Source: Acinetobacter zhairuonensis
GTDB lineage: Bacteria; Pseudomonadota; Gammaproteobacteria; Pseudomonadales; Moraxellaceae
Assembly (NCBI RefSeq): GCF_022601715.1
Contig: NZ_JAKVIM010000003.1
Coordinates: 62,001 to 126,000 of the forward strand
DNA length: 64,000 nucleotides
Direction of reading: 5' to 3'
This document shows, piece after piece, positions 1 through 64,000 of this stretch; within the stretch, counting starts at the first letter, position 1; each line of letters opens with the position of its first letter. The translations under genes were made by a program, and so were the position numbers. The notes beneath the pieces were generated by a model that was given only the letters and a program-made list of their open reading frames with translations, was not told where the DNA came from and made no database searches.

Positions 1-110
1 ACATCGGCTTGATAGGTGCTTGGAATTTTAAGAGATGTCATTGTTATACTCATCAAGATTTATTATCGGTTTAATCCTTGATGATGTTGTTGCATTTGTC
101 AAATTGAATT

Positions 111-228
111 AAAAATCAGGCGAAAAAAATGCAACCCAGTGCCTTCTTCTGTAGAGAATCTAGTGTGCAATCACTGGTTAGTCAACAGTGACTGCACTCC
201 ATGCCTGATTCAGCCAGAACTGGGTTGC
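111..228 (-). terminator. Structured 3' region / terminator after the alcohol dehydrogenase gene
   Basis: Read on the minus strand, the segment after the dehydrogenase stop carries two long-range inverted repeats in interleaved order. A 10-base arm at 219-228 is complementary to 131-140, and an 8-base arm at 203-210 is complementary to 114-121. Between them is an imperfect local hairpin (166-176 with 186-196, one mismatch). The 131-140 arm is followed at once by a run of seven U (123-129), and the 114-121 arm by a shorter U run. A terminator is the simplest reading. The interleaving means the two stems either compete or form a pseudoknot, so a structured 3' UTR or small RNA is also possible. 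Confidence 0.5.
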
Positions 229-258
229 CAAAAGCAAAAAGTAAGAGATTGGAGAGAC

Positions 259-1470
259 TTACACCGCTGCTTTAAAATCTACAACTGAGGCACCGCTTTT
301 TAACGCTGCTTTGAAAATGTCGACCACTTGAGCGTGCGTCGCTTTACGTGGGTTGGTTAACATGCAGGCATCTTTTTGTGCATTCTCGGACATAATACCA
401 AGGTCTTGTTCCTTCACACCCAATTCTGCGAGGCTAGATGGAATACCAATTGAAGATGATAATTCGCGAATCGCATCAATGGCAGCATATGCAGCTTCAG
501 TGACGGTTAAACCGTTGGTGTTCACACCCATTAATTCTGCAATGCGAGCATAGCGGTCTGGGCATGCAATTAAGTTGAATTCACACACGTGTGGCAGCAA
601 TACGGCATTACATACACCATGTGGGAGGTTGTAGAAACCGCCAAGTTGATGTGCCATTGCATGTACATAACCTAAAGATGCATTGTTGAATGCCATACCA
701 GCCAGGTACTGTGCGTAGCTCATAGCATCACGCGCTTCTAGGTTCTCACCGTTTGCTACCGCAGGGCTTAACCATTGGCTAATCATCGAAATCGCTTTTT
801 CAGCACACGCATCTGTGATTGGATTCGCTGCTGTAGACACATAAGCTTCAACCGCATGCGTTAATGCATCCATACCTGTTGCAGCAGTTAAGCTCGCAGG
901 CTTAGCAATCATCAGTTTAGGATCGTCAATTGCAATAAGAGGAGTACAACGCCAGTCTACAATAGCCATTTTTACATGCGTGTCTGTATTGGTAATAATA
1001 CAGAAGCGTGTCATTTCAGAGGCAGTACCCGCAGTGGTGTTGACTGCAATCAGTGGTGTCATTGGTACAGTGCTTTTGTCGATACCTTCGTAATCACGAA
1101 TATGACCACCGCCTGCAGTGACTAGACCAATCCCTTTGGCACAGTCATGAGATGAACCGCCACCGAGCGATACAATAAAATCACAGCCTTCATCGTTGTA
1201 AGCTTGTACGCCATTATGTACGTTAATATCTGTTGGGTTTGGTTCTGCACCTGGGAAGATGTGGCTATCAACACCTGCATCTTTAAGATAACTTGCAATC
1301 GTGTCTGCTACGCCAAATTTAAATAAACCTGCATCGGTCACAATCAGCGCTTTTTTAGCACCTAAATTTTGAGCTTTGGTTCCAATTTCTTTGGCACAGC
1401 CTGGTCCAAAAAGTGAAACACATGGAATATAAAAACCGTTTGTTTGATCCGCAATATTTTTAAAAGCCAT
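259..1470 (-). CDS. Iron-containing alcohol dehydrogenase (AdhB/YiaY type)
   Basis: A cytoplasmic NAD(P)-dependent alcohol dehydrogenase of the group III, metal-dependent family that interconverts primary alcohols and aldehydes. I start it at 1470 (403 residues) because the family match begins there and a purine-rich AGAAGGAA site lies just upstream. The frame is open further, to 1614, but that part is basic and unlike the family. Visible signatures are the nucleotide-binding GGGSSHD at residues 103-109 and metal ligands D201, H205, H270 and H284, spaced as in Zymomonas ADH2. It stands alone, divergent from the next gene, and ends in a structured terminator region. Family assignment is firm; the physiological alcohol is unknown. 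Confidence 0.9.
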   Translation of the reverse strand: MAFKNIADQTNGFYIPCVSLFGPGCAKEIGTKAQNLGAKKALIVTDAGLFKFGVADTIASYLKDAGVDSHIFPGAEPNPTDINVHNGVQAYNDEGCDFIVSLGGGSSHDCAKGIGLVTAGGGHIRDYEGIDKSTVPMTPLIAVNTTAGTASEMTRFCIITNTDTHVKMAIVDWRCTPLIAIDDPKLMIAKPASLTAATGMDALTHAVEAYVSTAANPITDACAEKAISMISQWLSPAVANGENLEARDAMSYAQYLAGMAFNNASLGYVHAMAHQLGGFYNLPHGVCNAVLLPHVCEFNLIACPDRYARIAELMGVNTNGLTVTEAAYAAIDAIRELSSSIGIPSSLAELGVKEQDLGIMSENAQKDACMLTNPRKATHAQVVDIFKAALKSGASVVDFKAAV

Positions 1471-1745
1471 GGTGCGATTCCTTCTACCATTGTTATGTTG
1501 TTTGCGGTGATGTTCACCGTAATTGAAGTATTCAATGAAGATAAATTTAAGCCTACCTACCAAATACCTACCATAGAATCGAATCCATATTTTTTTTAAG
1601 ACTTTTGATTGCATTACAGCGGTTACAATTTTTTGTATCTATCAGAAAAATAAAAATAAAATAGAGCAAACCTTAAAAGGTGATTTTTTTAAAAATTTGA
1701 TTAAAATAATGAGTAGCATTATACAAAAGTAGAATGAGGGCGCGT

Positions 1746-3746
1746 ATGGAACAAGAACGTTTAATACCGCAACATCGTCAAATTGCTCAACTGATGTTGA
1801 GTTTTTCTTCCGATCTGACACAGATGCAACAGCAACAATGGCAGATTTTGGGGAATCTAAATGCGCAAAATATGTTTCGCATCGACCAAGAAAAACATAC
1901 GATTTTTATTATGAATGAGATGTTTTATCTCAGCTTTCATTTGGTTGAAAACAACAATACACCCGTTTTACAGCATGATTTTAGCTATCAAGGGCAACAT
2001 GCCGAGTTACTAGAAGATTTCTTTTTACATGATGTTGGCTTTCTGACTGATCATTTGAATGAACAGCACTCACTATTTTTAAAAAATAAAGCTCAACAAT
2101 TACGTGAAATTATTGCCAAGCAAGTTTATCAATGGGTTGCAGGACCAGCCCGTGTGTTGGATTTTTTAAATCAAATGACTTTGGCGCAAGCAGAATTATT
2201 AGATCGACGTTTAATTGCACTCGGTATGCAGAAATATGCTCGTTTTGTAGAGGCGAAACAAACGGGGGGAGTCTTAGATCCCGCATTAAAGCAACATTTT
2301 AGTCAGCTCTGTGCCTTACATATTGTGAATGGAGAAGACTTTTTACCCTTACAAGGGCTGATGGATAGCTATGACGAGCTTTGCCATAGCGCAGCGCAAT
2401 TTTTACCGACCGCTTTATATCGCATCGCGACCTTAACCTTTGAGCAAAAGTTTAATTTAGATGAACTGTTGGATCATCAAACAGATTTTGCTTTGTTACA
2501 GCCCTATGCCATACAGCAGAGCCATGTCTTATCCTTTGTCAGGTTGATGAACCGCGAGCTGTGGCATAAAGATGATTTATTGGCTAAGCAAAACTTTTTA
2601 CAAGCGCACAGTCAAATCTGGCAAAAAAAAGTTGCCCGACTGCCGATATTTGATTATTCCAGAACGGTAAATTGGCTATTTAAACAGGATGCGATGGTGC
2701 TGGATTGGTTGAGTAGCCATATTCAACATAGCCATGTGCGTGTGGCGGTGACTGCACTAAGTTTTGTTGATACCAGTCAAATTCACCCCAGTCTCATTTT
2801 ACTGACCTTGCAGTATTTTCAGCATACCTGTGCGCGCATGTTTATTCAGAGCTGTGATATCCATGCTACAGCAGAACAATGGTTTGAACATCAAAATAAT
2901 CAAACTGTCGTACTCAAAGGTCAACAGCAGACTGCGGAAGATCAACGGATTGCAATCAGTCCTTCCATTTTATATTTGGATGAATGGATGAATTTACTGC
3001 GTAACGTATCCAGTAAGAACGAAGCAACAGTAAAGCAGGTGTATAAAAAGATCAGTCGGGTGATGCAGGCATATATGCTGCATTTGCATCATATTGTGCA
3101 AGACTTGCCGCAAGAGCTCTTAAGTTATGTCCATCCGAGTACGCATCAAAATCGAGGCTTTTATCGAACCTTACGCCGTCATCATGTGCCTGTGAATGAA
3201 TTTCGTGCCATGTTTTATCTGCGATATCAGAATTTAAGGGTGTCGGTATTTGATGCTTATGTGCGCGACTACTTAATTTATTGTTTTAATGAAAATCGTG
3301 ATATTGCCAAAAATATCACATGGCTGGGCTTATTTCATCATGCGGTTGAATGGCATCGTCAGTTACATAAAGATGAAATTCTGGCACGGCTGAAACAGAA
3401 TTTTACAGTCAATACTTGGAATGCCGTTTCACCAGAGACTATTTTGCAATATTCGGGCTGGACGTTTGAAGAGTTGCACCATATCGAACGTATCATAGAA
3501 GAATCGAATATTTTCCATCATTGCCTTGCGGTCAGTTATGCAGAGCGAATTATGCAAGGTGAATATGTCGCGTTTCATATGTCATCTCCTCATTTTACCC
3601 AGTCACTGACTTTAGGATGTCATATTCAGGCGGGCAAGCTTTTGTTTGACCAACTGGAATATCCGAATAATCAAAAAGCTGAACAGCTACTGGTCACGAT
3701 AGCCGAGCAATTTATTCAATGGTTTAATGGAAAGTATTCACCATAA
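1746..3746 (+). CDS. PcfJ-like domain protein, function unknown
   Basis: A soluble protein of 666 residues with no signal peptide or membrane segment. The start at 1746 is preferred over 1734 because GAGGG (1736-1740) sits five bases before it. Most of the protein is helical and Leu/Gln/His-rich and I do not recognise it. The C-terminal part, near residue 590, reads FHHCLAVSYAERIMQGEYVAF, followed by a beta-rich stretch. This resembles the PcfJ-like pattern (HC...YA..I..G, then a strand ending in a conserved Asn region). PcfJ-like proteins are found on conjugative plasmids and phages, but also as lone chromosomal genes in Acinetobacter-like genomes, where their role is unknown. The neighbours give no functional hint. 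Confidence 0.6.
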   Translation: MEQERLIPQHRQIAQLMLSFSSDLTQMQQQQWQILGNLNAQNMFRIDQEKHTIFIMNEMFYLSFHLVENNNTPVLQHDFSYQGQHAELLEDFFLHDVGFLTDHLNEQHSLFLKNKAQQLREIIAKQVYQWVAGPARVLDFLNQMTLAQAELLDRRLIALGMQKYARFVEAKQTGGVLDPALKQHFSQLCALHIVNGEDFLPLQGLMDSYDELCHSAAQFLPTALYRIATLTFEQKFNLDELLDHQTDFALLQPYAIQQSHVLSFVRLMNRELWHKDDLLAKQNFLQAHSQIWQKKVARLPIFDYSRTVNWLFKQDAMVLDWLSSHIQHSHVRVAVTALSFVDTSQIHPSLILLTLQYFQHTCARMFIQSCDIHATAEQWFEHQNNQTVVLKGQQQTAEDQRIAISPSILYLDEWMNLLRNVSSKNEATVKQVYKKISRVMQAYMLHLHHIVQDLPQELLSYVHPSTHQNRGFYRTLRRHHVPVNEFRAMFYLRYQNLRVSVFDAYVRDYLIYCFNENRDIAKNITWLGLFHHAVEWHRQLHKDEILARLKQNFTVNTWNAVSPETILQYSGWTFEELHHIERIIEESNIFHHCLAVSYAERIMQGEYVAFHMSSPHFTQSLTLGCHIQAGKLLFDQLEYPNNQKAEQLLVTIAEQFIQWFNGKYSP

Positions 3747-3960
3747 TTGAAAACAGACTACGCTTTTTTACTTGACCTATTCAGCTGATAAAATTTGGAG
3801 CGCTATTATTTTTTTTGAGTTTTAAATTCTTAAGATTCAACTGAAATAGAGTGTTGATATATATAGATTTATATTTAAGTTGGGTTGAATTAAACCGATA
3901 ACAGTTTTTGTCTAAGCTTAACTTTTAAGGCAAAAATCGTTAGGCTATAGCCGTTATTTA

Positions 3961-5691
3961 ATGGTTATCGGTCTTATGAAACAAGAAACTGCACTCAAGC
4001 TACTCAAAGCGGGCGAAAATGTATTCCTAACAGGTTCGGCTGGTGCAGGGAAAACCTATACGTTAAATCAATACATCAATTACTTGAAAGCCCGTAAAGT
4101 TCCTGTGGCAATTACCGCTTCCACAGGAATTGCTGCAACCCATATGAATGGGATGACCATCCATACTTGGGCGGGCATTGGCATTAAAGATAGCCTCAGC
4201 GATGATGATCTGAAACGCATGAAAGAGCGTAAATACCTGAAAGAGCATTTGGAAAATGCGCAGGTATTGATCATTGATGAAATTTCGATGTTACATGCCA
4301 AACAGTTGAATCTGGTCAATCAGGTGCTGAAATACTTTAAAGAAAGTGATGATGCATTTGGTGGTATTCAGGTGATCGTGGCAGGAGACTTCTTTCAGTT
4401 ACCGCCAGTCGGGAAAAAAGAAGAACTGAATCGGGATAAATTCTGCTTTATGTCTGAGGCATGGGTCGAAGCCAAGTTCCGTGTTTGCTATCTCACCGAG
4501 CAGCATCGTCAGGGCAATGATTACCTGAATGATATTTTAAATGCGATTCGTAGCCAGAGCATTACCCAGCAACATTTACAGGCCTTAGAACAGACCCGTA
4601 CACAAGATATTGGTGAGACTTTCACCCGTTTATATACACATAATATGGACGTCGATTCGATTAACTATCAACATTTAAATGCCATTGAGCAGCAAGGTCA
4701 TGAATTTATGGCAGTTTGTGATGGCAATGAAAAATTAATTGAAACCTTGAAATCTTCGGTACGTGCGCCTGAGGCTTTAACCCTCAAGAAAAATGCCAAA
4801 GTCATGTTTGTCAAAAATAACTTTGATATGGGCTATATCAATGGCAGCTTGGGTGAAGTCATTGGTTTTGAAGAAGATGATGATCACGGCATTTTGCCAA
4901 AAGTAAAACTGACCGATGGTTCGGTGTTGTTGGTGGAGCCAGAAACTTGGTCGGTTGATAATGAGGCAGGTAAAAGTATTGCCAGTTTGCAGCAGATTCC
5001 TTTACGTCTGGCGTGGGCAATCACCATTCATAAATCACAAGGCATGACTTTGGCTGCGGCTGAAATTAACTTAAGCCATACCTTTGAAAAAGGGCAAGGT
5101 TATGTTGCCTTGTCACGGTTAAAATCGTTACAGGGCTTAAAGCTGTTAGGTTTTAACATGCAAGCTTTGGAGCTGGATAGTTTAGCCATTAAGGCAGATC
5201 GACGCTTCCAAGAGTTATCGCAAGAAGCCGAGACCAATTTTGAAGATCAGGATTTAACGGTTCAACACAAAGCCTTTATTCGTCATTGTGGCGGAACGTT
5301 AAATGACGTTGAAATTGAACGCAATGAAAAGAAAATTGCACGTAATGCGGGCAAGCAAAACTACGCTTCAGCGACATTAGATGAAACGCGTGAGTTATTT
5401 GAATCAGGCTATGAGATTGAAGATATTGCGCAGGAGCGTGGCTTGACGCCTGCAACCATTATTAATCATTTAGGGCGTTTGCATAAAGAGCAAGGTTTGG
5501 ATATTTCGATCGCGCATCCTGGAGAGGAGGTGGTCGAAGAAGTCCGCAAAATTTATAAACGTTTACAGAAGCGCCAGAGTGCTGATCATTTCGCAGATGA
5601 TGGTTCTATAAAGTTACGTCCAATTGTCGAGGCAACCAATCCAAGAATGGGCTATGATCAAGTGCGTTTAGCTTTGCTTTATATCGAATAA
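3961..5691 (+). CDS. PIF1/RecD-like superfamily 1 DNA helicase with C-terminal HTH
   Basis: A 5'-3' SF1B-type helicase. Walker A GSAGAGKT is at about residues 25-32, Walker B LIIDEIS at 104-109, a motif III-like GDFFQLPPV at 142-150, and the late ATP-binding motif AWAITIHKSQGMTL near residue 350. After the helicase core comes a region ending in a helix-turn-helix (ERGLTPATIINHL, about residues 490-502), like the HTH appended to some RecQ and PIF1 helicases. An alternative start is Met6 (3976); neither start has a clear ribosome binding site. Such proteins are usually annotated as AAA ATPases or PIF1-like helicases and probably act in DNA repair or replication-fork maintenance. The specific role is unproven. 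Confidence 0.85.
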   Translation: MVIGLMKQETALKLLKAGENVFLTGSAGAGKTYTLNQYINYLKARKVPVAITASTGIAATHMNGMTIHTWAGIGIKDSLSDDDLKRMKERKYLKEHLENAQVLIIDEISMLHAKQLNLVNQVLKYFKESDDAFGGIQVIVAGDFFQLPPVGKKEELNRDKFCFMSEAWVEAKFRVCYLTEQHRQGNDYLNDILNAIRSQSITQQHLQALEQTRTQDIGETFTRLYTHNMDVDSINYQHLNAIEQQGHEFMAVCDGNEKLIETLKSSVRAPEALTLKKNAKVMFVKNNFDMGYINGSLGEVIGFEEDDDHGILPKVKLTDGSVLLVEPETWSVDNEAGKSIASLQQIPLRLAWAITIHKSQGMTLAAAEINLSHTFEKGQGYVALSRLKSLQGLKLLGFNMQALELDSLAIKADRRFQELSQEAETNFEDQDLTVQHKAFIRHCGGTLNDVEIERNEKKIARNAGKQNYASATLDETRELFESGYEIEDIAQERGLTPATIINHLGRLHKEQGLDISIAHPGEEVVEEVRKIYKRLQKRQSADHFADDGSIKLRPIVEATNPRMGYDQVRLALLYIE

Positions 5692-5794
5692 AACTGTTAT
5701 AAAAGAAAAGAGTAGGCAAGTGCAATTATTGCTTACTTTCAATAAAACTTACGCTACACTGCGATTCATCGGATAAGAATAAATTAGAAAAGTA

Positions 5795-6778
5795 ATGAAA
5801 TTTACAGCTTGGTACATGCTTCGAAAATTTGTCTACAATATTTTGCACAATGATGATTATGAGACACGTTTTAGTCGTGGACTGAATATTTTTCTTATTG
5901 CATTAATTATGACGAATGCTGCGGCAGTGTTAATTGAGTCTATTCAGAAATACTATGAGCTGTATCATCATTATTTTTACTATTTTGAATTGTTTTCTAT
6001 CGTTGTTTTCTCACTCGAATATATTCTGAGGTTTTGGTCGATTGCTGAGGCGAATAGTTTCGAGTCGCCATGGAAAAACCGCATGAAATGGGTCACCAGT
6101 GGCGGAGCAATTATTGATTTGCTTGCGATCTTACCTGCTTATTTGAATTTCTTTGTGCATTTCGACCTGCGTTTCCTTAGAATTCTTCGATTACTCCGAT
6201 TATTAAAACTCACGCGATATTTTGTTTCACTACAAATTCTATTACGCGTGATTGAGCGTGAAAAAGGTTCATTCCAAGCTGTTATTTTTATTTTGGTCAT
6301 TATGATTATTTTGGCCGCTGCTGGGGTGTATTTGATTGAAAGTCGGGTACAACCTGAGGTGTTTAGTTCAATTCCTGCGTCCATGTGGTGGGCGGTAGTG
6401 ACGCTGACCACGGTGGGTTATGGTGATGTCACGCCTGTAACGCCGTTGGGGCGTTTCCTTGGTGCGTTGATTACCATTTTGGGGGTCGGTTTAGCAGCAT
6501 TACCCGCGGGTATTTTGGCAAATGGTTTGGCGAATGAGCTTGAATTACGTAAGCAAGAGCTTGAACTCAGATTTCGTGAATTGATTCAAAATAGCGAAAT
6601 CGACTTTATTCTAGAAAAAGAGAAGATCGAGGAAATTCGAAAAGAAGTTGGGCTGACTAGTGAACAAACCCAAGATATTATTCTGCAATTGATTCGAGAG
6701 CAAAAAGAAGAATCTTTGAAGCAGGAACGAGATCAATATGCCTATTGTCCACATTGTGGTAAAAAGTTACCTGAATAA
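5795..6778 (+). CDS. Voltage-gated potassium channel with C-terminal Cys motif
   Basis: An inner-membrane six-helix ion channel. The S1-S3 hydrophobic segments lie within residues 30-120, and an arginine-rich S4 voltage sensor (RFLRILRLLRLLKLTR) at about 126-141. The pore follows, with selectivity filter TTVGYGD at 205-211, then the S6 helix. TVGYGD is diagnostic of K+ selectivity. The cytoplasmic tail is a charged, probably coiled-coil helix (about 245-315) ending in CPHCGKKLPE, a single zinc-knuckle-like Cys pair. The stop is followed by a strong bidirectional terminator shared with the convergent MFS gene. It is a KvAP/Kch-like bacterial Kv; the Cys tail is unusual. Confidence 0.92.
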   Translation: MKFTAWYMLRKFVYNILHNDDYETRFSRGLNIFLIALIMTNAAAVLIESIQKYYELYHHYFYYFELFSIVVFSLEYILRFWSIAEANSFESPWKNRMKWVTSGGAIIDLLAILPAYLNFFVHFDLRFLRILRLLRLLKLTRYFVSLQILLRVIEREKGSFQAVIFILVIMIILAAAGVYLIESRVQPEVFSSIPASMWWAVVTLTTVGYGDVTPVTPLGRFLGALITILGVGLAALPAGILANGLANELELRKQELELRFRELIQNSEIDFILEKEKIEEIRKEVGLTSEQTQDIILQLIREQKEESLKQERDQYAYCPHCGKKLPE

Positions 6779-6798
6779 AGATTAAAAAAACATTAAGC

Positions 6799-6834
6799 AA
6801 AAGCCCTAAAAGTCTCGAACTTTTAGGGCTTTTA
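6799..6834. terminator. Bidirectional intrinsic terminator
   Basis: A perfect stem of about 15 pairs (6799-6813 with 6819-6833, AAAGCCCTAAAAGT arm) around a 5-base loop. There are A-runs on the left and U-runs on the right, so it can end both the K+ channel transcript and the convergent MFS transcript. Confidence 0.9.
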
Positions 6835-6854
6835 TACGAAATGGATAAAAATAC

Positions 6855-8084
6855 TTAACTTGTTTCCTGATAGGTTGGAGTATCCAATTGCTGATTCTTT
6901 TCATTCTGAAAAGCGACTAAAAGAATGACTAAACCACCGAGACTTAAGATTACACCTACCCAAATTGGCGCTAACCAGCCCATGCCATGACTGATGAGCC
7001 AGCCACCCAGAAAAGCACCAAAGGCATTGGCAATATTAAAGGCTGAGTGATTGAGTGAGGCTGCTAAACTTTGAGCATCGCCTGCAACATCCATAAGTCG
7101 CGTTTGTAGTAATGGTCCTAAACCTGCAATACTAAAACTGACTAAGAATAATGCCGCAAAAGCCGTATATAAATTGCCAATAAATAATGCACAAATCATG
7201 TAGGAACAGGCATTGGAAAGTAATACCCAAACAATCGCTTTATTGAGATTTTTATCGGCAAAATGACCCGCAACTAAGCCGCCAACGACCAGCCCAAGAC
7301 CAATACTGGCAAGCGCAAAAGGCACGATTTGAATACTGGCATGGGTGTATTCGGTTAGAATAGGGGAAACGTAACTATAGACTGAGAACAGCCCACCAAA
7401 ACCAATCGCACCAACCGCCAGGGTCAGCCACATTTGGGTGTTTTTTAGACCTCGTAATTCATTTTGAATACTGGCAGTAGGTTTTTGCTGCATTGGCGGA
7501 ACGAAAAAGCAAATTGCGATAACAGTTAAAAAGGCGATAGATGCAGAAAACTCAAAGCCTGCTCGCCAACCATAATTTTGCCCCAGCCATGTTGCAAAAG
7601 GGACTCCAATTACAGTCGCGACATTTAAGCCCATCATCAGTTTTGCAACCGCTGAAGCCCGTTTTTGCTTGCCTGCAAATTCTGCAACTACCAAAGCTGC
7701 AATACCAAAATATGCACCATGAGGCAATCCGGCTATAAAACGCGAAATCAACATGCTTTCATAGTTATTGGCCAGCGCAGTCATACCATTCGCTAAGCCA
7801 TAAAAAAGCATTAGCCCAATCAGCAGGATTTTACGGGGTGTCTTTGCTGCAAGGATGGCAATAATCGGCGCACCTATGGTGACACCTAATGCGTAGGCAC
7901 TAATGAAATGCCCAGCCACAGGAATACTGACATGTAGATTATGAGAAATTTCCTGAATCAGGCCCATGGCGACAAATTCAGTCGTACCAATACAAAAGCC
8001 TCCAACAGCAAGGGCTAAAATCACCCAAAATAAGGAATAAGCGGGCTTAGCATCGATAGAATCATTGGAATTCATAGATGTCAT
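6855..8084 (-). CDS. MFS transporter, DHA1 family (AraJ/YdhP-like)
   Basis: An inner-membrane proton-driven efflux transporter of 409 residues with twelve predicted hydrophobic helices. The N-terminal pattern GGFCIGTTEFVAMGLI in helix 1 is typical of the AraJ/YdhP/PbuE branch of DHA1 exporters. The RFIAGLPHGAYFG stretch near residue 115 matches the family's helix 4 signature. A second in-frame ATG lies three codons in; neither start has a strong ribosome binding site. The substrate cannot be read from sequence; relatives export sugars, purines or drugs. It is a single gene, convergent with the K+ channel. Confidence 0.85.
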   Translation of the reverse strand: MTSMNSNDSIDAKPAYSLFWVILALAVGGFCIGTTEFVAMGLIQEISHNLHVSIPVAGHFISAYALGVTIGAPIIAILAAKTPRKILLIGLMLFYGLANGMTALANNYESMLISRFIAGLPHGAYFGIAALVVAEFAGKQKRASAVAKLMMGLNVATVIGVPFATWLGQNYGWRAGFEFSASIAFLTVIAICFFVPPMQQKPTASIQNELRGLKNTQMWLTLAVGAIGFGGLFSVYSYVSPILTEYTHASIQIVPFALASIGLGLVVGGLVAGHFADKNLNKAIVWVLLSNACSYMICALFIGNLYTAFAALFLVSFSIAGLGPLLQTRLMDVAGDAQSLAASLNHSAFNIANAFGAFLGGWLISHGMGWLAPIWVGVILSLGGLVILLVAFQNEKNQQLDTPTYQETS

Positions 8085-8310
8085 TTTAATAAATGCGAGT
8101 AGGTGTGGGAGAGCTTGATATTATAAGTGAAAGATTTAAAAAATAAGCAGAGTAAAAGACTATGGATTGGATTTTTTTGTAAATTAATATCGGAATAATC
8201 ACATAATTTATGACTAACAAGAATACTTCATCATCAAGGTGAATTATTTGACCAAAATAAGAATGTGAAGTTAGTGAGATTCTGCACCAACTCCACAGTA
8301 GAGGAGACTG

Positions 8311-9255
8311 TTAAAGAGGAGATGCAGTCATCATGCCCATACCAGCAATCCATTCTTGAATCGGTTCGTAATATTGAATTTCTGCATCATATTCGCCAAA
8401 AGTAGAAAGTGAAGCAAAAGCCGCCATCCATGAACGAATTTCCTGACCGCCACGTCCTCCATCACGACGAATTTCTTCACTGCTCATTGCGGCTAAATAA
8501 TCAAAATCTGCATGTTTAAAGCGCTGGAGTAAGTCTTTGTCCCATTCAGGGTTTAAGGGTAATGCCGCACTCATATCACCATTGGCAAGTCGTTGACCAA
8601 CCTCAATCACTTTAGACTGACGGCTATTTCGCACATCAACTGTAGGATTACGTCCTGCAATCAAGAATTCTTGCACTTCGGTTGGCGCTGTTTGAATTTG
8701 CGGAGTTGGAGGATCATGTGATAATCCCCCAGAACCAATAATCAGAATACGTTCGTCCAAAGTTTTGAGATATTCACCAATGACTCTACCCATCTGAATT
8801 ACTCGTTTGGGGTGAGGCATTGGGTTTGCAGCGCTATTGATGAAAATTGGGATTACAGGATAACGGTCTAACTGCCCCTCGCAGAATAAATCGAGCGGTT
8901 GGGTAATCCCATGGTCGGCTTGCATACGATACGAGTAAGAAAGATCGATATCATGCTTTAAGCAATACTCAATGAGTCCCAGTGCTTTATCTTCAGGCAC
9001 GTTAAGCGGTGCAGGTCCATAGTTCCAGTCACCTGCGGCGGTTGCGCGGAGACCCACACAAAAGCTCGGCATCAGGTCATAAAAAAAACCATTAAAGTGG
9101 TCAGGACCAAAGGAGATAATCAGAGTCGGGTTATATGCTTTGACTTGTTCTGCAAGGTTAGCAAAAGCTGCGCGGGCAGAAGCTTCAATTTCTGGTGGTG
9201 GGGAGGCAAAATTCAAGAGTGGGGTGTGTGAAACACAAATTAATTTAACGGGCAT
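8311..9255 (-). CDS. MhpB-type extradiol catechol dioxygenase
   Basis: A class III extradiol ring-cleavage dioxygenase closely resembling 2,3-dihydroxyphenylpropionate 1,2-dioxygenase (MhpB), an Fe(II) enzyme that opens a catecholic ring in the meta position. Started at 9255 it has 314 residues, the length of E. coli MhpB. The catalytic His pair then falls at H115 (QADHGITQP) and H180 (GSGGLSHDPP), against H115 and H179 in E. coli. The metal-site region GPDHFNGFFYD lies at about 50-60. The frame is open 12 codons further upstream, but without family similarity. None of the other meta-pathway genes (hydrolase, hydratase, aldolase, hydroxylase) is adjacent, so the substrate is uncertain. Confidence 0.85.
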   Translation of the reverse strand: MPVKLICVSHTPLLNFASPPPEIEASARAAFANLAEQVKAYNPTLIISFGPDHFNGFFYDLMPSFCVGLRATAAGDWNYGPAPLNVPEDKALGLIEYCLKHDIDLSYSYRMQADHGITQPLDLFCEGQLDRYPVIPIFINSAANPMPHPKRVIQMGRVIGEYLKTLDERILIIGSGGLSHDPPTPQIQTAPTEVQEFLIAGRNPTVDVRNSRQSKVIEVGQRLANGDMSAALPLNPEWDKDLLQRFKHADFDYLAAMSSEEIRRDGGRGGQEIRSWMAAFASLSTFGEYDAEIQYYEPIQEWIAGMGMMTASPL

Positions 9256-10187
9256 GTTTACACTCAAAGTCCAGTTTGATGGTCTGAGCATAAAATGAAG
9301 TCATTCTAGGAATACAATATTTATCTGCGATGGAATAATAGCTGAAAGATTGACATTAATTTGAATTGGGATTTTGTACAGGTTTTAGTGAAATAAAATT
9401 AATGGTTTAGAGTGGGTTTATGGCTAAAAAATTATTTTTTTACGAAATCGCTAGTGATGTAGTCATAATCTAGCAACGCAAATTCGACCAAAGTGTGAAA
9501 CGGTTGTTGGCTAAATTTATATTTGGATAAAGCTGCTAAATTCTCTGAATGAATTCTTCACATACTTGTTTTTATATTTCACTAATTCTATCAGTGTTGT
9601 TTCTGTTTCGATCAAGTGATGTGTTTTGACCACCTTTGGATCGAATCATAAACATGTAGTGAAAATAGTCCATAATTCTTCTAACTTTATATAAATTCTT
9701 AGTAATTGATCCTAAAAAGCTACTAATGTTCAGCATCCTTGCTCCTTACTCAGATGAATGTTTTTCAACTCAATCAGTATTTAAAACAATAATCAGTGAA
9801 AAATATCAGAAGCTGAATAAGCTAGAGATAATAAATTTATTTTTTTCAATAAATTAAAGCTCAGGTTTGATTGAAATTCGCGTGTAATTGACAATGTGTA
9901 TTTGGTTGTACTTCTGTTTTAATTCTAACTTTTATTCGAATATGTTTTTTTATTGTGAATAAGTTGAATTAAAGAAAAAGTGAAACAAACTAATTAATTA
10001 AATGTTATAATGAGATAATTTCATTTTGTGGATTAAAATCAATTCACATGAATACTCTTTGATATTGCCCATCCAGATTTTAAGATATTTGAGATTTTCT
10101 CCGGATCTCTTGTTAAGCACGCAGTAGCTTGAAGATATTAAACACTGGCTGGCTTTAAGTTTTGACCTTTGCGGACTCATAATAAAT
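9256..10187. other. Long AT-rich gene-poor region
   Basis: About 930 bases between the dioxygenase and metR with no intact gene of normal size, and much lower GC than the flanks. The only protein-like signal is a broken minus-strand reading frame at 9432-9736, listed separately. The right end presumably contains the metR promoter, but I could not identify convincing -35/-10 boxes. Confidence 0.6.
9432..9736 (-). pseudogene. Possible decayed small gene (two frameshifts)
   Basis: On the minus strand an ATG at 9734-9736 follows a good AGGAG ribosome binding site. It opens a 54-codon frame (9736 down to 9572) beginning MLNISSFLGSITKNLYKVRR. Before that stop, a second frame takes over with a protein-like stretch (KTHHLIETETTLIELVKYKN). 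Then a third frame reads ENLAALSKYKFSQQPFHTL and ends FALLDYDYITSDFVKK with a stop at 9432-9434. The three segments abut in order, which suggests one gene of about 100 codons broken by two frameshifts. I do not recognise the family. Chance open frames in AT-rich DNA remain possible. The first frame alone could also be a real 54-residue protein. Confidence 0.4.
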
Positions 10188-11108
10188 ATGCTTGAAATTC
10201 GACACTTAAAAACATTACTTGCGCTACGTGAACATGGCTCTTTAGTTGCAGCAGCCAATGACTTATGTTTAACCCCTTCAGCGATTTCACATCAGTTAAA
10301 GGAATTAGATCATTGGTATGGGGTGGAGGTGGTGAATCGCCGTAGCCGTCCAGTGACATTTTCAAATGTAGGGCAACGCTTACTTAAACTTGCAGATGAT
10401 GTGCTGCCACAAATTCAAATTGCGCAAACAGATATTACCCGGATTGTGCATGGTCAAACGGGGAGAATTATTTTTTCTTCTGAATGTCATAGTTGCTTTG
10501 ATTGGTTGATGCCACTTTTGAATCAGTACCGTCAGCAATATCCTGATGTCGATTTAGACTTTGCTTCAGGTTTTGAGTCTAATCCACATGAATTATTGCA
10601 AAATGGTGAGTTTGATTTACTGATTACGGCAGATCCTATTGCTTTAAAAGGTATTGATTACTTCCCAATTTTTGAATATGAATCCCGTTTAGTATTGTCA
10701 AATACACATCCGTTAGTGCGTGCTGAGCGTATTACCGTACAAGAATTGGCTGAAGAAACCTTAATTACTTATCCAGTCGATAAACACCGTTTAGATATTA
10801 TGTCGAAGTTGTTTATTCCTGCGAATATTCAACCCAAGCAAATCCGAACAACGGATCTAACTCAAATGCTGATTCAGCTGGTGGCAAGTGGTCGTGGTAT
10901 TGCTGCTTTACCAGATTGGGTGGTGAATGAATATGAACAAAAGGGCTGGGTCACTTCACGCCGTTTAGATTGTGTATCTGAGAAAGGCTTACGTCGTACT
11001 TTGTATGCGGGATATCGGACTGAAGAAAAAGAGAAAAACTATTTTGAAGGTTTCTTAAAACAGTTAGAAAAATTCTCACAAAAGCGTAATCAGTATTATT
11101 TGTCTTAA
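10188..11108 (+). CDS. metR: MetR, LysR-type regulator of methionine biosynthesis
   Basis: A homocysteine-responsive LysR-family activator of methionine genes. The N-terminal winged HTH (residues 1-60, MLEIRHLKTLLALREHGSL) and the effector domain align with E. coli MetR over the whole length. Examples are SSECHSCFDWLMPLLNQYR, DLLITADPI, TYPVDKHRLD and GIAALPDWVV. At 306 residues it is close to the E. coli length. No metE or metH is adjacent, so it is an unlinked regulator here. A long non-coding region precedes it and a hairpin terminator follows. Confidence 0.9.
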   Translation: MLEIRHLKTLLALREHGSLVAAANDLCLTPSAISHQLKELDHWYGVEVVNRRSRPVTFSNVGQRLLKLADDVLPQIQIAQTDITRIVHGQTGRIIFSSECHSCFDWLMPLLNQYRQQYPDVDLDFASGFESNPHELLQNGEFDLLITADPIALKGIDYFPIFEYESRLVLSNTHPLVRAERITVQELAEETLITYPVDKHRLDIMSKLFIPANIQPKQIRTTDLTQMLIQLVASGRGIAALPDWVVNEYEQKGWVTSRRLDCVSEKGLRRTLYAGYRTEEKEKNYFEGFLKQLEKFSQKRNQYYLS

Positions 11109-11128
11109 TGTGATTTAAGATAGATATA

Positions 11129-11160
11129 GTGAGAGTGCAGTTTGTTTACTGCACTCTCAC
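11129..11160. terminator. Hairpin between convergent metR and DUF441 gene
   Basis: A perfect 13-pair stem (11129-11141 with 11148-11160, GTGAGAGTGCAGT arm) with a 6-base loop, placed between two convergent genes. There is no strong U-run on either side, so termination efficiency is uncertain. Confidence 0.65.
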
Positions 11161-11178
11161 AGGAAATGTTTATTTTGA

Positions 11179-11631
11179 TCACGATTGTCCAATTAATAAT
11201 GACAATATTCCTGCAGCAATCAGTGGACCGACTGGTACGCCACGTAAGAGTGCAACGCCAGCAACGGTTCCAATCAGTAATCCAGCAACCACATTCGGTT
11301 GATGTGTCATAAGCTTAACTCCGCGACCACCTAACCACGCGACAAAAAGACCAATTGCAATCGCAAGTAATGATTTCCAGCTTAAAAAGGATTTAAGGAT
11401 GGCTTCCCCAGGAATTTTGCCACTGGCAATGGGGGTGAGTACTCCGATGGTTAAAATCACGATACCCACATTTAAGCCATGTTGTTGTAATAACGGGAAA
11501 AACTCACTTAAAGGTGTAATTTTAAAAACAATCAGCACGCCAGCGGCAATGGTGACGGCAGAATTGTGACTGAAAATACCGCAAGCCAATAAAACCAGTA
11601 GGACAATCAGATTTAGATCTAGATTAGACAT
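11179..11631 (-). CDS. DUF441 / UPF0756 (YeaL-like) membrane protein
   Basis: A 150-residue integral inner-membrane protein with four to five hydrophobic helices. The order of segments, and motifs such as [18 protein letters not shown] and [17 protein letters not shown] near the C-terminus, match the UPF0756/YeaL family. The family has no known biochemical function. The gene is monocistronic, convergent with metR, and divergent from the pseudouridine synthase on its right. Confidence 0.85.
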
Positions 11632-11755
11632 GAGTAGTCAGGAGAATGTGTGAAAATGCAACTATTGTAGCGATTTTTGACATATTGCTCATAGAAAATC
11701 AGCGTGTAATTGGAAAATTGTTTAAAATGCAGCAGTCTGATTTGGGTCACGAATT

Positions 11756-12466
11756 ATGTTTTTGGAAAAAATGTTGCAATCTCAAGGTTTTGGTTCGCGT
11801 AAGCATTGCCAGCAATTAATTAAATCTGGCGCTGTGAGTATCGACCAAGAAATTATGCAAAATCCAAAGCAGAAATTAAACTTAGAAAACTTGGTTTTTG
11901 AAGTGTATAGACAAAGTTATCAATATCGCGAAAACATCTATATTGCTTTAAATAAGCCTGCTGGATATGAATGTTCCCATCAGGCAACCCATCATTTTAG
12001 TGTGTTTGATTTGTTTGATGATGTGCTACTGAATCGTGGCTTACAATGCGTTGGTCGCTTAGACCAAGATACTACGGGCTTATTATTACTTACTGATGAT
12101 GGTCAATTTTTACAAGCTTTGACTCATCCGAAAAAGCATGTGGCTAAAGTTTATCGTATGCAAACCGCTGACCCTATTTCTTCTGAGCAGATTCAACAGC
12201 TTGAAACAGGAGTTGAATTACGCAATGAACAAGGCATATTTGCAGCATCGGATGTTCAACAGTTGGCAGAATATGAATTGCAAATGACCATTCATCAGGG
12301 TGTTTATCATCAAGTAAAAAGAATGTTGGCTGCGGTGGGCAATAAAGTTGAGCAATTACATCGCGTTCAAATTGGGGCTTTACAATGTCCAGACTTAAAA
12401 GAAGGTGAATGGGGCTACTTAACACCCGAGCAAATAGTTCTGGCGCGAACTCGAGAGTCTATTTAA
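11756..12466 (+). CDS. rsuA: 16S rRNA pseudouridine-516 synthase (RsuA family)
   Basis: Converts U516 of 16S rRNA to pseudouridine. The N-terminal 60 residues form an S4 RNA-binding domain (MFLEKMLQSQGFGSRK...). The catalytic domain has the motif GRLDQDTTGLLLLTDDG near residues 100-116 with its catalytic Asp, and the C-terminal HQVKRMLAAVGNKVEQLHRV typical of RsuA/RluB/RluE/RluF. The length of 236 fits RsuA (231 in E. coli) better than the longer RluB/RluF. Its last eight bases overlap the end of the convergent acetyltransferase gene. Confidence 0.82.
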   Translation: MFLEKMLQSQGFGSRKHCQQLIKSGAVSIDQEIMQNPKQKLNLENLVFEVYRQSYQYRENIYIALNKPAGYECSHQATHHFSVFDLFDDVLLNRGLQCVGRLDQDTTGLLLLTDDGQFLQALTHPKKHVAKVYRMQTADPISSEQIQQLETGVELRNEQGIFAASDVQQLAEYELQMTIHQGVYHQVKRMLAAVGNKVEQLHRVQIGALQCPDLKEGEWGYLTPEQIVLARTRESI

Positions 12467-12902
12467 GAAAACAGTGATAAGTTCTAAACTCACTATCTGC
12501 AATAAAGCCCATCGTTTCATAGAGTCGATGTGATTCACGATTGGTTTTTTGCGTTTCAAGGCTAATCCGCAGTGCATTTTCATGCCGAGCAAATAAAATT
12601 GCAGTATCAATCAGTTGCTTGGCCGAACCTTGCCTGCGAAATTGCGGAGTGACATAGACATCGTCCAAAATATAATAAGTTGAACAAGCGACAGAAGAGA
12701 AACCTAAATAAAGTAAAATAAATCCAGTCAATACATCATCTTTGATATGAATAAAAATGACACTTTCTTGGTTTTCAAAGCGTTGTTTTAAGAATTGTTG
12801 AGATAGACTTAAATTAGAAGAAGCACCATAAAACTGACGGTATTCATCAAATAAAACTGCAAGTTGATTCAGGTCGTCAAGTGTGGCTTTTCTTACAATC
12901 AT
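12459..12902 (-). CDS. GNAT-family N-acetyltransferase
   Basis: A small cytoplasmic acetyl-CoA-dependent acetyltransferase. I start it at 12902 (MIVRKATLDDL, 147 residues) because GGAG lies six bases upstream; a second in-frame ATG is at 12914. The fold's landmarks are visible: the hydrophobic strand YYILDDVYVTPQFRRQGSAKQL, carrying the RRQGxA acetyl-CoA pyrophosphate loop, and the C-terminal NRESHRLYETMGF. The substrate (small molecule, peptide or protein) is not predictable. It lies downstream of an orphan antitoxin-like gene, but the C-terminus looks like an ordinary GNAT rather than a TacT toxin. Confidence 0.82.
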   Translation of the reverse strand: MIVRKATLDDLNQLAVLFDEYRQFYGASSNLSLSQQFLKQRFENQESVIFIHIKDDVLTGFILLYLGFSSVACSTYYILDDVYVTPQFRRQGSAKQLIDTAILFARHENALRISLETQKTNRESHRLYETMGFIADSEFRTYHCFLK

Positions 12903-12994
12903 CGATTGCTCCATGCATTTTTATGCTTCTTGCATGAAGCATACCTAAGTTTTTAAATGAAAAAATTTAAATTATGTATAAAAATGCAACATGG

Positions 12995-13345
12995 CTAATT
13001 TTTATCGCTTTCACCGAGAATCGCGTTTAGTTCTTCAAATAAATCTAGATGATCATCATCCATGAGAAACTCATCATTACGCTGAGTACCTGTTGCAGTG
13101 TCATTACTTTCTAGCGTAGCTATAGCAGTTTTTTGCTCTTGTTTCAGCCGTCTTAATTTAATCAATTGTTCTAAATTGATATTTTGATTTTCGATAGAAA
13201 AGGGGATGGATTTAGTGAGTACAACTTGTTTGAAAAAAAGGCGTACAGCTTGGGCTGGTGTAATCCCCAATTGTTTAAAAACAGCAAAAGCCTGTTTCTT
13301 TTCCTGTGAATCAAGACGAATTTGATAAACTTCGGTTTTTCTCAT
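12995..13345 (-). CDS. RelB/DinJ-family antitoxin without a visible toxin
   Basis: A protein of 116 residues when started at 13345 (MRKTEVYQIRLDSQEKK). The frame is open to 13399, but those residues lack family character. The ribbon-helix-helix region TEVYQIRLDSQEKKQAFAVFKQLGITPAQAVRLFFKQVV is typical of RelB/DinJ antitoxins, which repress their own promoter and neutralise a RelE/YafQ-type ribonuclease. The tail is acidic (DEFLMDDDHLDLFEELNAIL). No RelE/YafQ-like gene lies on either side. The next gene downstream, 90 bases away, is a GNAT acetyltransferase. It may be an orphan regulator. Confidence 0.75.
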   Translation of the reverse strand: MRKTEVYQIRLDSQEKKQAFAVFKQLGITPAQAVRLFFKQVVLTKSIPFSIENQNINLEQLIKLRRLKQEQKTAIATLESNDTATGTQRNDEFLMDDDHLDLFEELNAILGESDKN

Positions 13346-13454
13346 GATTTTTATAAATGTGAAGATTAAACTTTTAGTCTTCATTCTAAACAATTTCATT
13401 GTAATTTCAATATTGTTTAGCTGAAAACTTAAGTTTTTTGTAATGACAAAAGTA

Positions 13455-14360
13455 TTACAGTGTCAATTCAAAATTAGATGAAAAGTCCATGTACTCTCCT
13501 GTCACTGGATCCTTGAATTGAATCCGCTTCGCTAATAGCTGTAATGGGTTGGAAAAATCATCATCAGGTTTATGTTGCACACTTGGATAGAATGGGTCAT
13601 TTTTGATCGCAATTCCTAAGTGATTCAGGTGCACGCGTAATTGATGTTGTTTACCTGTTTCTGGTTTTAGCAGATATTTAGCCCAATTTGAATTGTGTTC
13701 CAAAATATCAATGAGTGTTTCGCTGTTTGGTTCACCCTCAATAATTTGCATGGTGTAGAACGGCTGTCCTTTATCCATCCGCAACTGAAGTGTAAGCGGG
13801 AGTTGAAGTGACGGTTGGTAAGCTGCTATTGCGTGATAGGTTTTTTGAACTTCACGTTTGGCAAACATTTGCTGGTAAATGCCACGTGTTTCTGGGCGCT
13901 TGGAAAATAAAACCAAACCTGCTGTTTCACGGTCTAAACGATGAATTGGGGTCAAATCAGCATTGCCTGTTTGGTTCTTTAATCGAACCAAAAGCGTTTC
14001 TTGAACATACTGACCCGTCGGACTCATGGTCAGAAAATGTGGTTTATCAACAATGTATAAATCGTCTGTTTCGTGCAGAATTTGATGTTGAAATGGCACA
14101 TGAATTTCTTGTGCTAAAAAACGGTAGTAATATATATGGTGATTGGCAAGATAAGCACTTTCTAAACTTAAAATCGTACCATCGGCTGCATAAATGAGTT
14201 GGTCTTGAAAACGCTGTTGCCACTCTTGTGTTGAAATGTGGTCAAATTGCTGACACAGGTAATCATATAAACTCTGTGGTGCAGGCTGTAAAGTAGGTAA
14301 GAACAGTTTGCTGGCGCTAACACCACGAATCATCGGTGGGACAAAATTATTCGTAGTCAT
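13455..14360 (-). CDS. RluA-family pseudouridine synthase
   Basis: An RNA pseudouridine synthase of the RluA/RluC/RluD superfamily, 301 residues. The catalytic motif is HRLDRETAGLVLF at residues 140-152, with the presumed nucleophile D143. KPETGKQHQLRVHLNHLG follows later. The first 85 residues are not a clear S4 domain and differ from RluC/RluD. The target base in rRNA or tRNA is therefore not assignable. It is a single gene, divergent from tsaE. Confidence 0.85.
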   Translation of the reverse strand: MTTNNFVPPMIRGVSASKLFLPTLQPAPQSLYDYLCQQFDHISTQEWQQRFQDQLIYAADGTILSLESAYLANHHIYYYRFLAQEIHVPFQHQILHETDDLYIVDKPHFLTMSPTGQYVQETLLVRLKNQTGNADLTPIHRLDRETAGLVLFSKRPETRGIYQQMFAKREVQKTYHAIAAYQPSLQLPLTLQLRMDKGQPFYTMQIIEGEPNSETLIDILEHNSNWAKYLLKPETGKQHQLRVHLNHLGIAIKNDPFYPSVQHKPDDDFSNPLQLLAKRIQFKDPVTGEYMDFSSNFELTL

Positions 14361-14492
14361 AAGAGATCCATTACAACAGATGAGCAGAACACAGGTGCTG
14401 TATTAAAAATGCACATTTCGTATGCGTGGCATAGGTATTAAAAGCGTTGCGATGCTATCATAATTCTACTTTTGAATCATGTTGTGAGTCAT

Positions 14493-14969
14493 ATGTCGTA
14501 TTCATTTCATTTGCCCCTAAACTCTGAAGCAGATACCCAGCAACTTGCGCAAGTGATTGCTCAATATTTTACTGAGGGTGTCATTTATTTAATTGGAGAT
14601 TTGGGTGCGGGGAAAACGACATTTACCCGCTTTTTAATTCAACAGCTGGGGCATCAGGGTTCGGTGAAAAGTCCGACCTATACCTTGGTGGAACCGTATA
14701 ACATTCAAGATAAATCAGTCTTTCATTTTGACCTGTATCGACTGAATGATCCCTATGAGCTTGAGTTGATGGGAATCCGTGATTACTTGGACACCCCCAA
14801 TGCATTATTCTTGTTTGAATGGCCAAGCAAAGGTGGTGATGAAATTCCAACTGCTGATTTGACCATTGAAATTTTAAAATCTGAAGATGAGTTATCGCGT
14901 CAAGCGACCTTGAGTTTTCAATCTGAAGTGTTGTTAAAAGCACTTGAGCAGGCATTTCAACATGCATGA
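14493..14969 (+). CDS. tsaE: TsaE, tRNA threonylcarbamoyladenosine biosynthesis ATPase
   Basis: The ATPase of the TsaBDE complex that makes t6A37 in tRNAs reading ANN codons. Walker A GDLGAGKT is at residues 35-42, followed by the family motifs KSPTYTLVEPY, HFDLYRL and LFLFEWPSKG. I start it at the ATG at 14493 (158 residues) rather than a TTG seven codons earlier. It overlaps the mutL start by eight bases, so the two are translationally linked, as tsaE and mutL often are in gammaproteobacteria (with amiC removed here). Confidence 0.92.
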   Translation: MSYSFHLPLNSEADTQQLAQVIAQYFTEGVIYLIGDLGAGKTTFTRFLIQQLGHQGSVKSPTYTLVEPYNIQDKSVFHFDLYRLNDPYELELMGIRDYLDTPNALFLFEWPSKGGDEIPTADLTIEILKSEDELSRQATLSFQSEVLLKALEQAFQHA

Positions 14970-16893
14970 GGACTTTTCTACACGTCGTATTCATACTCTA
15001 GACCCAGCACTCGCCAACCAGATTGCAGCGGGTGAGGTGATTGAGCGCCCAGCATCTGTAGTGAAGGAGTTGCTGGAGAACTCAATTGATGCTGGTGCAA
15101 CAGAACTGATTATTCGTGTAGAGCAAGGTGGCAGCACCCTGATTGAAATTATTGACAATGGTCGCGGGATTCATCCTGATGATTTGTCCTTGGCGGTCAT
15201 GCGGCATGCCACCAGTAAAATCCAAACAGCTGAAGATTTACATGCAATTGTGAGTTTGGGTTTTCGTGGTGAAGCACTAGCATCTATTGCAGCTGTTTCT
15301 CGTCTTACTTTAACCAGTAGTCAAGTTGATGATGGTGTGGGTTATCAGGTTGAAGTGAATGGTACTGCATTTCAGCACCAAGAAATTCAAGCTATTGCCG
15401 CAGCACGCGGTACACATATTCGGGTACAGGATTTATTTTTTAATGTACCTGCACGTCGTAAATTCCTGAAAAAACCAGGCACAGAATTTGGTCATATCGA
15501 AGAAATTGTCCGTCGTTTAGCCTTAACACATTTTGATATTCGTTTTGTACTAGAACATAACAACAATATTCGCTTGAATTTACCTGTTGCAGACAGTGGT
15601 GCATTACGTTTCCAACGCGTGCAACAATTGCTGGGGCGACAATTTACAGAGAATGCCTATTGGATTGATGCGGATAGCGTCAATATGCGTTTGAGTGGCT
15701 GGCTAGGACATCCTTCAGATGCAAGAGCGCAAGCCGATTTGCAGTATGTGTATGTGAATGGACGTATTGTCAAAGATAAAACGATTTCGCATGCCTTACG
15801 CATGGCTTATGATGGTATTTTGCATGGACATCAGCATTCGGCATATTTGTTGTTTTTAGAAGTCGATCCTGAAAATATTGATGTCAATGTTCATCCAACC
15901 AAGCATGAAATTCGCTTCTTAAATCAACGTGAAGTGCATGAGTTTGTGCGTCATTTTGCCAAAGATACTTTGGCGCAGTTTCAAACTGCGAGTGCAGATT
16001 TAGCTCAAGCCTTGAAAGTTGAGCATGCAAGCCCAAATATTGTACAGCAACCGCGCTATCAAGAGCAGTTTCAATTACATCGTGCTGTAGAGCAGATGGC
16101 TGTTACTGAACCACAAGCAGTGCTTACTGATTTTGAATCATCACAGCCGCAAACCGTGCAATATGTCGCACAAGAAACGCGAAATTATCAGGTTAATTCA
16201 GCTCAACAGACAAATGCTGCTTTACAAAGTTATTTGGCGCCATTAAGAGTGCAGAGTCAGGTTGCTGCTGATGCAGTTGAGGATTTTATAGCCACTAAAG
16301 TAGATGAGCATCCACTTGGGATCGCAATTGCGCAGTTACACGGGATTTATATCTTGGCGCAAAATACTGAAGGCTTAATTATTGTGGATATGCATGCAGC
16401 ACATGAGCGAATTTTACTGCAACAGATGAAATCCGCTTGGGAAACCCCAGAGTTTTGGATCTCTCAGCAGTTATTGATTCCTAAAGTGGTTAGTGTGAAT
16501 CGTATGCAAGCACTACGGGTGGAGGATTTAAAAAATCCATTAGCACGACTAGGTTTGGAAATCGACCAGTATGGCGATGAACAAGTGATTGTTCGTGGTG
16601 TACCTGCAATTTTACATAAAGCTGATTTTTCTGCACTCATTCCTGAATTGCTGAATGATTTGGATCCAACTGATGAGGTGCGTGGACTCTTGCAGAAGCG
16701 TGATCAAATCTTGGCGGGTATGGCTTGTCATGGTGCTGTACGTGCACATCGCTTATTAAGCCTTTCAGAAATGAATGCTTTGCTTCGTCAAATGGAGCAG
16801 ACCGAATTTGCGAGTCAATGTAATCATGGACGTCCAACATGGCGTGCATTTCCTTTGGCTCAGCTGGATAAACTTTTTGCTCGAGGAGAGTAA
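14962..16893 (+). CDS. mutL: DNA mismatch repair protein MutL
   Basis: The GHKL ATPase that couples MutS mismatch recognition to strand incision. N-terminal motifs are intact: NQIAAGEVIERPASVVKELL, EIIDNGRGI and GFRGEALASIAAVS. A Gln-rich linker spans about residues 350-440. The C-terminal dimerisation domain keeps versions of the metal-dependent nicking motifs: DMHAAHERILLQ at 476-487, CHGAVRAHR from C589, and CNHGRPT from C620. The last glutamate of the DQHA(X)2E(X)4E motif is Gln (Q487). I start it at the ATG at 14962 (643 residues), overlapping tsaE. miaA follows after six bases. Confidence 0.95.
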   Translation: MHEDFSTRRIHTLDPALANQIAAGEVIERPASVVKELLENSIDAGATELIIRVEQGGSTLIEIIDNGRGIHPDDLSLAVMRHATSKIQTAEDLHAIVSLGFRGEALASIAAVSRLTLTSSQVDDGVGYQVEVNGTAFQHQEIQAIAAARGTHIRVQDLFFNVPARRKFLKKPGTEFGHIEEIVRRLALTHFDIRFVLEHNNNIRLNLPVADSGALRFQRVQQLLGRQFTENAYWIDADSVNMRLSGWLGHPSDARAQADLQYVYVNGRIVKDKTISHALRMAYDGILHGHQHSAYLLFLEVDPENIDVNVHPTKHEIRFLNQREVHEFVRHFAKDTLAQFQTASADLAQALKVEHASPNIVQQPRYQEQFQLHRAVEQMAVTEPQAVLTDFESSQPQTVQYVAQETRNYQVNSAQQTNAALQSYLAPLRVQSQVAADAVEDFIATKVDEHPLGIAIAQLHGIYILAQNTEGLIIVDMHAAHERILLQQMKSAWETPEFWISQQLLIPKVVSVNRMQALRVEDLKNPLARLGLEIDQYGDEQVIVRGVPAILHKADFSALIPELLNDLDPTDEVRGLLQKRDQILAGMACHGAVRAHRLLSLSEMNALLRQMEQTEFASQCNHGRPTWRAFPLAQLDKLFARGE

Positions 16894-16899
16894 ACCTAA

Positions 16900-17844
16900 A
16901 TGTCGAATCAATTGCCTGTCATTAATTTGATGGGACCTACAGCCAGCGGTAAAACGGCTTTAGCATGTGAGTTATATGAACAGGGCAATTTTGAATTGAT
17001 TTCTGTAGACTCGGCATTGGTTTATCTAGATATGGATATTGGGACTGCAAAGCCGAGTAAAGCCGAGCAGGAGCAGTATCCGCATCATCTTATCGACATT
17101 ATTAGTCCATTGGAGGTTTATTCTGCTGCGCAATTCGTAGAAGATGCTTCTCGACTAATTGATGAAACTCATGCAAAGGGTAAAACCCCTATTTTGGTCG
17201 GTGGTACCATGCTTTATTTCAAAGCTTTGCTTGAAGGATTGTCGAGCAACTTACCGAGTGCTGATTATGCCATCCGAGCTGAAATTGAAGCACAAGGTGA
17301 ACGTGAGGGCTGGGAGGCTGTATACGCGTCTCTATGTGCAGTGGATCCATTGGCAGGAGAAAAGTTCAAGGTCAGTGACAAGCAGCGTATAATCCGCGCG
17401 CTAGAGGTGTTTCGGATTACGGGGCAACCAATTACTAAACTACAGGCTGAACAGCCTAAAAATATACCATATCGCTACACTTTTCATAATTATGCTTTGT
17501 TGCCGGATCGGTTAGAATTGCATAAGCGAATTGAAAAACGCTTGGAAATTATGTGGGGAATCGGTTTTTTAAATGAGGTGGAGTCACTGATTGAAAAATA
17601 CGATCTATCTGATGATTTGCCTTCAATGAGATCAGTAGGTTACCGACAAGCCTTAGATTTTTTATTAAAAAGCGACAAAAGTCTCGAAAATAAGAAAGAA
17701 ATGGAGGATAAAGCCCTTTTTGCGACACGACAACTTGCCAAACGTCAATATACATGGTTAAGATCATTGCAACAGTCGCATAAATTTAAAACATATTTAA
17801 CAATAAAGCAGGCTCAAGAAGACTTGCGAAACTGTTACGGATAA
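16900..17844 (+). CDS. miaA: tRNA dimethylallyltransferase MiaA
   Basis: Transfers a dimethylallyl group to N6 of A37 in tRNAs reading UNN codons, the first step towards ms2i6A. The P-loop GPTASGKT is at residues 12-19. The substrate motifs [22 protein letters not shown] and [15 protein letters not shown] are all present, as is MRSVGYRQ in the C-terminal half. The length of 314 is normal. It lies between mutL and hfq, the classical mutL-miaA-hfq order. Confidence 0.96.
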
Positions 17845-17939
17845 AGCAAAATTTACACACTGTCTTTTTTATAATTTTTAATTGAAAAATAAAGATAGTT
17901 TTTTTGCGCTGATTTTTAATATTTTTGGAGTTGTATAAC

Positions 17940-18464
17940 ATGTCTAAAGGTCAAACTTTGCAAGATCCGTTCTTGAATTCTCTCCGTAAAGAACGTATTC
18001 CTGTATCTATCTTCCTTGTTAATGGTATTAAGTTACAAGGTCATATTGAATCTTTTGACCAATATGTTGTTTTATTAAAAAATACTGTAAGCCAAATGGT
18101 TTATAAACACGCTATTTCTACGGTTGTTCCTGCACGTAACCCTCGTCCTGCTGGTGCCCCAGCTGGTGCGCAAGGTGCAGGCTTTGGCGGTGGTCAAGGT
18201 GGTGGCTTTGGTGGTGGTCAAGGCGGTGGCTTTGGCGGCGGTCAAGGTAGCGGCTTCGGCGGTCAAGGTGGCTTCGGTGGTCAAGGTGGCGGCTTCGGCG
18301 GTCAAGGTGGCTTCGGCGGTCAAGGTGGTGGCTTCGGTGGTCAAGGTGGCTTCGGTGGTCAAGGTGGCGGCTTCGGTGGTCAAGGTGGCGGCTTCGGTGG
18401 TCAAGGTGGCTTTGATGGCGAAACTAAATTTGATGATTCTCAAGAAGACGACAACAATCGTTAA
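17940..18464 (+). CDS. hfq: RNA chaperone Hfq with long glycine-rich tail
   Basis: A ring-forming Sm-like RNA chaperone that pairs small RNAs with mRNAs. Residues 1-66 are a normal Hfq core: [19 protein letters not shown], then Sm2 with the motif [12 protein letters not shown]. It is followed by a tail of about 108 residues made of repeated GGFGGQGG units and ending in an acidic stretch ([11 protein letters not shown]). At 174 residues it is far larger than E. coli Hfq (102). A large Hfq with this kind of tail has been described for Acinetobacter baylyi, so it also marks the organism. The start is the ATG at 17940, with TTGGAG nine bases before it. Confidence 0.96.
18190..18411 (+). repeat. 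In-frame repeat encoding GGFGGQGG units in hfq
   Basis: A tandem imperfect repeat of 15-24 bases (variants of GGCTTCGGTGGTCAAGGT), present about a dozen times within the hfq tail. Third positions vary between copies. Such arrays can expand or contract by slippage without breaking the frame. Confidence 0.85.
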
Positions 18465-18480
18465 TTGATATTCATCATGA

Positions 18481-18508
18481 AAGCCTCTCTTTTGAGAGGC
18501 TTTTTTTT
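18481..18508 (+). terminator. Intrinsic terminator of hfq
   Basis: Stem AAGCCTCTC / GAGAGGCTT with a TTTT loop and a run of eight T, starting 17 bases after the hfq stop. Confidence 0.92.
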
Positions 18509-18612
18509 GCCTAAAAACACGGAAGTATAATCTGGAGTTTTAAGCTTGATTGCTGATAGTAGTTGAGATGAGGGTATATGTTTATAGTGTATGGGTGTAA
18601 TGAATGATTCAC

Positions 18613-18646
18613 AAAAAAAGCCAGTCATTTGAGACTGGCTTTTTTC
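18613..18646 (-). terminator. Intrinsic terminator of lptD-surA
   Basis: Stem AAAGCCAGTC / GACTGGCTTT with flanking A and T runs, just past the surA stop on the minus strand. The symmetry would allow it to stop plus-strand read-through as well. Confidence 0.88.
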
Positions 18647-18655
18647 CGAAATAGC

Positions 18656-19972
18656 TTAAGATGTTTTATTGTTTTTACGATCTAAGCTTGGATCTTTAAT
18701 CTCAACAAAGGCATTGTTGCGAATTTCACGTAACCAGCTATCGAGCTCTGTATCAAATTGGCGCTCGCCCAAGATTTGACGCGCCATACGCTCTTGATAT
18801 TCCTGTGTCATATCTTGTTGGCGGGTCTCAGTAACTTGAAGTACATGCCAACCAAATTGGGTTTGGAATGGTTCACTGAATTGCCCTACAGGTGTGCTTT
18901 TCATCTTTTCTTCAAATTGCGGAACCATCACCCCAGGGCTAACCCAGCCTAAGCTACCGCCATCACGAGCAGAGCCTGAATCATTCGAGAATGTTGCTGC
19001 AAGTACGGCAAAATCTTCGCCTGCTTTCAATCGATTGTAAATACTGTCAATCATTTGCTTGGCATTTTCAGGGCTAACAACTTCTGAGGGTTGAATCAGA
19101 ATGTGTCGCGTTTTGTATTGTGGAATAATGGCTTTTTGCTCAGACCCTTTGCGTTCCAAGAGCTTAATAATATGAATGCCATCACGAGCAACAATCAGCT
19201 CGCTGGTTTGACCTGCTTGTAATGGGGTAACGCGGGCAGCAAGTTCTGTTGGAATTTCTGAAAGATTTCGAAAGCCCATGTCAGCGCCTTCAACTTTTAC
19301 CTCATTGGTGCTGTATTGCTTGCTAATGGCTGCAATATCATTGCTGTTGCTTAAGGCAGTACGGACTTGCTTAGCTACAGCTTCTGCATTGTTATCGCCT
19401 GACACGCGTGCATGAATCACATGAACCTGACTGCCTAAAGCAGCTTGTCCTTGTGGTGTTTTGAGGAAATTCGCAACATCTTGGTCGCTAATTTTAATAC
19501 GTGACATCACAATCTGTTGGCGTAAACGGTTAATAGCTAAATCTTCAGCTATACGTTTGCGTAATGATTCGTATGTGCCAGGAGCCATTTTATCCAATTT
19601 CTGTTGGAAAGCTTCTAGAGAATTGCTTCCAGATTGGTTGGCAACTTTTAATACCGCTTCATTCAAGCTTTTTTCATCTGCTTTAATATTGTAGCGTTTT
19701 ACTTGCTCTAATTGAGTTTGACGTAGAATAAGCTGCTCTAGTGCTTGTTGCTCAAGATATTGGTCTGGTGGAACTTGACGCTTTTGAGCTTCTAATTGAC
19801 GTTTGGTTTCAGCTACGCTTTGTTCTAAATCACTTCGTAAAATGACACTGTTGTCGACAACTGCGATGACTTCATCTGAAGTCTGAGCAAATGTCGGCAT
19901 TGATGAAGAAAGGGCTATTGCAAGCGCAGTTGCCTTAAAGAATTGTTTTAACTGTTTTGTCTTCATTAACAT
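18656..19972 (-). CDS. surA: Periplasmic chaperone/PPIase SurA
   Basis: A periplasmic peptidyl-prolyl isomerase and chaperone for outer-membrane beta-barrels, including LptD. A Sec signal peptide covers the N-terminus (KQFFKATALAIALSSSMPTFA, cleavage before QTSDEV). The SurA N domain follows (VIAVVDNSVILRSDLEQ), then two parvulin domains; the second reads RHILIQPSE...FGWHVLQV. The ATG at 19972 has TTGGA upstream; the next Met, at 19966, is also possible. It lies 10 bases after lptD in the same transcript, the usual lptD-surA pairing. Confidence 0.94.
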   Translation of the reverse strand: MLMKTKQLKQFFKATALAIALSSSMPTFAQTSDEVIAVVDNSVILRSDLEQSVAETKRQLEAQKRQVPPDQYLEQQALEQLILRQTQLEQVKRYNIKADEKSLNEAVLKVANQSGSNSLEAFQQKLDKMAPGTYESLRKRIAEDLAINRLRQQIVMSRIKISDQDVANFLKTPQGQAALGSQVHVIHARVSGDNNAEAVAKQVRTALSNSNDIAAISKQYSTNEVKVEGADMGFRNLSEIPTELAARVTPLQAGQTSELIVARDGIHIIKLLERKGSEQKAIIPQYKTRHILIQPSEVVSPENAKQMIDSIYNRLKAGEDFAVLAATFSNDSGSARDGGSLGWVSPGVMVPQFEEKMKSTPVGQFSEPFQTQFGWHVLQVTETRQQDMTQEYQERMARQILGERQFDTELDSWLREIRNNAFVEIKDPSLDRKNNKTS

Positions 19973-19982
19973 CGTGTCCAAA

Positions 19983-22436
19983 TTAATTAATACGATCGTA
20001 ACCTAAAATTCGATTTTCAAGCATGGATGCCAGTTTGTTGTTAAAACCTGCTAAGCCCTTCAGGTTGATTTCAGCCATGAAAGCTTTTTTAGGTTTAACG
20101 CTAGAATCACTTACATCATCCAAGTCGTTGTAATAAGAACGTCCGTATAGGGAAATTCCCCAGCAGCACGATTCGTAATTTACGCCAAGCAAGTATTCGC
20201 GCGCAACGTTGTTATCCATGTCATATTGAGCGTGCCCCATAATACGCCAGTTGTTATGTACCGGTTGTATAAATGATGCAACAAATTGGTCGTACTTATC
20301 TTGGCGGTTGGTAATTTCTTTTCGATAGAAATATCCAGCACTATAGATATTGCCTTGATCGCCCATGTAGTAAAGCTGGACGTCGCGTTGCGCATTATCT
20401 CCATTCGCCATCCAAGCAGAGTTGGCGCTTAGGCGATAATGTTCAGATAGTTGGCTAGAGAGGCTAACAATTGGACCAGTATGTGATTCAGTATTCAACT
20501 CATCTGTTGTGCCATCTAAAGTGACGCGGCGATCATCAAAATAGAAGCTTTGACCTACGCTGGCTTTTAAGCGTTCTAAACCAATATCATCAAACAGGCT
20601 ATAACTTACCCCTAAAGATAAGAAATTATTATCTTCTAAACGGTCATGACCATAGAAGCGTTTTGAGCTGAAGAGTTGGTCATAGTTGATTGAAGCACTA
20701 ATCGAATCAAAGTTTGGATAATCAGATTGATTTTCATATGGTGCATACGCATAAAAAGCGCGTGGCGTGATGGTTTGTAGGTATTTGCCATCTTTTTCAA
20801 AAGTTAAGCCTGTGTCTAAGCTAAATTGAGGCACAACCACGGATTTATTTTGGTCGGAATTGCTGACACTTGTGGTCTGATTTTGCTGTGCAGTAATCGT
20901 ATCTTGGTCATAGAAAGTGTTAATGCTACGTACCGATACTTCTGGAATGACGAATGACCAAGGATTGCGATAGTTATAGCGTACAGCAAAATCATTATAA
21001 AACCGTGTACCACTAGGTTCTGATGTTGCTGAAGTTGTATTGCTAATATTCTTTTTGAAATATGCCGTATCGTTATTAAACTCGTACTGGAAGCCTTGCG
21101 GATTTCCGCCTTTATAGGTCAGTAAAAATTGTGGCAAACGTGCATACGGACGGTCTTCATCTGAAATAGTTTTATCTAAAGTTTGGAAGTCTTCGACCTT
21201 TAACTGTGCGCTAAGCCCTGTTACGCCATTTTTATAATTTAATTCCCAAGCACGACGTAAGTTTAAGTCTGTTTTAGAGTTGGGGTTGTTGCTTAAGTCG
21301 GTAAAGTAATCTTTATCCGATGCATAGTTGTAATCTAGGTTGGTAGAAAAACTATCGTTGATTTGCCATTTATGTAAAAGGTGTAATTCTTTACGATCTT
21401 GATTTTCATAACTTTCATCTGAAGGTAGGTAGCCGCCCCAGATTTTCCCTTCGCCAAAGTTTTCGGTGAGGTAGCGAAACTCAGCATCGATCATGGCACC
21501 ACGGTCACTCATATAGCGAGGCGTGACAGTGGCATCATAGTTGGGTGCAAGATTTAAATAAACAGGTACGGCAAACTCAATACCACCGTCATTGGTATAA
21601 CCGAAACCTGGGGTTAAAATCCCTGTGGTTCTTCGGTCATCAATCGGGAAGTTAAAGTAGGGTACAGCCAAAACAGGTACGTCTTTAACATACAATTTAG
21701 TGCCTTTGGTAACACCGCGTCCTGTTTCTTGATTTAGTTCAATGCTGTCAGCCTGAATCTTCCAAGTTGGTTTTTGCTCTGGAGGGCAAGTACTGTAGGT
21801 CGCATTGCTTAACATCACCACATTTTCTGAGGTGCGTGCAATTTTTTCCGCACGCCCATGCGCGTGTTGCTCTTCAGCAATATAGTAACTATTGTTTAAA
21901 TCGCCTTGCTGGGTTTTTAGGTTGTAATTGATTTGATCGCTTTGTGCCAAGAGCCCAGCTTGAGCCATTTGTACACGACCTTGCGCATTAGCATAAGTCT
22001 GTGTTTTATCAATGGTGATTTTATCTGCACGAATTTGTCGACCTTGTTGGTCAATCAGAACATTACCTTCAAGTACAGAGTCACCATTTGGATCGTAATG
22101 ACCATAATCAGCTGTGACAACTGAGGTCGCTTTACTTGGATCAACAGCGGTTTCACTTGATGCAATCGGTGTTAACCAAGCACCTTGGCAATATGCTGCA
22201 CTCAGTGATTTGCCTTGACGTTGTTGAGCTTCAGGAGCAGATTTATCTACATAATATTGTTCAAAAAAATGTTGGCCCGCATAGGCTTCTTTTATGCTTG
22301 CTTTAAGTTGTTCGTTGGTTAGGGATGAAACAGTATTAGATGTATCTGCGTATGCCGTAATCGAGCTTCCGCATAAGAGGCTGAAAATAGCAGTCGCTAA
22401 AGGATTGAATTTAAACTGATGCTTCATTTGTATCAT
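19983..22436 (-). CDS. lptD: LPS-assembly protein LptD
   Basis: The outer-membrane beta-barrel that, with the LptE plug, inserts lipooligosaccharide into the outer leaflet. The 817 residues comprise a signal peptide (LATAIFSLLCGSSITAYA, cut near DTSN), an OstA-like N-terminal domain (VLEGNVLIDQQGRQIRADKI) and the large barrel. Four mature Cys are visible (AYCQGAW, STCPPEQ and the ESCCWG pair), consistent with the two inter-domain disulfides known for LptD. Met4 (22427) is an alternative start. It is divergent from amgK-murU, as in Pseudomonas. Confidence 0.95.
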   Translation of the reverse strand: MIQMKHQFKFNPLATAIFSLLCGSSITAYADTSNTVSSLTNEQLKASIKEAYAGQHFFEQYYVDKSAPEAQQRQGKSLSAAYCQGAWLTPIASSETAVDPSKATSVVTADYGHYDPNGDSVLEGNVLIDQQGRQIRADKITIDKTQTYANAQGRVQMAQAGLLAQSDQINYNLKTQQGDLNNSYYIAEEQHAHGRAEKIARTSENVVMLSNATYSTCPPEQKPTWKIQADSIELNQETGRGVTKGTKLYVKDVPVLAVPYFNFPIDDRRTTGILTPGFGYTNDGGIEFAVPVYLNLAPNYDATVTPRYMSDRGAMIDAEFRYLTENFGEGKIWGGYLPSDESYENQDRKELHLLHKWQINDSFSTNLDYNYASDKDYFTDLSNNPNSKTDLNLRRAWELNYKNGVTGLSAQLKVEDFQTLDKTISDEDRPYARLPQFLLTYKGGNPQGFQYEFNNDTAYFKKNISNTTSATSEPSGTRFYNDFAVRYNYRNPWSFVIPEVSVRSINTFYDQDTITAQQNQTTSVSNSDQNKSVVVPQFSLDTGLTFEKDGKYLQTITPRAFYAYAPYENQSDYPNFDSISASINYDQLFSSKRFYGHDRLEDNNFLSLGVSYSLFDDIGLERLKASVGQSFYFDDRRVTLDGTTDELNTESHTGPIVSLSSQLSEHYRLSANSAWMANGDNAQRDVQLYYMGDQGNIYSAGYFYRKEITNRQDKYDQFVASFIQPVHNNWRIMGHAQYDMDNNVAREYLLGVNYESCCWGISLYGRSYYNDLDDVSDSSVKPKKAFMAEINLKGLAGFNNKLASMLENRILGYDRIN

Positions 22437-22547
22437 TAACCAAGTATGCTTAATCGCAATTAATTATTGTCGCATCATAGAGAAAAAGTTCATAAGTGGC
22501 TACACTTAGGACTTTAAAAACTCAGCCTGTATTAGAATTTATCGCAA

Positions 22548-23564
22548 ATGAATACACAACGTGAACAATTGATACAAACATGGATTACATCTGTACTTGG
22601 TTCAGATCAATTTGAAATTAATTTTTTAGCAGGCGATGCAAGCTTCCGTCGTTATGCACGAATTAACTTGAATAATAAAACATTTATGTTGATGGATGCA
22701 CCTCCTGAGAAAGAAGATTGTGTACCTTTTGTGTCGATTGATGAATTTTTTGATGCGAACGGTGTACGCGTTCCACATATTGTGGCGAAGGATTTAGAGC
22801 AGGGTCTGTTATTACTCGAGGATTTTGGTGATGTGTTGTTATCAACTCAGCTAGATGACAAAACGGTTGATGCGCATTATGAGCAAAGTTTCAAACAATT
22901 AATTCAATTGCAATCGATCAATGGCGAAGGTCATTTCCCTGCTTATTCTTATGAAAAGTTGCTCACTGAAATGACATTGCTGACTGATTGGTTGTTACCA
23001 AGTCTACAGATTCAGCCAACTGCTGAAGAATCTGCACTGATTAAACGTACATTTGCGATTTTAGCCAATGCTGCGCTTGCTCAACCTCAGGTAATTGTAC
23101 ATCGTGATTTTCATAGTCGTAATTTAATGCTTTTGACCGATGAGCAAGAGCAGGGTGTAATTGACTTTCAGGATGCGGTGATTGGTGCAGATACTTATGA
23201 TCTGATTTCCATTACCCGTGATGCCTACGTGCAGTGGGATCCTGTGCGTGTGTATGGTTGGTTTAAAGTGTTTTATGACTTGTTGCCTGCTTCAGCAAAA
23301 GAAGGGCGTGACTTTGAACAGTTTAAGCAAGATGCAGATTTAATGGCAATTCAACGCCATATTAAGATTTTAGGCATTTTTGTGCGCTTGTTTGAGCGTG
23401 ATGGTAAATCGGGTTATCTCAAAGACTTACCACGTGTGATGTGGTATTTGTTGGAAGAAAGCAAACCATATGCAGAATTACAACCATTTATGCAATTTAT
23501 TCAAGTTAAAGTAATGCCGAAATTTGAACAAAAATATGGCAAATACGAGGTTGTTGCTGCATGA
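22548..23564 (+). CDS. amgK: AmgK, N-acetylmuramate/N-acetylglucosamine anomeric kinase
   Basis: An aminoglycoside-phosphotransferase-fold kinase that phosphorylates MurNAc or GlcNAc at C1 during cell-wall recycling. The catalytic loop VIVHRDFHSRNLMLL is at about residues 182-196, and the metal-binding motif GVIDFQDAVIG at about 202-212. The length of 338 and the four-base overlap (ATGA) with a murU-like nucleotidyltransferase identify it as AmgK rather than an antibiotic kinase. This recycling route bypasses de novo UDP-MurNAc synthesis and gives intrinsic fosfomycin tolerance in organisms that carry it. Confidence 0.9.
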   Translation: MNTQREQLIQTWITSVLGSDQFEINFLAGDASFRRYARINLNNKTFMLMDAPPEKEDCVPFVSIDEFFDANGVRVPHIVAKDLEQGLLLLEDFGDVLLSTQLDDKTVDAHYEQSFKQLIQLQSINGEGHFPAYSYEKLLTEMTLLTDWLLPSLQIQPTAEESALIKRTFAILANAALAQPQVIVHRDFHSRNLMLLTDEQEQGVIDFQDAVIGADTYDLISITRDAYVQWDPVRVYGWFKVFYDLLPASAKEGRDFEQFKQDADLMAIQRHIKILGIFVRLFERDGKSGYLKDLPRVMWYLLEESKPYAELQPFMQFIQVKVMPKFEQKYGKYEVVAA

Positions 23565-24250
23565 AAGCCATGATTTTAGCTGCGGGTTTAGGGAATCGTA
23601 TGCGTCCTTTAACGCTGTATAAGCCAAAACCATTACTTGAGGTGGGAGGTAAGCCACTGATTGTTTGGCACATCGAGAAACTCAAAGAAATTGGTGTGAC
23701 CGAAATCGTAATTAACTCTGCATGGTTGGCAGATGTACTCATCGGTGCTTTAGGTGATGGTTCGCAATTTGGTGTCAATATTTTGTGGACGCGTGAAGAA
23801 GAAGGTTTAGAAACCGCAGGTGGCATTATTAATGCTTTACCACTGTTGGGAACAGAGCCATTCATTTTGGTGAATGGTGATGTGTGGACGACTTTTGATT
23901 TTGCATCATTACTCGATGTTGAACTCAATCAAGATTTGGCACATTTGGTCTTCGTCAAGAATCCGCCACAACATTTACAAGGTGATTTTACGCTGGTAAA
24001 TGGTCGTGCATTTACCTTTGAGCAAGAGCAACAAGGCGAAGATTTAACTTATAGTGGTGTTGCAGTACTACATCCGCAAATGTTTGCGGGCTTGGAAAAT
24101 GGCAAGCGTCCATTAGCACCATTACTAAAACAGGCAATGCTGGATGGTCGTGTTGCAGCAGAAAAAATGCAGGCGTCTTGGGTAGATGTAGGTACGCCAG
24201 AGCGTTTATCTGCTCTAGATTTGCAGATTCGGCAAGGCATGTACGCTTAA
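23561..24250 (+). CDS. murU: MurU, MurNAc-1-phosphate uridylyltransferase
   Basis: Uses UTP to turn MurNAc-1-P from AmgK into UDP-MurNAc. The nucleotidyltransferase signature AAGLGNRMRPLTLYKPKPLL begins at residue 6. It is followed by GKPLIVWHIEKL, the metal-site VNGDVW near residue 108, and WVDVGTPERL near the C-terminus. At 229 residues it is the size of Pseudomonas MurU and shorter than glucose-1-P thymidylyltransferases. It is co-translated with amgK. Confidence 0.92.
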   Translation: MKAMILAAGLGNRMRPLTLYKPKPLLEVGGKPLIVWHIEKLKEIGVTEIVINSAWLADVLIGALGDGSQFGVNILWTREEEGLETAGGIINALPLLGTEPFILVNGDVWTTFDFASLLDVELNQDLAHLVFVKNPPQHLQGDFTLVNGRAFTFEQEQQGEDLTYSGVAVLHPQMFAGLENGKRPLAPLLKQAMLDGRVAAEKMQASWVDVGTPERLSALDLQIRQGMYA

Positions 24251-24335
24251 GTGCATATTCACTAAGCATAACCCACTATGACTTCATGTATAAATCGGTA
24301 TACTTCACCTAACATTTTCGAGACGTTAATTGTAT

Positions 24336-24968
24336 ATGCACACGTTTTTTCAAGAACTAAAGCAGGGTAGTCAAGCTTTAGGTTTAGAGCTCAACGACGA
24401 GACTTTAAATTTATTACTCAAATACCAAGATGCTTTGGTTCTTTGGAACAAGGCGTATAACTTAACTGCAATTCGTGATCCGAAAGAAATGCTGGTTAAG
24501 CATTTGCTTGATAGCCTAAGCATTTTAAAGGATTTGCCAGAAGGTCGTTTGCTCGATATTGGCACAGGTGGCGGTATGCCAGGCATGATCATTGCATTAT
24601 GTCAGCCTGAACGTAATTGCGTGCTGTTAGATTCTAATGGTAAAAAAATTCGTTTCTTAAAGCAGTTTATTGCAGACTTAAAATTAAAAAATGTGATTGC
24701 TGTACAAACACGTGTTGAAGATGAAGATAGTATTCGTGATTTAGGACAGTTTGACGTCATAACCAGTCGGGCATTTGCTTCTCTGACAGACTTTGTAGCT
24801 GCGTCTAAGCCTTATATGCATGACAATAGCATTATTGCCTCTATGAAAGGCTTGATTCCTGAAGACGAAATTATCGCATTAAAAGATGAATACAGTTGTG
24901 AAACTATCGAGTTGAAAGTACCTCGATTAGATGAACAACGCCATTTATTATTATTGAAACAGATTTAA
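24336..24968 (+). CDS. rsmG: 16S rRNA (guanine527-N7)-methyltransferase RsmG
   Basis: A SAM-dependent methyltransferase (formerly GidB) that modifies G527 in the 530 loop. The SAM-binding motif LLDIGTGGGMPGMIIAL, DVITSRAFASL and MKGLIPEDE are characteristic. The ATG at 24336 gives 210 residues; a TTG two codons earlier is less likely. It begins the rsmG-parA-parB group; parA follows after 21 bases. Confidence 0.93.
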   Translation: MHTFFQELKQGSQALGLELNDETLNLLLKYQDALVLWNKAYNLTAIRDPKEMLVKHLLDSLSILKDLPEGRLLDIGTGGGMPGMIIALCQPERNCVLLDSNGKKIRFLKQFIADLKLKNVIAVQTRVEDEDSIRDLGQFDVITSRAFASLTDFVAASKPYMHDNSIIASMKGLIPEDEIIALKDEYSCETIELKVPRLDEQRHLLLLKQI

Positions 24969-24989
24969 TTATTTCGAAGGACTGGGGTC

Positions 24990-25772
24990 ATGGCTCAAAT
25001 TATTGCGATTGCAAACCAAAAAGGTGGCGTAGGGAAGACCACAACCGCAGTTAATTTGGCAGCATCATTAGCCGTGCTGAAAAAAAGAGTTTTACTTGTG
25101 GATATGGATTCACAAGGTAATGCGACGATGGGGTCCGGTATTCAAAAGAATGACCTGCTATATTCAGTCACAGATGTACTCTTGGGTGAAGTGCCAATTG
25201 AAACGGCAATTACTAAAGCGGAAGTCGGTTATAAAGTTCTTGGTGCAAACCGTGACTTAGCGGGTGTTGAACTTGCGATCGCAGAACAAGACGGTCGTGA
25301 GTTTATTTTGCGTGATGCTTTGCAAAGTATAGATCATGCCTTTGATTATATTATTGTGGACTGTGCGCCAAGTTTGAGTTTGATTACTGTGAATGCCTTA
25401 GCTGCGGTTCAAGGTGTGATTATTCCAATGCAATGTGAATATTATGCGCTTGAAGGTTTGGCTGATTTAACGCAAACCATTGATCGTATTCAACAGGCAT
25501 TAAATCCTGAGCTTGAAGTTGTAGGTGTACTGCGCACCATGTATGACGGCCGTAATGCCTTAACGCGTGATGTATCTGCTGAATTAGAACAGTACTTTGG
25601 TAAAAAACTCTATGACTGCGTGATTCCGCGTAATGTTCGCTTAGCTGAAGCACCAGCGCACGGGTTACCAATTATTTATTTTGAAAAAAGTTCAAAGGGT
25701 GCAGTTGCTTATTTAAATTTAGCAGCTGAGATTTTAAAGAAAAGCAAAGTGAAGAAAGGAAGTAAAGCATGA
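24990..25772 (+). CDS. parA: Chromosome-partitioning ATPase ParA (Soj)
   Basis: A Walker-type ATPase that with ParB-parS segregates replicated origins. The deviant Walker A KGGVGKTT is at residues 11-18, the Walker A' region reads VLLVDMDSQGNAT, and Walker B YIIVDCAPSLSLI lies near residue 118. The length of 260 is that of chromosomal Soj-type ParA rather than longer plasmid ParA with an N-terminal HTH. It overlaps parB by four bases. Confidence 0.95.
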   Translation: MAQIIAIANQKGGVGKTTTAVNLAASLAVLKKRVLLVDMDSQGNATMGSGIQKNDLLYSVTDVLLGEVPIETAITKAEVGYKVLGANRDLAGVELAIAEQDGREFILRDALQSIDHAFDYIIVDCAPSLSLITVNALAAVQGVIIPMQCEYYALEGLADLTQTIDRIQQALNPELEVVGVLRTMYDGRNALTRDVSAELEQYFGKKLYDCVIPRNVRLAEAPAHGLPIIYFEKSSKGAVAYLNLAAEILKKSKVKKGSKA

Positions 25773-26656
25773 CCATAAAAAAACGCGGACTTGCCAAAGG
25801 TCGTGGTCTGGATGCCTTGCTTGGTTCAATCCAAAAAGAAAAATTACAACTTGAAGTGCAAGCATTAGATTATGGTCAGCTGAAGCAAATTGATGTTAAT
25901 TTGCTTAAACGTGGTGAATATCAACCACGTCGTTTTATACATGAAAATGATTTGCAGGAATTAGCGGCATCCATTAAAAAACACGGGGTGATGCAGCCTA
26001 TCGTAATTCGTCCGATTGCAGACGAAGTATATCCTTATGAAATTATTGCGGGTGAACGTCGCTGGCGTGCGGCTCAATTGGCGGGATTGATTGAAATTCC
26101 AGCACTTGTGCGTGAGTTGAATGATCAGGTCGCAATTGCATTGGCCTTGATTGAAAACATTCAACGTCAAGATCTAAACCCAATTGACCAAGCACTTGCG
26201 CTGCAACGTTTCCATGATGAGTTTGGTTTAAGCCATCAAGAAATTGCTGACACAGTGGGGAAAGCAAGGACGACGGTAAGTAATTTACTGCGCTTACTTA
26301 CCTTGGTGGAACCTGTGAAAGACATGATGCAGCAAGGCGAGCTCGACATGGGGCATGCGCGTGCCATTCTGACTCTGAAAGCAAAAGAACAAATAAAAGT
26401 CGCTGAGTTAGTTATTGCGAAAAGTTTGTCAGTACGTCAAACAGAACAGTTGGTGCGTGAACTGACTACACCGAAAACTGAAAAAGCAAAAACGGAAGTT
26501 GCACCAGATTTACATCAATTAACGCAGCGTTTGGCTGAGCGTTTTAGTGCTGATGTAAAAATTGATCATAATAAGCAGGGTAAAGGCAAACTGGTCATTC
26601 ATTATCATTCACTCGATGAGCTGGATGGTATTTTGAATATTTGTTTAGCTGATTAA
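25769..26656 (+). CDS. parB: Chromosome-partitioning protein ParB (Spo0J)
   Basis: A CTPase and parS-binding protein that loads onto DNA near the origin. The ParB/Srx CTP-binding box is EIIAGERRWRAAQLAGL. The central HTH reads LSHQEIADTVGKARTTVSNLLRLL, and a C-terminal dimerisation region follows. The N-terminus (KRGLAKGRGLDALLG) is the conserved ParA-stimulating segment. No 16-base parS (TGTTTCACGTGAAACA type) was noticed by eye in this window. Confidence 0.95.
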   Translation: MTIKKRGLAKGRGLDALLGSIQKEKLQLEVQALDYGQLKQIDVNLLKRGEYQPRRFIHENDLQELAASIKKHGVMQPIVIRPIADEVYPYEIIAGERRWRAAQLAGLIEIPALVRELNDQVAIALALIENIQRQDLNPIDQALALQRFHDEFGLSHQEIADTVGKARTTVSNLLRLLTLVEPVKDMMQQGELDMGHARAILTLKAKEQIKVAELVIAKSLSVRQTEQLVRELTTPKTEKAKTEVAPDLHQLTQRLAERFSADVKIDHNKQGKGKLVIHYHSLDELDGILNICLAD

Positions 26657-26682
26657 TTTTTTAAAATTCTTGGGGAAGAATA

Positions 26683-27321
26683 ATGTGGGAATTAGTAAAA
26701 GCTGGTGGATGGTTAATGATTCCACTGGTTTTATGCTCTATCTTTACAGTTGCAATTGCGATTGAACGTTTTATTCGTTTAAAACGTTCAATTGTGTTGC
26801 CAAAAGAACTACTGTTAAGTGGTGGGGCGGATGTACAGCAGGTCGTACAACAATTACAAAATAGTCAGAGCCTGCAGACGAGCAGTCTTGGGCGTATTTT
26901 AGTCTCAGGTCTGCAAAGCAAAACACACTCCGAGCAATATGCACGTGCGCAGATGGAAGCGACTGCATCTCAAGAAATTGGCTATTTGGAAAAAAATATC
27001 AATTTCTTAGGTACTTTAAGTGCTGTAGCACCATTGTTGGGGTTGTTGGGTACTGTAGTTGGGATTATTGAGTCTTTCTTAGTGATTGATATGGGTAGCA
27101 ATAGCAACCCAACCATGATGATTCCGGGGATTTCAAAAGCCCTAATCACTACAGCAGCAGGTATGCTGATTGCCATTCCTGCTTTATTTGCTTATCGCTA
27201 TTTTCAGCGTTTGGTGCAGGAATATGTGGCTGAATTAGAACAACAAGCTACATTATTTCATGCAGCACTTTTTTACCAAAATTCTGCTGTTGAAGAACAA
27301 GAACTCCGTAAAGCAGGCTAA
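26683..27321 (+). CDS. exbB: ExbB/TolQ/MotA-family proton channel subunit
   Basis: An inner-membrane subunit of a proton-driven motor, partner of the ExbD-like product next to it. Three hydrophobic helices are visible: one at about 12-28, and two within the last 110 residues in the conserved block INFLGTLSAVAPLLGLLGTVVGIIESF and ISKALITTAAGMLIAIPALFAY. It precedes msbA-lpxK-kdsB, as an ExbB/ExbD pair does before lpxK-kdsB in Pseudomonas. It may therefore serve an envelope process rather than TonB-dependent uptake; no tonB is adjacent. Confidence 0.85.
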   Translation: MWELVKAGGWLMIPLVLCSIFTVAIAIERFIRLKRSIVLPKELLLSGGADVQQVVQQLQNSQSLQTSSLGRILVSGLQSKTHSEQYARAQMEATASQEIGYLEKNINFLGTLSAVAPLLGLLGTVVGIIESFLVIDMGSNSNPTMMIPGISKALITTAAGMLIAIPALFAYRYFQRLVQEYVAELEQQATLFHAALFYQNSAVEEQELRKAG

Positions 27322-27329
27322 GGTAGAAG

Positions 27330-27752
27330 ATGAAATTCAAACGTAGGCATGTTGAAGATATTCATATTAATTTGACACCAATGATTGACTGCTTATTGTT
27401 TATCTTGGTGTTTTTGCTGTTATCGACAACATTTAATCAATTTAGTCGCATGAACTTGACCTTGCCTGATGCACAAGGGGTGCCTCCGAAGCAATACAAT
27501 CAAAAAATTGAAGTGATTGTAGATTCTTCAGGTCACTATGCTGTGAATGGACAGGCTTTATCGAGTAAAGAAGTTGCTGATTTAAGTACTGCAATTAAAC
27601 AGATTTCGAATGAGCGACGTGATTTAATGTTTGTGATTGCAGCAGATGCCAAAGCCACTCACCAAGATGTTATTCGTGTGATGGATGTTGCGGGGCAGCT
27701 CGGTTTTGTAAATATTAATATTAGTACCAAAGTACCATCTCGAGGTTATTAG
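27330..27752 (+). CDS. exbD: ExbD/TolR-family biopolymer transport protein
   Basis: A 140-residue protein with one N-terminal membrane helix containing the functional Asp (TPMIDCLLFILVFLLLSTT, residues about 17-35) and a periplasmic ExbD/TolR domain. It starts eight bases after exbB. Its stop overlaps the GTG start of msbA by one base (TAGTG). Confidence 0.88.
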   Translation: MKFKRRHVEDIHINLTPMIDCLLFILVFLLLSTTFNQFSRMNLTLPDAQGVPPKQYNQKIEVIVDSSGHYAVNGQALSSKEVADLSTAIKQISNERRDLMFVIAADAKATHQDVIRVMDVAGQLGFVNINISTKVPSRGY

Positions 27753-29479
27753 TGAATCAGGATTTCAAGGTCTATCTACGTCTTTTAAGCTATCTAAAGC
27801 GATTTTGGGGCGTAGCGATTTTAATTGTCATTGGTTTTGCTATTAACGCAGCAACCGAAGTATCTATTGCTAAGTTGCTGGAAAAAATTATTACAGCTAT
27901 TCAACATCGGGATCAGAGTTTTACCAACCTGATTCCATTTTTGGTTATATTGTTGTTTTTCTTTCGTGGTCTAGGGTCATTTATTGGTGGTTATTTTACT
28001 GCAGTGATTTCCCGTAATTTGGTGTTTGATATCCGTCAGGAGGTATTTGCAAAGTTAATGCGTCTACCTTCGCAGTATTATTTAGACAATACCAGTGGAC
28101 ATATCACCGCTAAGATTATGTATAACGTGGAGCAGTTAACGGCTGCTTCATCTGAGTCCTTAAAAACCATCGTTCAGCAGGGTTTAATCACCTTGGGCTT
28201 GTTGGGTTATTTGGTGTATACCAACTGGCGTTTAACCCTGATTATTCTGATTTTTGCGCCACTCATTGGTTTATTGATTCGTAAAGCATCTAAACGCATG
28301 CGTAAATTGTCATTACAAGTGCAGGACACCATGGGCGATGTGAACCATGTGGTGCAAGAAACAGTCAATGGTAATGTTGTGGTAAAGGGTTTTGGTGGGC
28401 AGGCTTATGAGCAAGAGCGTTTTAAAGCGACTTCCCTTGAAAACCTCAAACGTGGTTTGAAAATGGTCGTGGTACAACAGATGAACAGCCCTATTGTGCA
28501 GTTCATCATGTCCATTGCTATGAGTATTATCATGTGGATTGCTTTGCGTCCTGAAATTTTGCGTGACACAACTGCAGGTGAATTTGTTGCCTATATTACT
28601 GCGGCAGGGATGCTGAGCAAGCCAATCAAAACCCTTACCGATGTGAATGAAAAATTACAACGCGGTATGGCAGCAGCGCATTCTGTATTTGAATTGATTG
28701 ATCTGCCTGAAGAGAAAAATACAGGTACTTTGACCCCTGTGTTAAAAGGTGATATCCAGTTTAAAGATGTGAATTTAATTTATGCAGATGGACATCGTGC
28801 TATCCAAGATTTTAATTTACAGGTCAAAGCTGGCGAAACGGTCGCTTTGGTTGGTCGTTCAGGCGCGGGTAAAACTTCTTTAGTTAACTTGTTGCCGCGC
28901 TTCCATGAATTCAGTTCGGGTCAGTTGCTGATAGATCAATATCCAATTGATGAGATTGAAGTCAATTGTTTGCGTTCTCAAATAGCCATGGTGAATCAGC
29001 AGGTGGTGCTATTTAACCGCACAGTGCGTGAAAATATTGCTTATGGTTTGTTGCAAGATGCAACCGATGATGAGGTGATTGCTGCTGCTAAAGCTGCTTA
29101 TGCACATGATTTTATTATGGCACTTCCGCAAGGCTATGATACGCAACTCGGTGCACAAGGCTTGAATCTATCGGGTGGTCAGCGCCAACGTATCGCGATT
29201 GCACGTGCAATCTTAAAAAATGCGTCGATTTTAATTTTAGATGAAGCAACCAGTGCTTTAGATAATGAGTCAGAATACTTTATTCAGCGTGCATTTGATT
29301 CAGCAATGCAGGATCGGACAACAATAGTAATTGCACATCGCTTATCCACCATTGAAAATGCAGATCGTATTGTGGTGATGGATCAAGGGCATATTGTTGA
29401 GCATGGTTCTCATGCTGAATTGATTGAAAAACGTGGTGCCTATTTCCAGTTACATCAACGTAATTTTGAGGAAAACTAA
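27752..29479 (+). CDS. msbA: Lipid A/phospholipid flippase MsbA (ABC exporter)
   Basis: A homodimeric ABC exporter that flips core-lipid A across the inner membrane. It has a GTG start. Six transmembrane helices occupy residues 1-310. In the ATPase domain, Walker A GRSGAGKTS is near residue 367, the ABC signature LSGGQRQRIAIARAIL near 472, Walker B ILILDEATSALD near 492, and the switch His AHRLSTI near 524. The lpxK gene follows after three bases, which supports lipid A export rather than drug efflux. Confidence 0.93.
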   Translation: MNQDFKVYLRLLSYLKRFWGVAILIVIGFAINAATEVSIAKLLEKIITAIQHRDQSFTNLIPFLVILLFFFRGLGSFIGGYFTAVISRNLVFDIRQEVFAKLMRLPSQYYLDNTSGHITAKIMYNVEQLTAASSESLKTIVQQGLITLGLLGYLVYTNWRLTLIILIFAPLIGLLIRKASKRMRKLSLQVQDTMGDVNHVVQETVNGNVVVKGFGGQAYEQERFKATSLENLKRGLKMVVVQQMNSPIVQFIMSIAMSIIMWIALRPEILRDTTAGEFVAYITAAGMLSKPIKTLTDVNEKLQRGMAAAHSVFELIDLPEEKNTGTLTPVLKGDIQFKDVNLIYADGHRAIQDFNLQVKAGETVALVGRSGAGKTSLVNLLPRFHEFSSGQLLIDQYPIDEIEVNCLRSQIAMVNQQVVLFNRTVRENIAYGLLQDATDDEVIAAAKAAYAHDFIMALPQGYDTQLGAQGLNLSGGQRQRIAIARAILKNASILILDEATSALDNESEYFIQRAFDSAMQDRTTIVIAHRLSTIENADRIVVMDQGHIVEHGSHAELIEKRGAYFQLHQRNFEEN

Positions 29480-29482
29480 GCA

Positions 29483-30487
29483 ATGTCAGTCGCACAATTT
29501 ATTCAAAATGCGTGGAATCGACAGGCAAAGTGGTTAATTGTGCTGCGTCCTATGTCATGCTTATATCATTTTGGATTTTGGCTTAATAAAAAGTTCTATG
29601 AAAAAGGTTTGAAAACCATTTATACCGCGCCAGTGCCCGTGATGATTATCGGTAATATTACGGTTGGTGGAAGTGGTAAGACGCCATTACTCATACATCT
29701 GGTGAATTATCTACAAGCTAATAATGTGCGTGTAGGTATTATAAGCCGTGGGTATGGGGGTAAGGGTCCATTTCCTGCTTATGTGGGACTAGAGGCAACG
29801 CCTGTCCAAGTTGGTGATGAACCATGTTTGATCGTACAGTCTACAGGTGCTCCAATGGTTGTTGGCTCTAATCGACAACACAGCATTGAATTGCTTTTAG
29901 CAAAGCATGAGTTAGATCTCATTATTAGTGATGATGGTTTGCAACATCATGCGCTTGCAAGACAACTGGAGTGGATTGTATTAGACCGTAATCGTGGATT
30001 GGGGAATGAGAAACTATTACCAGAAGGCTATCTGCGTGAACCAAAAAGCCGTTTAAACTCTGGCACGGTTATTGAACATGCGGCTCAACCTGAATCAGAA
30101 CTAAATATGCATTTAGAAGTGGCTGAACCGTATTTACTCAATGTTTTAGAGGCGAGTCCTTTTAATCCTGATCAGGACTTTTATGCAGTCGTCGGGATTG
30201 GATTTCCACAACGATTTTACCGTACGCTTGAATCTTTAGGGGTTAAGCAATTTCAGTGTCATGAATTTCCAGATCATCATGATTATGAATTAACAGATTT
30301 GCAGTTTGAAGACAGTAATTCAATAATTACCACGGAAAAAGATGCCGTCAAACTTCTGCCAATTTTAAAACAGCATCCAGATTTTAATCGTGAAATTTGG
30401 GTGGTCCCAGTTGAAGCTGTACTTTCAAGTGCATGTTATCGAGTGCTCAATCAGCAGTTGGCTGATTTAGGCATTCATATTGAATAA
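29483..30487 (+). CDS. lpxK: Tetraacyldisaccharide 4'-kinase LpxK
   Basis: Phosphorylates the 4' position of the lipid A precursor at the inner face of the inner membrane. The N-terminal hydrophobic anchor region is followed by an atypical P-loop GNITVGGSGKTPLLIHLV at about residues 55-72. DDGLQHHALARQLEWIVLD lies near 150 and TTEKDAVKL near 285. The length of 334 is normal. It is coupled to msbA and kdsB. Confidence 0.94.
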   Translation: MSVAQFIQNAWNRQAKWLIVLRPMSCLYHFGFWLNKKFYEKGLKTIYTAPVPVMIIGNITVGGSGKTPLLIHLVNYLQANNVRVGIISRGYGGKGPFPAYVGLEATPVQVGDEPCLIVQSTGAPMVVGSNRQHSIELLLAKHELDLIISDDGLQHHALARQLEWIVLDRNRGLGNEKLLPEGYLREPKSRLNSGTVIEHAAQPESELNMHLEVAEPYLLNVLEASPFNPDQDFYAVVGIGFPQRFYRTLESLGVKQFQCHEFPDHHDYELTDLQFEDSNSIITTEKDAVKLLPILKQHPDFNREIWVVPVEAVLSSACYRVLNQQLADLGIHIE

Positions 30488-30496
30488 GAGTGAATT

Positions 30497-31258
30497 ATGA
30501 AACATATCGTCATTCCTGCGCGTTTTGCCAGCTCAAGATTACCAGGTAAGCCATTATTGGAAATTCATGGTCGTCCAATGATTTTACGTGTAGTAGATCA
30601 GGCAAAAAAAGTGCAAGGGTTTGATGACTTATGTGTGGCGACTGATGATGCGCGCATTGCTGAAGTTTGTCGTGCAGAAGGTGTGGACGTGGTGCTCACC
30701 AGTGCAGATCATCCATCAGGTACGGACCGCTTAAGTGAGGTTGCTCGCTTAAAAGGTTGGGATAAAGACGATATTATTGTTAATGTGCAGGGTGATGAGC
30801 CTTTATTGCCAGCAACTTTGGTGAAACAGGTCGCTGAGCTTTTGGTCGCGCAGCCTGATTGTTCAATGTCGACACTGTGCGAACCGATTCATAGCATGGA
30901 AGAATTCCAACGTGACAGCATCGTAAAGGTGGTGAAGTCGAAGTTTAACCAAGCGCTTTATTTTAGCCGTGCAACCATTCCTTATGATCGTGATGGTGCA
31001 AAACTAGTCAATCCAGCACCACACAATCAAGCCTTTCGTCATTTAGGTCTATATGCTTATCGTGTTAGCTTATTGCAAGAATATGTGACTTGGGAAATGG
31101 GTGTATTGGAAAAGCTCGAAAGTCTAGAGCAATTGCGTGTGCTAGAAAATGGACATCGTATTGCGATTGCAGTTGCTGAAGCCAATCTACCACCTGGGGT
31201 AGACACACAAGAAGATCTTGATCGCTTAAATGCCATGGAAGTTGCGCATTTTGAATAA
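30497..31258 (+). CDS. kdsB: CMP-KDO synthetase KdsB
   Basis: 3-deoxy-manno-octulosonate cytidylyltransferase, which activates KDO for addition to lipid A. It begins [25 protein letters not shown]. It also has [25 protein letters not shown] near residue 95 and [12 protein letters not shown] near the end. Because KDO is required, the cell makes lipid A with at least an inner core. Confidence 0.95.
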
Positions 31259-31267
31259 GACAGATTG

Positions 31268-32257
31268 ATGATGCAGACAGAACTACAACCGCAAATTTTT
31301 CCATGGCAGCAAAATGTATGGGACACCTTAACAGGGCGTTTCCCACAGTTAGGGCACGGCTTATTGTTTTATGGCAAGCAAGGTTGTGGCAAAGAAGCCT
31401 TTACCCAGTATTTTTTGGCGTGGATTCTGTGCCAACAACGCCATTTACGTAATGCACCTTGTGGCGAATGTGGTAGCTGTCAGTGGTTAAAATCTGATAC
31501 GCATCCGAATTATGTCTATATCTCGACGGATGAAGACAATAAAAAGCAAAATGCCAAAATCAAAATTGAAAAAATTCGTGATTTATTGCCTTTTGTACAG
31601 CAAACCGTAGATGGTTGGCGAGTGATTGTGATTGAGCCCGCAGAAGCATTGAATACGGCTTCAGCAAATGCGCTGTTGAAGACGCTGGAAGAGCCTGGTG
31701 ATCGTGTAGTCATTATTTTATTGGCAGAGCACTATCTTAAATTGCCAGCCACCATACGCAGTCGATTACAACATTTTGCGTTAGATCGAATCAGTACTGA
31801 GCAAACACAGAATTATTTATCAGAACATCTAGCTTCGGAACTTAATCAAACACAACTTCAATTGTTGTTGAATCTATCCAATGATATGCCCCTTCAAGCA
31901 CTTGAACTAGCTCAGAGTGAATGGCTGAATTTACGTCAGGACTTTTTAAATGATTGGCAAAAATTAGTCGCAGATAAAAATATGCCGATCGCAATTGCGA
32001 CCAAATGGCAGAAGGCTTTGCCATTCGACGCTTTTAGTCGTATGTATGAGTACTTGTTGGCTGATCTGATTTGTGTCAAGCTAAATCAGCCAATCAAAAA
32101 TATTGATTTACAGTTGGCTCAGCTGGCGGAGCAATATTCTTTAGAAACGCTTTTTAATTTATATTCAGATTTACAACAGTCCAAACAGTTTATCGAGCAA
32201 AACGTACAAACAAATCTAGTACTCGATCAACTTTGTATAAAACTAATGAATGTTTAA
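31268..32257 (+). CDS. holB: DNA polymerase III subunit delta' (HolB)
   Basis: A clamp-loader subunit. The N-terminal AAA+ fold has GLLFYGKQGCGKEAFTQ, and a Cys-rich zinc module ends in PCGECGSCQWL. ALLKTLEEPGDRVVIILLAE and the LPATIRSRLQHF 'SRC-like' sensor follow. The start is ambiguous between ATG codons at 31268 and 31271; I chose the first. It is commonly next to pilZ in this order in gammaproteobacteria. Confidence 0.9.
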   Translation: MMQTELQPQIFPWQQNVWDTLTGRFPQLGHGLLFYGKQGCGKEAFTQYFLAWILCQQRHLRNAPCGECGSCQWLKSDTHPNYVYISTDEDNKKQNAKIKIEKIRDLLPFVQQTVDGWRVIVIEPAEALNTASANALLKTLEEPGDRVVIILLAEHYLKLPATIRSRLQHFALDRISTEQTQNYLSEHLASELNQTQLQLLLNLSNDMPLQALELAQSEWLNLRQDFLNDWQKLVADKNMPIAIATKWQKALPFDAFSRMYEYLLADLICVKLNQPIKNIDLQLAQLAEQYSLETLFNLYSDLQQSKQFIEQNVQTNLVLDQLCIKLMNV

Positions 32258-32269
32258 AGGGGAAATACA

Positions 32270-32611
32270 ATGCAACCACGTATGGGCGGTATTATTCATG
32301 CAAATATCTCAGATAAGGAAACACTGTACAAATCGTACATGCCTTATGTTGCAGGTGGTGGTTTATTTATTCCTTCAAAGCAAGCAGTTAAGTTAGGTGA
32401 TGAGGTTTTCGTATTGACCACATTGCCTGATCAGTCTCAAAAAATTCCCTTAACTGGTAAAGTGATCTGGATTTCACAAAAGCAGAATGGCATTAAGCCA
32501 CAAGGTTTTGGTATGCAGTTGTCGGGTGAAAAAGGGCTTTACTTTAAATCTGAGGCAGAAAAACTTCTCGCAGGCTTTAAAGCCGAAGGTCGTTATAGTT
32601 ACACCATGTAA
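32270..32611 (+). CDS. pilZ: PilZ domain protein, type IV pilus assembly
   Basis: The small (113 residues) cytoplasmic founder-type PilZ, required for type IV pilus assembly in Pseudomonas and Xanthomonas, where it works with PilB and FimX. It resembles Pseudomonas PilZ: YKSYMPYVAGGGLFIPSKQ, KVIWISQKQ and GFGMQL. It lacks the RxxxR and (D/N)xSxxG motifs used for c-di-GMP binding, as the founder PilZ does. It lies between holB and tatD. Confidence 0.88.
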   Translation: MQPRMGGIIHANISDKETLYKSYMPYVAGGGLFIPSKQAVKLGDEVFVLTTLPDQSQKIPLTGKVIWISQKQNGIKPQGFGMQLSGEKGLYFKSEAEKLLAGFKAEGRYSYTM

Positions 32612-32635
32612 TTTGGTTGGAAATAGGAAAAAATT

Positions 32636-33409
32636 GTGTTTGTAGATACTCATTGTCATTTAACCATGCTGGATCTAACTCCTTATGGTGGAGATTTAGA
32701 TCAGGCTTTGGCGCAAGCGCGAGAGGCTGGCGTTACAAAATTCATGAGTATCTCGGTCGATCTGGATGATCATATCGCTTTGGCGGAGATTGCTGCGCGC
32801 CATGCTGATGTGGGGTATACCGTCGGAGTGCATCCTTGTGAAGATGCCGCTACCATGGCAAGAGCAACAACCGAGTATTTGGTTGAACTGGCTCAGGCAG
32901 ATAAGGTTTGGGCACTTGGTGAAACTGGTCTGGATTACTTTCACAGCACTGATTTTATTCAGGAGCAAAAAGAATGTTTTGCCCGTCACATTCACGCCTC
33001 GCAAATGGTGAAAAAGCCTGTTGTGGTGCATACTCGTTCCGCCAAGCATGACACGGTGGATATCATTCGTGCAGAGAAATCGACGCATGGGATTTTGCAT
33101 TGTTTTACTGAAGACTGGGAAACAGCCAAAGCAGTATTAGATTGTGGTTACTATGTATCGTTCTCAGGGATCGTGTCGTTTAAAAATGCACAAGATTTAA
33201 GAGATGTGGCCAAGCAAGTGCCACTCGATCGGGTATTAATTGAAACTGATAGTCCATATCTTGCCCCGGTGCCATATCGTGGTAAAACAAATGAGCCAAA
33301 ATATGTGCCGTATGTAGCCAAAGCCTTGGCCGATGTATATGATAAGTCGCTGGAAGAAATGGCATTAATCACGACACAGAATTTTGAAAATTTGCTGCAA
33401 TTAAAGTAA
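32636..33409 (+). CDS. TatD-family metal-dependent deoxyribonuclease
   Basis: An amidohydrolase-fold hydrolase of 257 residues, probably the YcfH-type member. Metal-binding motifs are VDTHCHLTML at residues 2-11, ALGETGLDYF near 97, and VHTRSAKHDT and ILHCFTED further on. The late motif LIETDSPYLAPVPYRGK sits near residue 200. It starts at GTG with AGGA eight bases upstream. The family degrades DNA 3' ends and is implicated in repair. Confidence 0.88.
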   Translation: MFVDTHCHLTMLDLTPYGGDLDQALAQAREAGVTKFMSISVDLDDHIALAEIAARHADVGYTVGVHPCEDAATMARATTEYLVELAQADKVWALGETGLDYFHSTDFIQEQKECFARHIHASQMVKKPVVVHTRSAKHDTVDIIRAEKSTHGILHCFTEDWETAKAVLDCGYYVSFSGIVSFKNAQDLRDVAKQVPLDRVLIETDSPYLAPVPYRGKTNEPKYVPYVAKALADVYDKSLEEMALITTQNFENLLQLK

Positions 33410-33457
33410 TCGCCTGTGTAGTTTTAGACTGAATATAAGAATTGAAGAGAGTATAGA

Positions 33458-34063
33458 GTGAAGATGGATCGTCAAGCTCAGTTTCGAGCAAGAGAAACCC
33501 TAATTTTTCAAGTGGCTGAGCAATTGTTGCTGGAAAATGGCGAATCAGGTATGACACTCGATGCTCTGGCGGCAGAGCTGGATTTGGCGAAGGGTACGCT
33601 CTATAAGCACTTTCAAAGTAAAGATGAACTCTACATGCTGCTGATAATTCGTAATGAGCGTATGTTGCTTGAAATGATTATGGATTCAGAGAAGGCTTTT
33701 CCTGAACATTTGGCTTTCTTTATGTTGCATCATCTGCATCATCCTGAGCGTACAGTATTGTTCCATCAAATTGAGGAGCGTCTGTCCATTACTGGTCAGG
33801 GCATTCAGCATTTATTTAGTGAGTTGTATAAAGTCAGACGTCACCGCTTACGACTTATTATTAATATGACTGAAAATTATCTGGCTTCAATTCATAGCTC
33901 AATGTCGGTACGTGATTATTTGGCTTCGATTTGGTCGCTAACCCATGGTGCAGCGGCAATCTTAAATTCAAGTTTCTATCAGCGTTATTTAGGTTCGCGT
34001 GACACCTTGCGTGTGGCGTATATTGACCAAGCACTTGCTTTGCCTAAGCAAGTAACCGCTTAA
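33458..34063 (+). CDS. TetR-family transcriptional regulator
   Basis: A 201-residue repressor-type regulator. The N-terminal HTH reads ARETLIFQVAEQLLLENGE, then MTLDALAAELDLAKGTLYKHFQSKDEL (about residues 30-60). The ligand-binding half is unassigned. It starts at GTG 33458, or at the ATG 33464 two codons later. It lies 48 bases after tatD and 15 before the gsp genes, so it may be co-transcribed with them. I see no palindromic operator nearby. Confidence 0.85.
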   Translation: MKMDRQAQFRARETLIFQVAEQLLLENGESGMTLDALAAELDLAKGTLYKHFQSKDELYMLLIIRNERMLLEMIMDSEKAFPEHLAFFMLHHLHHPERTVLFHQIEERLSITGQGIQHLFSELYKVRRHRLRLIINMTENYLASIHSSMSVRDYLASIWSLTHGAAAILNSSFYQRYLGSRDTLRVAYIDQALALPKQVTA

Positions 34064-34078
34064 AATAAAGAACAAGTT

Positions 34079-34648
34079 ATGACTGTTCATCATCAAGCTT
34101 CAATTCGCGGTTTTACACTGATTGAAGTCATGGTAGTCATTGTGGTCATTGCGATTGTGACCTCATTAATTATGATGAACTTTGGTGGGATTGATCAGCG
34201 TAAAGCAATGCAAGCTCGTGAAATATTTTTAATGAATCTACAGCGCATCGCTCATGAAGCAAACGATCAATCGCGTGTTTTGGCTTTAAATGTACAGCCG
34301 GCAACCGATGTAAGTCCTTTTCGATATGCAGTTGTAGAATATCAACAAAATCATTCAAATCAACAGATTGGTACCGAGCGAACTCCTTCAACGAATCAAT
34401 CTACATGGGCTGAGTATCCAGCCTTTAAAGTCCAGCCTTTACCCGATGATGTGAGTTTTCAAATTCAGTCGACCGATTATCAATATGATAATGCCCAAAA
34501 TTCAGCTTTATTGAATAGTCAAGCTCCGCAATTAATTTGGTTGGGCAATGGTGAAGTAAAGCCAGTACGAGTTCAGTTTTATTTCTCCCAGCAGCAGCTT
34601 GGACCTGAAATCCAAATTGACCATTTAGGTAAAATAAATGAAATCTAA
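34079..34648 (+). CDS. gspH: Type II secretion minor pseudopilin GspH
   Basis: A component of the pseudopilus tip of the type II secretion system. A short basic leader ends at the prepilin peptidase site RGFTLIEVMVVIVVIAIV (cleavage after Gly, Glu at +5). A hydrophobic helix and a GspH-like soluble domain of about 150 residues follow. Its overlap with gspI, with gspJ and gspK beyond, supports H over the major pseudopilin G. Confidence 0.82.
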   Translation: MTVHHQASIRGFTLIEVMVVIVVIAIVTSLIMMNFGGIDQRKAMQAREIFLMNLQRIAHEANDQSRVLALNVQPATDVSPFRYAVVEYQQNHSNQQIGTERTPSTNQSTWAEYPAFKVQPLPDDVSFQIQSTDYQYDNAQNSALLNSQAPQLIWLGNGEVKPVRVQFYFSQQQLGPEIQIDHLGKINEI

Positions 34649-35009
34649 AGGGTTTACATTATTGGAAGTCATGGTTGCGCTGGCAATATTTGCAACTGCT
34701 GCAATGGCTTTAACCAAAGTGGCGATGCAATATACACAGGCAACTGCACAGGCAATTTTACGAACCAAAGCACAATTTCTGGCACAAAATGAAATCGCCA
34801 AAATGCAAATTAAAGGTGAATGGCTGGAAGGAACGCAATCTGAACAGTTGTCGCAACAAGGTGAGCACTGGCAGGTAGAAAAAAGTGCGCAATCGACCAT
34901 TAGTCCAAATGTACAACGGGTCGAAATACAGGTACGTTTATTTAATACAGAAACGGGTAAGGCTGAATCAGGTGTTACACATTTGGTCTTTTTTAATAAT
35001 AGAACATGA
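34638..35009 (+). CDS. gspI: Type II secretion minor pseudopilin GspI
   Basis: A 123-residue minor pseudopilin with a very short leader and the processing site KGFTLLEVMVALAIFATAAM at the N-terminus. The C-terminal half (VEIQVRLFN...GVTHLVFF) matches GspI. It overlaps gspH by 11 bases and gspJ by four, so the tip proteins are made together. Confidence 0.87.
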   Translation: MKSKGFTLLEVMVALAIFATAAMALTKVAMQYTQATAQAILRTKAQFLAQNEIAKMQIKGEWLEGTQSEQLSQQGEHWQVEKSAQSTISPNVQRVEIQVRLFNTETGKAESGVTHLVFFNNRT

Positions 35010-35638
35010 TTATGCCTAAACGTGCAGGTTTTACTTTGGTTGAGCTTTTGGTGGCAATTGCAATTTTTGCAGTATTGTCTGCTTTAGGCTGGAAAGTTTT
35101 CGATTACCTGATCAAAGTTAAAGAGCGAAATGCACAACATGAACAGAAATTGGCAAGTTTGCAGCAAGCCTATCAACAGATATTAAAAGATACCATTCAG
35201 ATTGCCCCATTAACCTCAAATCTGAATAGTGAAATTCAGCCTGCTTTAATCTTACAAAATGGTCGTTTTACTTTTAGTAAGGTGGGGGTGACGGATCCTT
35301 TATTACAAGGTATTCCTCCTGAAGAGCGCGTTGAATATCAATATCAAGCGGATACTCAAACCTTAAATCGTTTACGTACTCGTGGTTTAAATGCTCAATC
35401 ACAGACGCAGCCGGAATCCAGTGTTCTACTGGAAAATGTTGAACAATTTCAGGTGGTCGTGTTGAATCCAAACGAAGTTTCCGCTTGGCCTGAAATATCA
35501 GGACAATCTGATGATGCTTTGATCAAGAAGCGCTTACCTCGGGGGATAAAAATCAATTTAACGGTGAATGGTGTAGCGTATGAGTGGATTTTTAGCTTGC
35601 TGAATACAGATTATTTAGATAAAAAACAAAATAGTTAA
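35006..35638 (+). CDS. gspJ: Type II secretion minor pseudopilin GspJ
   Basis: A 210-residue minor pseudopilin with processing site RAGFTLVELLVAIAIFAVL near residues 6-24. The soluble domain has the GspJ hallmarks RVEYQYQADTQTLNR and LPRGIKINLTVNG. The start is 35006, or the ATG at 35012 two codons later. It forms the I-J-K tip complex with its neighbours. Confidence 0.87.
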   Translation: MIMPKRAGFTLVELLVAIAIFAVLSALGWKVFDYLIKVKERNAQHEQKLASLQQAYQQILKDTIQIAPLTSNLNSEIQPALILQNGRFTFSKVGVTDPLLQGIPPEERVEYQYQADTQTLNRLRTRGLNAQSQTQPESSVLLENVEQFQVVVLNPNEVSAWPEISGQSDDALIKKRLPRGIKINLTVNGVAYEWIFSLLNTDYLDKKQNS

Positions 35639-35678
35639 GCATTTAGGGTGTAGGTTGCAGTTCATGATGAGATGCTAA

Positions 35679-36626
35679 ATGAATAAACAAAAGGGTATCG
35701 CACTCATTACAATTTTGGTGATGGTGGCTTTGGCAACCATTCTTGCTGCGACGATTGCACAGCGACAAAAGTTTACTGCAGAAAATACTGCATATTTGAT
35801 GCGCCAGAACCAGTCGTTATGGTATGCCAAAAGTGCTGAAACTTTTTTTTCCGAGTTATTGGTTGAAGATGCAGATAATGCAGGCGATGTCGATTATCTA
35901 CAGGAAAACTGGGCGAAGCCCATGCCTGCATTCCCTGTTGAAGATGGTTATGTTACTGGGCAACTCTATGATGAGTCAGGTAAGTTCAATCTATATAGTC
36001 TTGTGGATGACTCAGGGCAAGTAAATGTCGCTGCAAAGGAGTGGTTTGAACGATTACTGACGAATGTCGGATTAAATGCACAGCTGAGTGAAGCAGTGAT
36101 TGATTGGCAGGATGCAGACAACGAAACCATAGGTCCAATGGGTGCAGAAGAGAGTTATTATCGAGGCTTGAGGAATGCTTATTTGCCTGCAAATAGCAAA
36201 TTTCATGCGGTTGAAGAGCTTAAAATGGTACGCGGCTTTGAAGGTGAAAAGTATTTGCAGATCGCGCCTTATGTGAGTGCGATTGCAGTTCAAGATGCTA
36301 AAGCGAATATCAACACAGCACCTGCAATTGTATTGGCGAGCTTGGTTGAAAGTTTGGATGTCAAAACAGTAGAGGCTGTATTGGAACAAAGACAGCGGAA
36401 TATGGAACATTTTTCCAATGTCGATGAATTGTGGAGTCTAGAGCCATTCTCCCAAGCTAAAAATGAGAATCAAGCCGCTTTAAATGCATTGCTTGGTGTG
36501 AAATCTAGTTACTTTCAGGCCAAAATTGAGGTCATGTTAAGTGAAAGAAAGCGTCAATTTCAGACTTATTTGCTCAGAGAAGATAAAAAAGTACATGTGC
36601 TTTATCGTTCGCTTGCACCTGAATAA
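35679..36626 (+). CDS. gspK: Type II secretion minor pseudopilin GspK
   Basis: The largest minor pseudopilin (315 residues), which caps the pseudopilus. The N-terminus KQKGIALITILVMVALATIL is a prepilin-like site that lacks the Glu at +5, as GspK does. YDESGKFNLYSLVDDSG and ANINTAPAIVLASL are typical of the large alpha-helical GspK insertion. The other secretion genes (gspC-G, L, M) are not in this window, so the system is split across the chromosome. Confidence 0.88.
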   Translation: MNKQKGIALITILVMVALATILAATIAQRQKFTAENTAYLMRQNQSLWYAKSAETFFSELLVEDADNAGDVDYLQENWAKPMPAFPVEDGYVTGQLYDESGKFNLYSLVDDSGQVNVAAKEWFERLLTNVGLNAQLSEAVIDWQDADNETIGPMGAEESYYRGLRNAYLPANSKFHAVEELKMVRGFEGEKYLQIAPYVSAIAVQDAKANINTAPAIVLASLVESLDVKTVEAVLEQRQRNMEHFSNVDELWSLEPFSQAKNENQAALNALLGVKSSYFQAKIEVMLSERKRQFQTYLLREDKKVHVLYRSLAPE

Positions 36627-36734
36627 TGCAATCAGAAAAGACCGATCGTGATAAATGGTAAAATTAATGCGCTTTAGTTCACTTTTGTTCTATAATTAGC
36701 ATTATTTTATTGATGATTCATACCATTCAGACAC

Positions 36735-37331
36735 ATGTTAATTCGTAAGTTGTTTAAGTTCGAAAATGCGCATATTGTGCGAAACTGCACATCGGATCGC
36801 TGTAAGCGTTCGATTCATGGGCATAGTTATAAAGTTGAATTATTACTTAAAGCTTCGAAGTTGGATCATGGTCAAATGGTATATGACTTTGGTTTGCTTA
36901 AAGGGCTTATCAAAGATATTTTTGACAGTTTTGATCATGCCATTTGTTTTTGGCAGCATGATGATCCTGAATATATTCAAGCGTGTCAAAAATTCAGTGC
37001 ACGTTGGGTGGCATTACCTGTTTCACCTTCTGCAGAACAATTCTCGCGAATCTTTTTCTTCTTGGCTCAGCAAATTCTTGCATCGACCGAAACACAAAAT
37101 GGTGAAGGTGATGTAGAGGTCTATTCTGTGATCGTGCATGAAACAGACACAGGTTATGCACAAAGCTTTTTAGAAGATATTGAAAATGAGCAGATGGGTA
37201 TTTTGTCTTTGGATGAGATTGTATTTTCAGAGCAAGTACAGTCGGAATGGACAGATCCTCAGATGTATCTAAAGCTGAAACAAGGTTTTAAATTCCAAAA
37301 TCCAAGTGTGGATTTACAAGTAAAAATTTAA
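36735..37331 (+). CDS. 6-pyruvoyl-tetrahydropterin synthase / QueD-family protein
   Basis: A tunnel-fold enzyme related to 6-carboxytetrahydropterin synthase (QueD, queuosine pathway). The zinc ligands are visible (ENAH near residue 12 and SIHGHSY near residues 28-34), as is a DFGLLK motif, SFDHAICFW, and a late HETDTGYA with the conserved Glu. It is 198 residues, much longer than E. coli QueD (121). The Cys before HGH is spaced by four residues (CKRSIHGH) instead of three. It could be a QueD variant or a paralogue with a different substrate. A TATAAT box at 36691-36696 lies upstream. Confidence 0.75.
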   Translation: MLIRKLFKFENAHIVRNCTSDRCKRSIHGHSYKVELLLKASKLDHGQMVYDFGLLKGLIKDIFDSFDHAICFWQHDDPEYIQACQKFSARWVALPVSPSAEQFSRIFFFLAQQILASTETQNGEGDVEVYSVIVHETDTGYAQSFLEDIENEQMGILSLDEIVFSEQVQSEWTDPQMYLKLKQGFKFQNPSVDLQVKI

Positions 37332-37373
37332 TTTGCAAATTAAGAAAGAATTTTAAGGGATTAGGAAATAAGC

Positions 37374-38087
37374 ATGTCTTATACCGATCAACAACTACAC
37401 AAGTTGGATAAAGTTCAGCTTGATGCCAGTTGGAAATATGGACTCAGTGATTTCTTGCTCAGCCCGCAAATGGATGAGTTAAGAGATTTTTTGGTGTCGG
37501 AAAAACAAGCGCAGAAAGAAATCTATCCACCGAGCAGTCTGATTTTTAATGCGTTTAATACGACACCTTTAGAGCAAGTAAAGGTTGTGATTTTGGGTCA
37601 AGACCCGTATCACGGACCCAATCAGGCGCATGGTTTGAGTTTCTCTGTGCAAAAAGGGATAGCTTTACCCCCATCGTTACGTAATATTTTTCATGAATTA
37701 CATGCGGATGTAGGTGTAGAAATTCCTCGACATGGTGACTTGACCCATTGGGCTGAACAAGGTGTGTTGTTATTAAACAGTGTGTTGACTGTAGAAGCGG
37801 GGCAACCGACTTCGCATCAAAAACGTGGTTGGGAAAATTTTACCGATCATGTGATTGATGTATTGAATGAACAGCGAGAACACATTGTATTTATTCTTTG
37901 GGGCGCCTATGCTCAACGTAAAGGACAAAGAATAGATCCAAACAAACACCTCATCTTAAAAGCAGCACATCCATCTCCTTTGGCTGCGAATCGTGGTGGT
38001 TTTTTTGGATGTAAGGTTTTTTCTAAAACAAATAATTATCTCAAACATAATGGCATTGAGCCGATAGATTGGCAGCTGGACGCATGA
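37374..38087 (+). CDS. ung: Uracil-DNA glycosylase
   Basis: Family 1 UDG, which removes uracil from DNA. Motif [23 protein letters not shown] contains the catalytic Asp, [13 protein letters not shown] is the uracil-recognition region, and motif B is [15 protein letters not shown]. The length of 237 is standard. Its stop overlaps the start of the next gene (ATGA). Confidence 0.96.
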
Positions 38088-39208
38088 CAAACTCTCCCGT
38101 ATTAAAAAATTATCATCCAGACGTTCTTGTAGAAGAAGCGATTAATGGCTGGCGTATTGTCCGTTTAAATCGCCCTAAGTCGTTGCACGCTTTAGATGAA
38201 TCAATTGTTACAGCATTATTGGAAGTATTTCAGGACTTTCACCATGATGATCGCGTCAAGGCAATTTGGCTGGATTCAACCACACCGAAAGCATTTTGTG
38301 CGGGTGGTGATGTTCGTAAATTACGTCAGTTGGTGATTAATTCTGAGGTTGATGCAGCAAATAAATTCTTTGAGCAAGAGTATGCATTAGACCTGCTTTT
38401 ACATAACTACGCTAAACCAGTATTGGTTTGGGGGGAAGGTTATGTGATGGGTGGTGGTTTAGGTTTGTTTATGGCGGCACCATTCCGTATGGTGACACCG
38501 TATTCACGTTTGGCAATGCCAGAAATCAATATCGGTTTATATCCAGATGTAGGTGCGACCCGTTTCTTAGCGGATCGTGGTGCGATTGGTTTGTTTACAG
38601 GTTTAACTGGTTCAATCATGACTGCAGCGGGTGCTTATAGTATTGGTTGGGCAACGCATATCTGTGATGCACATCGTGATAAAGTGTTGGATAAACTCAT
38701 TAATATTGATTGGGGGCATTACCCAGCAGGGGATTTCCGCGCGATTGATGATACTTTGAATAGTCTGCATCGTCCTGTGGGACCTGGCCCATTACAAAAC
38801 TCGTTGGATGTCATTCAAAGTGTTTGCCGTGGTGTGAATTTCGAGCATGACTATGAGTCGATTATTGGCTTACGTGATGCGCGTAGTGATTGGTTACGTC
38901 AAGCCAGCGAAAACTTGCAAAAAGGCTCTCCAGCAACTGCTGCATTAACTTGGCTGTTGTGGCAATGGGGCAAGCAAATCCATTCTTGGAATGAAGTGTT
39001 TGAGTTGGAAACACAAATTTCTGACTGGAAAATTCGCCATGCTGATTTTGTTGAAGGTGTGCGTGCACGTCTGGTAGATAAAGATTTGGCACCAGAATGG
39101 AGTACAGGAACGGATATGTCTTTAAAAGGTATTTTATCCGCTAACCCACCTGTAACAACCATTGAAAGTTGGAATCAGCTTCTTAAGCAGTATGGTGTGA
39201 TTGCCTAA
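38084..39208 (+). CDS. Enoyl-CoA hydratase/isomerase family (3-hydroxyisobutyryl-CoA hydrolase-like)
   Basis: A crotonase-fold acyl-CoA enzyme, 374 residues from the ATG at 38084. The oxyanion-hole segments are [11 protein letters not shown] near residue 71 and [18 protein letters not shown] near 120; [18 protein letters not shown] follows. The long C-terminal extension and the E...D pattern fit the ECH_2 branch, which includes 3-hydroxyisobutyryl-CoA hydrolase of valine breakdown. The exact substrate is uncertain. It is translationally coupled to ung, an odd functional pairing. Confidence 0.8.
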
Positions 39209-39212
39209 AGCA

Positions 39213-39725
39213 ATGTCCGAATTTGAAATTTATTCAGATGAATATTGGATGCAGCTTGCTTTTGAGCAGGCTGCATTGGCTGCCGCTGAACAGGAAATTC
39301 CTGTCGGTGCGGTATTGGTGAGTCAAAATCAAATTTTGGGTGTTGGGCATAATGCGCCCATTTCATTGATGGATCCGACAGCACATGCTGAAATTCAAGC
39401 GATCCGTCAAGCCTGTCAAAACCTTCAAAATTATCGGCTTCCTGCTGATGCTGTTTTATATGTCACATTAGAACCTTGCACTATGTGTGTGGGTGCTTTA
39501 ATTCATGCACGTATTGCACGTGTGGTTTTTGCAGCGACTGAGCCTAAGGCGGGTTCGTTGGTCAGTGCTCGAAAGCTATTAGAAACAGGTTACTACAATC
39601 ATCAATTTGAAGTGCTTGGTGGGTGTCTAGAAGTACAGTGTTCTCAGCAATTGAGTGATTTCTTTAGAATGCGACGCCAGCAAAAGAAAGAACAGAAAAT
39701 GCAACAAAAACTGGATGGTTCATAA
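39213..39725 (+). CDS. tadA: tRNA-specific adenosine deaminase TadA
   Basis: Converts A34 to inosine in tRNA-Arg(ACG). The zinc deaminase motifs are intact: HAEIQAIRQAC near residue 58 and PCTMCVGALIHARI near 88. The ATG at 39213 gives 170 residues. An in-frame TTG four codons earlier overlaps the upstream gene. It is essential in most bacteria. Confidence 0.92.
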   Translation: MSEFEIYSDEYWMQLAFEQAALAAAEQEIPVGAVLVSQNQILGVGHNAPISLMDPTAHAEIQAIRQACQNLQNYRLPADAVLYVTLEPCTMCVGALIHARIARVVFAATEPKAGSLVSARKLLETGYYNHQFEVLGGCLEVQCSQQLSDFFRMRRQQKKEQKMQQKLDGS

Positions 39726-39752
39726 AATTGATCAAATTTCATGTAGAATTTG

Positions 39753-39772
39753 ATGACAATAATAATTGTCAA
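39753..39772. promoter_or_regulatory. Inverted repeat upstream of the SRPBCC gene
   Basis: TGACAAT (39754-39760) and ATTGTCA (39765-39771) form a 7-base palindrome around AATA. It can be extended on both sides (AATTT / AAATT) with a short bulge. It sits 15 bases before the SRPBCC start, so it could be an operator or a small mRNA hairpin. There is no T-run, so a terminator for tadA is less likely. Confidence 0.35.
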
Positions 39773-39786
39773 ATTGAGATGAATAT

Positions 39787-40218
39787 ATGAATTCGATTCA
39801 AGTACAAAAGAAATTTAATGCACCTGTGCAGCAAGTCTTTGATTTATTAGCAAAGCATGCAACCTATAATGTGGCTTTTGCACCCATTCAGGTGGAGAGA
39901 GTTGTTGATTCAGCAGATCCGCAGCGTCCAGATGGTTTAGGTTCAGTTAGACGATTAGGCTTAGGACCTGTAAAGCCATTAAAGGAACAAATTACGCTAA
40001 TGCAGGAAAATCAAAGAATTGAATATAAAATTATTCAAAATCCATTGATTAAACACCATCTTGGCATAATTGAATTTGAGGCATTAAATCCTGAGTCAAC
40101 ATTGGTGACTTATACAATTGAATTGCAGGCGCGTGTTCCTTTTGTCAATAAATTAATCCTTGCACAGCTTAAATCAGCGATTAAACTAGGCTTTTCTAAA
40201 CTCGCAAAATCTGTATAA
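39787..40218 (+). CDS. SRPBCC (START-like) family protein
   Basis: A 143-residue soluble protein with the polyketide-cyclase/START-like fold. It has an N-terminal strand IQVQKKFNAPVQQVFDLLA, a central GSVRRLGLG strand pair, and a C-terminal helix (LILAQLKSAIKLGFSKL). The family binds hydrophobic ligands, and no particular ligand can be inferred. It precedes cmk by 18 bases. Confidence 0.75.
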   Translation: MNSIQVQKKFNAPVQQVFDLLAKHATYNVAFAPIQVERVVDSADPQRPDGLGSVRRLGLGPVKPLKEQITLMQENQRIEYKIIQNPLIKHHLGIIEFEALNPESTLVTYTIELQARVPFVNKLILAQLKSAIKLGFSKLAKSV

Positions 40219-40236
40219 GGTAAAAACGGAATAGCA

Positions 40237-40920
40237 ATGACAGTAAATATTATTACCATTGATGGGCCTAGTGGTTCAGGTAAGGGCACTCTAGCTGCAA
40301 AGCTGGCAGGACATTACCAGTTCCATTTATTGGACTCAGGTGCTTTATATCGTTTATTGGGTTTGTCGTTGCATAAGCAGAACTTATTAGAAGTACTGGA
40401 TCAGCAATTAGATCGTTGTGCTGAAATTGCTACAAATTTAGACATAAAATTTGTGACAACTCCAAATGAAACGCAAATTTTTTTAGAGGGTGAGGATGTC
40501 ACTCAAACCATTCGAACAGAGCGTGTAGGAGAGTTTGCATCTAAAGTTGCAGCAATTCCTGTGCTTAGAACAGCATTGTTTGAGCGCCAACGTGCATTTG
40601 CACAGGCACCGGGTCTAGTTGCTGATGGTCGAGATATGGCAACGGCGATCTTTCCAGAAGCGCAAGCGAAGATTTATTTAACTGCTTCAGCACAATCCCG
40701 AGCAGAGCGTCGGGTAAAACAGTTGCAGGGTATGGGGCTGGATGTTAAAATAAACGACATTTTAGCTAATATTGAAGCTCGCGACAAACGAGATATGGAG
40801 CGCGAAGTCGCTCCGCTCAAACCCGCAGCAGATGCTTTTATTATTGATAGCTCGGAATTAAACATTGATGAAGTGTTTAATTTGATGACTCAATATATCG
40901 ATAAGCAATTAGCGAAGTAA
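40237..40920 (+). CDS. cmk: Cytidylate kinase
   Basis: Phosphorylates CMP and dCMP. The P-loop [17 protein letters not shown] is at residues 7-23. [13 protein letters not shown], the substrate-binding [15 protein letters not shown], and [19 protein letters not shown] follow. At 227 residues it is the standard bacterial form. It is immediately upstream of rpsA, as in E. coli. Confidence 0.96.
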
Positions 40921-41028
40921 AGAATTTTATAGCGAAAGCATAGCTTGATCAGTCTATTATGGACTATGTGGACGTATAACTAAACCGGCCTTGTCTGATC
41001 CAAGACCGCATACTTTATCGGGTATATC

Positions 41029-42705
41029 ATGACCGAATCTTTTGCAGCCCTCTTTGAAGAAAGCGAATTAAACCTCAACGTTGAAAAGGGTGCTGTCATC
41101 CAAGGCGTTGTAGTAAGCATCGACTCTGATTGGGTAACTGTTGACACTGGCCTTAAATCTGAAGGTGTTGTTGACCGTGCTGAATTCTTAAACGAACAAC
41201 GTGAACTTGAAGTTCAAGTTGGCGATACAGTTGATGTTGTTGTTGAAGCTCTTGACAACGGTATGGGCCAAACTGTTTTATCACGTGAAAAAGCGAAGCG
41301 TGCTGAAACTTGGACTAAACTCGAAAAAATCTTTGAAGATGGCGAAATCGTTACTGGTGTTATTTCTGGTAAGGTTAAAGGCGGTTTCACTGTTGACATC
41401 GGTCCAGTTCGTGCGTTCTTACCAGGTTCTTTGGTAGATACTCGTCCTATCCGTGACACGACTCACCTTGAAGGTAAAGAGTTAGAATTCAAAGTAATCA
41501 AACTTGATGCAAAACGTAACAACGTTGTTGTATCTCGTCGTGCTGTTATGGAAGCTGAATCTTCAGCTGACCGTGAAGCTCTTCTTGCTCAGCTTGAAGA
41601 AGGTCAAACAGTTACAGGTACTATTAAGAATCTTACTGACTACGGCGCGTTCGTTGACCTTGGCGGTATCGATGGTCTTCTTCACATCACTGACATGGCT
41701 TGGAAGCGTATCAAGCACCCATCAGAAGTTGTTGAAGTTGGTCAAGAAGTTACTGTTAAAGTACTTAAATTTGACAAAGAGCGTAACCGCGTATCTTTAG
41801 GTCTTAAGCAATTAGGCGAAGATCCATGGTTAGCGATCATGAGCCGTTACCCTAAAGGTTCTATCGTTAAAGCTCGCGTTACTAACTTAACTGACTACGG
41901 TTGCTTTGCTGAAATCGCTGAAGGCGTTGAAGGTTTAGTACACGTTTCAGAAATGGACCACACTAACAAAAACATCCACCCATCTAAAGTTGTTCAGATT
42001 GGTGACGAAGTTGACGTTATGGTTCTTGAAGTTGACGAAGAACGTCGTCGTATTTCTCTTGGTATCAAACAAACTCGTGCTAACCCATGGGAAGAGTTTG
42101 CTAAGAACCATGACAAAGGCGAGAAAGTTTCTGGTACGATCAAATCTATCACTGACTTCGGTATCTTCATCGGTTTACCAGGTGGTATCGACGGTCTAGT
42201 TCACTTGTCTGATATTTCTTGGAACGAACAAGGCGAAGAAGCTATCCGTCGTTACAAGAAAGGTGACACTGTTGAAGCGGTTATCTTGTCTGTAGACGCT
42301 GAAGGCAACCGTATCAGCCTTGGCATCAAGCAAATGAACAGCGATCCGTTCAACGATTTCTTAGCTGCTAACGAACGTGGTGCTTTGGTTAAAGGTACTG
42401 TAACTGCAGTTGACGCTAAAGGCGCTACTGTTAAGTTGGCTGACGAAGTAGAAGCTCAATTAAAAGCTTCTGAAATCAACCGTGATCGCGTTGAAGATGC
42501 AACTAAATTCTTAGAAGTTGGTCAAGAAGTTGAAGCGAAAATCATCAACGTAGATCGTAAATCTCGCTCTATCAACTTGTCTATCAAAGCGAAAGACGAA
42601 GCTGAAGAGAAAGAAGCAGTTGCTAACTTGAAGACTGCAGCTACTTCTCAAGACAATGGTCCTAAGACTATTGGTGACTTGATCAAAGCTCAAATGAACC
42701 ACTAA
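41029..42705 (+). CDS. rpsA: 30S ribosomal protein S1
   Basis: A translation-initiation protein that delivers mRNA to the 30S subunit. The 558 residues hold six S1/OB domains, with repeats of the type [31 protein letters not shown] visible throughout. Codon choice is strongly biased (GTT, ACT, GGT, GAA), as for a very highly expressed gene, unlike most neighbours. There is only a weak ribosome binding site (GGGT), and a leader of 108 bases lies between cmk and the start, which fits the known S1 autoregulation. Confidence 0.97.
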
Positions 42706-42766
42706 GTAGGTCGTATAAATTGTATTGTTAATGTAATTTAACTAATACTTTTTACACAAATACTGT

Positions 42767-42808
42767 AAACGGTAGCGTAGTATTTAATTATTGCGCTACC
42801 GTTTTGTA
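42767..42808 (+). terminator. Terminator after rpsA
   Basis: Stem AAACGGTAGCG / CGCTACCGTTT (42767-42777 with 42794-42804) with a 16-base AT-rich loop and a short T-run. It lies between rpsA and ihfB. Confidence 0.75.
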
Positions 42809-42866
42809 TTTAAACAGGTTATTATCAGTTTAGGTACAAGTAGCTTGATAATTAAAGAGGTCGCAG

Positions 42867-43172
42867 ATGACTACTGAAGCACTTAATAAGTCTGACTTAA
42901 TTGAGCGTATTTCTCTAAAAAACCCGCACTTAGCGGAACCTTTAGTTGAAGAGGCCGTTAAGATTATGATTGATCAAATGATTGCAGCGCTCTCGTCTGA
43001 TAGTCGTATAGAAATTCGCGGGTTTGGAAGTTTTGCCTTGCATCATCGTGAACCACGCATTGGTCGCAACCCAAAAACAGGAAAATCTGTTGAAGTTGCT
43101 GCAAAGGCAGTTCCACATTTCAAACCTGGTAAAGCTTTACGTGATGCAGTGAATGAAGCTATAAATCAATAA
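42867..43172 (+). CDS. ihfB: Integration host factor subunit beta
   Basis: A DNA-bending nucleoid protein of the HU/IHF fold, 101 residues. [29 protein letters not shown] contains the beta-arm with the intercalating Pro (RNPKTG), and ends with [14 protein letters not shown]. The ribosome binding site AAAGAGG is good. It follows rpsA, as in E. coli. Confidence 0.95.
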
Positions 43173-43191
43173 TAATAAAAGTGGGGTGTAT

Positions 43192-43551
43192 ATGCGTTAT
43201 GTATTGGTCGCCATATTAATCATTCTATTTGGTTACTCGTTGGCTTTGGTTTTGCAGAACGGTACTGAAGTCACGGTCGATTTGTTGTTTACACAAGTCC
43301 CTGCAATGCGCTTAGGTTTAGTTTTATTGTTGACTTTGGCATTGGGTGTGGTGGTTGGATTATTACTTGGCGTGCAAGTATTCCGTGTGTTTCAAACAAG
43401 TTGGGAGATTAAGCGTTTACGTAAAGATATTGATCACCTGCGCAAAGAACAAATTCAAGCTGCACAATTGGCTGCAGCTGAGGCAGCTGCGAATGTAAGG
43501 CATGAAAAAACTGTATTTGATGTAACAAACGATGATAAAAGCCCATTATAA
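43192..43551 (+). CDS. lapA: LapA-domain (YciS-like) inner-membrane protein
   Basis: A small inner-membrane protein, 119 residues from the ATG at 43192 (GTGGGG upstream). Two hydrophobic helices (about 2-20 and 40-65) are separated by the conserved QNGTEVTVDLLF segment. They are followed by a charged coiled-coil of alternating Lys/Arg/Ala. LapA with LapB adjusts LpxC turnover in E. coli. The usual lapB partner is not next to it here. Confidence 0.85.
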   Translation: MRYVLVAILIILFGYSLALVLQNGTEVTVDLLFTQVPAMRLGLVLLLTLALGVVVGLLLGVQVFRVFQTSWEIKRLRKDIDHLRKEQIQAAQLAAAEAAANVRHEKTVFDVTNDDKSPL

Positions 43552-43566
43552 TGGGCTTTCTTTTTG
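43538..43566 (+). terminator. Terminator overlapping the lapA stop codon
   Basis: Stem AAAGCCCAT / ATGGGCTTT (43538-43546 with 43551-43559) followed by CTTTTT. The lapA stop TAA lies in the loop, so the last codons of lapA form the left arm. Confidence 0.85.
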
Positions 43567-43587
43567 TCTGATTAAAGGTAAATTCTC

Positions 43588-44268
43588 TTGAGTATCATTG
43601 TTGCATTAGATGCTAAAAGCCAAATTGATGCGTTGCACATTGCAGAGCAGTTAGATCCTGCATTATGTCGAGTAAAAGTTGGTAAAGAGTTATTTACCCA
43701 TGAGGGTCCATCTGTTGTTAAAGCTTTGCATGCGGAGGGGTTTGAAGTTTTCTTGGATTTAAAATTTCATGACATTCCAAATACTACAGCCCAAGCAGTT
43801 TGCGCAGCCGCTGATTTAGGTGTGTGGATGGTTAACGTGCATGCATCGGGTGGTCGTAAAATGATGGAAACCTGTGTAGAGCGTTTAAAAGCAGGCAATT
43901 ATGCAACTCAACTGATCGCTGTTACAGTTTTAACCTCAATGGGTCGTGAAGACTTGCGTGATATTGGTTTGGATATCGAGCCATTTGAGCAAGTAAAACG
44001 TTTGGCACAATTAACGCAAGAGTCAGGTTTGGATGGTGTAGTGTGTTCTGCACAAGAAGCCAAGATGTTGCGTGAGTTATTAGGGCAAGATTTTGCATTG
44101 GTAACCCCTGGCATACGTCCAGAAGGTGCAAATGCAGATGATCAAAAACGTATTGTGACACCAAAACAGGCGATGTTAGATGGCTCTACACACTTGGTTA
44201 TTGGGCGCCCAATCACGAAATCTGACAATCCACGCCAAACGTTAAAAGATATTTTGGCTACGCTTTAG
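43588..44268 (+). CDS. pyrF: Orotidine 5'-phosphate decarboxylase
   Basis: The last step of UMP synthesis. The TIM-barrel motifs [20 protein letters not shown] and [18 protein letters not shown] (Lys-Asp catalytic array) are intact, as is [17 protein letters not shown]. The only suitable start is TTG at 43588, giving 226 residues, with AAAGG about ten bases upstream. A TTG start probably lowers expression. Confidence 0.94.
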
Positions 44269-44287
44269 GATGATGAATAATTGATTG

Positions 44288-44314
44288 AAAGCCTTTCGAA
44301 TGAAGGGCTTTTTT
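44288..44314 (+). terminator. Terminator of pyrF
   Basis: Stem AAAGCCTTTC / GAAGGGCTTT with one G-U pair, followed by TTTT, 20 bases after the pyrF stop. Confidence 0.8.
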
Positions 44315-44342
44315 ATGAATTGAATATTAAGAAGGTGGATAG

Positions 44343-44555
44343 ATGATAAATAAAAAATTATTTGAGCTTGATGGGGCTAGTGATGAAGAGCAGGTTGCTG
44401 GGTTGCAGAACACTTTAGGGGAAACGCAGTTAATTGAAGAAAAGAAAGAGGAGTCTTCTGCTGATTGGTCATCTGGAATTGATTTGTTGGATATTGGATC
44501 AGTTGTCATTGATGCAGTAGTAGATCTTGTTGGCCATATTGATATAGATTTTTAG
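44343..44555 (+). CDS. Small acidic protein of unknown function
   Basis: A 70-residue reading frame with AAGGTGGA upstream of its ATG. It is strongly acidic (many Glu and Asp, few basic residues). The end is hydrophobic-acidic (IGSVVIDAVVDLVGHIDIDF). No family is recognised and there is no signal peptide. It lies between the pyrF terminator and the convergent LysO-type gene. The ribosome binding site and separate position argue for a real gene, but it is short enough for doubt. Confidence 0.5.
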   Translation: MINKKLFELDGASDEEQVAGLQNTLGETQLIEEKKEESSADWSSGIDLLDIGSVVIDAVVDLVGHIDIDF

Positions 44556-44631
44556 TATGTCTGGCTCAATTTCATTTATTTCCCTTGGTGTTAACTTATT
44601 AACATCAATACCAAGGGAGGTTGTCTTGTAC

Positions 44632-45573
44632 TTAAAGTGCAGCAAGTACACTTACAGCGATGGGTGCTAGAATAGAGAGAATAAAACCACTCACCATTGC
44701 ATGTGGAATGAAGTCATTGCCACAAGCCTGTTTAACCATAGGTAATGATACATCCATAGCTGTTGCTGCGGCTGAGGCGATCGCAGAGCGGGGGTAACGC
44801 CAGCCAATACAATACATCAGAATAATCGCAATAATCTCGCGGAATAAATCATTAATTAACGCAATGCTACCTAGCGCAGGGCTTTTTAGCTCTGAAACTA
44901 CAATGCCACTCATGGAATAGAACCCGTACCCTTGCGAGAGCATAATCAGGTCTTTGAGTTGAAGATGTTGAAGGAACATGCTAGCAATTAAAGCACCGAT
45001 AATCGAACCGATAATACAACCAATCGGGACGAGCAGGATTTTCAAGTTTAACCAAGAGTGATCTAAGGGGCTAAAGGCAAGATCAAGCCCAATTAAGAAC
45101 ATAAAAGCCAGTAACAGATACCATGTGTTAACTTGGATGGGTAAGCCATAGTTTTCGAATAATTTGGCAAGTACGAAACCGACTGCTAAGGCTAAGCATG
45201 CATAGGAAATACTGATGAAAGATCTAAGTAAAAGCTCGAGTGAAATTTTACCTGAAGTGGGTTGAATCCCAATAAATTTATACAGTGCGAAACAGCATAA
45301 AAATGAACCCATGGTGGTCAGAAAAGCCAGCGTGGTTGCGCTGGTTAAAATCTGAGAAGAGCCATGAATATCTTGTAATGCATGGGTGAACTCCATGCTA
45401 ATGCCGATCAAAAGTAAGTAGGAAAAATAAGGTAAAACTTTAAAGCAAAATTGAACTAAGCGAATGGGTAGTTTTTTTGCGAATAGATATCCTGCAGCGA
45501 GGCAGAGCAGGAGTTGTGAAATCAGGATCAGGGCTTGCATGGTAAGAATATTAATTTGCTGTTGCAGCATCAT
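44632..45573 (-). CDS. LysO/YbjE-type lysine exporter family protein
   Basis: An integral membrane protein of 313 residues with eight or more helices. The block QGYGFYSMSGIVVSELKSPALGSIALINDLFRE near residue 200, followed by SAAATAMDVSLPMVKQACG, closely resembles E. coli LysO (YbjE, DUF340), which exports L-lysine. Internal Met12 (45540) gives a length nearer the family norm (302 against 299). It diverges from an AraC-type regulator over a 173-base gap, a plausible regulator-target pair. Confidence 0.8.
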   Translation of the reverse strand: MMLQQQINILTMQALILISQLLLCLAAGYLFAKKLPIRLVQFCFKVLPYFSYLLLIGISMEFTHALQDIHGSSQILTSATTLAFLTTMGSFLCCFALYKFIGIQPTSGKISLELLLRSFISISYACLALAVGFVLAKLFENYGLPIQVNTWYLLLAFMFLIGLDLAFSPLDHSWLNLKILLVPIGCIIGSIIGALIASMFLQHLQLKDLIMLSQGYGFYSMSGIVVSELKSPALGSIALINDLFREIIAIILMYCIGWRYPRSAIASAAATAMDVSLPMVKQACGNDFIPHAMVSGFILSILAPIAVSVLAAL

Positions 45574-45746
45574 AACTTAACTGTGTAATCGTTGCAGCGA
45601 CTTGTGTGTTAGATTGCATTTTTGTTGCGGGAAGATTAACGGGGTTAGATGCATATTTTTATACGATTGTAGTTTGATAGATTCGGCAATTTTCAAATGC
45701 ACCAAATTGGGTTAAAAAATGGATTCACACCAATATTGTCACAAAT

Positions 45747-46754
45747 ATGAAAAGATCTATTCTCAGCCTTATGTATTTAATACAAGCGATGCGTAAAGCT
45801 GGGATTGATGTTGATCAGCAGTTACAAGGAATTGGCTTGAGTGTGGATGCGTTGGACCCTGCTGCAATTATTCATCCGCGATTAGAGCGTGATGTTTTAA
45901 AAGTATTGTCCGAGCAAGTTTCTGCTGAGCAAGGTTTATATATTGGGCAGCATTATGCTTTAGCGGGATATGGTCCATTGTTGATGTTGCTGGTCACGAG
46001 TGACACGATACGAATTGCTTTAGAGCGAGTGATTGCATATCAGCCCTTAACCCATTTGACAGCAAAACTCAGTCTTAAGTTTCAAAATTATCAAGTCGCG
46101 TTGTGTTATCACGCAGATGATCTGGTAGATGAATTGAATATGTTTCGTGCACAATCGGAATTGGCAGGGACTTATAAATTTATTCAAGAGCTGTATAAAA
46201 AGATGGGGTTGAGTGTGCCTCAGCTTAAGGTAGAGCTACCATTTGATCTACCTGAAGATTCTGGCATTCTGGCAATGTATCAGGCGTACTATGGTTCGGA
46301 TATTGTGTTTTCACAGCCTTATGCAGCGTTTTGGTTTGATGAGTCTGTGCTGGATATTCATATCCCATCGGCGGATCAAATGACGTTTCGGATTTATGAT
46401 TATAAGTGTCAGGCTGAAATGAAACGTTTGGCGCAGCAGTCTAGCGTACCCGATTTGGTTGAACGTGTTCATGATTATCTAGATTTACAACAGGGTGCAA
46501 TACCGACCATGGCAGAAACAGCACAAGCCTTGCATATTCCTGAGCGTACATTGAGGCATCAGTTGCAACAGTTAAATAGCAGTTATAAGCAGATTAGAGA
46601 GCAGTTGATTAAAGAAAAGGCGTTGAGGTTGATTGAATATCAGGAGTATACCATTGAAATGATTGCTGAATTATTGGGTTATTCTGAACCAGCAGCATTT
46701 AATCATGCTTTTAAACGCTGGTTTGGACGTAGTCCTCGGCAATATTCCAAGTAG
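45747..46754 (+). CDS. AraC-family transcriptional regulator
   Basis: A 335-residue regulator with an N-terminal arabinose-binding-like sensor domain (QAMRKAGIDVDQQLQGIGL through about residue 190) and a C-terminal double HTH. The HTH motifs are MAETAQALHIPERTLRHQLQQL and TIEMIAELLGYSEPAAFNHAFKRWFGRSPRQYSK. It is of the OruR/ArgR-like AraC subgroup. Its divergent neighbour is a LysO-type exporter, a likely target, but the inducer is unknown. Confidence 0.88.
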   Translation: MKRSILSLMYLIQAMRKAGIDVDQQLQGIGLSVDALDPAAIIHPRLERDVLKVLSEQVSAEQGLYIGQHYALAGYGPLLMLLVTSDTIRIALERVIAYQPLTHLTAKLSLKFQNYQVALCYHADDLVDELNMFRAQSELAGTYKFIQELYKKMGLSVPQLKVELPFDLPEDSGILAMYQAYYGSDIVFSQPYAAFWFDESVLDIHIPSADQMTFRIYDYKCQAEMKRLAQQSSVPDLVERVHDYLDLQQGAIPTMAETAQALHIPERTLRHQLQQLNSSYKQIREQLIKEKALRLIEYQEYTIEMIAELLGYSEPAAFNHAFKRWFGRSPRQYSK

Positions 46755-46835
46755 TGCGGATACTCATGCCAAAGTTTTATTTATTGTTCCCTAATTTTCG
46801 TTATACTTTCGTCAGACCAAAATAGTAATCAAGAT

Positions 46836-47984
46836 ATGTCGGATTTAAATCTTCACAGCACTGCCTTTGCACCTTTATCACCAGCTGAACGTTATGCGCA
46901 AGCCTTGGCTTCTGGGCAATTTATGCCTGATGAAGCGCAAGCACAAGCTGTGCATGAATTAGATCGGGTCTGGCAGGAACTGATTCAGCGTTATAAGGCG
47001 TCGAAAAAAGCCTTTCGTCGTTTTCGTCGTCAGACTTCTCCGCAAGGTGTGTATATGTGGGGTGGTGTTGGTCGCGGTAAAACTTGGTTGATGGACCAGT
47101 TTTATGATTCGATTCCATTTCGTCGTAAAACGCGTATGCATTTTCATCACTTTATGCAATATGTGCATCGTGAACTGAATAAATTGTCTGGTCAGCGTAA
47201 TCCTTTGGATGCGGTTGCGGACCAAATTTATAAAGAGTCAGTGATTATCTGTTTCGATGAGTTCTTTGTGACCAATGTTACCGATGCAATGATTCTGAGT
47301 GATTTATTCCAGAAATTGTTTAGTCGTGGTGTAACGCTAGTGGCGACTTCAAACATTGCTCCAGATGGTTTATATAAGAATGGTATTCACCGTGACCGTT
47401 TTATCCCGACCATTGAGATGGTGAAGAAAAACTGTGTCATTTTGAATGTGGATGCAGGTGTAGATTACCGGTTGCGTGTATTAAAGCAGGCACAATTGTT
47501 TAAACATCCTTTGACGCATGACCATAAAGTTTGGATTGCACAGCGTTTTACTGCATTGACACAAACACAGCATCAGTCACAAGAGCCGATAGTAATCAAC
47601 AGTCGTCTCGTTGAAACTATTGGTCATACTGAAGATGTATTGTGGTGTGAATTCTCTGAGTTGTGCTTGAAGCCACGAAGTCCTGCGGATTTTATTGAAA
47701 TCGCAAATATCTATAATACAGTATTGGTGAGTAATGTTCCGCATTTGACTGATTACCTTTCTGAAGGAACACGTCGATTTATCTATTTGGTGGATGAGTT
47801 TTATGACCGCGGAGTCAAATTATTGCTGACTTCGGAAGATACGATCATTGATATTTATCAAGGTGAAAAGTTGGCATTTGAAATTGAACGGACGCGTTCA
47901 CGCTTACTGGAAATGCAATCTGATGATTATTTGCATTCTGAACACCGACTGATTGAGAAATCTGCCAAAGATTTTAACGAATAA
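46836..47984 (+). CDS. zapE: Cell-division ATPase ZapE (AFG1 family)
   Basis: An AFG1-like ATPase of 382 residues that modulates FtsZ rings. Walker A MWGGVGRGKTWLMDQFY is at about residues 74-90. MHFHHFMQYVHREL follows, then Walker B VIICFDEFFVTNVTDAMIL near 137. The Arg-finger region ATSNIAPDGLYKNGIHRDRFIP and the C-terminal FIYLVDEFYDRGVKL are also conserved. Confidence 0.93.
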   Translation: MSDLNLHSTAFAPLSPAERYAQALASGQFMPDEAQAQAVHELDRVWQELIQRYKASKKAFRRFRRQTSPQGVYMWGGVGRGKTWLMDQFYDSIPFRRKTRMHFHHFMQYVHRELNKLSGQRNPLDAVADQIYKESVIICFDEFFVTNVTDAMILSDLFQKLFSRGVTLVATSNIAPDGLYKNGIHRDRFIPTIEMVKKNCVILNVDAGVDYRLRVLKQAQLFKHPLTHDHKVWIAQRFTALTQTQHQSQEPIVINSRLVETIGHTEDVLWCEFSELCLKPRSPADFIEIANIYNTVLVSNVPHLTDYLSEGTRRFIYLVDEFYDRGVKLLLTSEDTIIDIYQGEKLAFEIERTRSRLLEMQSDDYLHSEHRLIEKSAKDFNE

Positions 47985-47990
47985 GCAAAG

Positions 47991-48016
47991 AAACGCCATC
48001 AAATGGCGTTTTTTTA
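47991..48016 (+). terminator. Terminator of zapE
   Basis: Stem AAACGCCAT / ATGGCGTTT with a 3-base loop and T-run, directly after the zapE stop. Confidence 0.9.
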
Positions 48017-48346
48017 TGGGCGAAAGTATTGTATGTTAAATCAACATTTTTGCTTGTATATGGAAAATGCGTCAGTTCAAACAAGAAATGAAAATAAGTA
48101 ATTGGGATGAGTTTGATAAATGTTCTGAACTTAAGTCTAATTTCGACATTTTAAAAACTTAATACACTGTAAATAGAGTATTCATGGAAGTAATAATACA
48201 CACTAATCAGCATTTTATTTGATGATGTCAATATTTATTTTCAAGAAAATGCTTACTATTTAGGAATGTGATATTACTATTCAGCAAAGTATAAATCGGT
48301 ATACTAGAATCTCTTGTTATAAAAAGTAGCAATATCAGGAAAGACA
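48017..48346. other. Intergenic region before glcB
   Basis: About 330 bases of AT-rich sequence between the zapE terminator and glcB. It must hold the glcB promoter, and AGGAAAG lies just before the ATG. I see no other reading frame or repeat, and no confident promoter boxes. Confidence 0.6.
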
Positions 48347-50512
48347 ATGACTGTACGTATTCAAAAAGGTAAGTTAGCGATTGCTAAAGAACTTTACGAT
48401 TTCATCGAGAATGAAGCTTTACCAGGTTCTGGTTTGGACAGCGAAACATACTGGAAAAACTTTGAGCAAGTTGTTGTCGATCTTAGCCCAAAAAATAAAG
48501 CGCTTTTGGCAAAGCGTGACGATCTTCAGGCTAAAATTGATGAATGGCACCGCAACAACACATTTGAATTAGAAGCTTACAAAGCTTTCCTAAAAGAAAT
48601 TGGCTACTTGGTACCAGAAGTAGAAGATTTCCAGATCAGCACAGAAAATGTTGATGAAGAAATTGCATTATTGGCAGGACCACAATTGGTTGTACCTGTA
48701 CGTAATGCACGTTATTGCTTAAATGCGGCAAACGCACGTTGGGGTTCACTCTACGATGCACTTTACGGTTTTGATGTGATCTCTGAAGAAGGTGGCGCAG
48801 AAAAAGGTAAAGGCTACAACCCAGTACGTGGCGACAAAGTTATTGCATTTGCTAAGAATTTCTTAAATGAAACTTTCCCGCTTGCACAAGGTTCGCATGC
48901 TGATGCAACACGTTATGCAGTGGAAAATAACAAATTGGTTGTAACCCTTAAAGATGGTTCTACAACTGGTTTGGCTCATGAAGCACAATTTGTTGGCTTC
49001 AATGGTGAAGAAACTAATCCATCAGAAGTTGTTCTCTTGAACAATGGTTTGCATGCCATTATTGAAGTTGATGCAACCAGCCCAGTGGGTAAAACTGATG
49101 CTGCTGGTGTTAAAGACTTAGTGCTTGAGGCTGCAATCACAACCATTCAGGATTTAGAAGACTCTGTTGCAGCGGTTGATGCAGAAGAGAAAGTTGAAGG
49201 CTACCGTAACTGGTTAGGCTTAATGAAGGGTGATTTGCAAGAGTCTATCGAGAAAAATGGTAAAACCGTTACGCGTACATTGAATAAAGACCGTACCATT
49301 AAGAACTTAATTGGTGGTACTACGACATTACATGGTCGTTCACTCATGCTTCTTCGTAACGTTGGTCATTTAATGACGAACCCTGCGGTACTTGTAGATG
49401 GTGAAGAAATTTTTGAAGGCATCATGGATGCACTGGTAACACCATTGCTTACAATTGCTGATATTCGTGGTCAAAACGAGAACAAAAACTCTCGTAAAGG
49501 CTCGATGTATATCGTTAAGCCGAAGATGCATGGTCCAGAAGAAGTTGCATTTGCTGTTGAACTTTTTGAGCGTGCAGAACAAGCGCTTGGTCTGCCAGCG
49601 AAGTCTGTAAAAATTGGTATTATGGACGAAGAGCGTCGCACATCAGTGAACTTGAAAAACTGTATTGCAGCTGCTAAAGACCGTACTATCTTTATTAACA
49701 CGGGCTTTATGGACCGTACTGGTGATGAAATCCATACTTCTATGGAAGCTGCACCAGTTGTTCGTAAAGAAGCTGTTAAAACACAGAAATGGATTGCAGC
49801 ATACGAAAACCGTAACGTCGCAATTGGTTTAGAGTGTGGTTTGCAGGGCAAGGCACAAATTGGTAAAGGCATGTGGCCGAAGCCAGACAGCATGAAAGAT
49901 ATGTTGGCGACTAAAGCTGCACATCCAAATGCTGGTGCTTCATGTGCTTGGGTACCATCTCCAACAGGTGCTGCACTTCATGCAATGCATTACCATCAAG
50001 TAAATGTGAAAACACGTCAAGATCAGTTGAAAACTGAAGAAATGCTTTCATTGGATGACTTGTTAACGCCTCCTTTTGCACCAAATACTAACTGGTCAGC
50101 TGAAGAAATTAACAATGAGCTTGAAAATAACTGTCAAGGGATCCTGGGTTATGTGGTTCGTTGGGTTGATTTAGGTGTTGGTTGTTCTAAAGTTCCAGAT
50201 ATCAACAATGTTGGTTTAATGGAAGACCGTGCAACATTACGTATTTCTTCTCAACACGTGGCGAACTGGTTGCGTCACGGTATCGTATCGCGTGAACAGG
50301 TAGAAGAAGTGTTGAAGCGTATGGCGAAGATTGTTGATGGTCAAAATGCTGATGATCCATTGTATACACCAATGGCAACAGACTTTGATAACAATATTGC
50401 TTTCCAAGCTGCATCTGACCTTATTTTTAAAGGGGGTGTACAGCCTTCTGGTTATACAGAGCCATTATTGCACGCTGCGCGTTTAAAATTAAAAGGTTAT
50501 ACAGGCGACTAA
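48347..50512 (+). CDS. glcB: Malate synthase G
   Basis: Condenses glyoxylate with acetyl-CoA to malate in the glyoxylate bypass or glycolate use. The length of 721 is that of the large monomeric isoform G, not A. Recognisable segments are [25 protein letters not shown], the Mg-site block [39 protein letters not shown] and [17 protein letters not shown]. It is monocistronic with its own terminator; no glycolate oxidase genes or isocitrate lyase are adjacent. Confidence 0.97.
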
Positions 50513-50531
50513 GTTAGCCGTCTTTGTTAAT

Positions 50532-50560
50532 AAAAAAGCCTCCTTTTGGGGGCTTTTTTA
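50532..50560 (+). terminator. Terminator of glcB
   Basis: Stem AAAAAAGCCTCC / GGGGGCTTTTTT with a TTTT loop (one wobble), 20 bases after the glcB stop. Confidence 0.9.
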
Positions 50561-50653
50561 TTTGTGAATTTGTATGAGAGTTTTGAGAAAGTTTTTAAAG
50601 ATAGAAATTAAAAGTTGAAATTTAAATGAAAAAATTGGTGGGTATGGAAATAA

Positions 50654-50688
50654 AAAAACAGGACTTTTGATATAAAAGACCTGTTTTT
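50654..50688 (-). terminator. Terminator of the MarR gene
   Basis: Stem AAAACAGG-A-CTTTT / AAAAG-A-CCTGTTTT with one internal mismatch and flanking A/T runs, 16 bases past the minus-strand stop of the MarR gene. Confidence 0.75.
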
Positions 50689-50703
50689 AAGAAAACTTAA
50701 ATT

Positions 50704-51168
50704 TTATCGATTTAAGTTATTGAAAATATGTTTTAGGCTATCCATCATTTTTTCAATTTGAAGTGGAGTTAAGCCTTCAAAGGATTGCTCCAACACAGCA
50801 CTGGTTAAGTCATTAATCTTATGCGCCATCTCATGTCCTTTATCTGTAAGTACCACGCGCGTGATACGTGCATCATCTTCACATGAGTAGGTGTTGACTA
50901 AGCCTTCATCTTTTAGGCGATAAACAATTTTGGTGGTTGTAGACATTTTGGACACAACCATGTCTGAAAGATCAGAGACGCTAGCATTTGGTTTAGATTT
51001 TAATGCAATTAAGATGCGACGACGAGAATTATCCAAGCCATACTTTTTGAGGACCTGATCGACCTTTTGTACATGCTGCGAATAAACCTGTGTTACCCAG
51101 AAAAAAGGAAAGTTGTCTAGGCTGAAGTCATCAGTTGTAGGTAAAAATTTCGCATACTTTTTAGTCAT
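50704..51168 (-). CDS. MarR-family transcriptional regulator
   Basis: A 154-residue winged-HTH regulator. The recognition region reads ASVSDLSDMVVSKMSTTTKIVYRLKDEGLV, followed by the wing with the DDARITRVVLTDKG motif. The dimerisation helices lie at both ends. It faces a 690-base AT-rich region that leads to the TerC-type gene. Nothing identifies its ligand or targets. Confidence 0.88.
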   Translation of the reverse strand: MTKKYAKFLPTTDDFSLDNFPFFWVTQVYSQHVQKVDQVLKKYGLDNSRRRILIALKSKPNASVSDLSDMVVSKMSTTTKIVYRLKDEGLVNTYSCEDDARITRVVLTDKGHEMAHKINDLTSAVLEQSFEGLTPLQIEKMMDSLKHIFNNLNR

Positions 51169-51860
51169 ATGTGATTCCCGTCATTTATTTTTATATTGCT
51201 TAATTTTATGAGAAATATCTCGCAATAGGCAATATAACTGTGATGAAATAGTCAATTAGAAATCAACAAGATGTGTATTTCTATTTAAATATGACTAAAT
51301 CGTGTTCCTTAAAGTGCTGATTTAAAGATGTTAATTTCAATAAGCACTGCTATGATTTAGGTCATTGTTTTGTGTGGATTGAGCTGAAGTTTAATGGGGT
51401 TATATTGCTCGCAGCATCAAATCCTACACGTGAAATTAGTTAGGATAAGCAATTCAATTAATTTAAATATGTTTAAAAAATGATCTGCAAATCCATTTGA
51501 GTGTTCATTTTAGTGAAAAAAAATCATTTGAAAACTCTCTTTGTTAACTAAACTTAACTGATGCGACTACCATCAGAAATAAAAATTGACACATTAATCA
51601 TTTAAATATTTATGTATAACAAAGCTTTATTGTGATGTAGTTCCTATTTAAAATAATCAAAAAAAATTGTGACTGCTCGGTTTTTTAGTTTTGTTACAAT
51701 CAATTTGGTCAATGTACTTGAATTGTATCCATTGATGATATTTTAATCTCTTCTTAAAATCAAATGTAAATTTATGATTTGTAAAAAAATTAAAAAAAGT
51801 AATTACAAAATGGAGAGAGTATGCATAATAAAACAATCTATTGTCGAAAAGAGGTTTTAC
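51169..51860. other. Long AT-rich intergenic region
   Basis: About 690 bases between the divergent MarR gene and the leader ORF, far richer in A/T than the flanks and without a gene I can support. It presumably holds the promoters of both sides. The part near 51800 is the 5' leader of the TerC-type mRNA. Confidence 0.6.
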
Positions 51861-51929
51861 ATGGATCCGTCGCCGTGCAGGTCTAGCTTATTGAAATTAC
51901 GCCTTGAGTTATTTGAGGTGGGTAAATAA
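51861..51929 (+). CDS. Leader peptide (uORF) of the TerC-type gene, begins MDPSP
   Basis: A 22-codon frame with the strong site AGAGG six bases before its ATG. The peptide reads [18 protein letters not shown] and then EVGK. Its stop TAA (51927-51929) overlaps the ATG of the downstream gene by one base (TAATG), and the downstream ribosome binding site GAGGTG lies inside the uORF. Translation of the two is therefore coupled. An N-terminal run of acidic residue and prolines is the feature of MgtL (MEPDPTP...), where it makes elongating ribosomes fall off at low Mg2+. By analogy this peptide may sense cation level for a membrane transporter. Coding status and function are inferred. Confidence 0.7.
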
Positions 51930-53461
51930 TGGAATTCTTATTAGATCCTGGAATTTGGGTAGGATTACTTACCTTAATTGTATTAGAAATTGTTTTAGGT
52001 ATTGATAACCTAGTATTTATTGCCATTTTGGCAGATAAACTTCCACCAGAACAACGTGATAAAGCACGTGTTATTGGTCTTTCTCTCGCATTAATTATGC
52101 GCTTAGGACTATTGTCCGTGATCTCTTGGTTGGTTACTTTGACCAAACCGCTTATCCAAATTGCCGATTTATCCTTTTCGGGGCGTGATTTGATTCTGCT
52201 CTTTGGTGGACTGTTCCTTGTGTATAAGGCTGTTACCGAATTGCACGAAAAAATGGAAGGTAAGCCAGAAATTAAATCCACTTCATCTGTTGTATATGCG
52301 GGCTTTTGGGCTGTTGTTGCGCAGATTATTGTTCTGGATGCAGTTTTCTCACTAGATTCAGTCATTACCGCAATTGGTATGGTTGATAATATTTATGTGA
52401 TGATGGCTGCGGTGACCATTGCAGTTATTGTGATGCTATTTGCATCCAAGCCATTAACCAGCTTTGTAAACCGTCATCCAACGGTGGTCATTCTGTGTTT
52501 AAGCTTCCTATTATTAATCGGGATTAGCCTGATAGCTGAAGGTTTCGGATTCCATATTCCGAAGGGTTATATCTATTCGGGTATTGGTGTAGCAATTCTG
52601 ATTGAAGCTTTTAATCAGTACTCAAAACGTAATGTAGCTAAACATGAATCTAAGATTCCTTTGCGCCATCGTACTGCAGACTCTATTTTAAAGCTCATGG
52701 GTGGCAAAGTTGAGTCATCGCAATTGGGTGCTCAGCAAATTGAAGCACATGAGGCATTTGCGGCAGAAGAGCGCTACATGATTGGTGGTGTTTTGACTTT
52801 GGCAGAGCGTTCAGTTGCATCGATTATGACACCGCGTAATCTAATTTCTTGGATTGATTTAAACGATACGCCTGAAAAAATCCGTGAGCAGGTGCTTGCA
52901 GTGCCGCACAGTTTATTTCCAGTTTGCCGTGGCAGCTTGGATAAAGTCATTAGTGTAGTGCGTGCTAAAGAATTATTAGATGTGCTAGATGATGGTGAAG
53001 AAGAACTCAAGGCATTAATTAAGCGTCAACGTCCAATTTTCATTTTTGAGAAGATGAAAGTGATTGATGCGATTAATACCTTAAGAACGTCTAAGGGTTC
53101 ATTGGTTCTTGTAACAGATGAATTTGCCAATGTGAAAGGCTTAATTTCACCACTCGATGTTTTTGAAGCGATTGCGGGTGAATTCCCGGACGCAGATGAA
53201 CAGTTAGATCTGGTTAAAATTAACGATGAAACTTGGAAAGCTTCTGGAATGCTAGATTTGTATCAGTTGGAACTAGAACTGGGTATGCTGGATTTAGTTG
53301 AAGATGATGCAGGTTATATGAGTGTTGCGGGTTTACTTTTAGATAAAACCCAAGGCGATGTTCAAGTCGGAACGAAGTTGGATTATCAAGGTGTTCACTT
53401 CGAAGTGACGGAACTGGAAGATAATCGCATTAAATATGTCACGATTATGTATCGCCATTAA
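51929..53461 (+). CDS. TerC-CBS-CorC membrane protein (YoaE/YegH-like)
   Basis: An inner-membrane protein of 510 residues in three parts. The first is a TerC-like domain with seven helices (residues 1-235, motifs [16 protein letters not shown] and [16 protein letters not shown], whose acidic residues suggest a metal path). The second is a pair of CBS domains (about 290-420, [15 protein letters not shown]...[22 protein letters not shown]). The third is a C-terminal CorC/HlyC domain. The layout is that of E. coli YoaE and YegH. TerC relatives export Mn2+ and CorC relatives influence Mg2+/Co2+ efflux, so divalent-cation transport is a reasonable inference. It is preceded by a coupled leader ORF. 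Confidence 0.9.
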
Positions 53462-53473
53462 TTAAGTTTGTTA

Positions 53474-53501
53474 AAAAAAGCCCGAAAGTTCGGGCTTTTT
53501 T
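53474..53501 (+). terminator. Terminator of the TerC-type gene
   Basis: Stem AAAAAGCCCGAA / TTCGGGCTTTTT with an AG loop and T-run. It lies between this gene and the convergent hydrolase and could serve both. Confidence 0.9.
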
Positions 53502-53557
53502 ATTGAATAAAAAGTCCATCAAGTCAGATTGGAGTGTTGTGCAGCTTGATGGAAAAA

Positions 53558-54421
53558 CTAGTTGCGTAGCTGTTGTTCAATCACATCCCAAAGGTTGCAA
53601 TGTGATTTTCGGAACATCTGCATGTGTCCAATACTTTTATATTGAAACTGTTGAGGTATTAGCTCAATCATGGATGTTTCAGCATTCGGGTAAAGTTTGA
53701 GTAGCGCTTGTACATTGGATTGGGTGGCAATTTCATCATCAGAGGCCCAAATTGCTGTAATTGGGCAAGTGATTTGATCGTGATAGTTCGGTAGTTGTTC
53801 CTTTTTAACAGCATGCATGACATAACCTTGTGTCCCACAAAACTCAGCCCATTGTTTGGCAACTTTTTTAGGCAGGTTTTCCCCCATACCAATTATTTTG
53901 GTAGCACCAAATCCTTTTAGCTTGCTGGAGATTGGGAAAAGTAAATTGAACATGATTGGGGCGAGTAATTTGGTCTTGCCTTTCAAGCCATGTATATGCC
54001 CTGTAGAACCTGATACTGCAATCACTTTGGCAACCTTCGGGTAATTGGGGGAGATGCCAAGTAGCTGACCACCTGCACTATGACCCAGTAAAATGACTTG
54101 AGAAGCTTGAGTTTGTTCCAATAGGCAATCTATTGCAGCAGTGATATCGAGTTGTCCCCAATCGACAATACTGGCTTCAGATAGGTGTAATGGACCATGT
54201 AACGAGGCACCAATGCCTCTAAAGTCAAAGCTCATGACGCTATAGCCCATGCTACTCAGCCACTCGGCGTAGGAGTGATAGAATTCCTTAACAATACCTG
54301 TAGCAGGGCAGATTAAGATGGGTAGGGCTTTGTCGGAATTCACTTGGCTTGGGTAAAGCTTTGCACTTAATTTATAGCCATCCGCACAATGTATGTATAA
54401 GGATTTAACTTGAGTGTCCAT
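53558..54421 (-). CDS. Alpha/beta hydrolase
   Basis: A 287-residue cytoplasmic serine hydrolase of the alpha/beta fold. The nucleophile elbow is GHSAGG near residue 113. The likely Asp is in IWASDDEIA near 228, and the likely His is in SIGHMQMF near 267. SFDFRGIGAS near residue 69 is the usual strand after the oxyanion region. It resembles the predicted serine aminopeptidase/lysophospholipase-type hydrolases. The substrate is unknown. Confidence 0.85.
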   Translation of the reverse strand: MDTQVKSLYIHCADGYKLSAKLYPSQVNSDKALPILICPATGIVKEFYHSYAEWLSSMGYSVMSFDFRGIGASLHGPLHLSEASIVDWGQLDITAAIDCLLEQTQASQVILLGHSAGGQLLGISPNYPKVAKVIAVSGSTGHIHGLKGKTKLLAPIMFNLLFPISSKLKGFGATKIIGMGENLPKKVAKQWAEFCGTQGYVMHAVKKEQLPNYHDQITCPITAIWASDDEIATQSNVQALLKLYPNAETSMIELIPQQFQYKSIGHMQMFRKSHCNLWDVIEQQLRN

Positions 54422-54537
54422 GAGTAAAGTTTCAAGAGCTGTCTCTCAATACTTTAGCTAAGTTCCAAAAAGAAACTTGTAAAAAGTATGACTTATAAGT
54501 CTGATAAGCGTATGAAATTCTTAAATAGGGTTGTTAA

Positions 54538-54993
54538 ATGGTTGTATATTTTTCTGTTGCTGTGAAGCTGGCGATTATTTTTAGTGGGTTATTTTTATGG
54601 GTGGGCATGTTCACAGGGGTTTGGAAATACTGGCAGATCAGGAAATCGTCACAAGCACGAGCGCATTATTATGTGGATATTGCGCACCGAAGTAGCTTGT
54701 TATATGCACCTGCAAGTTTAATTTTAGCAGTCTTGGCTGCATTTTCAGTCTGGTCAGAGTTGTGGAATTTGGTCTTTGTTTTACTGAATGTATTCTTTTT
54801 TAGTGCTTCGATTTTAAGTTATGTTTTGCATGGCTTTTTAAAAGATACGTATAATCAATTTAAACAACCACATCGGCTAGGAAAACGAATTCTGCCAAAA
54901 AGTGTGATGACCTTTTGTATGTGCTTATTGGTGTTGAGTGAGTTATTTGCGACAGGAATGTTGATCTTGGGAGCAGGGCTATATCTTTTTTAA
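54538..54993 (+). CDS. Four-helix membrane protein of unknown function
   Basis: A 151-residue protein with about four hydrophobic helices (roughly residues 5-28, 53-70, 75-98 and 121-150). They are joined by a basic loop RKSSQARAHYYVDIAHRSS and a charged HGFLKDTYNQFKQPHRLGKR loop. I recognise no family. It is divergent from the hydrolase and convergent with another small membrane protein. Confidence 0.65.
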   Translation: MVVYFSVAVKLAIIFSGLFLWVGMFTGVWKYWQIRKSSQARAHYYVDIAHRSSLLYAPASLILAVLAAFSVWSELWNLVFVLLNVFFFSASILSYVLHGFLKDTYNQFKQPHRLGKRILPKSVMTFCMCLLVLSELFATGMLILGAGLYLF

Positions 54994-55039
54994 TAATTAT
55001 AATTTGGTTTTAAAGATGGATGAATAATCATCCATCTGT

Positions 55040-55282
55040 TTAATCGGTGGACTTGGATTTCTTTTGAGCACGGAACCTCTGGTCAATGGCGGCCCAACCA
55101 TAAAAGGCGGCAGAGACAAAAAGCGCGTAGGCAAAATATTCCGCTTTAAGGTGCCCTTGAATTAATCCATGAAATAGCAAAGTAAGCATCAGGGCCACGG
55201 TAGTGCTTAAATAGGTGACCATGTTTTTATTTGCCTTCAGAGCGTTAATGAAGACTTGCTTATTGAAATGTAATGATAACAT
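55040..55282 (-). CDS. Small two-helix membrane protein
   Basis: 80 residues from the ATG at 55282, chosen because a near-perfect AGGAGG lies seven bases upstream. An in-frame ATG two codons earlier sits too close to that site. Two hydrophobic segments (MVTYLSTTVALMLTLLFHGL and AEYFAYALFVSAAFYGWAAI) are followed by a basic end. No family is recognised. The strong ribosome binding site makes a real gene likely. Confidence 0.65.
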   Translation of the reverse strand: MLSLHFNKQVFINALKANKNMVTYLSTTVALMLTLLFHGLIQGHLKAEYFAYALFVSAAFYGWAAIDQRFRAQKKSKSTD

Positions 55283-55288
55283 CTCCAT

Positions 55289-55766
55289 CCCTCCTATGAA
55301 TTTGACTGAAACCTAAGTGTTTTAGTCGGATTGGTTAGTAATGTTGTACTTCGAATTTAGGGGTATTTCAATAGTTAATACCTTTATTTTGTCGAAAAAC
55401 TATTACTAATATAAAAATTTATATGGGAAATTGTTTATTTTATGAATAGTTCATATTTTATTAGGTAATGCTACCTTGTACATTTGTATGGGGGCAAATG
55501 TCATCAATATGAGCTTCATCGCCTGACACTTAGCCTAATTCGATATACGAAAAAACTTAATAGTGCTTAAGTCGAATAAAGCAAGAAACAGACCAGATTG
55601 AGGGAATATAAAACGAGACGTATCGCTGGTGTGATACATGCAGGGCATGTTATTGCATTTCTGCGAAAAGTAAACAATAAAGGTAGATTTGGGTAAAACC
55701 GACTTTTATTGGTCACATATAAAATCTAATTTGGGTAAAATTGGATTTTAATAACAAATCGAAAGA
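55289..55766. other. Intergenic region before the brnQ 3' end, with a short direct repeat
   Basis: About 480 bases without a gene. A 12-base direct repeat ATTTGGGTAAAA occurs at 55687-55698 and 55729-55740. The second copy lies within an imperfect inverted repeat (about 55722-55750) that could terminate brnQ on the minus strand. Nothing else was seen. Confidence 0.5.
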
Positions 55767-57059
55767 TTATTTTCTAAATTTGTCGCAGATGATTGCAATA
55801 ACTAAGACCAGCAAAGATGGGATTAGCCATGCAAGATTTTGTTCATTCAGAGGTAAATGTTGAACAAATTCAGGTAAAAAAGCATTCAGTTCTGCTGCTT
55901 TAAGACCTTCTAATATACCAAAGAGAAAAGATACTGCTGTGACTGGTGCAATAACTGCTGGTGGATTTTTACAGAATTTTGCAAAGAAGCTCAGCATAAT
56001 CACAACAATTGCAGGCGGATAGATCGCACACAATACAGGTACTGAAACTGCAATCAGTTTAGTTAAACCTAAGTTGGAGATGAGTAGAGAAAATCCAATT
56101 AAAACAAAGACTAAAATTTTATATGGGATTTTAGTTAATTCTGAGAAGTATTCTGCACAAGCGCAAGTCAGACCAATTGCAGTGACCATACAGGCAAGGA
56201 AAATCATACCAGTTAGGAAGATTGAACCTAGGTCGCCGAATGCATGTTGTACGTAAGCATGTAAAATGATTGCGCCATTGGCTGCATTTGGAGCAACTTC
56301 GTGGCTTCCAAGACCGAGTTTAAATAGGCTGAGATAAACCAGCGTTAAACCTACACCTGAAATTAAGCCAGCAATTACAGCATACTTGGTAACTAACTTC
56401 TTATCCGTTACACCACGTGAATGGATCGCATGAATAATCACAATACCAAAAACCAGTGCGCCTAGCGTATCCATGGTGAGATAGCCATTCACAAAACCTT
56501 CAGAGACAGGGCTGGCGACATAATTATTAATTGCAGGCGGGATGTAACCTGCTGGGATTAAAAATGCAGCAATACCGAGCACAGCAAGAGAAATGATCTT
56601 AATTGGTGCAAGGAAATGTCCAACCGTATCCAAGAGTTTGTTTGGATAGAGTGAAACAAGTGTCACAATAGCAAAATAAATAACGCTATAAATAAATAAG
56701 CTATTTGCTGAAGTGCCAAAATAAGATGAAAAACCAATCTCATAAGAAACTGTTGCTGTACGTGGCGTAGCAAAGAGCGGTCCTACAGCCAAATAACAGA
56801 CAACGGTCAAGATTAAACTTGCTACTTTACCAAGTGGGGAACTCAATAGTTGAATTGAGCCTTCTACACGTGAAAGGGCAATAATCGTGATTACAGGTAA
56901 ACCCACGGCAGTGACAAGGAAGCCTGCAGCTGCAAGCCAAACGTGTTCACCTGCTTGTTGGGCAACAATAGGTGGAAAGATAATATTGCCTGCTCCAATG
57001 AACAGAGCAAAGGTCATAAAACCCAAGGCAATAATATCTCGAGTACGAAGATTCGTCAT
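55767..57059 (-). CDS. brnQ: Branched-chain amino acid carrier BrnQ
   Basis: A sodium-coupled importer of Leu, Ile and Val (LIVCS family), 430 residues with about twelve helices. The N-terminal block [25 protein letters not shown] near residue 13 is the family signature, and [18 protein letters not shown] near residue 92 is the second. It is a single gene, divergent from the region before map. Confidence 0.93.
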
Positions 57060-57209
57060 ATCAGGAGATGCATTGACTAAAAACAGGCGATTCTAGTAGA
57101 AAAATAAGGACTTGGGAAAATTTTTTATATGTAATATGAATTTTTTTTATACAGTCTTTTCTGTGATTTATTCAATGGTCGAATTATATTGCTGAAAATG
57201 GATGAAAAA

Positions 57210-57314
57210 ATGCTAAACAATATGTTTAGAAATTTGTTAAAAAAATCATCGTGTATGGGGTTAATCTTGCTGTTGTTTTGCATTTTGGGGTTGGCTGCGA
57301 ACTCTAGTGATTAG
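57210..57314 (+). CDS. Possible small membrane peptide
   Basis: A 34-codon frame, too short for usual gene calling. A basic start (MLNNMFRNLLKKSSC) is followed by a hydrophobic stretch MGLILLLFCILGLAA and a short polar end NSSD. GGA lies about seven bases upstream; an in-frame ATG at 57198 adds four residues (MDEK). It looks like a single-helix membrane peptide or an isolated signal sequence. Composition alone supports it, so confidence is low. Confidence 0.35.
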   Translation: MLNNMFRNLLKKSSCMGLILLLFCILGLAANSSD

Positions 57315-57389
57315 GCAGAGTGAGTGTGTTAAGCAACATTTTTAAATGAAAAGGATTATAATGCCTGCATCATTTAAGAGGGTGAGGAT

Positions 57390-58187
57390 ATGCTGGCTTC
57401 TTCAGTAGTGATTAAAACTGAGCAAGATATTGAAAAACTGCGTGTGTCTGGACGTCTGGCTGCACAAGTTTTGGCAATGATTGGCGAGCATGTTAAACCT
57501 GGTGTAAGTACAGAATATCTTGATGATATTTGCCATGATTATATTGTGAATACCTTAAACGTGACTCCTGCAAATATTGGTTATTATGGCTATACCAAAA
57601 CCACCTGTATTTCTCCGAATGAAGTGGTTTGTCACGGAATTCCATCTGCAACCCGTATTTTAGAAGATGGAGACATTATTAATATTGATGTTGCGATCAT
57701 TAAAGATGGGTATTTTGGTGATACCAGCCGAATGTACTATGTGGGAAGTGTGAAACCGGAAGCCAAAAAACTGGTGGATACAACCTATGAAGCCATGCTA
57801 GCAGGAATTCAAGCTGTTAAACCTGATGCAACTTTGGGTGATATTGGTTTTGCGATACAGTCTGTGGCGCAACGTGAGGGCTTTAGTATTGTCAAGGACT
57901 ACTGTGGGCATGGGATTGGTAAGGTTTATCATGAACAACCAAGTGTTTTGCATTATGGTCAGCCAGGGCAAGGTTTAAAACTCAAGAAAGGCATGGTGTT
58001 CACCATTGAGCCGATGGTGAATATAGGTCGCGGAACGGTGAAAGAGTTAAAAGACGGTTGGACTGTAGTGACCGTGGATAAGTCGCTTTCTGCGCAATGG
58101 GAGCATATGGTTGCAGTTACGGATACAGGATTTGAATTGTTGACCCCGTGGCCAGAAGGAACAGGTGATTATCCTGAAATCAAGTGA
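57390..58187 (+). CDS. map: Methionine aminopeptidase, type I
   Basis: Removes the N-terminal Met from new proteins. Metal ligands are in place: NIDVAIIKDGYFGDTSRMY (two Asp), YCGHGIGKVYHEQPSVLH (His) and FTIEPMVNIG plus SAQWEHMVAVT (two Glu). The length of 265 is typical. It is unlinked to rpsB-tsf here, and Acinetobacter-type genomes often carry more than one map gene. An alternative start is the ATG of the ribosome-proximal GAGGGTGAGGAT site region. Confidence 0.92.
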   Translation: MLASSVVIKTEQDIEKLRVSGRLAAQVLAMIGEHVKPGVSTEYLDDICHDYIVNTLNVTPANIGYYGYTKTTCISPNEVVCHGIPSATRILEDGDIINIDVAIIKDGYFGDTSRMYYVGSVKPEAKKLVDTTYEAMLAGIQAVKPDATLGDIGFAIQSVAQREGFSIVKDYCGHGIGKVYHEQPSVLHYGQPGQGLKLKKGMVFTIEPMVNIGRGTVKELKDGWTVVTVDKSLSAQWEHMVAVTDTGFELLTPWPEGTGDYPEIK

Positions 58188-58406
58188 CAACTGAATGAAG
58201 GTTGAATTTAGACTTAAGTCTTAACTTCTGTCTTATTGCGGGGATTAATAGCTAATTTCTATAATATTTAGGGTTGAAGTTACTATTCTCTAGCTTGAGT
58301 GAATATTAGTCAGTTGAACTAATCGTTTTTTTATATTTGATGAAATTTTGTGCGATCTATATAATGCACTCCAAGATTCTAGCTGTAGTTTCTTATTTTA
58401 AGTTTC

Positions 58407-58438
58407 AAGCTTATCCTTCTCGGATAAGCTTTTTTTTT
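58407..58438. terminator. Intrinsic terminator between map and the LysR gene
   Basis: Stem AAGCTTATCC / GGATAAGCTT (58407-58416 with 58422-58431) with a 5-base loop and a long T-run to 58438. It is oriented for plus-strand transcripts and lies immediately before the LysR stop. Confidence 0.88.
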
Positions 58439-58447
58439 GAATATATT

Positions 58448-59347
58448 TTACTTATGACTCAGGTGTTCTATCAAATAGTCGATAAATACCCGTACTGCAG
58501 GAAGTTGCCCTCGACGTGATGGATAGACAGCATGGAATATACCGTGCGGTGCTTTCCAGTCGGGCAAGACACGAACTAATTCACCTGTTTTAATATAGTC
58601 TTGCGCAATAGAATCAGGTAATAGGGCAATACCGCAATTCTGTCTCGCCAGTTGCGCCAACATCATTAAATCAGAACCCATGACCACAGGATTTACTTTA
58701 ATTTTCTTTTGATGATTTTGATTGTCGTGCACAATAATTTGCTGATCAAGGTGTTCATCAACCATACTGAGTATATGGTGCTGTGCTAAGTCTTCAGGTT
58801 GTTTCAACTCGCCAAATTCATTTAGATAGGCTTGGCTGGCGAATAGATGCTGCTCAATGAGTCCAAATTTTCTTAAGATTAAGCTTGGATCATCATCTAG
58901 ATTGGACCGAACGCGCAAGGCTAAATCTATGCCTTCATTGATGACATCCACACGACGATTGCTAACCAAGAGCTGTACTTTAATTTCTGGATATTTTTTT
59001 AAGAAGCTAGGCAGAATTTTTGTCATTTCATTTTGTGCAATAGAAACGGGCAAGCTGACTTTAATGACGCCTCGTGGTTCAACACTTAAATGATCGACTA
59101 AATCATGAGCAGCCTGTGCGGCATTCATCATGACTTGAGCATGGCGATAAACATTCATGCCAACTTCAGTGACTGCAAAATGTCGTGAGCTGCGTTGAAT
59201 GAGTCGCACGCCAAGACGTTCTTCTAAATTATAAACGCGACGGCTCAGTTTGGATTTGGGGATGTCGGTCGCCCGTTCTGCAGCGCTAAAGCCACCATGT
59301 TCTACGACTAAAGCAAAGCAATAAAAATCATCTAAGTCAGAGAGCAT
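58448..59347 (-). CDS. LysR-family transcriptional regulator
   Basis: A 299-residue regulator of the DsdC/AllS-like, CrgA-like LysR group. The N-terminal HTH reads FALVVEHGGFSAAERATDIPKSKLSRRVYNLEERLGVRLIQRSSR. The effector domain has LPVSIAQNEMTKILPSFLKKYPEI and QNCGIALLPDSIAQDYI. There is no divergently linked target enzyme; the neighbour across the 138-base gap is the Cys-rich small protein. Confidence 0.9.
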   Translation of the reverse strand: MLSDLDDFYCFALVVEHGGFSAAERATDIPKSKLSRRVYNLEERLGVRLIQRSSRHFAVTEVGMNVYRHAQVMMNAAQAAHDLVDHLSVEPRGVIKVSLPVSIAQNEMTKILPSFLKKYPEIKVQLLVSNRRVDVINEGIDLALRVRSNLDDDPSLILRKFGLIEQHLFASQAYLNEFGELKQPEDLAQHHILSMVDEHLDQQIIVHDNQNHQKKIKVNPVVMGSDLMMLAQLARQNCGIALLPDSIAQDYIKTGELVRVLPDWKAPHGIFHAVYPSRRGQLPAVRVFIDYLIEHLSHK

Positions 59348-59485
59348 CTATAATTCCATTTATGCAACGATTTTTAAAATTTAGTGCTAATGTTGCATAT
59401 TGTCAATTTTAAAAACGTATGTATTTCATGTAATTTCTTGATGCTATCCTTTAGACTACAATTAAGAGATTACAGTTGAAAAAAG

Positions 59486-59806
59486 ATGTACCAACAAATC
59501 ATTGAAATTGATTCAGCCGAAAGCAATATCTGTTGTCCAATTTGCCAGCACGCCGTTGTGGATTGGTCGGAAGAACAATATATTCAGCCTTGTGAGCATA
59601 CTTTATTTATTGCAATGGATTTGGGCTTTGAGTTTGTATCAGACCGCTTTGAACAGAAAATGTGGCGTTCAGTCGATGAAATTCATGATGATGAATCTGC
59701 CAGTGTCTATGATGAAATTCAGAAGGTTGATTTTGATCAAGCTATTTTGGTTCGTTCAGAATTAGGTGTGGAAAATATGTATCGCTATACAGGTTTTGCT
59801 GTCTAG
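59486..59806 (+). CDS. Small Cys-rich protein, function unknown
   Basis: A 106-residue acidic protein beginning with a possible zinc knuckle: ICCPICQHAVVDW at about residues 15-27, then PCEHTLFI at about 35-42, giving a C-x2-C...C-x-H pattern. The second half is acidic and has no recognisable motif. It has its own terminator and no operon partner. The family is unrecognised; the pattern suggests a metal-binding protein. Confidence 0.7.
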   Translation: MYQQIIEIDSAESNICCPICQHAVVDWSEEQYIQPCEHTLFIAMDLGFEFVSDRFEQKMWRSVDEIHDDESASVYDEIQKVDFDQAILVRSELGVENMYRYTGFAV

Positions 59807-59812
59807 TCATAC

Positions 59813-59842
59813 AAAACAGCTCCATAAAAGGAGCTGTTTTTG
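59813..59842. terminator. Terminator between the Cys-rich gene and ntrC
   Basis: Stem AAAACAGCTCC / GGAGCTGTTTT (59813-59823 with 59830-59840) followed by T. It sits between two convergent genes. Confidence 0.88.
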
Positions 59843-59851
59843 CATTAAGGC

Positions 59852-61327
59852 TTAGCCTTCGATTTCTTCTTCAATATCGTCGTCGGCTGTATCCATGCCA
59901 AGTTCTTTGAGTTTGCGAGTTAGCGTGTTACGCCCCCAACCTAACAGTTCCGCAGCATGACGTTTACGACCACGAGTCTGTTGGAGTGCGGCATTAATCA
60001 GTGTACGTTCAAACATTGGTGTCGCAATATCAAGAATTTTCATTTCGCCATTTTTGAGCTTTTGAATTGCCCATTGACCCAGTAACTCGTCCCAATGATG
60101 TAGAGAGATACGATCAAAACTTGAAGTTGCGCTTTGTTCGGATGATTTCTCAATCGGAATTTGTTTGAGTTCGGATGGAAGATCTTCTGGATATACTTCA
60201 CGACCAGTAATCATGACAGTAAGCCAGCGGCACGTATTTTCCAGTTGACGCACGTTGCCGGGCCAAGGAAGTTGTTGCATGTATTCTTGTGTTTCATGGC
60301 GCAAGATTTTTGGGCTTACACCAAGCTCCTTACCTGCACGCGCTAAGAAATGCTGAGCGAGCATTGGAATATCTTCGCTTCGATGCGCAAGTTTTGGAAT
60401 GTGAATACGAATGACGTTAAGACGGTGATACAAGTCTTCACGGAAACGTCCTTCATTGACCAGTTTCTCAAGATCCTGATGGGTTGCTGCCACAATACGT
60501 ACATCAACCTTAACTGGAATGTGACCACCAACGCGATAGAACTCGCCATCTGCCAAGACGCGTAATAACCGTGTTTGCGTTTCAAACGGCATATCCCCAA
60601 TTTCATCGAGGAATAGCGTACCGCCGTTGGCTTGTTCAAAACGACCTTGGCGCTGCGTATTTGCACCCGTAAATGCACCTTTTTCATGACCAAATAATTC
60701 GGTTTCGATCAAATCTTTAGGAATGGCTGCCATGTTCAAGGCAATAAACGGCTTGCTGCTACGTGGTGAATGGCGATGCAGAGCATGTGCAACCAATTCT
60801 TTACCAGTGCCAGATTCACCATTAATCAGCACAGTAATGTGAGATTGAGAGAGACGACCGATCGCACGGAAGACTTCCTGCATGGCAGGAGATTCCCCAA
60901 TAATTTCTGTAGATTGAATTGGTGAGGCAGTTTTTGCAGACTCTTGTTGTTGTAGCTTGGTAATGTGCAATATTGCACGATTTACCAGTGCTAAGGCTTC
61001 ATCAATATCGAATGGCTTTGGTAGATATTCAAAAGCACCAGTTTGGTAGCTTGACACTGCTGATTCTAAATCAGAGTGCGCTGTCATAATAATGACAGGA
61101 AGATCTGGGTAATTGCTTTTGACTTTGGCTAAAAAAGTGAGACCATCAATACCCGGCATGCGGATGTCAGTCAGAATGACATCAGGCGCATCAGCCGCAA
61201 GCTGATCTAAAGCAGATTGTGCTTCTTCAAAGCTGGTGACATCAAAACCTTCTTCTTTAAACGTTTTTTCAAGCACCCATCGCATGGCGCGATCGTCATC
61301 AATTACCCATATTTTATTTCGCGACAT
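59852..61327 (-). CDS. ntrC: Nitrogen regulator NtrC (sigma-54 activator)
   Basis: A response regulator of nitrogen assimilation. It starts at 61327 ([17 protein letters not shown], 491 residues) with GGGAG upstream; the frame is open 21 codons further but without family match. The receiver domain has the phospho-Asp in [10 protein letters not shown]. The AAA+ domain has Walker [16 protein letters not shown] and GAFTGA for sigma-54 contact. The Fis-type HTH ends [24 protein letters not shown]. It overlaps the ntrB end by 14 bases, so the pair is co-translated. Confidence 0.95.
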
Positions 61328-62423
61328 GGTTAGACTCCCAAGGTAAATATAAGCTAAATACTGTTTTTCCCGGAATGGATTGGCATTCAATCATTCCGTT
61401 GTGTTGATGCATAATGTTTTGTGCAATACTCAGACCGAGTCCTGTGCCTTTGGCACGGCCAGTCACAAGTGGATAGAACACGGATTCCAAGATTTCCTCA
61501 GGAACCCCAGGTCCGTTATCCTCAATGTCAACGCGAACCGCGGAGCGGTTTAACACACCATTAATAGTGACCAAGCGTTGAATGCGTGTTCTTAAAACCA
61601 GTTCAGGTTGATGTTCTGTAAAGAAATCTTTGTTTTCCATCATGGCTTGAACGGCATTAACACTGATGTTGAGCATTACCTGAATCAGTTGATCTCGATC
61701 GGCTTTGACTTCTGGTAAAGATAAGTCGTAATCGCGTGTGATCTTGATTTTTTTCTTGGTTTGATTGGCAATCAGTGAGCGCACACGTTCTAGAGGTTCG
61801 TGCACATTGACTGGTTCATAGCTTGGTAATTGACGTGAGCCGAGCATGGTGTCGGCAAGATTACGTAGGCGATCAACTTCACTGATAATAATGTCGGTGA
61901 ATTCTGAATATTCTGGGTTGTTTAAACTGCGAGCTAACAGTTGCGTTGCACCTCGAATTCCCCCTAAAGGGTTTTTAATTTCATGGGCAACTCCGCGAAT
62001 TAGTTGTCGTGCGACTTGATGTTGCTGAATCAGGTTTTCTTCTTTGGATATTTTTAGCATCCGATCAATTGGATTTAGCTCAATTAACAGTAAAGGGTGA
62101 TAAGGTTTGCCAGCATTGAGTTGAGATACGGTGTAGTCAACATGAATGTCTTTAAAGTTGACATTAATTGTAGCTTCACGACGAGTATAAGGCTGACCAG
62201 TAGCTAAAGTATTAAATAATGCTTCTTCTGTATTAAATTCATCATTTGGCATATGCAGCAAATTTAAGGCAGGCTGTCCATTTGCTCGTAATAAACTCAT
62301 ATCAAACAATGACTCGCATGATGAGTTTAAATAAAAAATATTAAGTTTACTGTCGACAAGCATAATGGCGGTAGTTAGATTATCCACCAAAACACGATAG
62401 TCGATAGCATGTGGCTGATCCAT
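61314..62423 (-). CDS. ntrB: Nitrogen regulation histidine kinase NtrB
   Basis: A soluble sensor kinase that phosphorylates NtrC and is controlled by PII. An N-terminal PAS domain (DNLTTAIMLVDSKLNIFYLN) is followed by the HisKA motif RGVAHEIKNPLGGIRGA with the phospho-His near residue 145. The ATPase motifs are NAVQAMM, DNGPGVPEEI and GTGLGLSIAQNIM. There are no membrane segments, as for NtrB. Unlike in enterics, glnA is not next to it in this window. Confidence 0.94.
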   Translation of the reverse strand: MDQPHAIDYRVLVDNLTTAIMLVDSKLNIFYLNSSCESLFDMSLLRANGQPALNLLHMPNDEFNTEEALFNTLATGQPYTRREATINVNFKDIHVDYTVSQLNAGKPYHPLLLIELNPIDRMLKISKEENLIQQHQVARQLIRGVAHEIKNPLGGIRGATQLLARSLNNPEYSEFTDIIISEVDRLRNLADTMLGSRQLPSYEPVNVHEPLERVRSLIANQTKKKIKITRDYDLSLPEVKADRDQLIQVMLNISVNAVQAMMENKDFFTEHQPELVLRTRIQRLVTINGVLNRSAVRVDIEDNGPGVPEEILESVFYPLVTGRAKGTGLGLSIAQNIMHQHNGMIECQSIPGKTVFSLYLPWESNHVAK

Positions 62424-62774
62424 TAGCGAAGGTATCCTGTATTAAAATGGCGCAATGGCATCTTCAAAAAACAATTAATAGTCCAATCTTGGAACGTAAT
62501 TGATGCAATTTAAGCAAAATGTACGCCAACTTTGAGTCTGGCGTGTCAAAGTTGAACCTTTATTAAAAAAATGCGCTGAAATTGGACTTTATTAAAATTA
62601 TAAGCTGAAGATAGTGGGTAGATAACTTTTAAAATGCATTAAATTGGTGCAATTGTAAATATATGAATCAAACGGTGGATTAATTTTGGTGCATTACAGA
62701 AAGAGTAGAGTTACCACCTATTTTTATGAATCGAAAAGTCTTACAATACGCGGATTCTAGTGGAGTGCAGATTC
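62424..62774. promoter_or_regulatory. Divergent ntrB/rimO intergenic region with overlapping inverted repeats
   Basis: About 350 bases holding the promoters of ntrB (left) and rimO (right). Two inverted repeats overlap: ACGCCA at 62523-62528 with TGGCGT at 62539-62544, and CAACTTTGA at 62527-62535 with TCAAAGTTG at 62546-62554. The two stems share bases and are mutually exclusive. No sigma-54-type GG-N10-GC pair was found that I would trust. Confidence 0.45.
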
Positions 62775-64000
62775 ATGAAGTCCCCCAAAGTCGGTTTTGT
62801 TTCTTTAGGTTGTCCTAAGGCATTGGTAGATTCAGAACGAATTTTAACTCAGTTAAAGACTGAAGGTTATGATGTGGCATCAGATTATGATGGTGCTGAT
62901 TTGGTTGTTGTTAATACCTGTGGTTTTATTGAATCTGCAGTACAAGAATCATTAGATGCGATTGGCGAAGCAATGAGCGCCAATGGTAAAGTTATTGTGA
63001 CAGGTTGTTTGGGTAAAGACGAAGATAAAATTCGTGAAATGCACCCTAATGTCCTTAAAGTCACAGGTGCGGCAGCTTATCAGGATGTCATGGAAGCAGT
63101 GCATGAATATGTACCTGCGCCACCAAAGCACAATCCATTTATTGATTTGGTCCCTGAGCAAGGCATTCGTCTGACACCAAAACACTATGCATATTTAAAA
63201 ATATCGGAAGGATGTAACCATCGTTGTACCTTCTGCATTATTCCGAGTATGCGTGGCGATTTGGTCTCACGTCCTGTAGGTTTAGTACTTGATGAGGCAG
63301 CTGCATTAAAACGTGCAGGTGTTAAAGAAGTCTTGGTGATTTCTCAAGATACTTCGGCTTATGGTGTAGATACCAAATATAAACTGGATTTCTGGAATGG
63401 TCAGCCAGTCAAAACCAAATTTTACGACATGTGTGAAGCCTTGGGTCAATTAGGGATCTGGGTTCGACTGCACTATGTCTATCCGTACCCGCACGTTGAT
63501 GCTGTTATTGATTTAATGGCGCAAGGTAAAATCTTGCCATATTTAGATATTCCTTTTCAGCACGCCAGTCCGCGCATCTTGAAATTGATGAAGCGACCAG
63601 CCCATAGTGAAAATACTTTAGAGCGTCTTAAATTATGGCGTGAAAAGTGCCCTGAATTGGTAATTCGTTCAACATTTGTGGTCGGTTTCCCCGGCGAAAC
63701 TGAAGAAGATTTTCAATTGTTGTTGGATTGGTTGAAAGAAGCACAGCTGGATCGCGTAGGCTGCTTTACCTATTCACCAGTTGAAGGTGCTACAGCGAAT
63801 GATTTACCTGATCATGTGCCTGAAGAAATTAAACAACAGCGTTATGAGCGTTTTATGGAGGTTCAGCAAGAAATTTCTGCTGCAAAACTCCAAAAGCGTA
63901 TCGGTCAAGTCATGACAGTATTGGTAGATGATCTTGAAGAAGAGTTTCCTGTTGCAGTTGCGCGTTCTTATGCGGATGCGCCAGAAATTGATGGAAATGT
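62775..64000 (+). CDS. rimO: Ribosomal protein S12 methylthiotransferase RimO (partial, runs off the right edge)
   Basis: A radical-SAM enzyme that methylthiolates Asp89 of ribosomal protein S12. It is open from the ATG at 62775 to the window end (408 complete codons) with no stop, so it is truncated by the window. The ribosome binding site TGGAG lies nine bases upstream. The N-terminal UPF0004 domain ([35 protein letters not shown]) carries one cluster. The radical-SAM site is [17 protein letters not shown], the CxxxCxxC triad near residue 147. The TRAM domain begins near the edge. [11 protein letters not shown] distinguishes RimO from MiaB. Confidence 0.95.

Follow-up and report, generated by a model that had tools for sequence, protein, structure and literature searches.

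Genes of the TerC family are known to be controlled by the yybP-ykoY Mn riboswitch. Control through a short translated leader is exemplified by MgtL, which precedes a Mg2+ transport gene and carries an EPDP motif at which ribosomes drop off at low Mg2+; with EttA, a ribosome is held on MgtL with Pro3 in the P site (PMC11282234). The Pro codons of MgtL include codons 3, 5 and 7, TrmD is Mg2+-dependent, and CC[C/U] codons are listed as m1G37-dependent (PMC6335274). EF-P also acts on the alternating, non-consecutive Pro codons of MgtL (Pro 3, 5, 7 and 9; PMC6460261), and the leader works by Rho-dependent termination within 264 nt of leader RNA (PMC11282234, PMC6460261). In Salmonella, the 8-aa MgtQ lies before mgtB, between two genes of an operon, and its poor translation promotes mgtB expression (PMC8092293). 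CorL is treated in PMC11552253.

One of the closest described counterparts of the locus reported here is yoaE of Escherichia coli, known as mgpA in Salmonella. Its leader, yoaL, has 53 codons including the stop and overlaps the yoaE start by 13 nt, which bears out the statement in the original prediction that a coupled upstream ORF precedes yoaE. Translation of yoaE falls when the YoaL start codon is changed to a stop, a finding that PMC12421838 cites to Weaver 2019. In Salmonella, an mgpA/yoaE lacZ fusion rises at 10 mM Mg2+, at neutral and alkaline pH, and mgpA mutants behave as if they keep excess Mg2+ (PMC12421838). The same 2025 study describes the regulation of the gene as unclear and the signals acting through YoaL as still to be found, and it notes that a TerC relative in Bacillus subtilis is linked to Mn transport (PMC12421838).

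The window analysed here is a stretch of 64,000 nucleotides from Acinetobacter zhairuonensis. Its leader ORF occupies 51861..51929 on the forward strand and comprises 22 codons, from the ATG at 51861 (opening codons ATG GAT CCG TCG CCG) to the stop TAA at 51927-51929. A ribosome-binding site, AGAGG, precedes it at 51850..51854 (forward strand), and that of the next gene, GAGG at 51915..51918 (forward strand), lies inside the leader, whose stop overlaps the ATG of that gene by one base (TAATG). The next gene (51929..53461, forward strand) encodes a 510-aa TerC-CBS-CorC_HlyC transporter in which Pfam models identify TerC and CorC_HlyC, with CBS at its cut-off; the protein shares 58% identity along its length with E. 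coli YoaE (MgpA in Salmonella), of which it is an orthologue. The original prediction had read this architecture directly from the sequence, namely a 22-codon ORF with an AGAGG site, a one-base stop/ATG overlap and an internal ribosome-binding site ahead of a TerC/CorC-type transporter of the yoaE family, and each of these elements was confirmed. By analogy with Salmonella, the transporter is a probable Mg2+ exporter. A likely terminator, read directly in the sequence as a GC-rich inverted repeat followed by a T run, lies at 53480..53495 (forward strand); the scan that gave the promoter below did not report it. Upstream of the leader and divergent from it, a 154-aa ORF at 50704-51168 on the reverse strand has, by eye, the look of a MarR-type regulator. 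A search of the leader's own genome for an MgtA-type importer gave no match above the family cut-off.

A promoter is predicted at 51802..51829 (forward strand), with a -35-like ATTACA, a 16-nt spacer and a -10-like CATAAT at 51824-51829. It matches 9 of 12 positions, with no extended -10 by the scan, which overall found 13 sites against 9.3 ± 3.1 in shuffled sequences and is therefore not evidence alone. Across relatives, 75 of 79 leaders have GCATAAT at a distance of 30-35 nt upstream of their ATG, against 2 of 234 control windows, and an AGG-type ribosome-binding site is found at -16..-4 in 78 of the 79. Transcription would thus start about 25 nt before the leader ATG, and leader and transporter probably share one mRNA with a short 5' UTR. 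An Rfam search of 51100-53700, up to E = 1, gave no match in the leader region. A riboswitch was rejected as an explanation: the six weak matches (best E 0.0028) all fall at 53341-53558, over the transporter 3' end and the terminator repeat, are below gathering scores and include no yybP-ykoY. Unlike genes under the yybP-ykoY riboswitch, the locus has no such element by Rfam, and a 5' UTR of about 25 nt would be too short for one.

Conservation was examined in the best 80 of 90 confirmed related loci, 77 of which are titled Acinetobacter; the window shows 99% identity to one of them, from A. kanungonis (L007), and two MAG contigs labelled Alcaligenaceae/Pelistega (L071 and L079) may be mis-binned. 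The leader is present in 78 of the 80, as MDPS in 77 and MAPS in one, giving 79 leaders with that of the window. The two remaining loci are a second copy (L046), the first copy of that strain (L067) having the leader, and an Agitococcus locus (L077), where the overlapping uORF is another one, MCSDRPCRFW... Measured from the transporter start as assigned, the leader stop lies at +1 in 59, -2 in 18 and -1 in 2 of the 79. Three of these starts (L052, L064 and L084) were assigned 3 nt downstream of another possible ATG, use of which would place the stop at +1 in L052 and L064 and at +4 in L084, where the upstream ATG is the likelier. The end position therefore stays put while the length (20-27 aa), frame and sequence of the leader drift. 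In the A. baylyi type strain (L076) the leader reads MDPSPCRLFCC... The MAPSP leader, from Acinetobacter silvestris, is the sole one of its kind among the 79 and a natural D2 variant; the aligned transporter start there is GTG, not ATG. When 29 genomes of relatives were scanned with the leader pattern, 12 of 19 same-genus genomes gave one match each, which in all 12 cases read as the leader, and other genera gave two matches; a reversed control pattern gave eight, one of them in the same genus. Among 66 same-genus genomes with a match, 32 have the orthologue at no less than 75% identity and the others have the paralogue only. Lack of conservation of the ORF and its Pro codons had been named in advance as an outcome that would count against the leader; its retention in 78 of 80 loci speaks the other way. 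The expected conservation of MDPSP and of the overlap held for the MDPS opening and the overlap, and less strictly for the fifth residue, which is Ser or Gln in 10 of 56 distinct leaders. We accordingly take M-D-P-S as the core.

The first five codons (51861..51875, forward strand; M-D-P-S-P) differ from the rest of the leader in how they have changed. Changes were inferred as Fitch counts, with arbitrary resolution of ties, on a single FastTree tree of the transporter proteins. Codons 2-4 together show 18 synonymous changes and one non-synonymous change (6/1 at codon 2, 11/0 at codon 3 and 1/0 at codon 4), D2 and P3 accounting for 17 and one of these, and codon 5 shows 2/7. Codons 6-14 sum to 41 synonymous and 261 non-synonymous changes, a count that is inflated past about codon 6 since indels leave those codons not strictly homologous; small insertions and a frame shift after codon 6 were seen by eye in some leader groups. 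Codon choice was tallied in 56 leaders distinct in their first 30 nt, with the A. silvestris leader left out. Codon 2 is GAT or GAC, every one of the four Pro codons occurs at codon 3 (CCG or CCC in 48 of 56), TCG occupies codon 4 in 55 of 56, and codon 5 encodes Pro in 46 (CCG in 43 of these), Ser in six and Gln in four. These codons are uncommon in the surrounding genes: TCG makes up 9% of Ser codons, and CCG and CCC 16% and 7% of Pro codons, in 41 ATG-started ORFs of at least 200 aa from the window, taken without individual curation, and the corresponding values in 80 transporter genes are 11%, 22% and 7%. The opening block is therefore rich in uncommon codons, which either slow decoding or mark a constraint on the RNA. 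The purifying pattern at codons 2-4 supports, at the level of sequence, selection of M-D-P-S as a peptide, with the remainder free except for its end position. The near-fixation of TCG at codon 4 could equally reflect a constraint on the peptide or one on the codon or RNA. A link to the m1G37-dependent CC[C/U] codons was considered and set aside as a poor fit in Acinetobacter, where CCG prevails at P3 and P5.

The resemblance to MgtL that the original prediction proposed is found in the peptide and is absent from the architecture. Both leaders are short, precede a gene for Mg2+ transport and have an acidic residue 2 followed by Pro3 and Pro5, so that D2, P3 and P5 of the window leader fall in the alternating register of MgtL; it is the milder of the two, with one acidic residue, two spaced prolines and no Pro7. 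Whereas MgtL acts within a long leader RNA by Rho-dependent termination, the window leader ends in a stop/start overlap, and a long leader RNA with alternative stems or Rho attenuation does not match a locus in which the inferred transcription start lies about 25 nt before the ATG and the gene overlaps the leader. The expected sign also differs: an importer is switched off once MgtL has been completed, but a completed window leader should, by analogy, switch an exporter on. MgtQ is comparable in being a tiny ORF with an acidic residue 2 that affects translation of a downstream Mg2+ transporter through structure at its ribosome-binding site; it differs in that an importer lies downstream, and the Discussion of PMC8092293 describes no stop/start overlap. 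YoaL, like the window leader, is a uORF overlapping the start of the orthologous gene, although it has 53 codons and a 13-nt overlap against 23 codons (both counted with the stop) and 1 nt, and its peptide, MDRHRRHFSIRPF.. (MDRHRRHFS..), has no early Pro motif. BLASTP of YoaL against the window leader produced no alignment at E ≤ 100, so that peptide homology between the two was not found, and no NCBIfam model matched either peptide at E ≤ 1.

Predicted folds point to an open leader start and a closed transporter start. In the window, an 8-bp hairpin at 51900..51920 (forward strand; MFE fold) pairs the transporter Shine-Dalgarno (SD) sequence, GAGG at 51915-51918, with an upstream part of the leader, as is predicted for the window's clade; elsewhere the transporter SD and start are often paired with transporter codons 5-8, and the folds vary between species. 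Opening the start region in predicted transcripts costs 10.3 kcal/mol at the transporter against 6.2 kcal/mol at the leader (9.4 against 5.7 kcal/mol in the window), and the cost is greater at the transporter start in 74 of 79. Leader ends and transporter starts were then exchanged among species in 5000 permutations. Among 28 representatives the native junctions folded at -12.11 kcal/mol and the swapped ones at -10.61 kcal/mol, a value that 0 of 5000 permutations reached; for the full set of 79 the values were -11.95 and -10.53 kcal/mol (0 of 5000). Opening of the start region cost 7.76 kcal/mol for native and 6.33 kcal/mol for swapped junctions (1 of 5000). The swap z score was -3.8 at the real junction against -2.3 to +1.26 at 24 control cuts inside the gene, of which 17 were negative and five below -1.5, so that some bias stems from relatedness by itself; at the start of the leader it was +3.08, that is, less structure than expected. 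These sequence-based models support an open leader start and a transporter start closed by RNA structure, which has evolved together with the leader 3' end. A pairing of GGATCC in the leader with GATCC codons of the transporter was discarded, as leaders with GGACCC were seen by eye to be without matching changes. An open leader, a locked gene and a ribosome terminating on the lock are what translational coupling needs, and we regard such coupling of the transporter to the leader as highly likely.

A second YoaE-type paralogue, 48% identical to the window transporter, is encoded elsewhere in the same genome (L002, at G000:C11:15820-17370). Its coupled leader of 44 aa, MSRGCCHIRRTHIF.., reads MSRGCCHIRR.. 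and lies at -131..+4 of the start at L002:1492. Paralogue leaders in Acinetobacter were coupled in all 27 loci read (of 66 same-genus places), a count obtained with a pattern written after those sequences had been seen. They are mostly M[SG]SG[CS].. peptides of 38-50 aa, with the stop at +4 in 22 of 27. The paralogue leaders (MSSGCCRS..) and E. coli YoaL are without the early acidic/Pro motif, so that coupling as such can do without it.

Coupled leaders also occur in a sister family within the order, probably Pseudomonadaceae (f21; loci L086, L087, L200-L228 and L233-L261). The transporter was matched over most of its length at E ≤ 1e-110 in 61 of 119 genomes, and 56 of the 60 loci read carry a coupled leader, with the stop at -5..+17 in 53 and at -25 or -26 in three. 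One locus scored as a miss (L228) has a frame with SEPPSRSS that runs to just before the gene from a start outside the searched stretch. The leaders were chosen by an M[DNS][SHTNA] start, so that a count of acidic residues in them is biased; examples are MDSDSCKPPPA, MSSDRSEPPPA, MNTLSEPPSR and MDSQSTTPTP..GEPPPA. Of the 49 distinct leaders, 38 have Pro-Pro within their first 12 residues; codon shuffling gave 10.2 (sd 2.6, maximum 20 in 500), and the other frames 12 and 3. By these two controls, chance uORFs in GC-rich sequence were rejected. With early acidic residues and, often, Pro-Pro(-Pro), these leaders are natural candidates for EF-P dependence. The leader of one locus (L253), MDSDSSKPPSPCRP, includes the PSPCR of the Acinetobacter leader.

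The leader is, on comparative grounds, real and conserved, and ahead of a probable Mg2+ exporter it appears to combine coupling of the YoaL type with an N-terminus like that of MgtL. The explanation we favour, to which we give a probability of roughly one half, is a cis-acting leader whose completion is required for translation of the exporter, an MgtL-type sensor of opposite sign. A ribosome reaching the leader stop would melt the structure and either re-initiate or let a new ribosome load on the transporter. Less certainly, fMet-Asp-Pro, with the uncommon codons TCG and CCG after it, would form a weak point in the first elongation steps, like EPDP in MgtL, which loses ribosomes at low Mg2+ or on failure of EF-P, EttA or m1G37 of tRNA-Pro. 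With little Mg2+, ribosomes would likewise leave the leader early, the exporter would stay locked and Mg2+ would be kept; at high Mg2+, ribosomes would reach the leader stop and the exporter would be made. The purifying selection, the MgtL register and the early Pro-Pro of the sister-family leaders suggest that the N-terminal peptide acts as an elongation checkpoint, a step towards which we incline slightly. Mg2+ is proposed as the main physiological signal because the phenotype and induction of the Salmonella orthologue point to it, and here our assignment is tentative. Equally provisional is the wider proposal that exporters of Acinetobacter and of the sister family (probably Pseudomonadaceae) share coupled leaders whose first 5-10 residues (DPSP or [E/K/Q]PP[P/S]) form a checkpoint sensitive to Mg2+, EF-P and tRNA-Pro, and so a positive, export-side counterpart of MgtL. 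Since YoaL and the paralogue leaders are without the motif, coupling and sensing may be combined differently in each branch. Other points that speak against the favoured explanation are the mildness of the motif beside that of MgtL, the MAPSP leader and the 10 of 56 leaders lacking Pro5, the near-fixation of TCG, the preference for CCG, the negative lean of control cuts in the swap test, the thirteen homologues in two other genera with no ATG-started coupled uORF, and the presence of the orthologue in 32 of the 66 same-genus genomes.

The open leader start, the locked transporter start and the overlapping, motif-free YoaL and MSSGCCRS leaders would be explained as well by plain coupling without sensing, in which the leader does no more than bring ribosomes to a locked start, and MDPS persists because it makes initiation or early elongation efficient. 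Conservation of residues 2-4 by purifying selection, combined with uncommon codons, is, however, the opposite of what fast early elongation would favour, and a bare coupling ORF would need no Pro-Pro as frequent as that of the sister family, which makes this account rather unlikely. It is a less than even prospect, though one to be taken seriously, that the leader logic is as proposed and that the signal is the state of tRNA-Pro, EF-P capacity, translation stress (including that caused by ribosome-targeting drugs) or Mn2+ in place of Mg2+. The early Pro-Pro of the sister-family leaders, the EF-P dependence of MgtL (PMC6460261) and the tie of the B. subtilis TerC relative to Mn transport (PMC12421838) all suit such a signal, against which stand the phenotype and induction of the Salmonella orthologue (PMC12421838).

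Two further accounts deny the peptide a role in cis. If the 5' block ATGGATCCNTCGCCG acted as RNA, as a structure or as a site for a protein or sRNA, then the prevalence of TCG (55 of 56) and of CCG at Pro5 (43 of 46), uncommon as both are in these genes, would be expected, as would the sharing of TCGCCGTGCAGG between the window leader and that of L253, where it recurs at another distance from the ATG. Yet the four Pro codons are all found at codon 3, where 11 synonymous and no non-synonymous changes were inferred, codon 2 switches repeatedly between GAT and GAC, and at the leader start native sequences fold less stably than swapped ones (z +3.1); we consider action as RNA improbable. That the peptide works in trans as a small protein would suit its good SD and the conserved promoter-like motif, but sequence, length and frame drift past residues 5-7, and we judge this very improbable.

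Among the open-licence papers listed, judged by titles and the starts of abstracts, we found no description of the Acinetobacter leader, and the 4 papers containing the string MDPSP were unrelated by title. The leaders form a natural series of variants (DPSP, EPPP, QPPP, KPPS and CCRS) in which the question of the YoaL signal is directly testable. They suggest a general design in which weak first codons and a stop/start overlap let ribosome state set how strongly an ion exporter is expressed. Should the wider proposal above hold, one kind of ribosomal sensor would read both the import and the export of Mg2+, with its sign reversed between the two.

The search for coupled uORFs covered ATG starts throughout. 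Thirteen homologues of the 16 listed (L163-L175, 54-57% identity), from two further genera in the family of the window, had no ATG-started coupled uORF, and the leader seems to have been lost from, or never present in, these genera. Elsewhere in the family, the leaders at L160/L077 (MCSDRPCRFW..) and L161 (MDNDPPSRQT..) overlap the transporter by 13 nt and end in ..WNF, the same geometry as that of E. coli YoaL, which ends in ..WNS.
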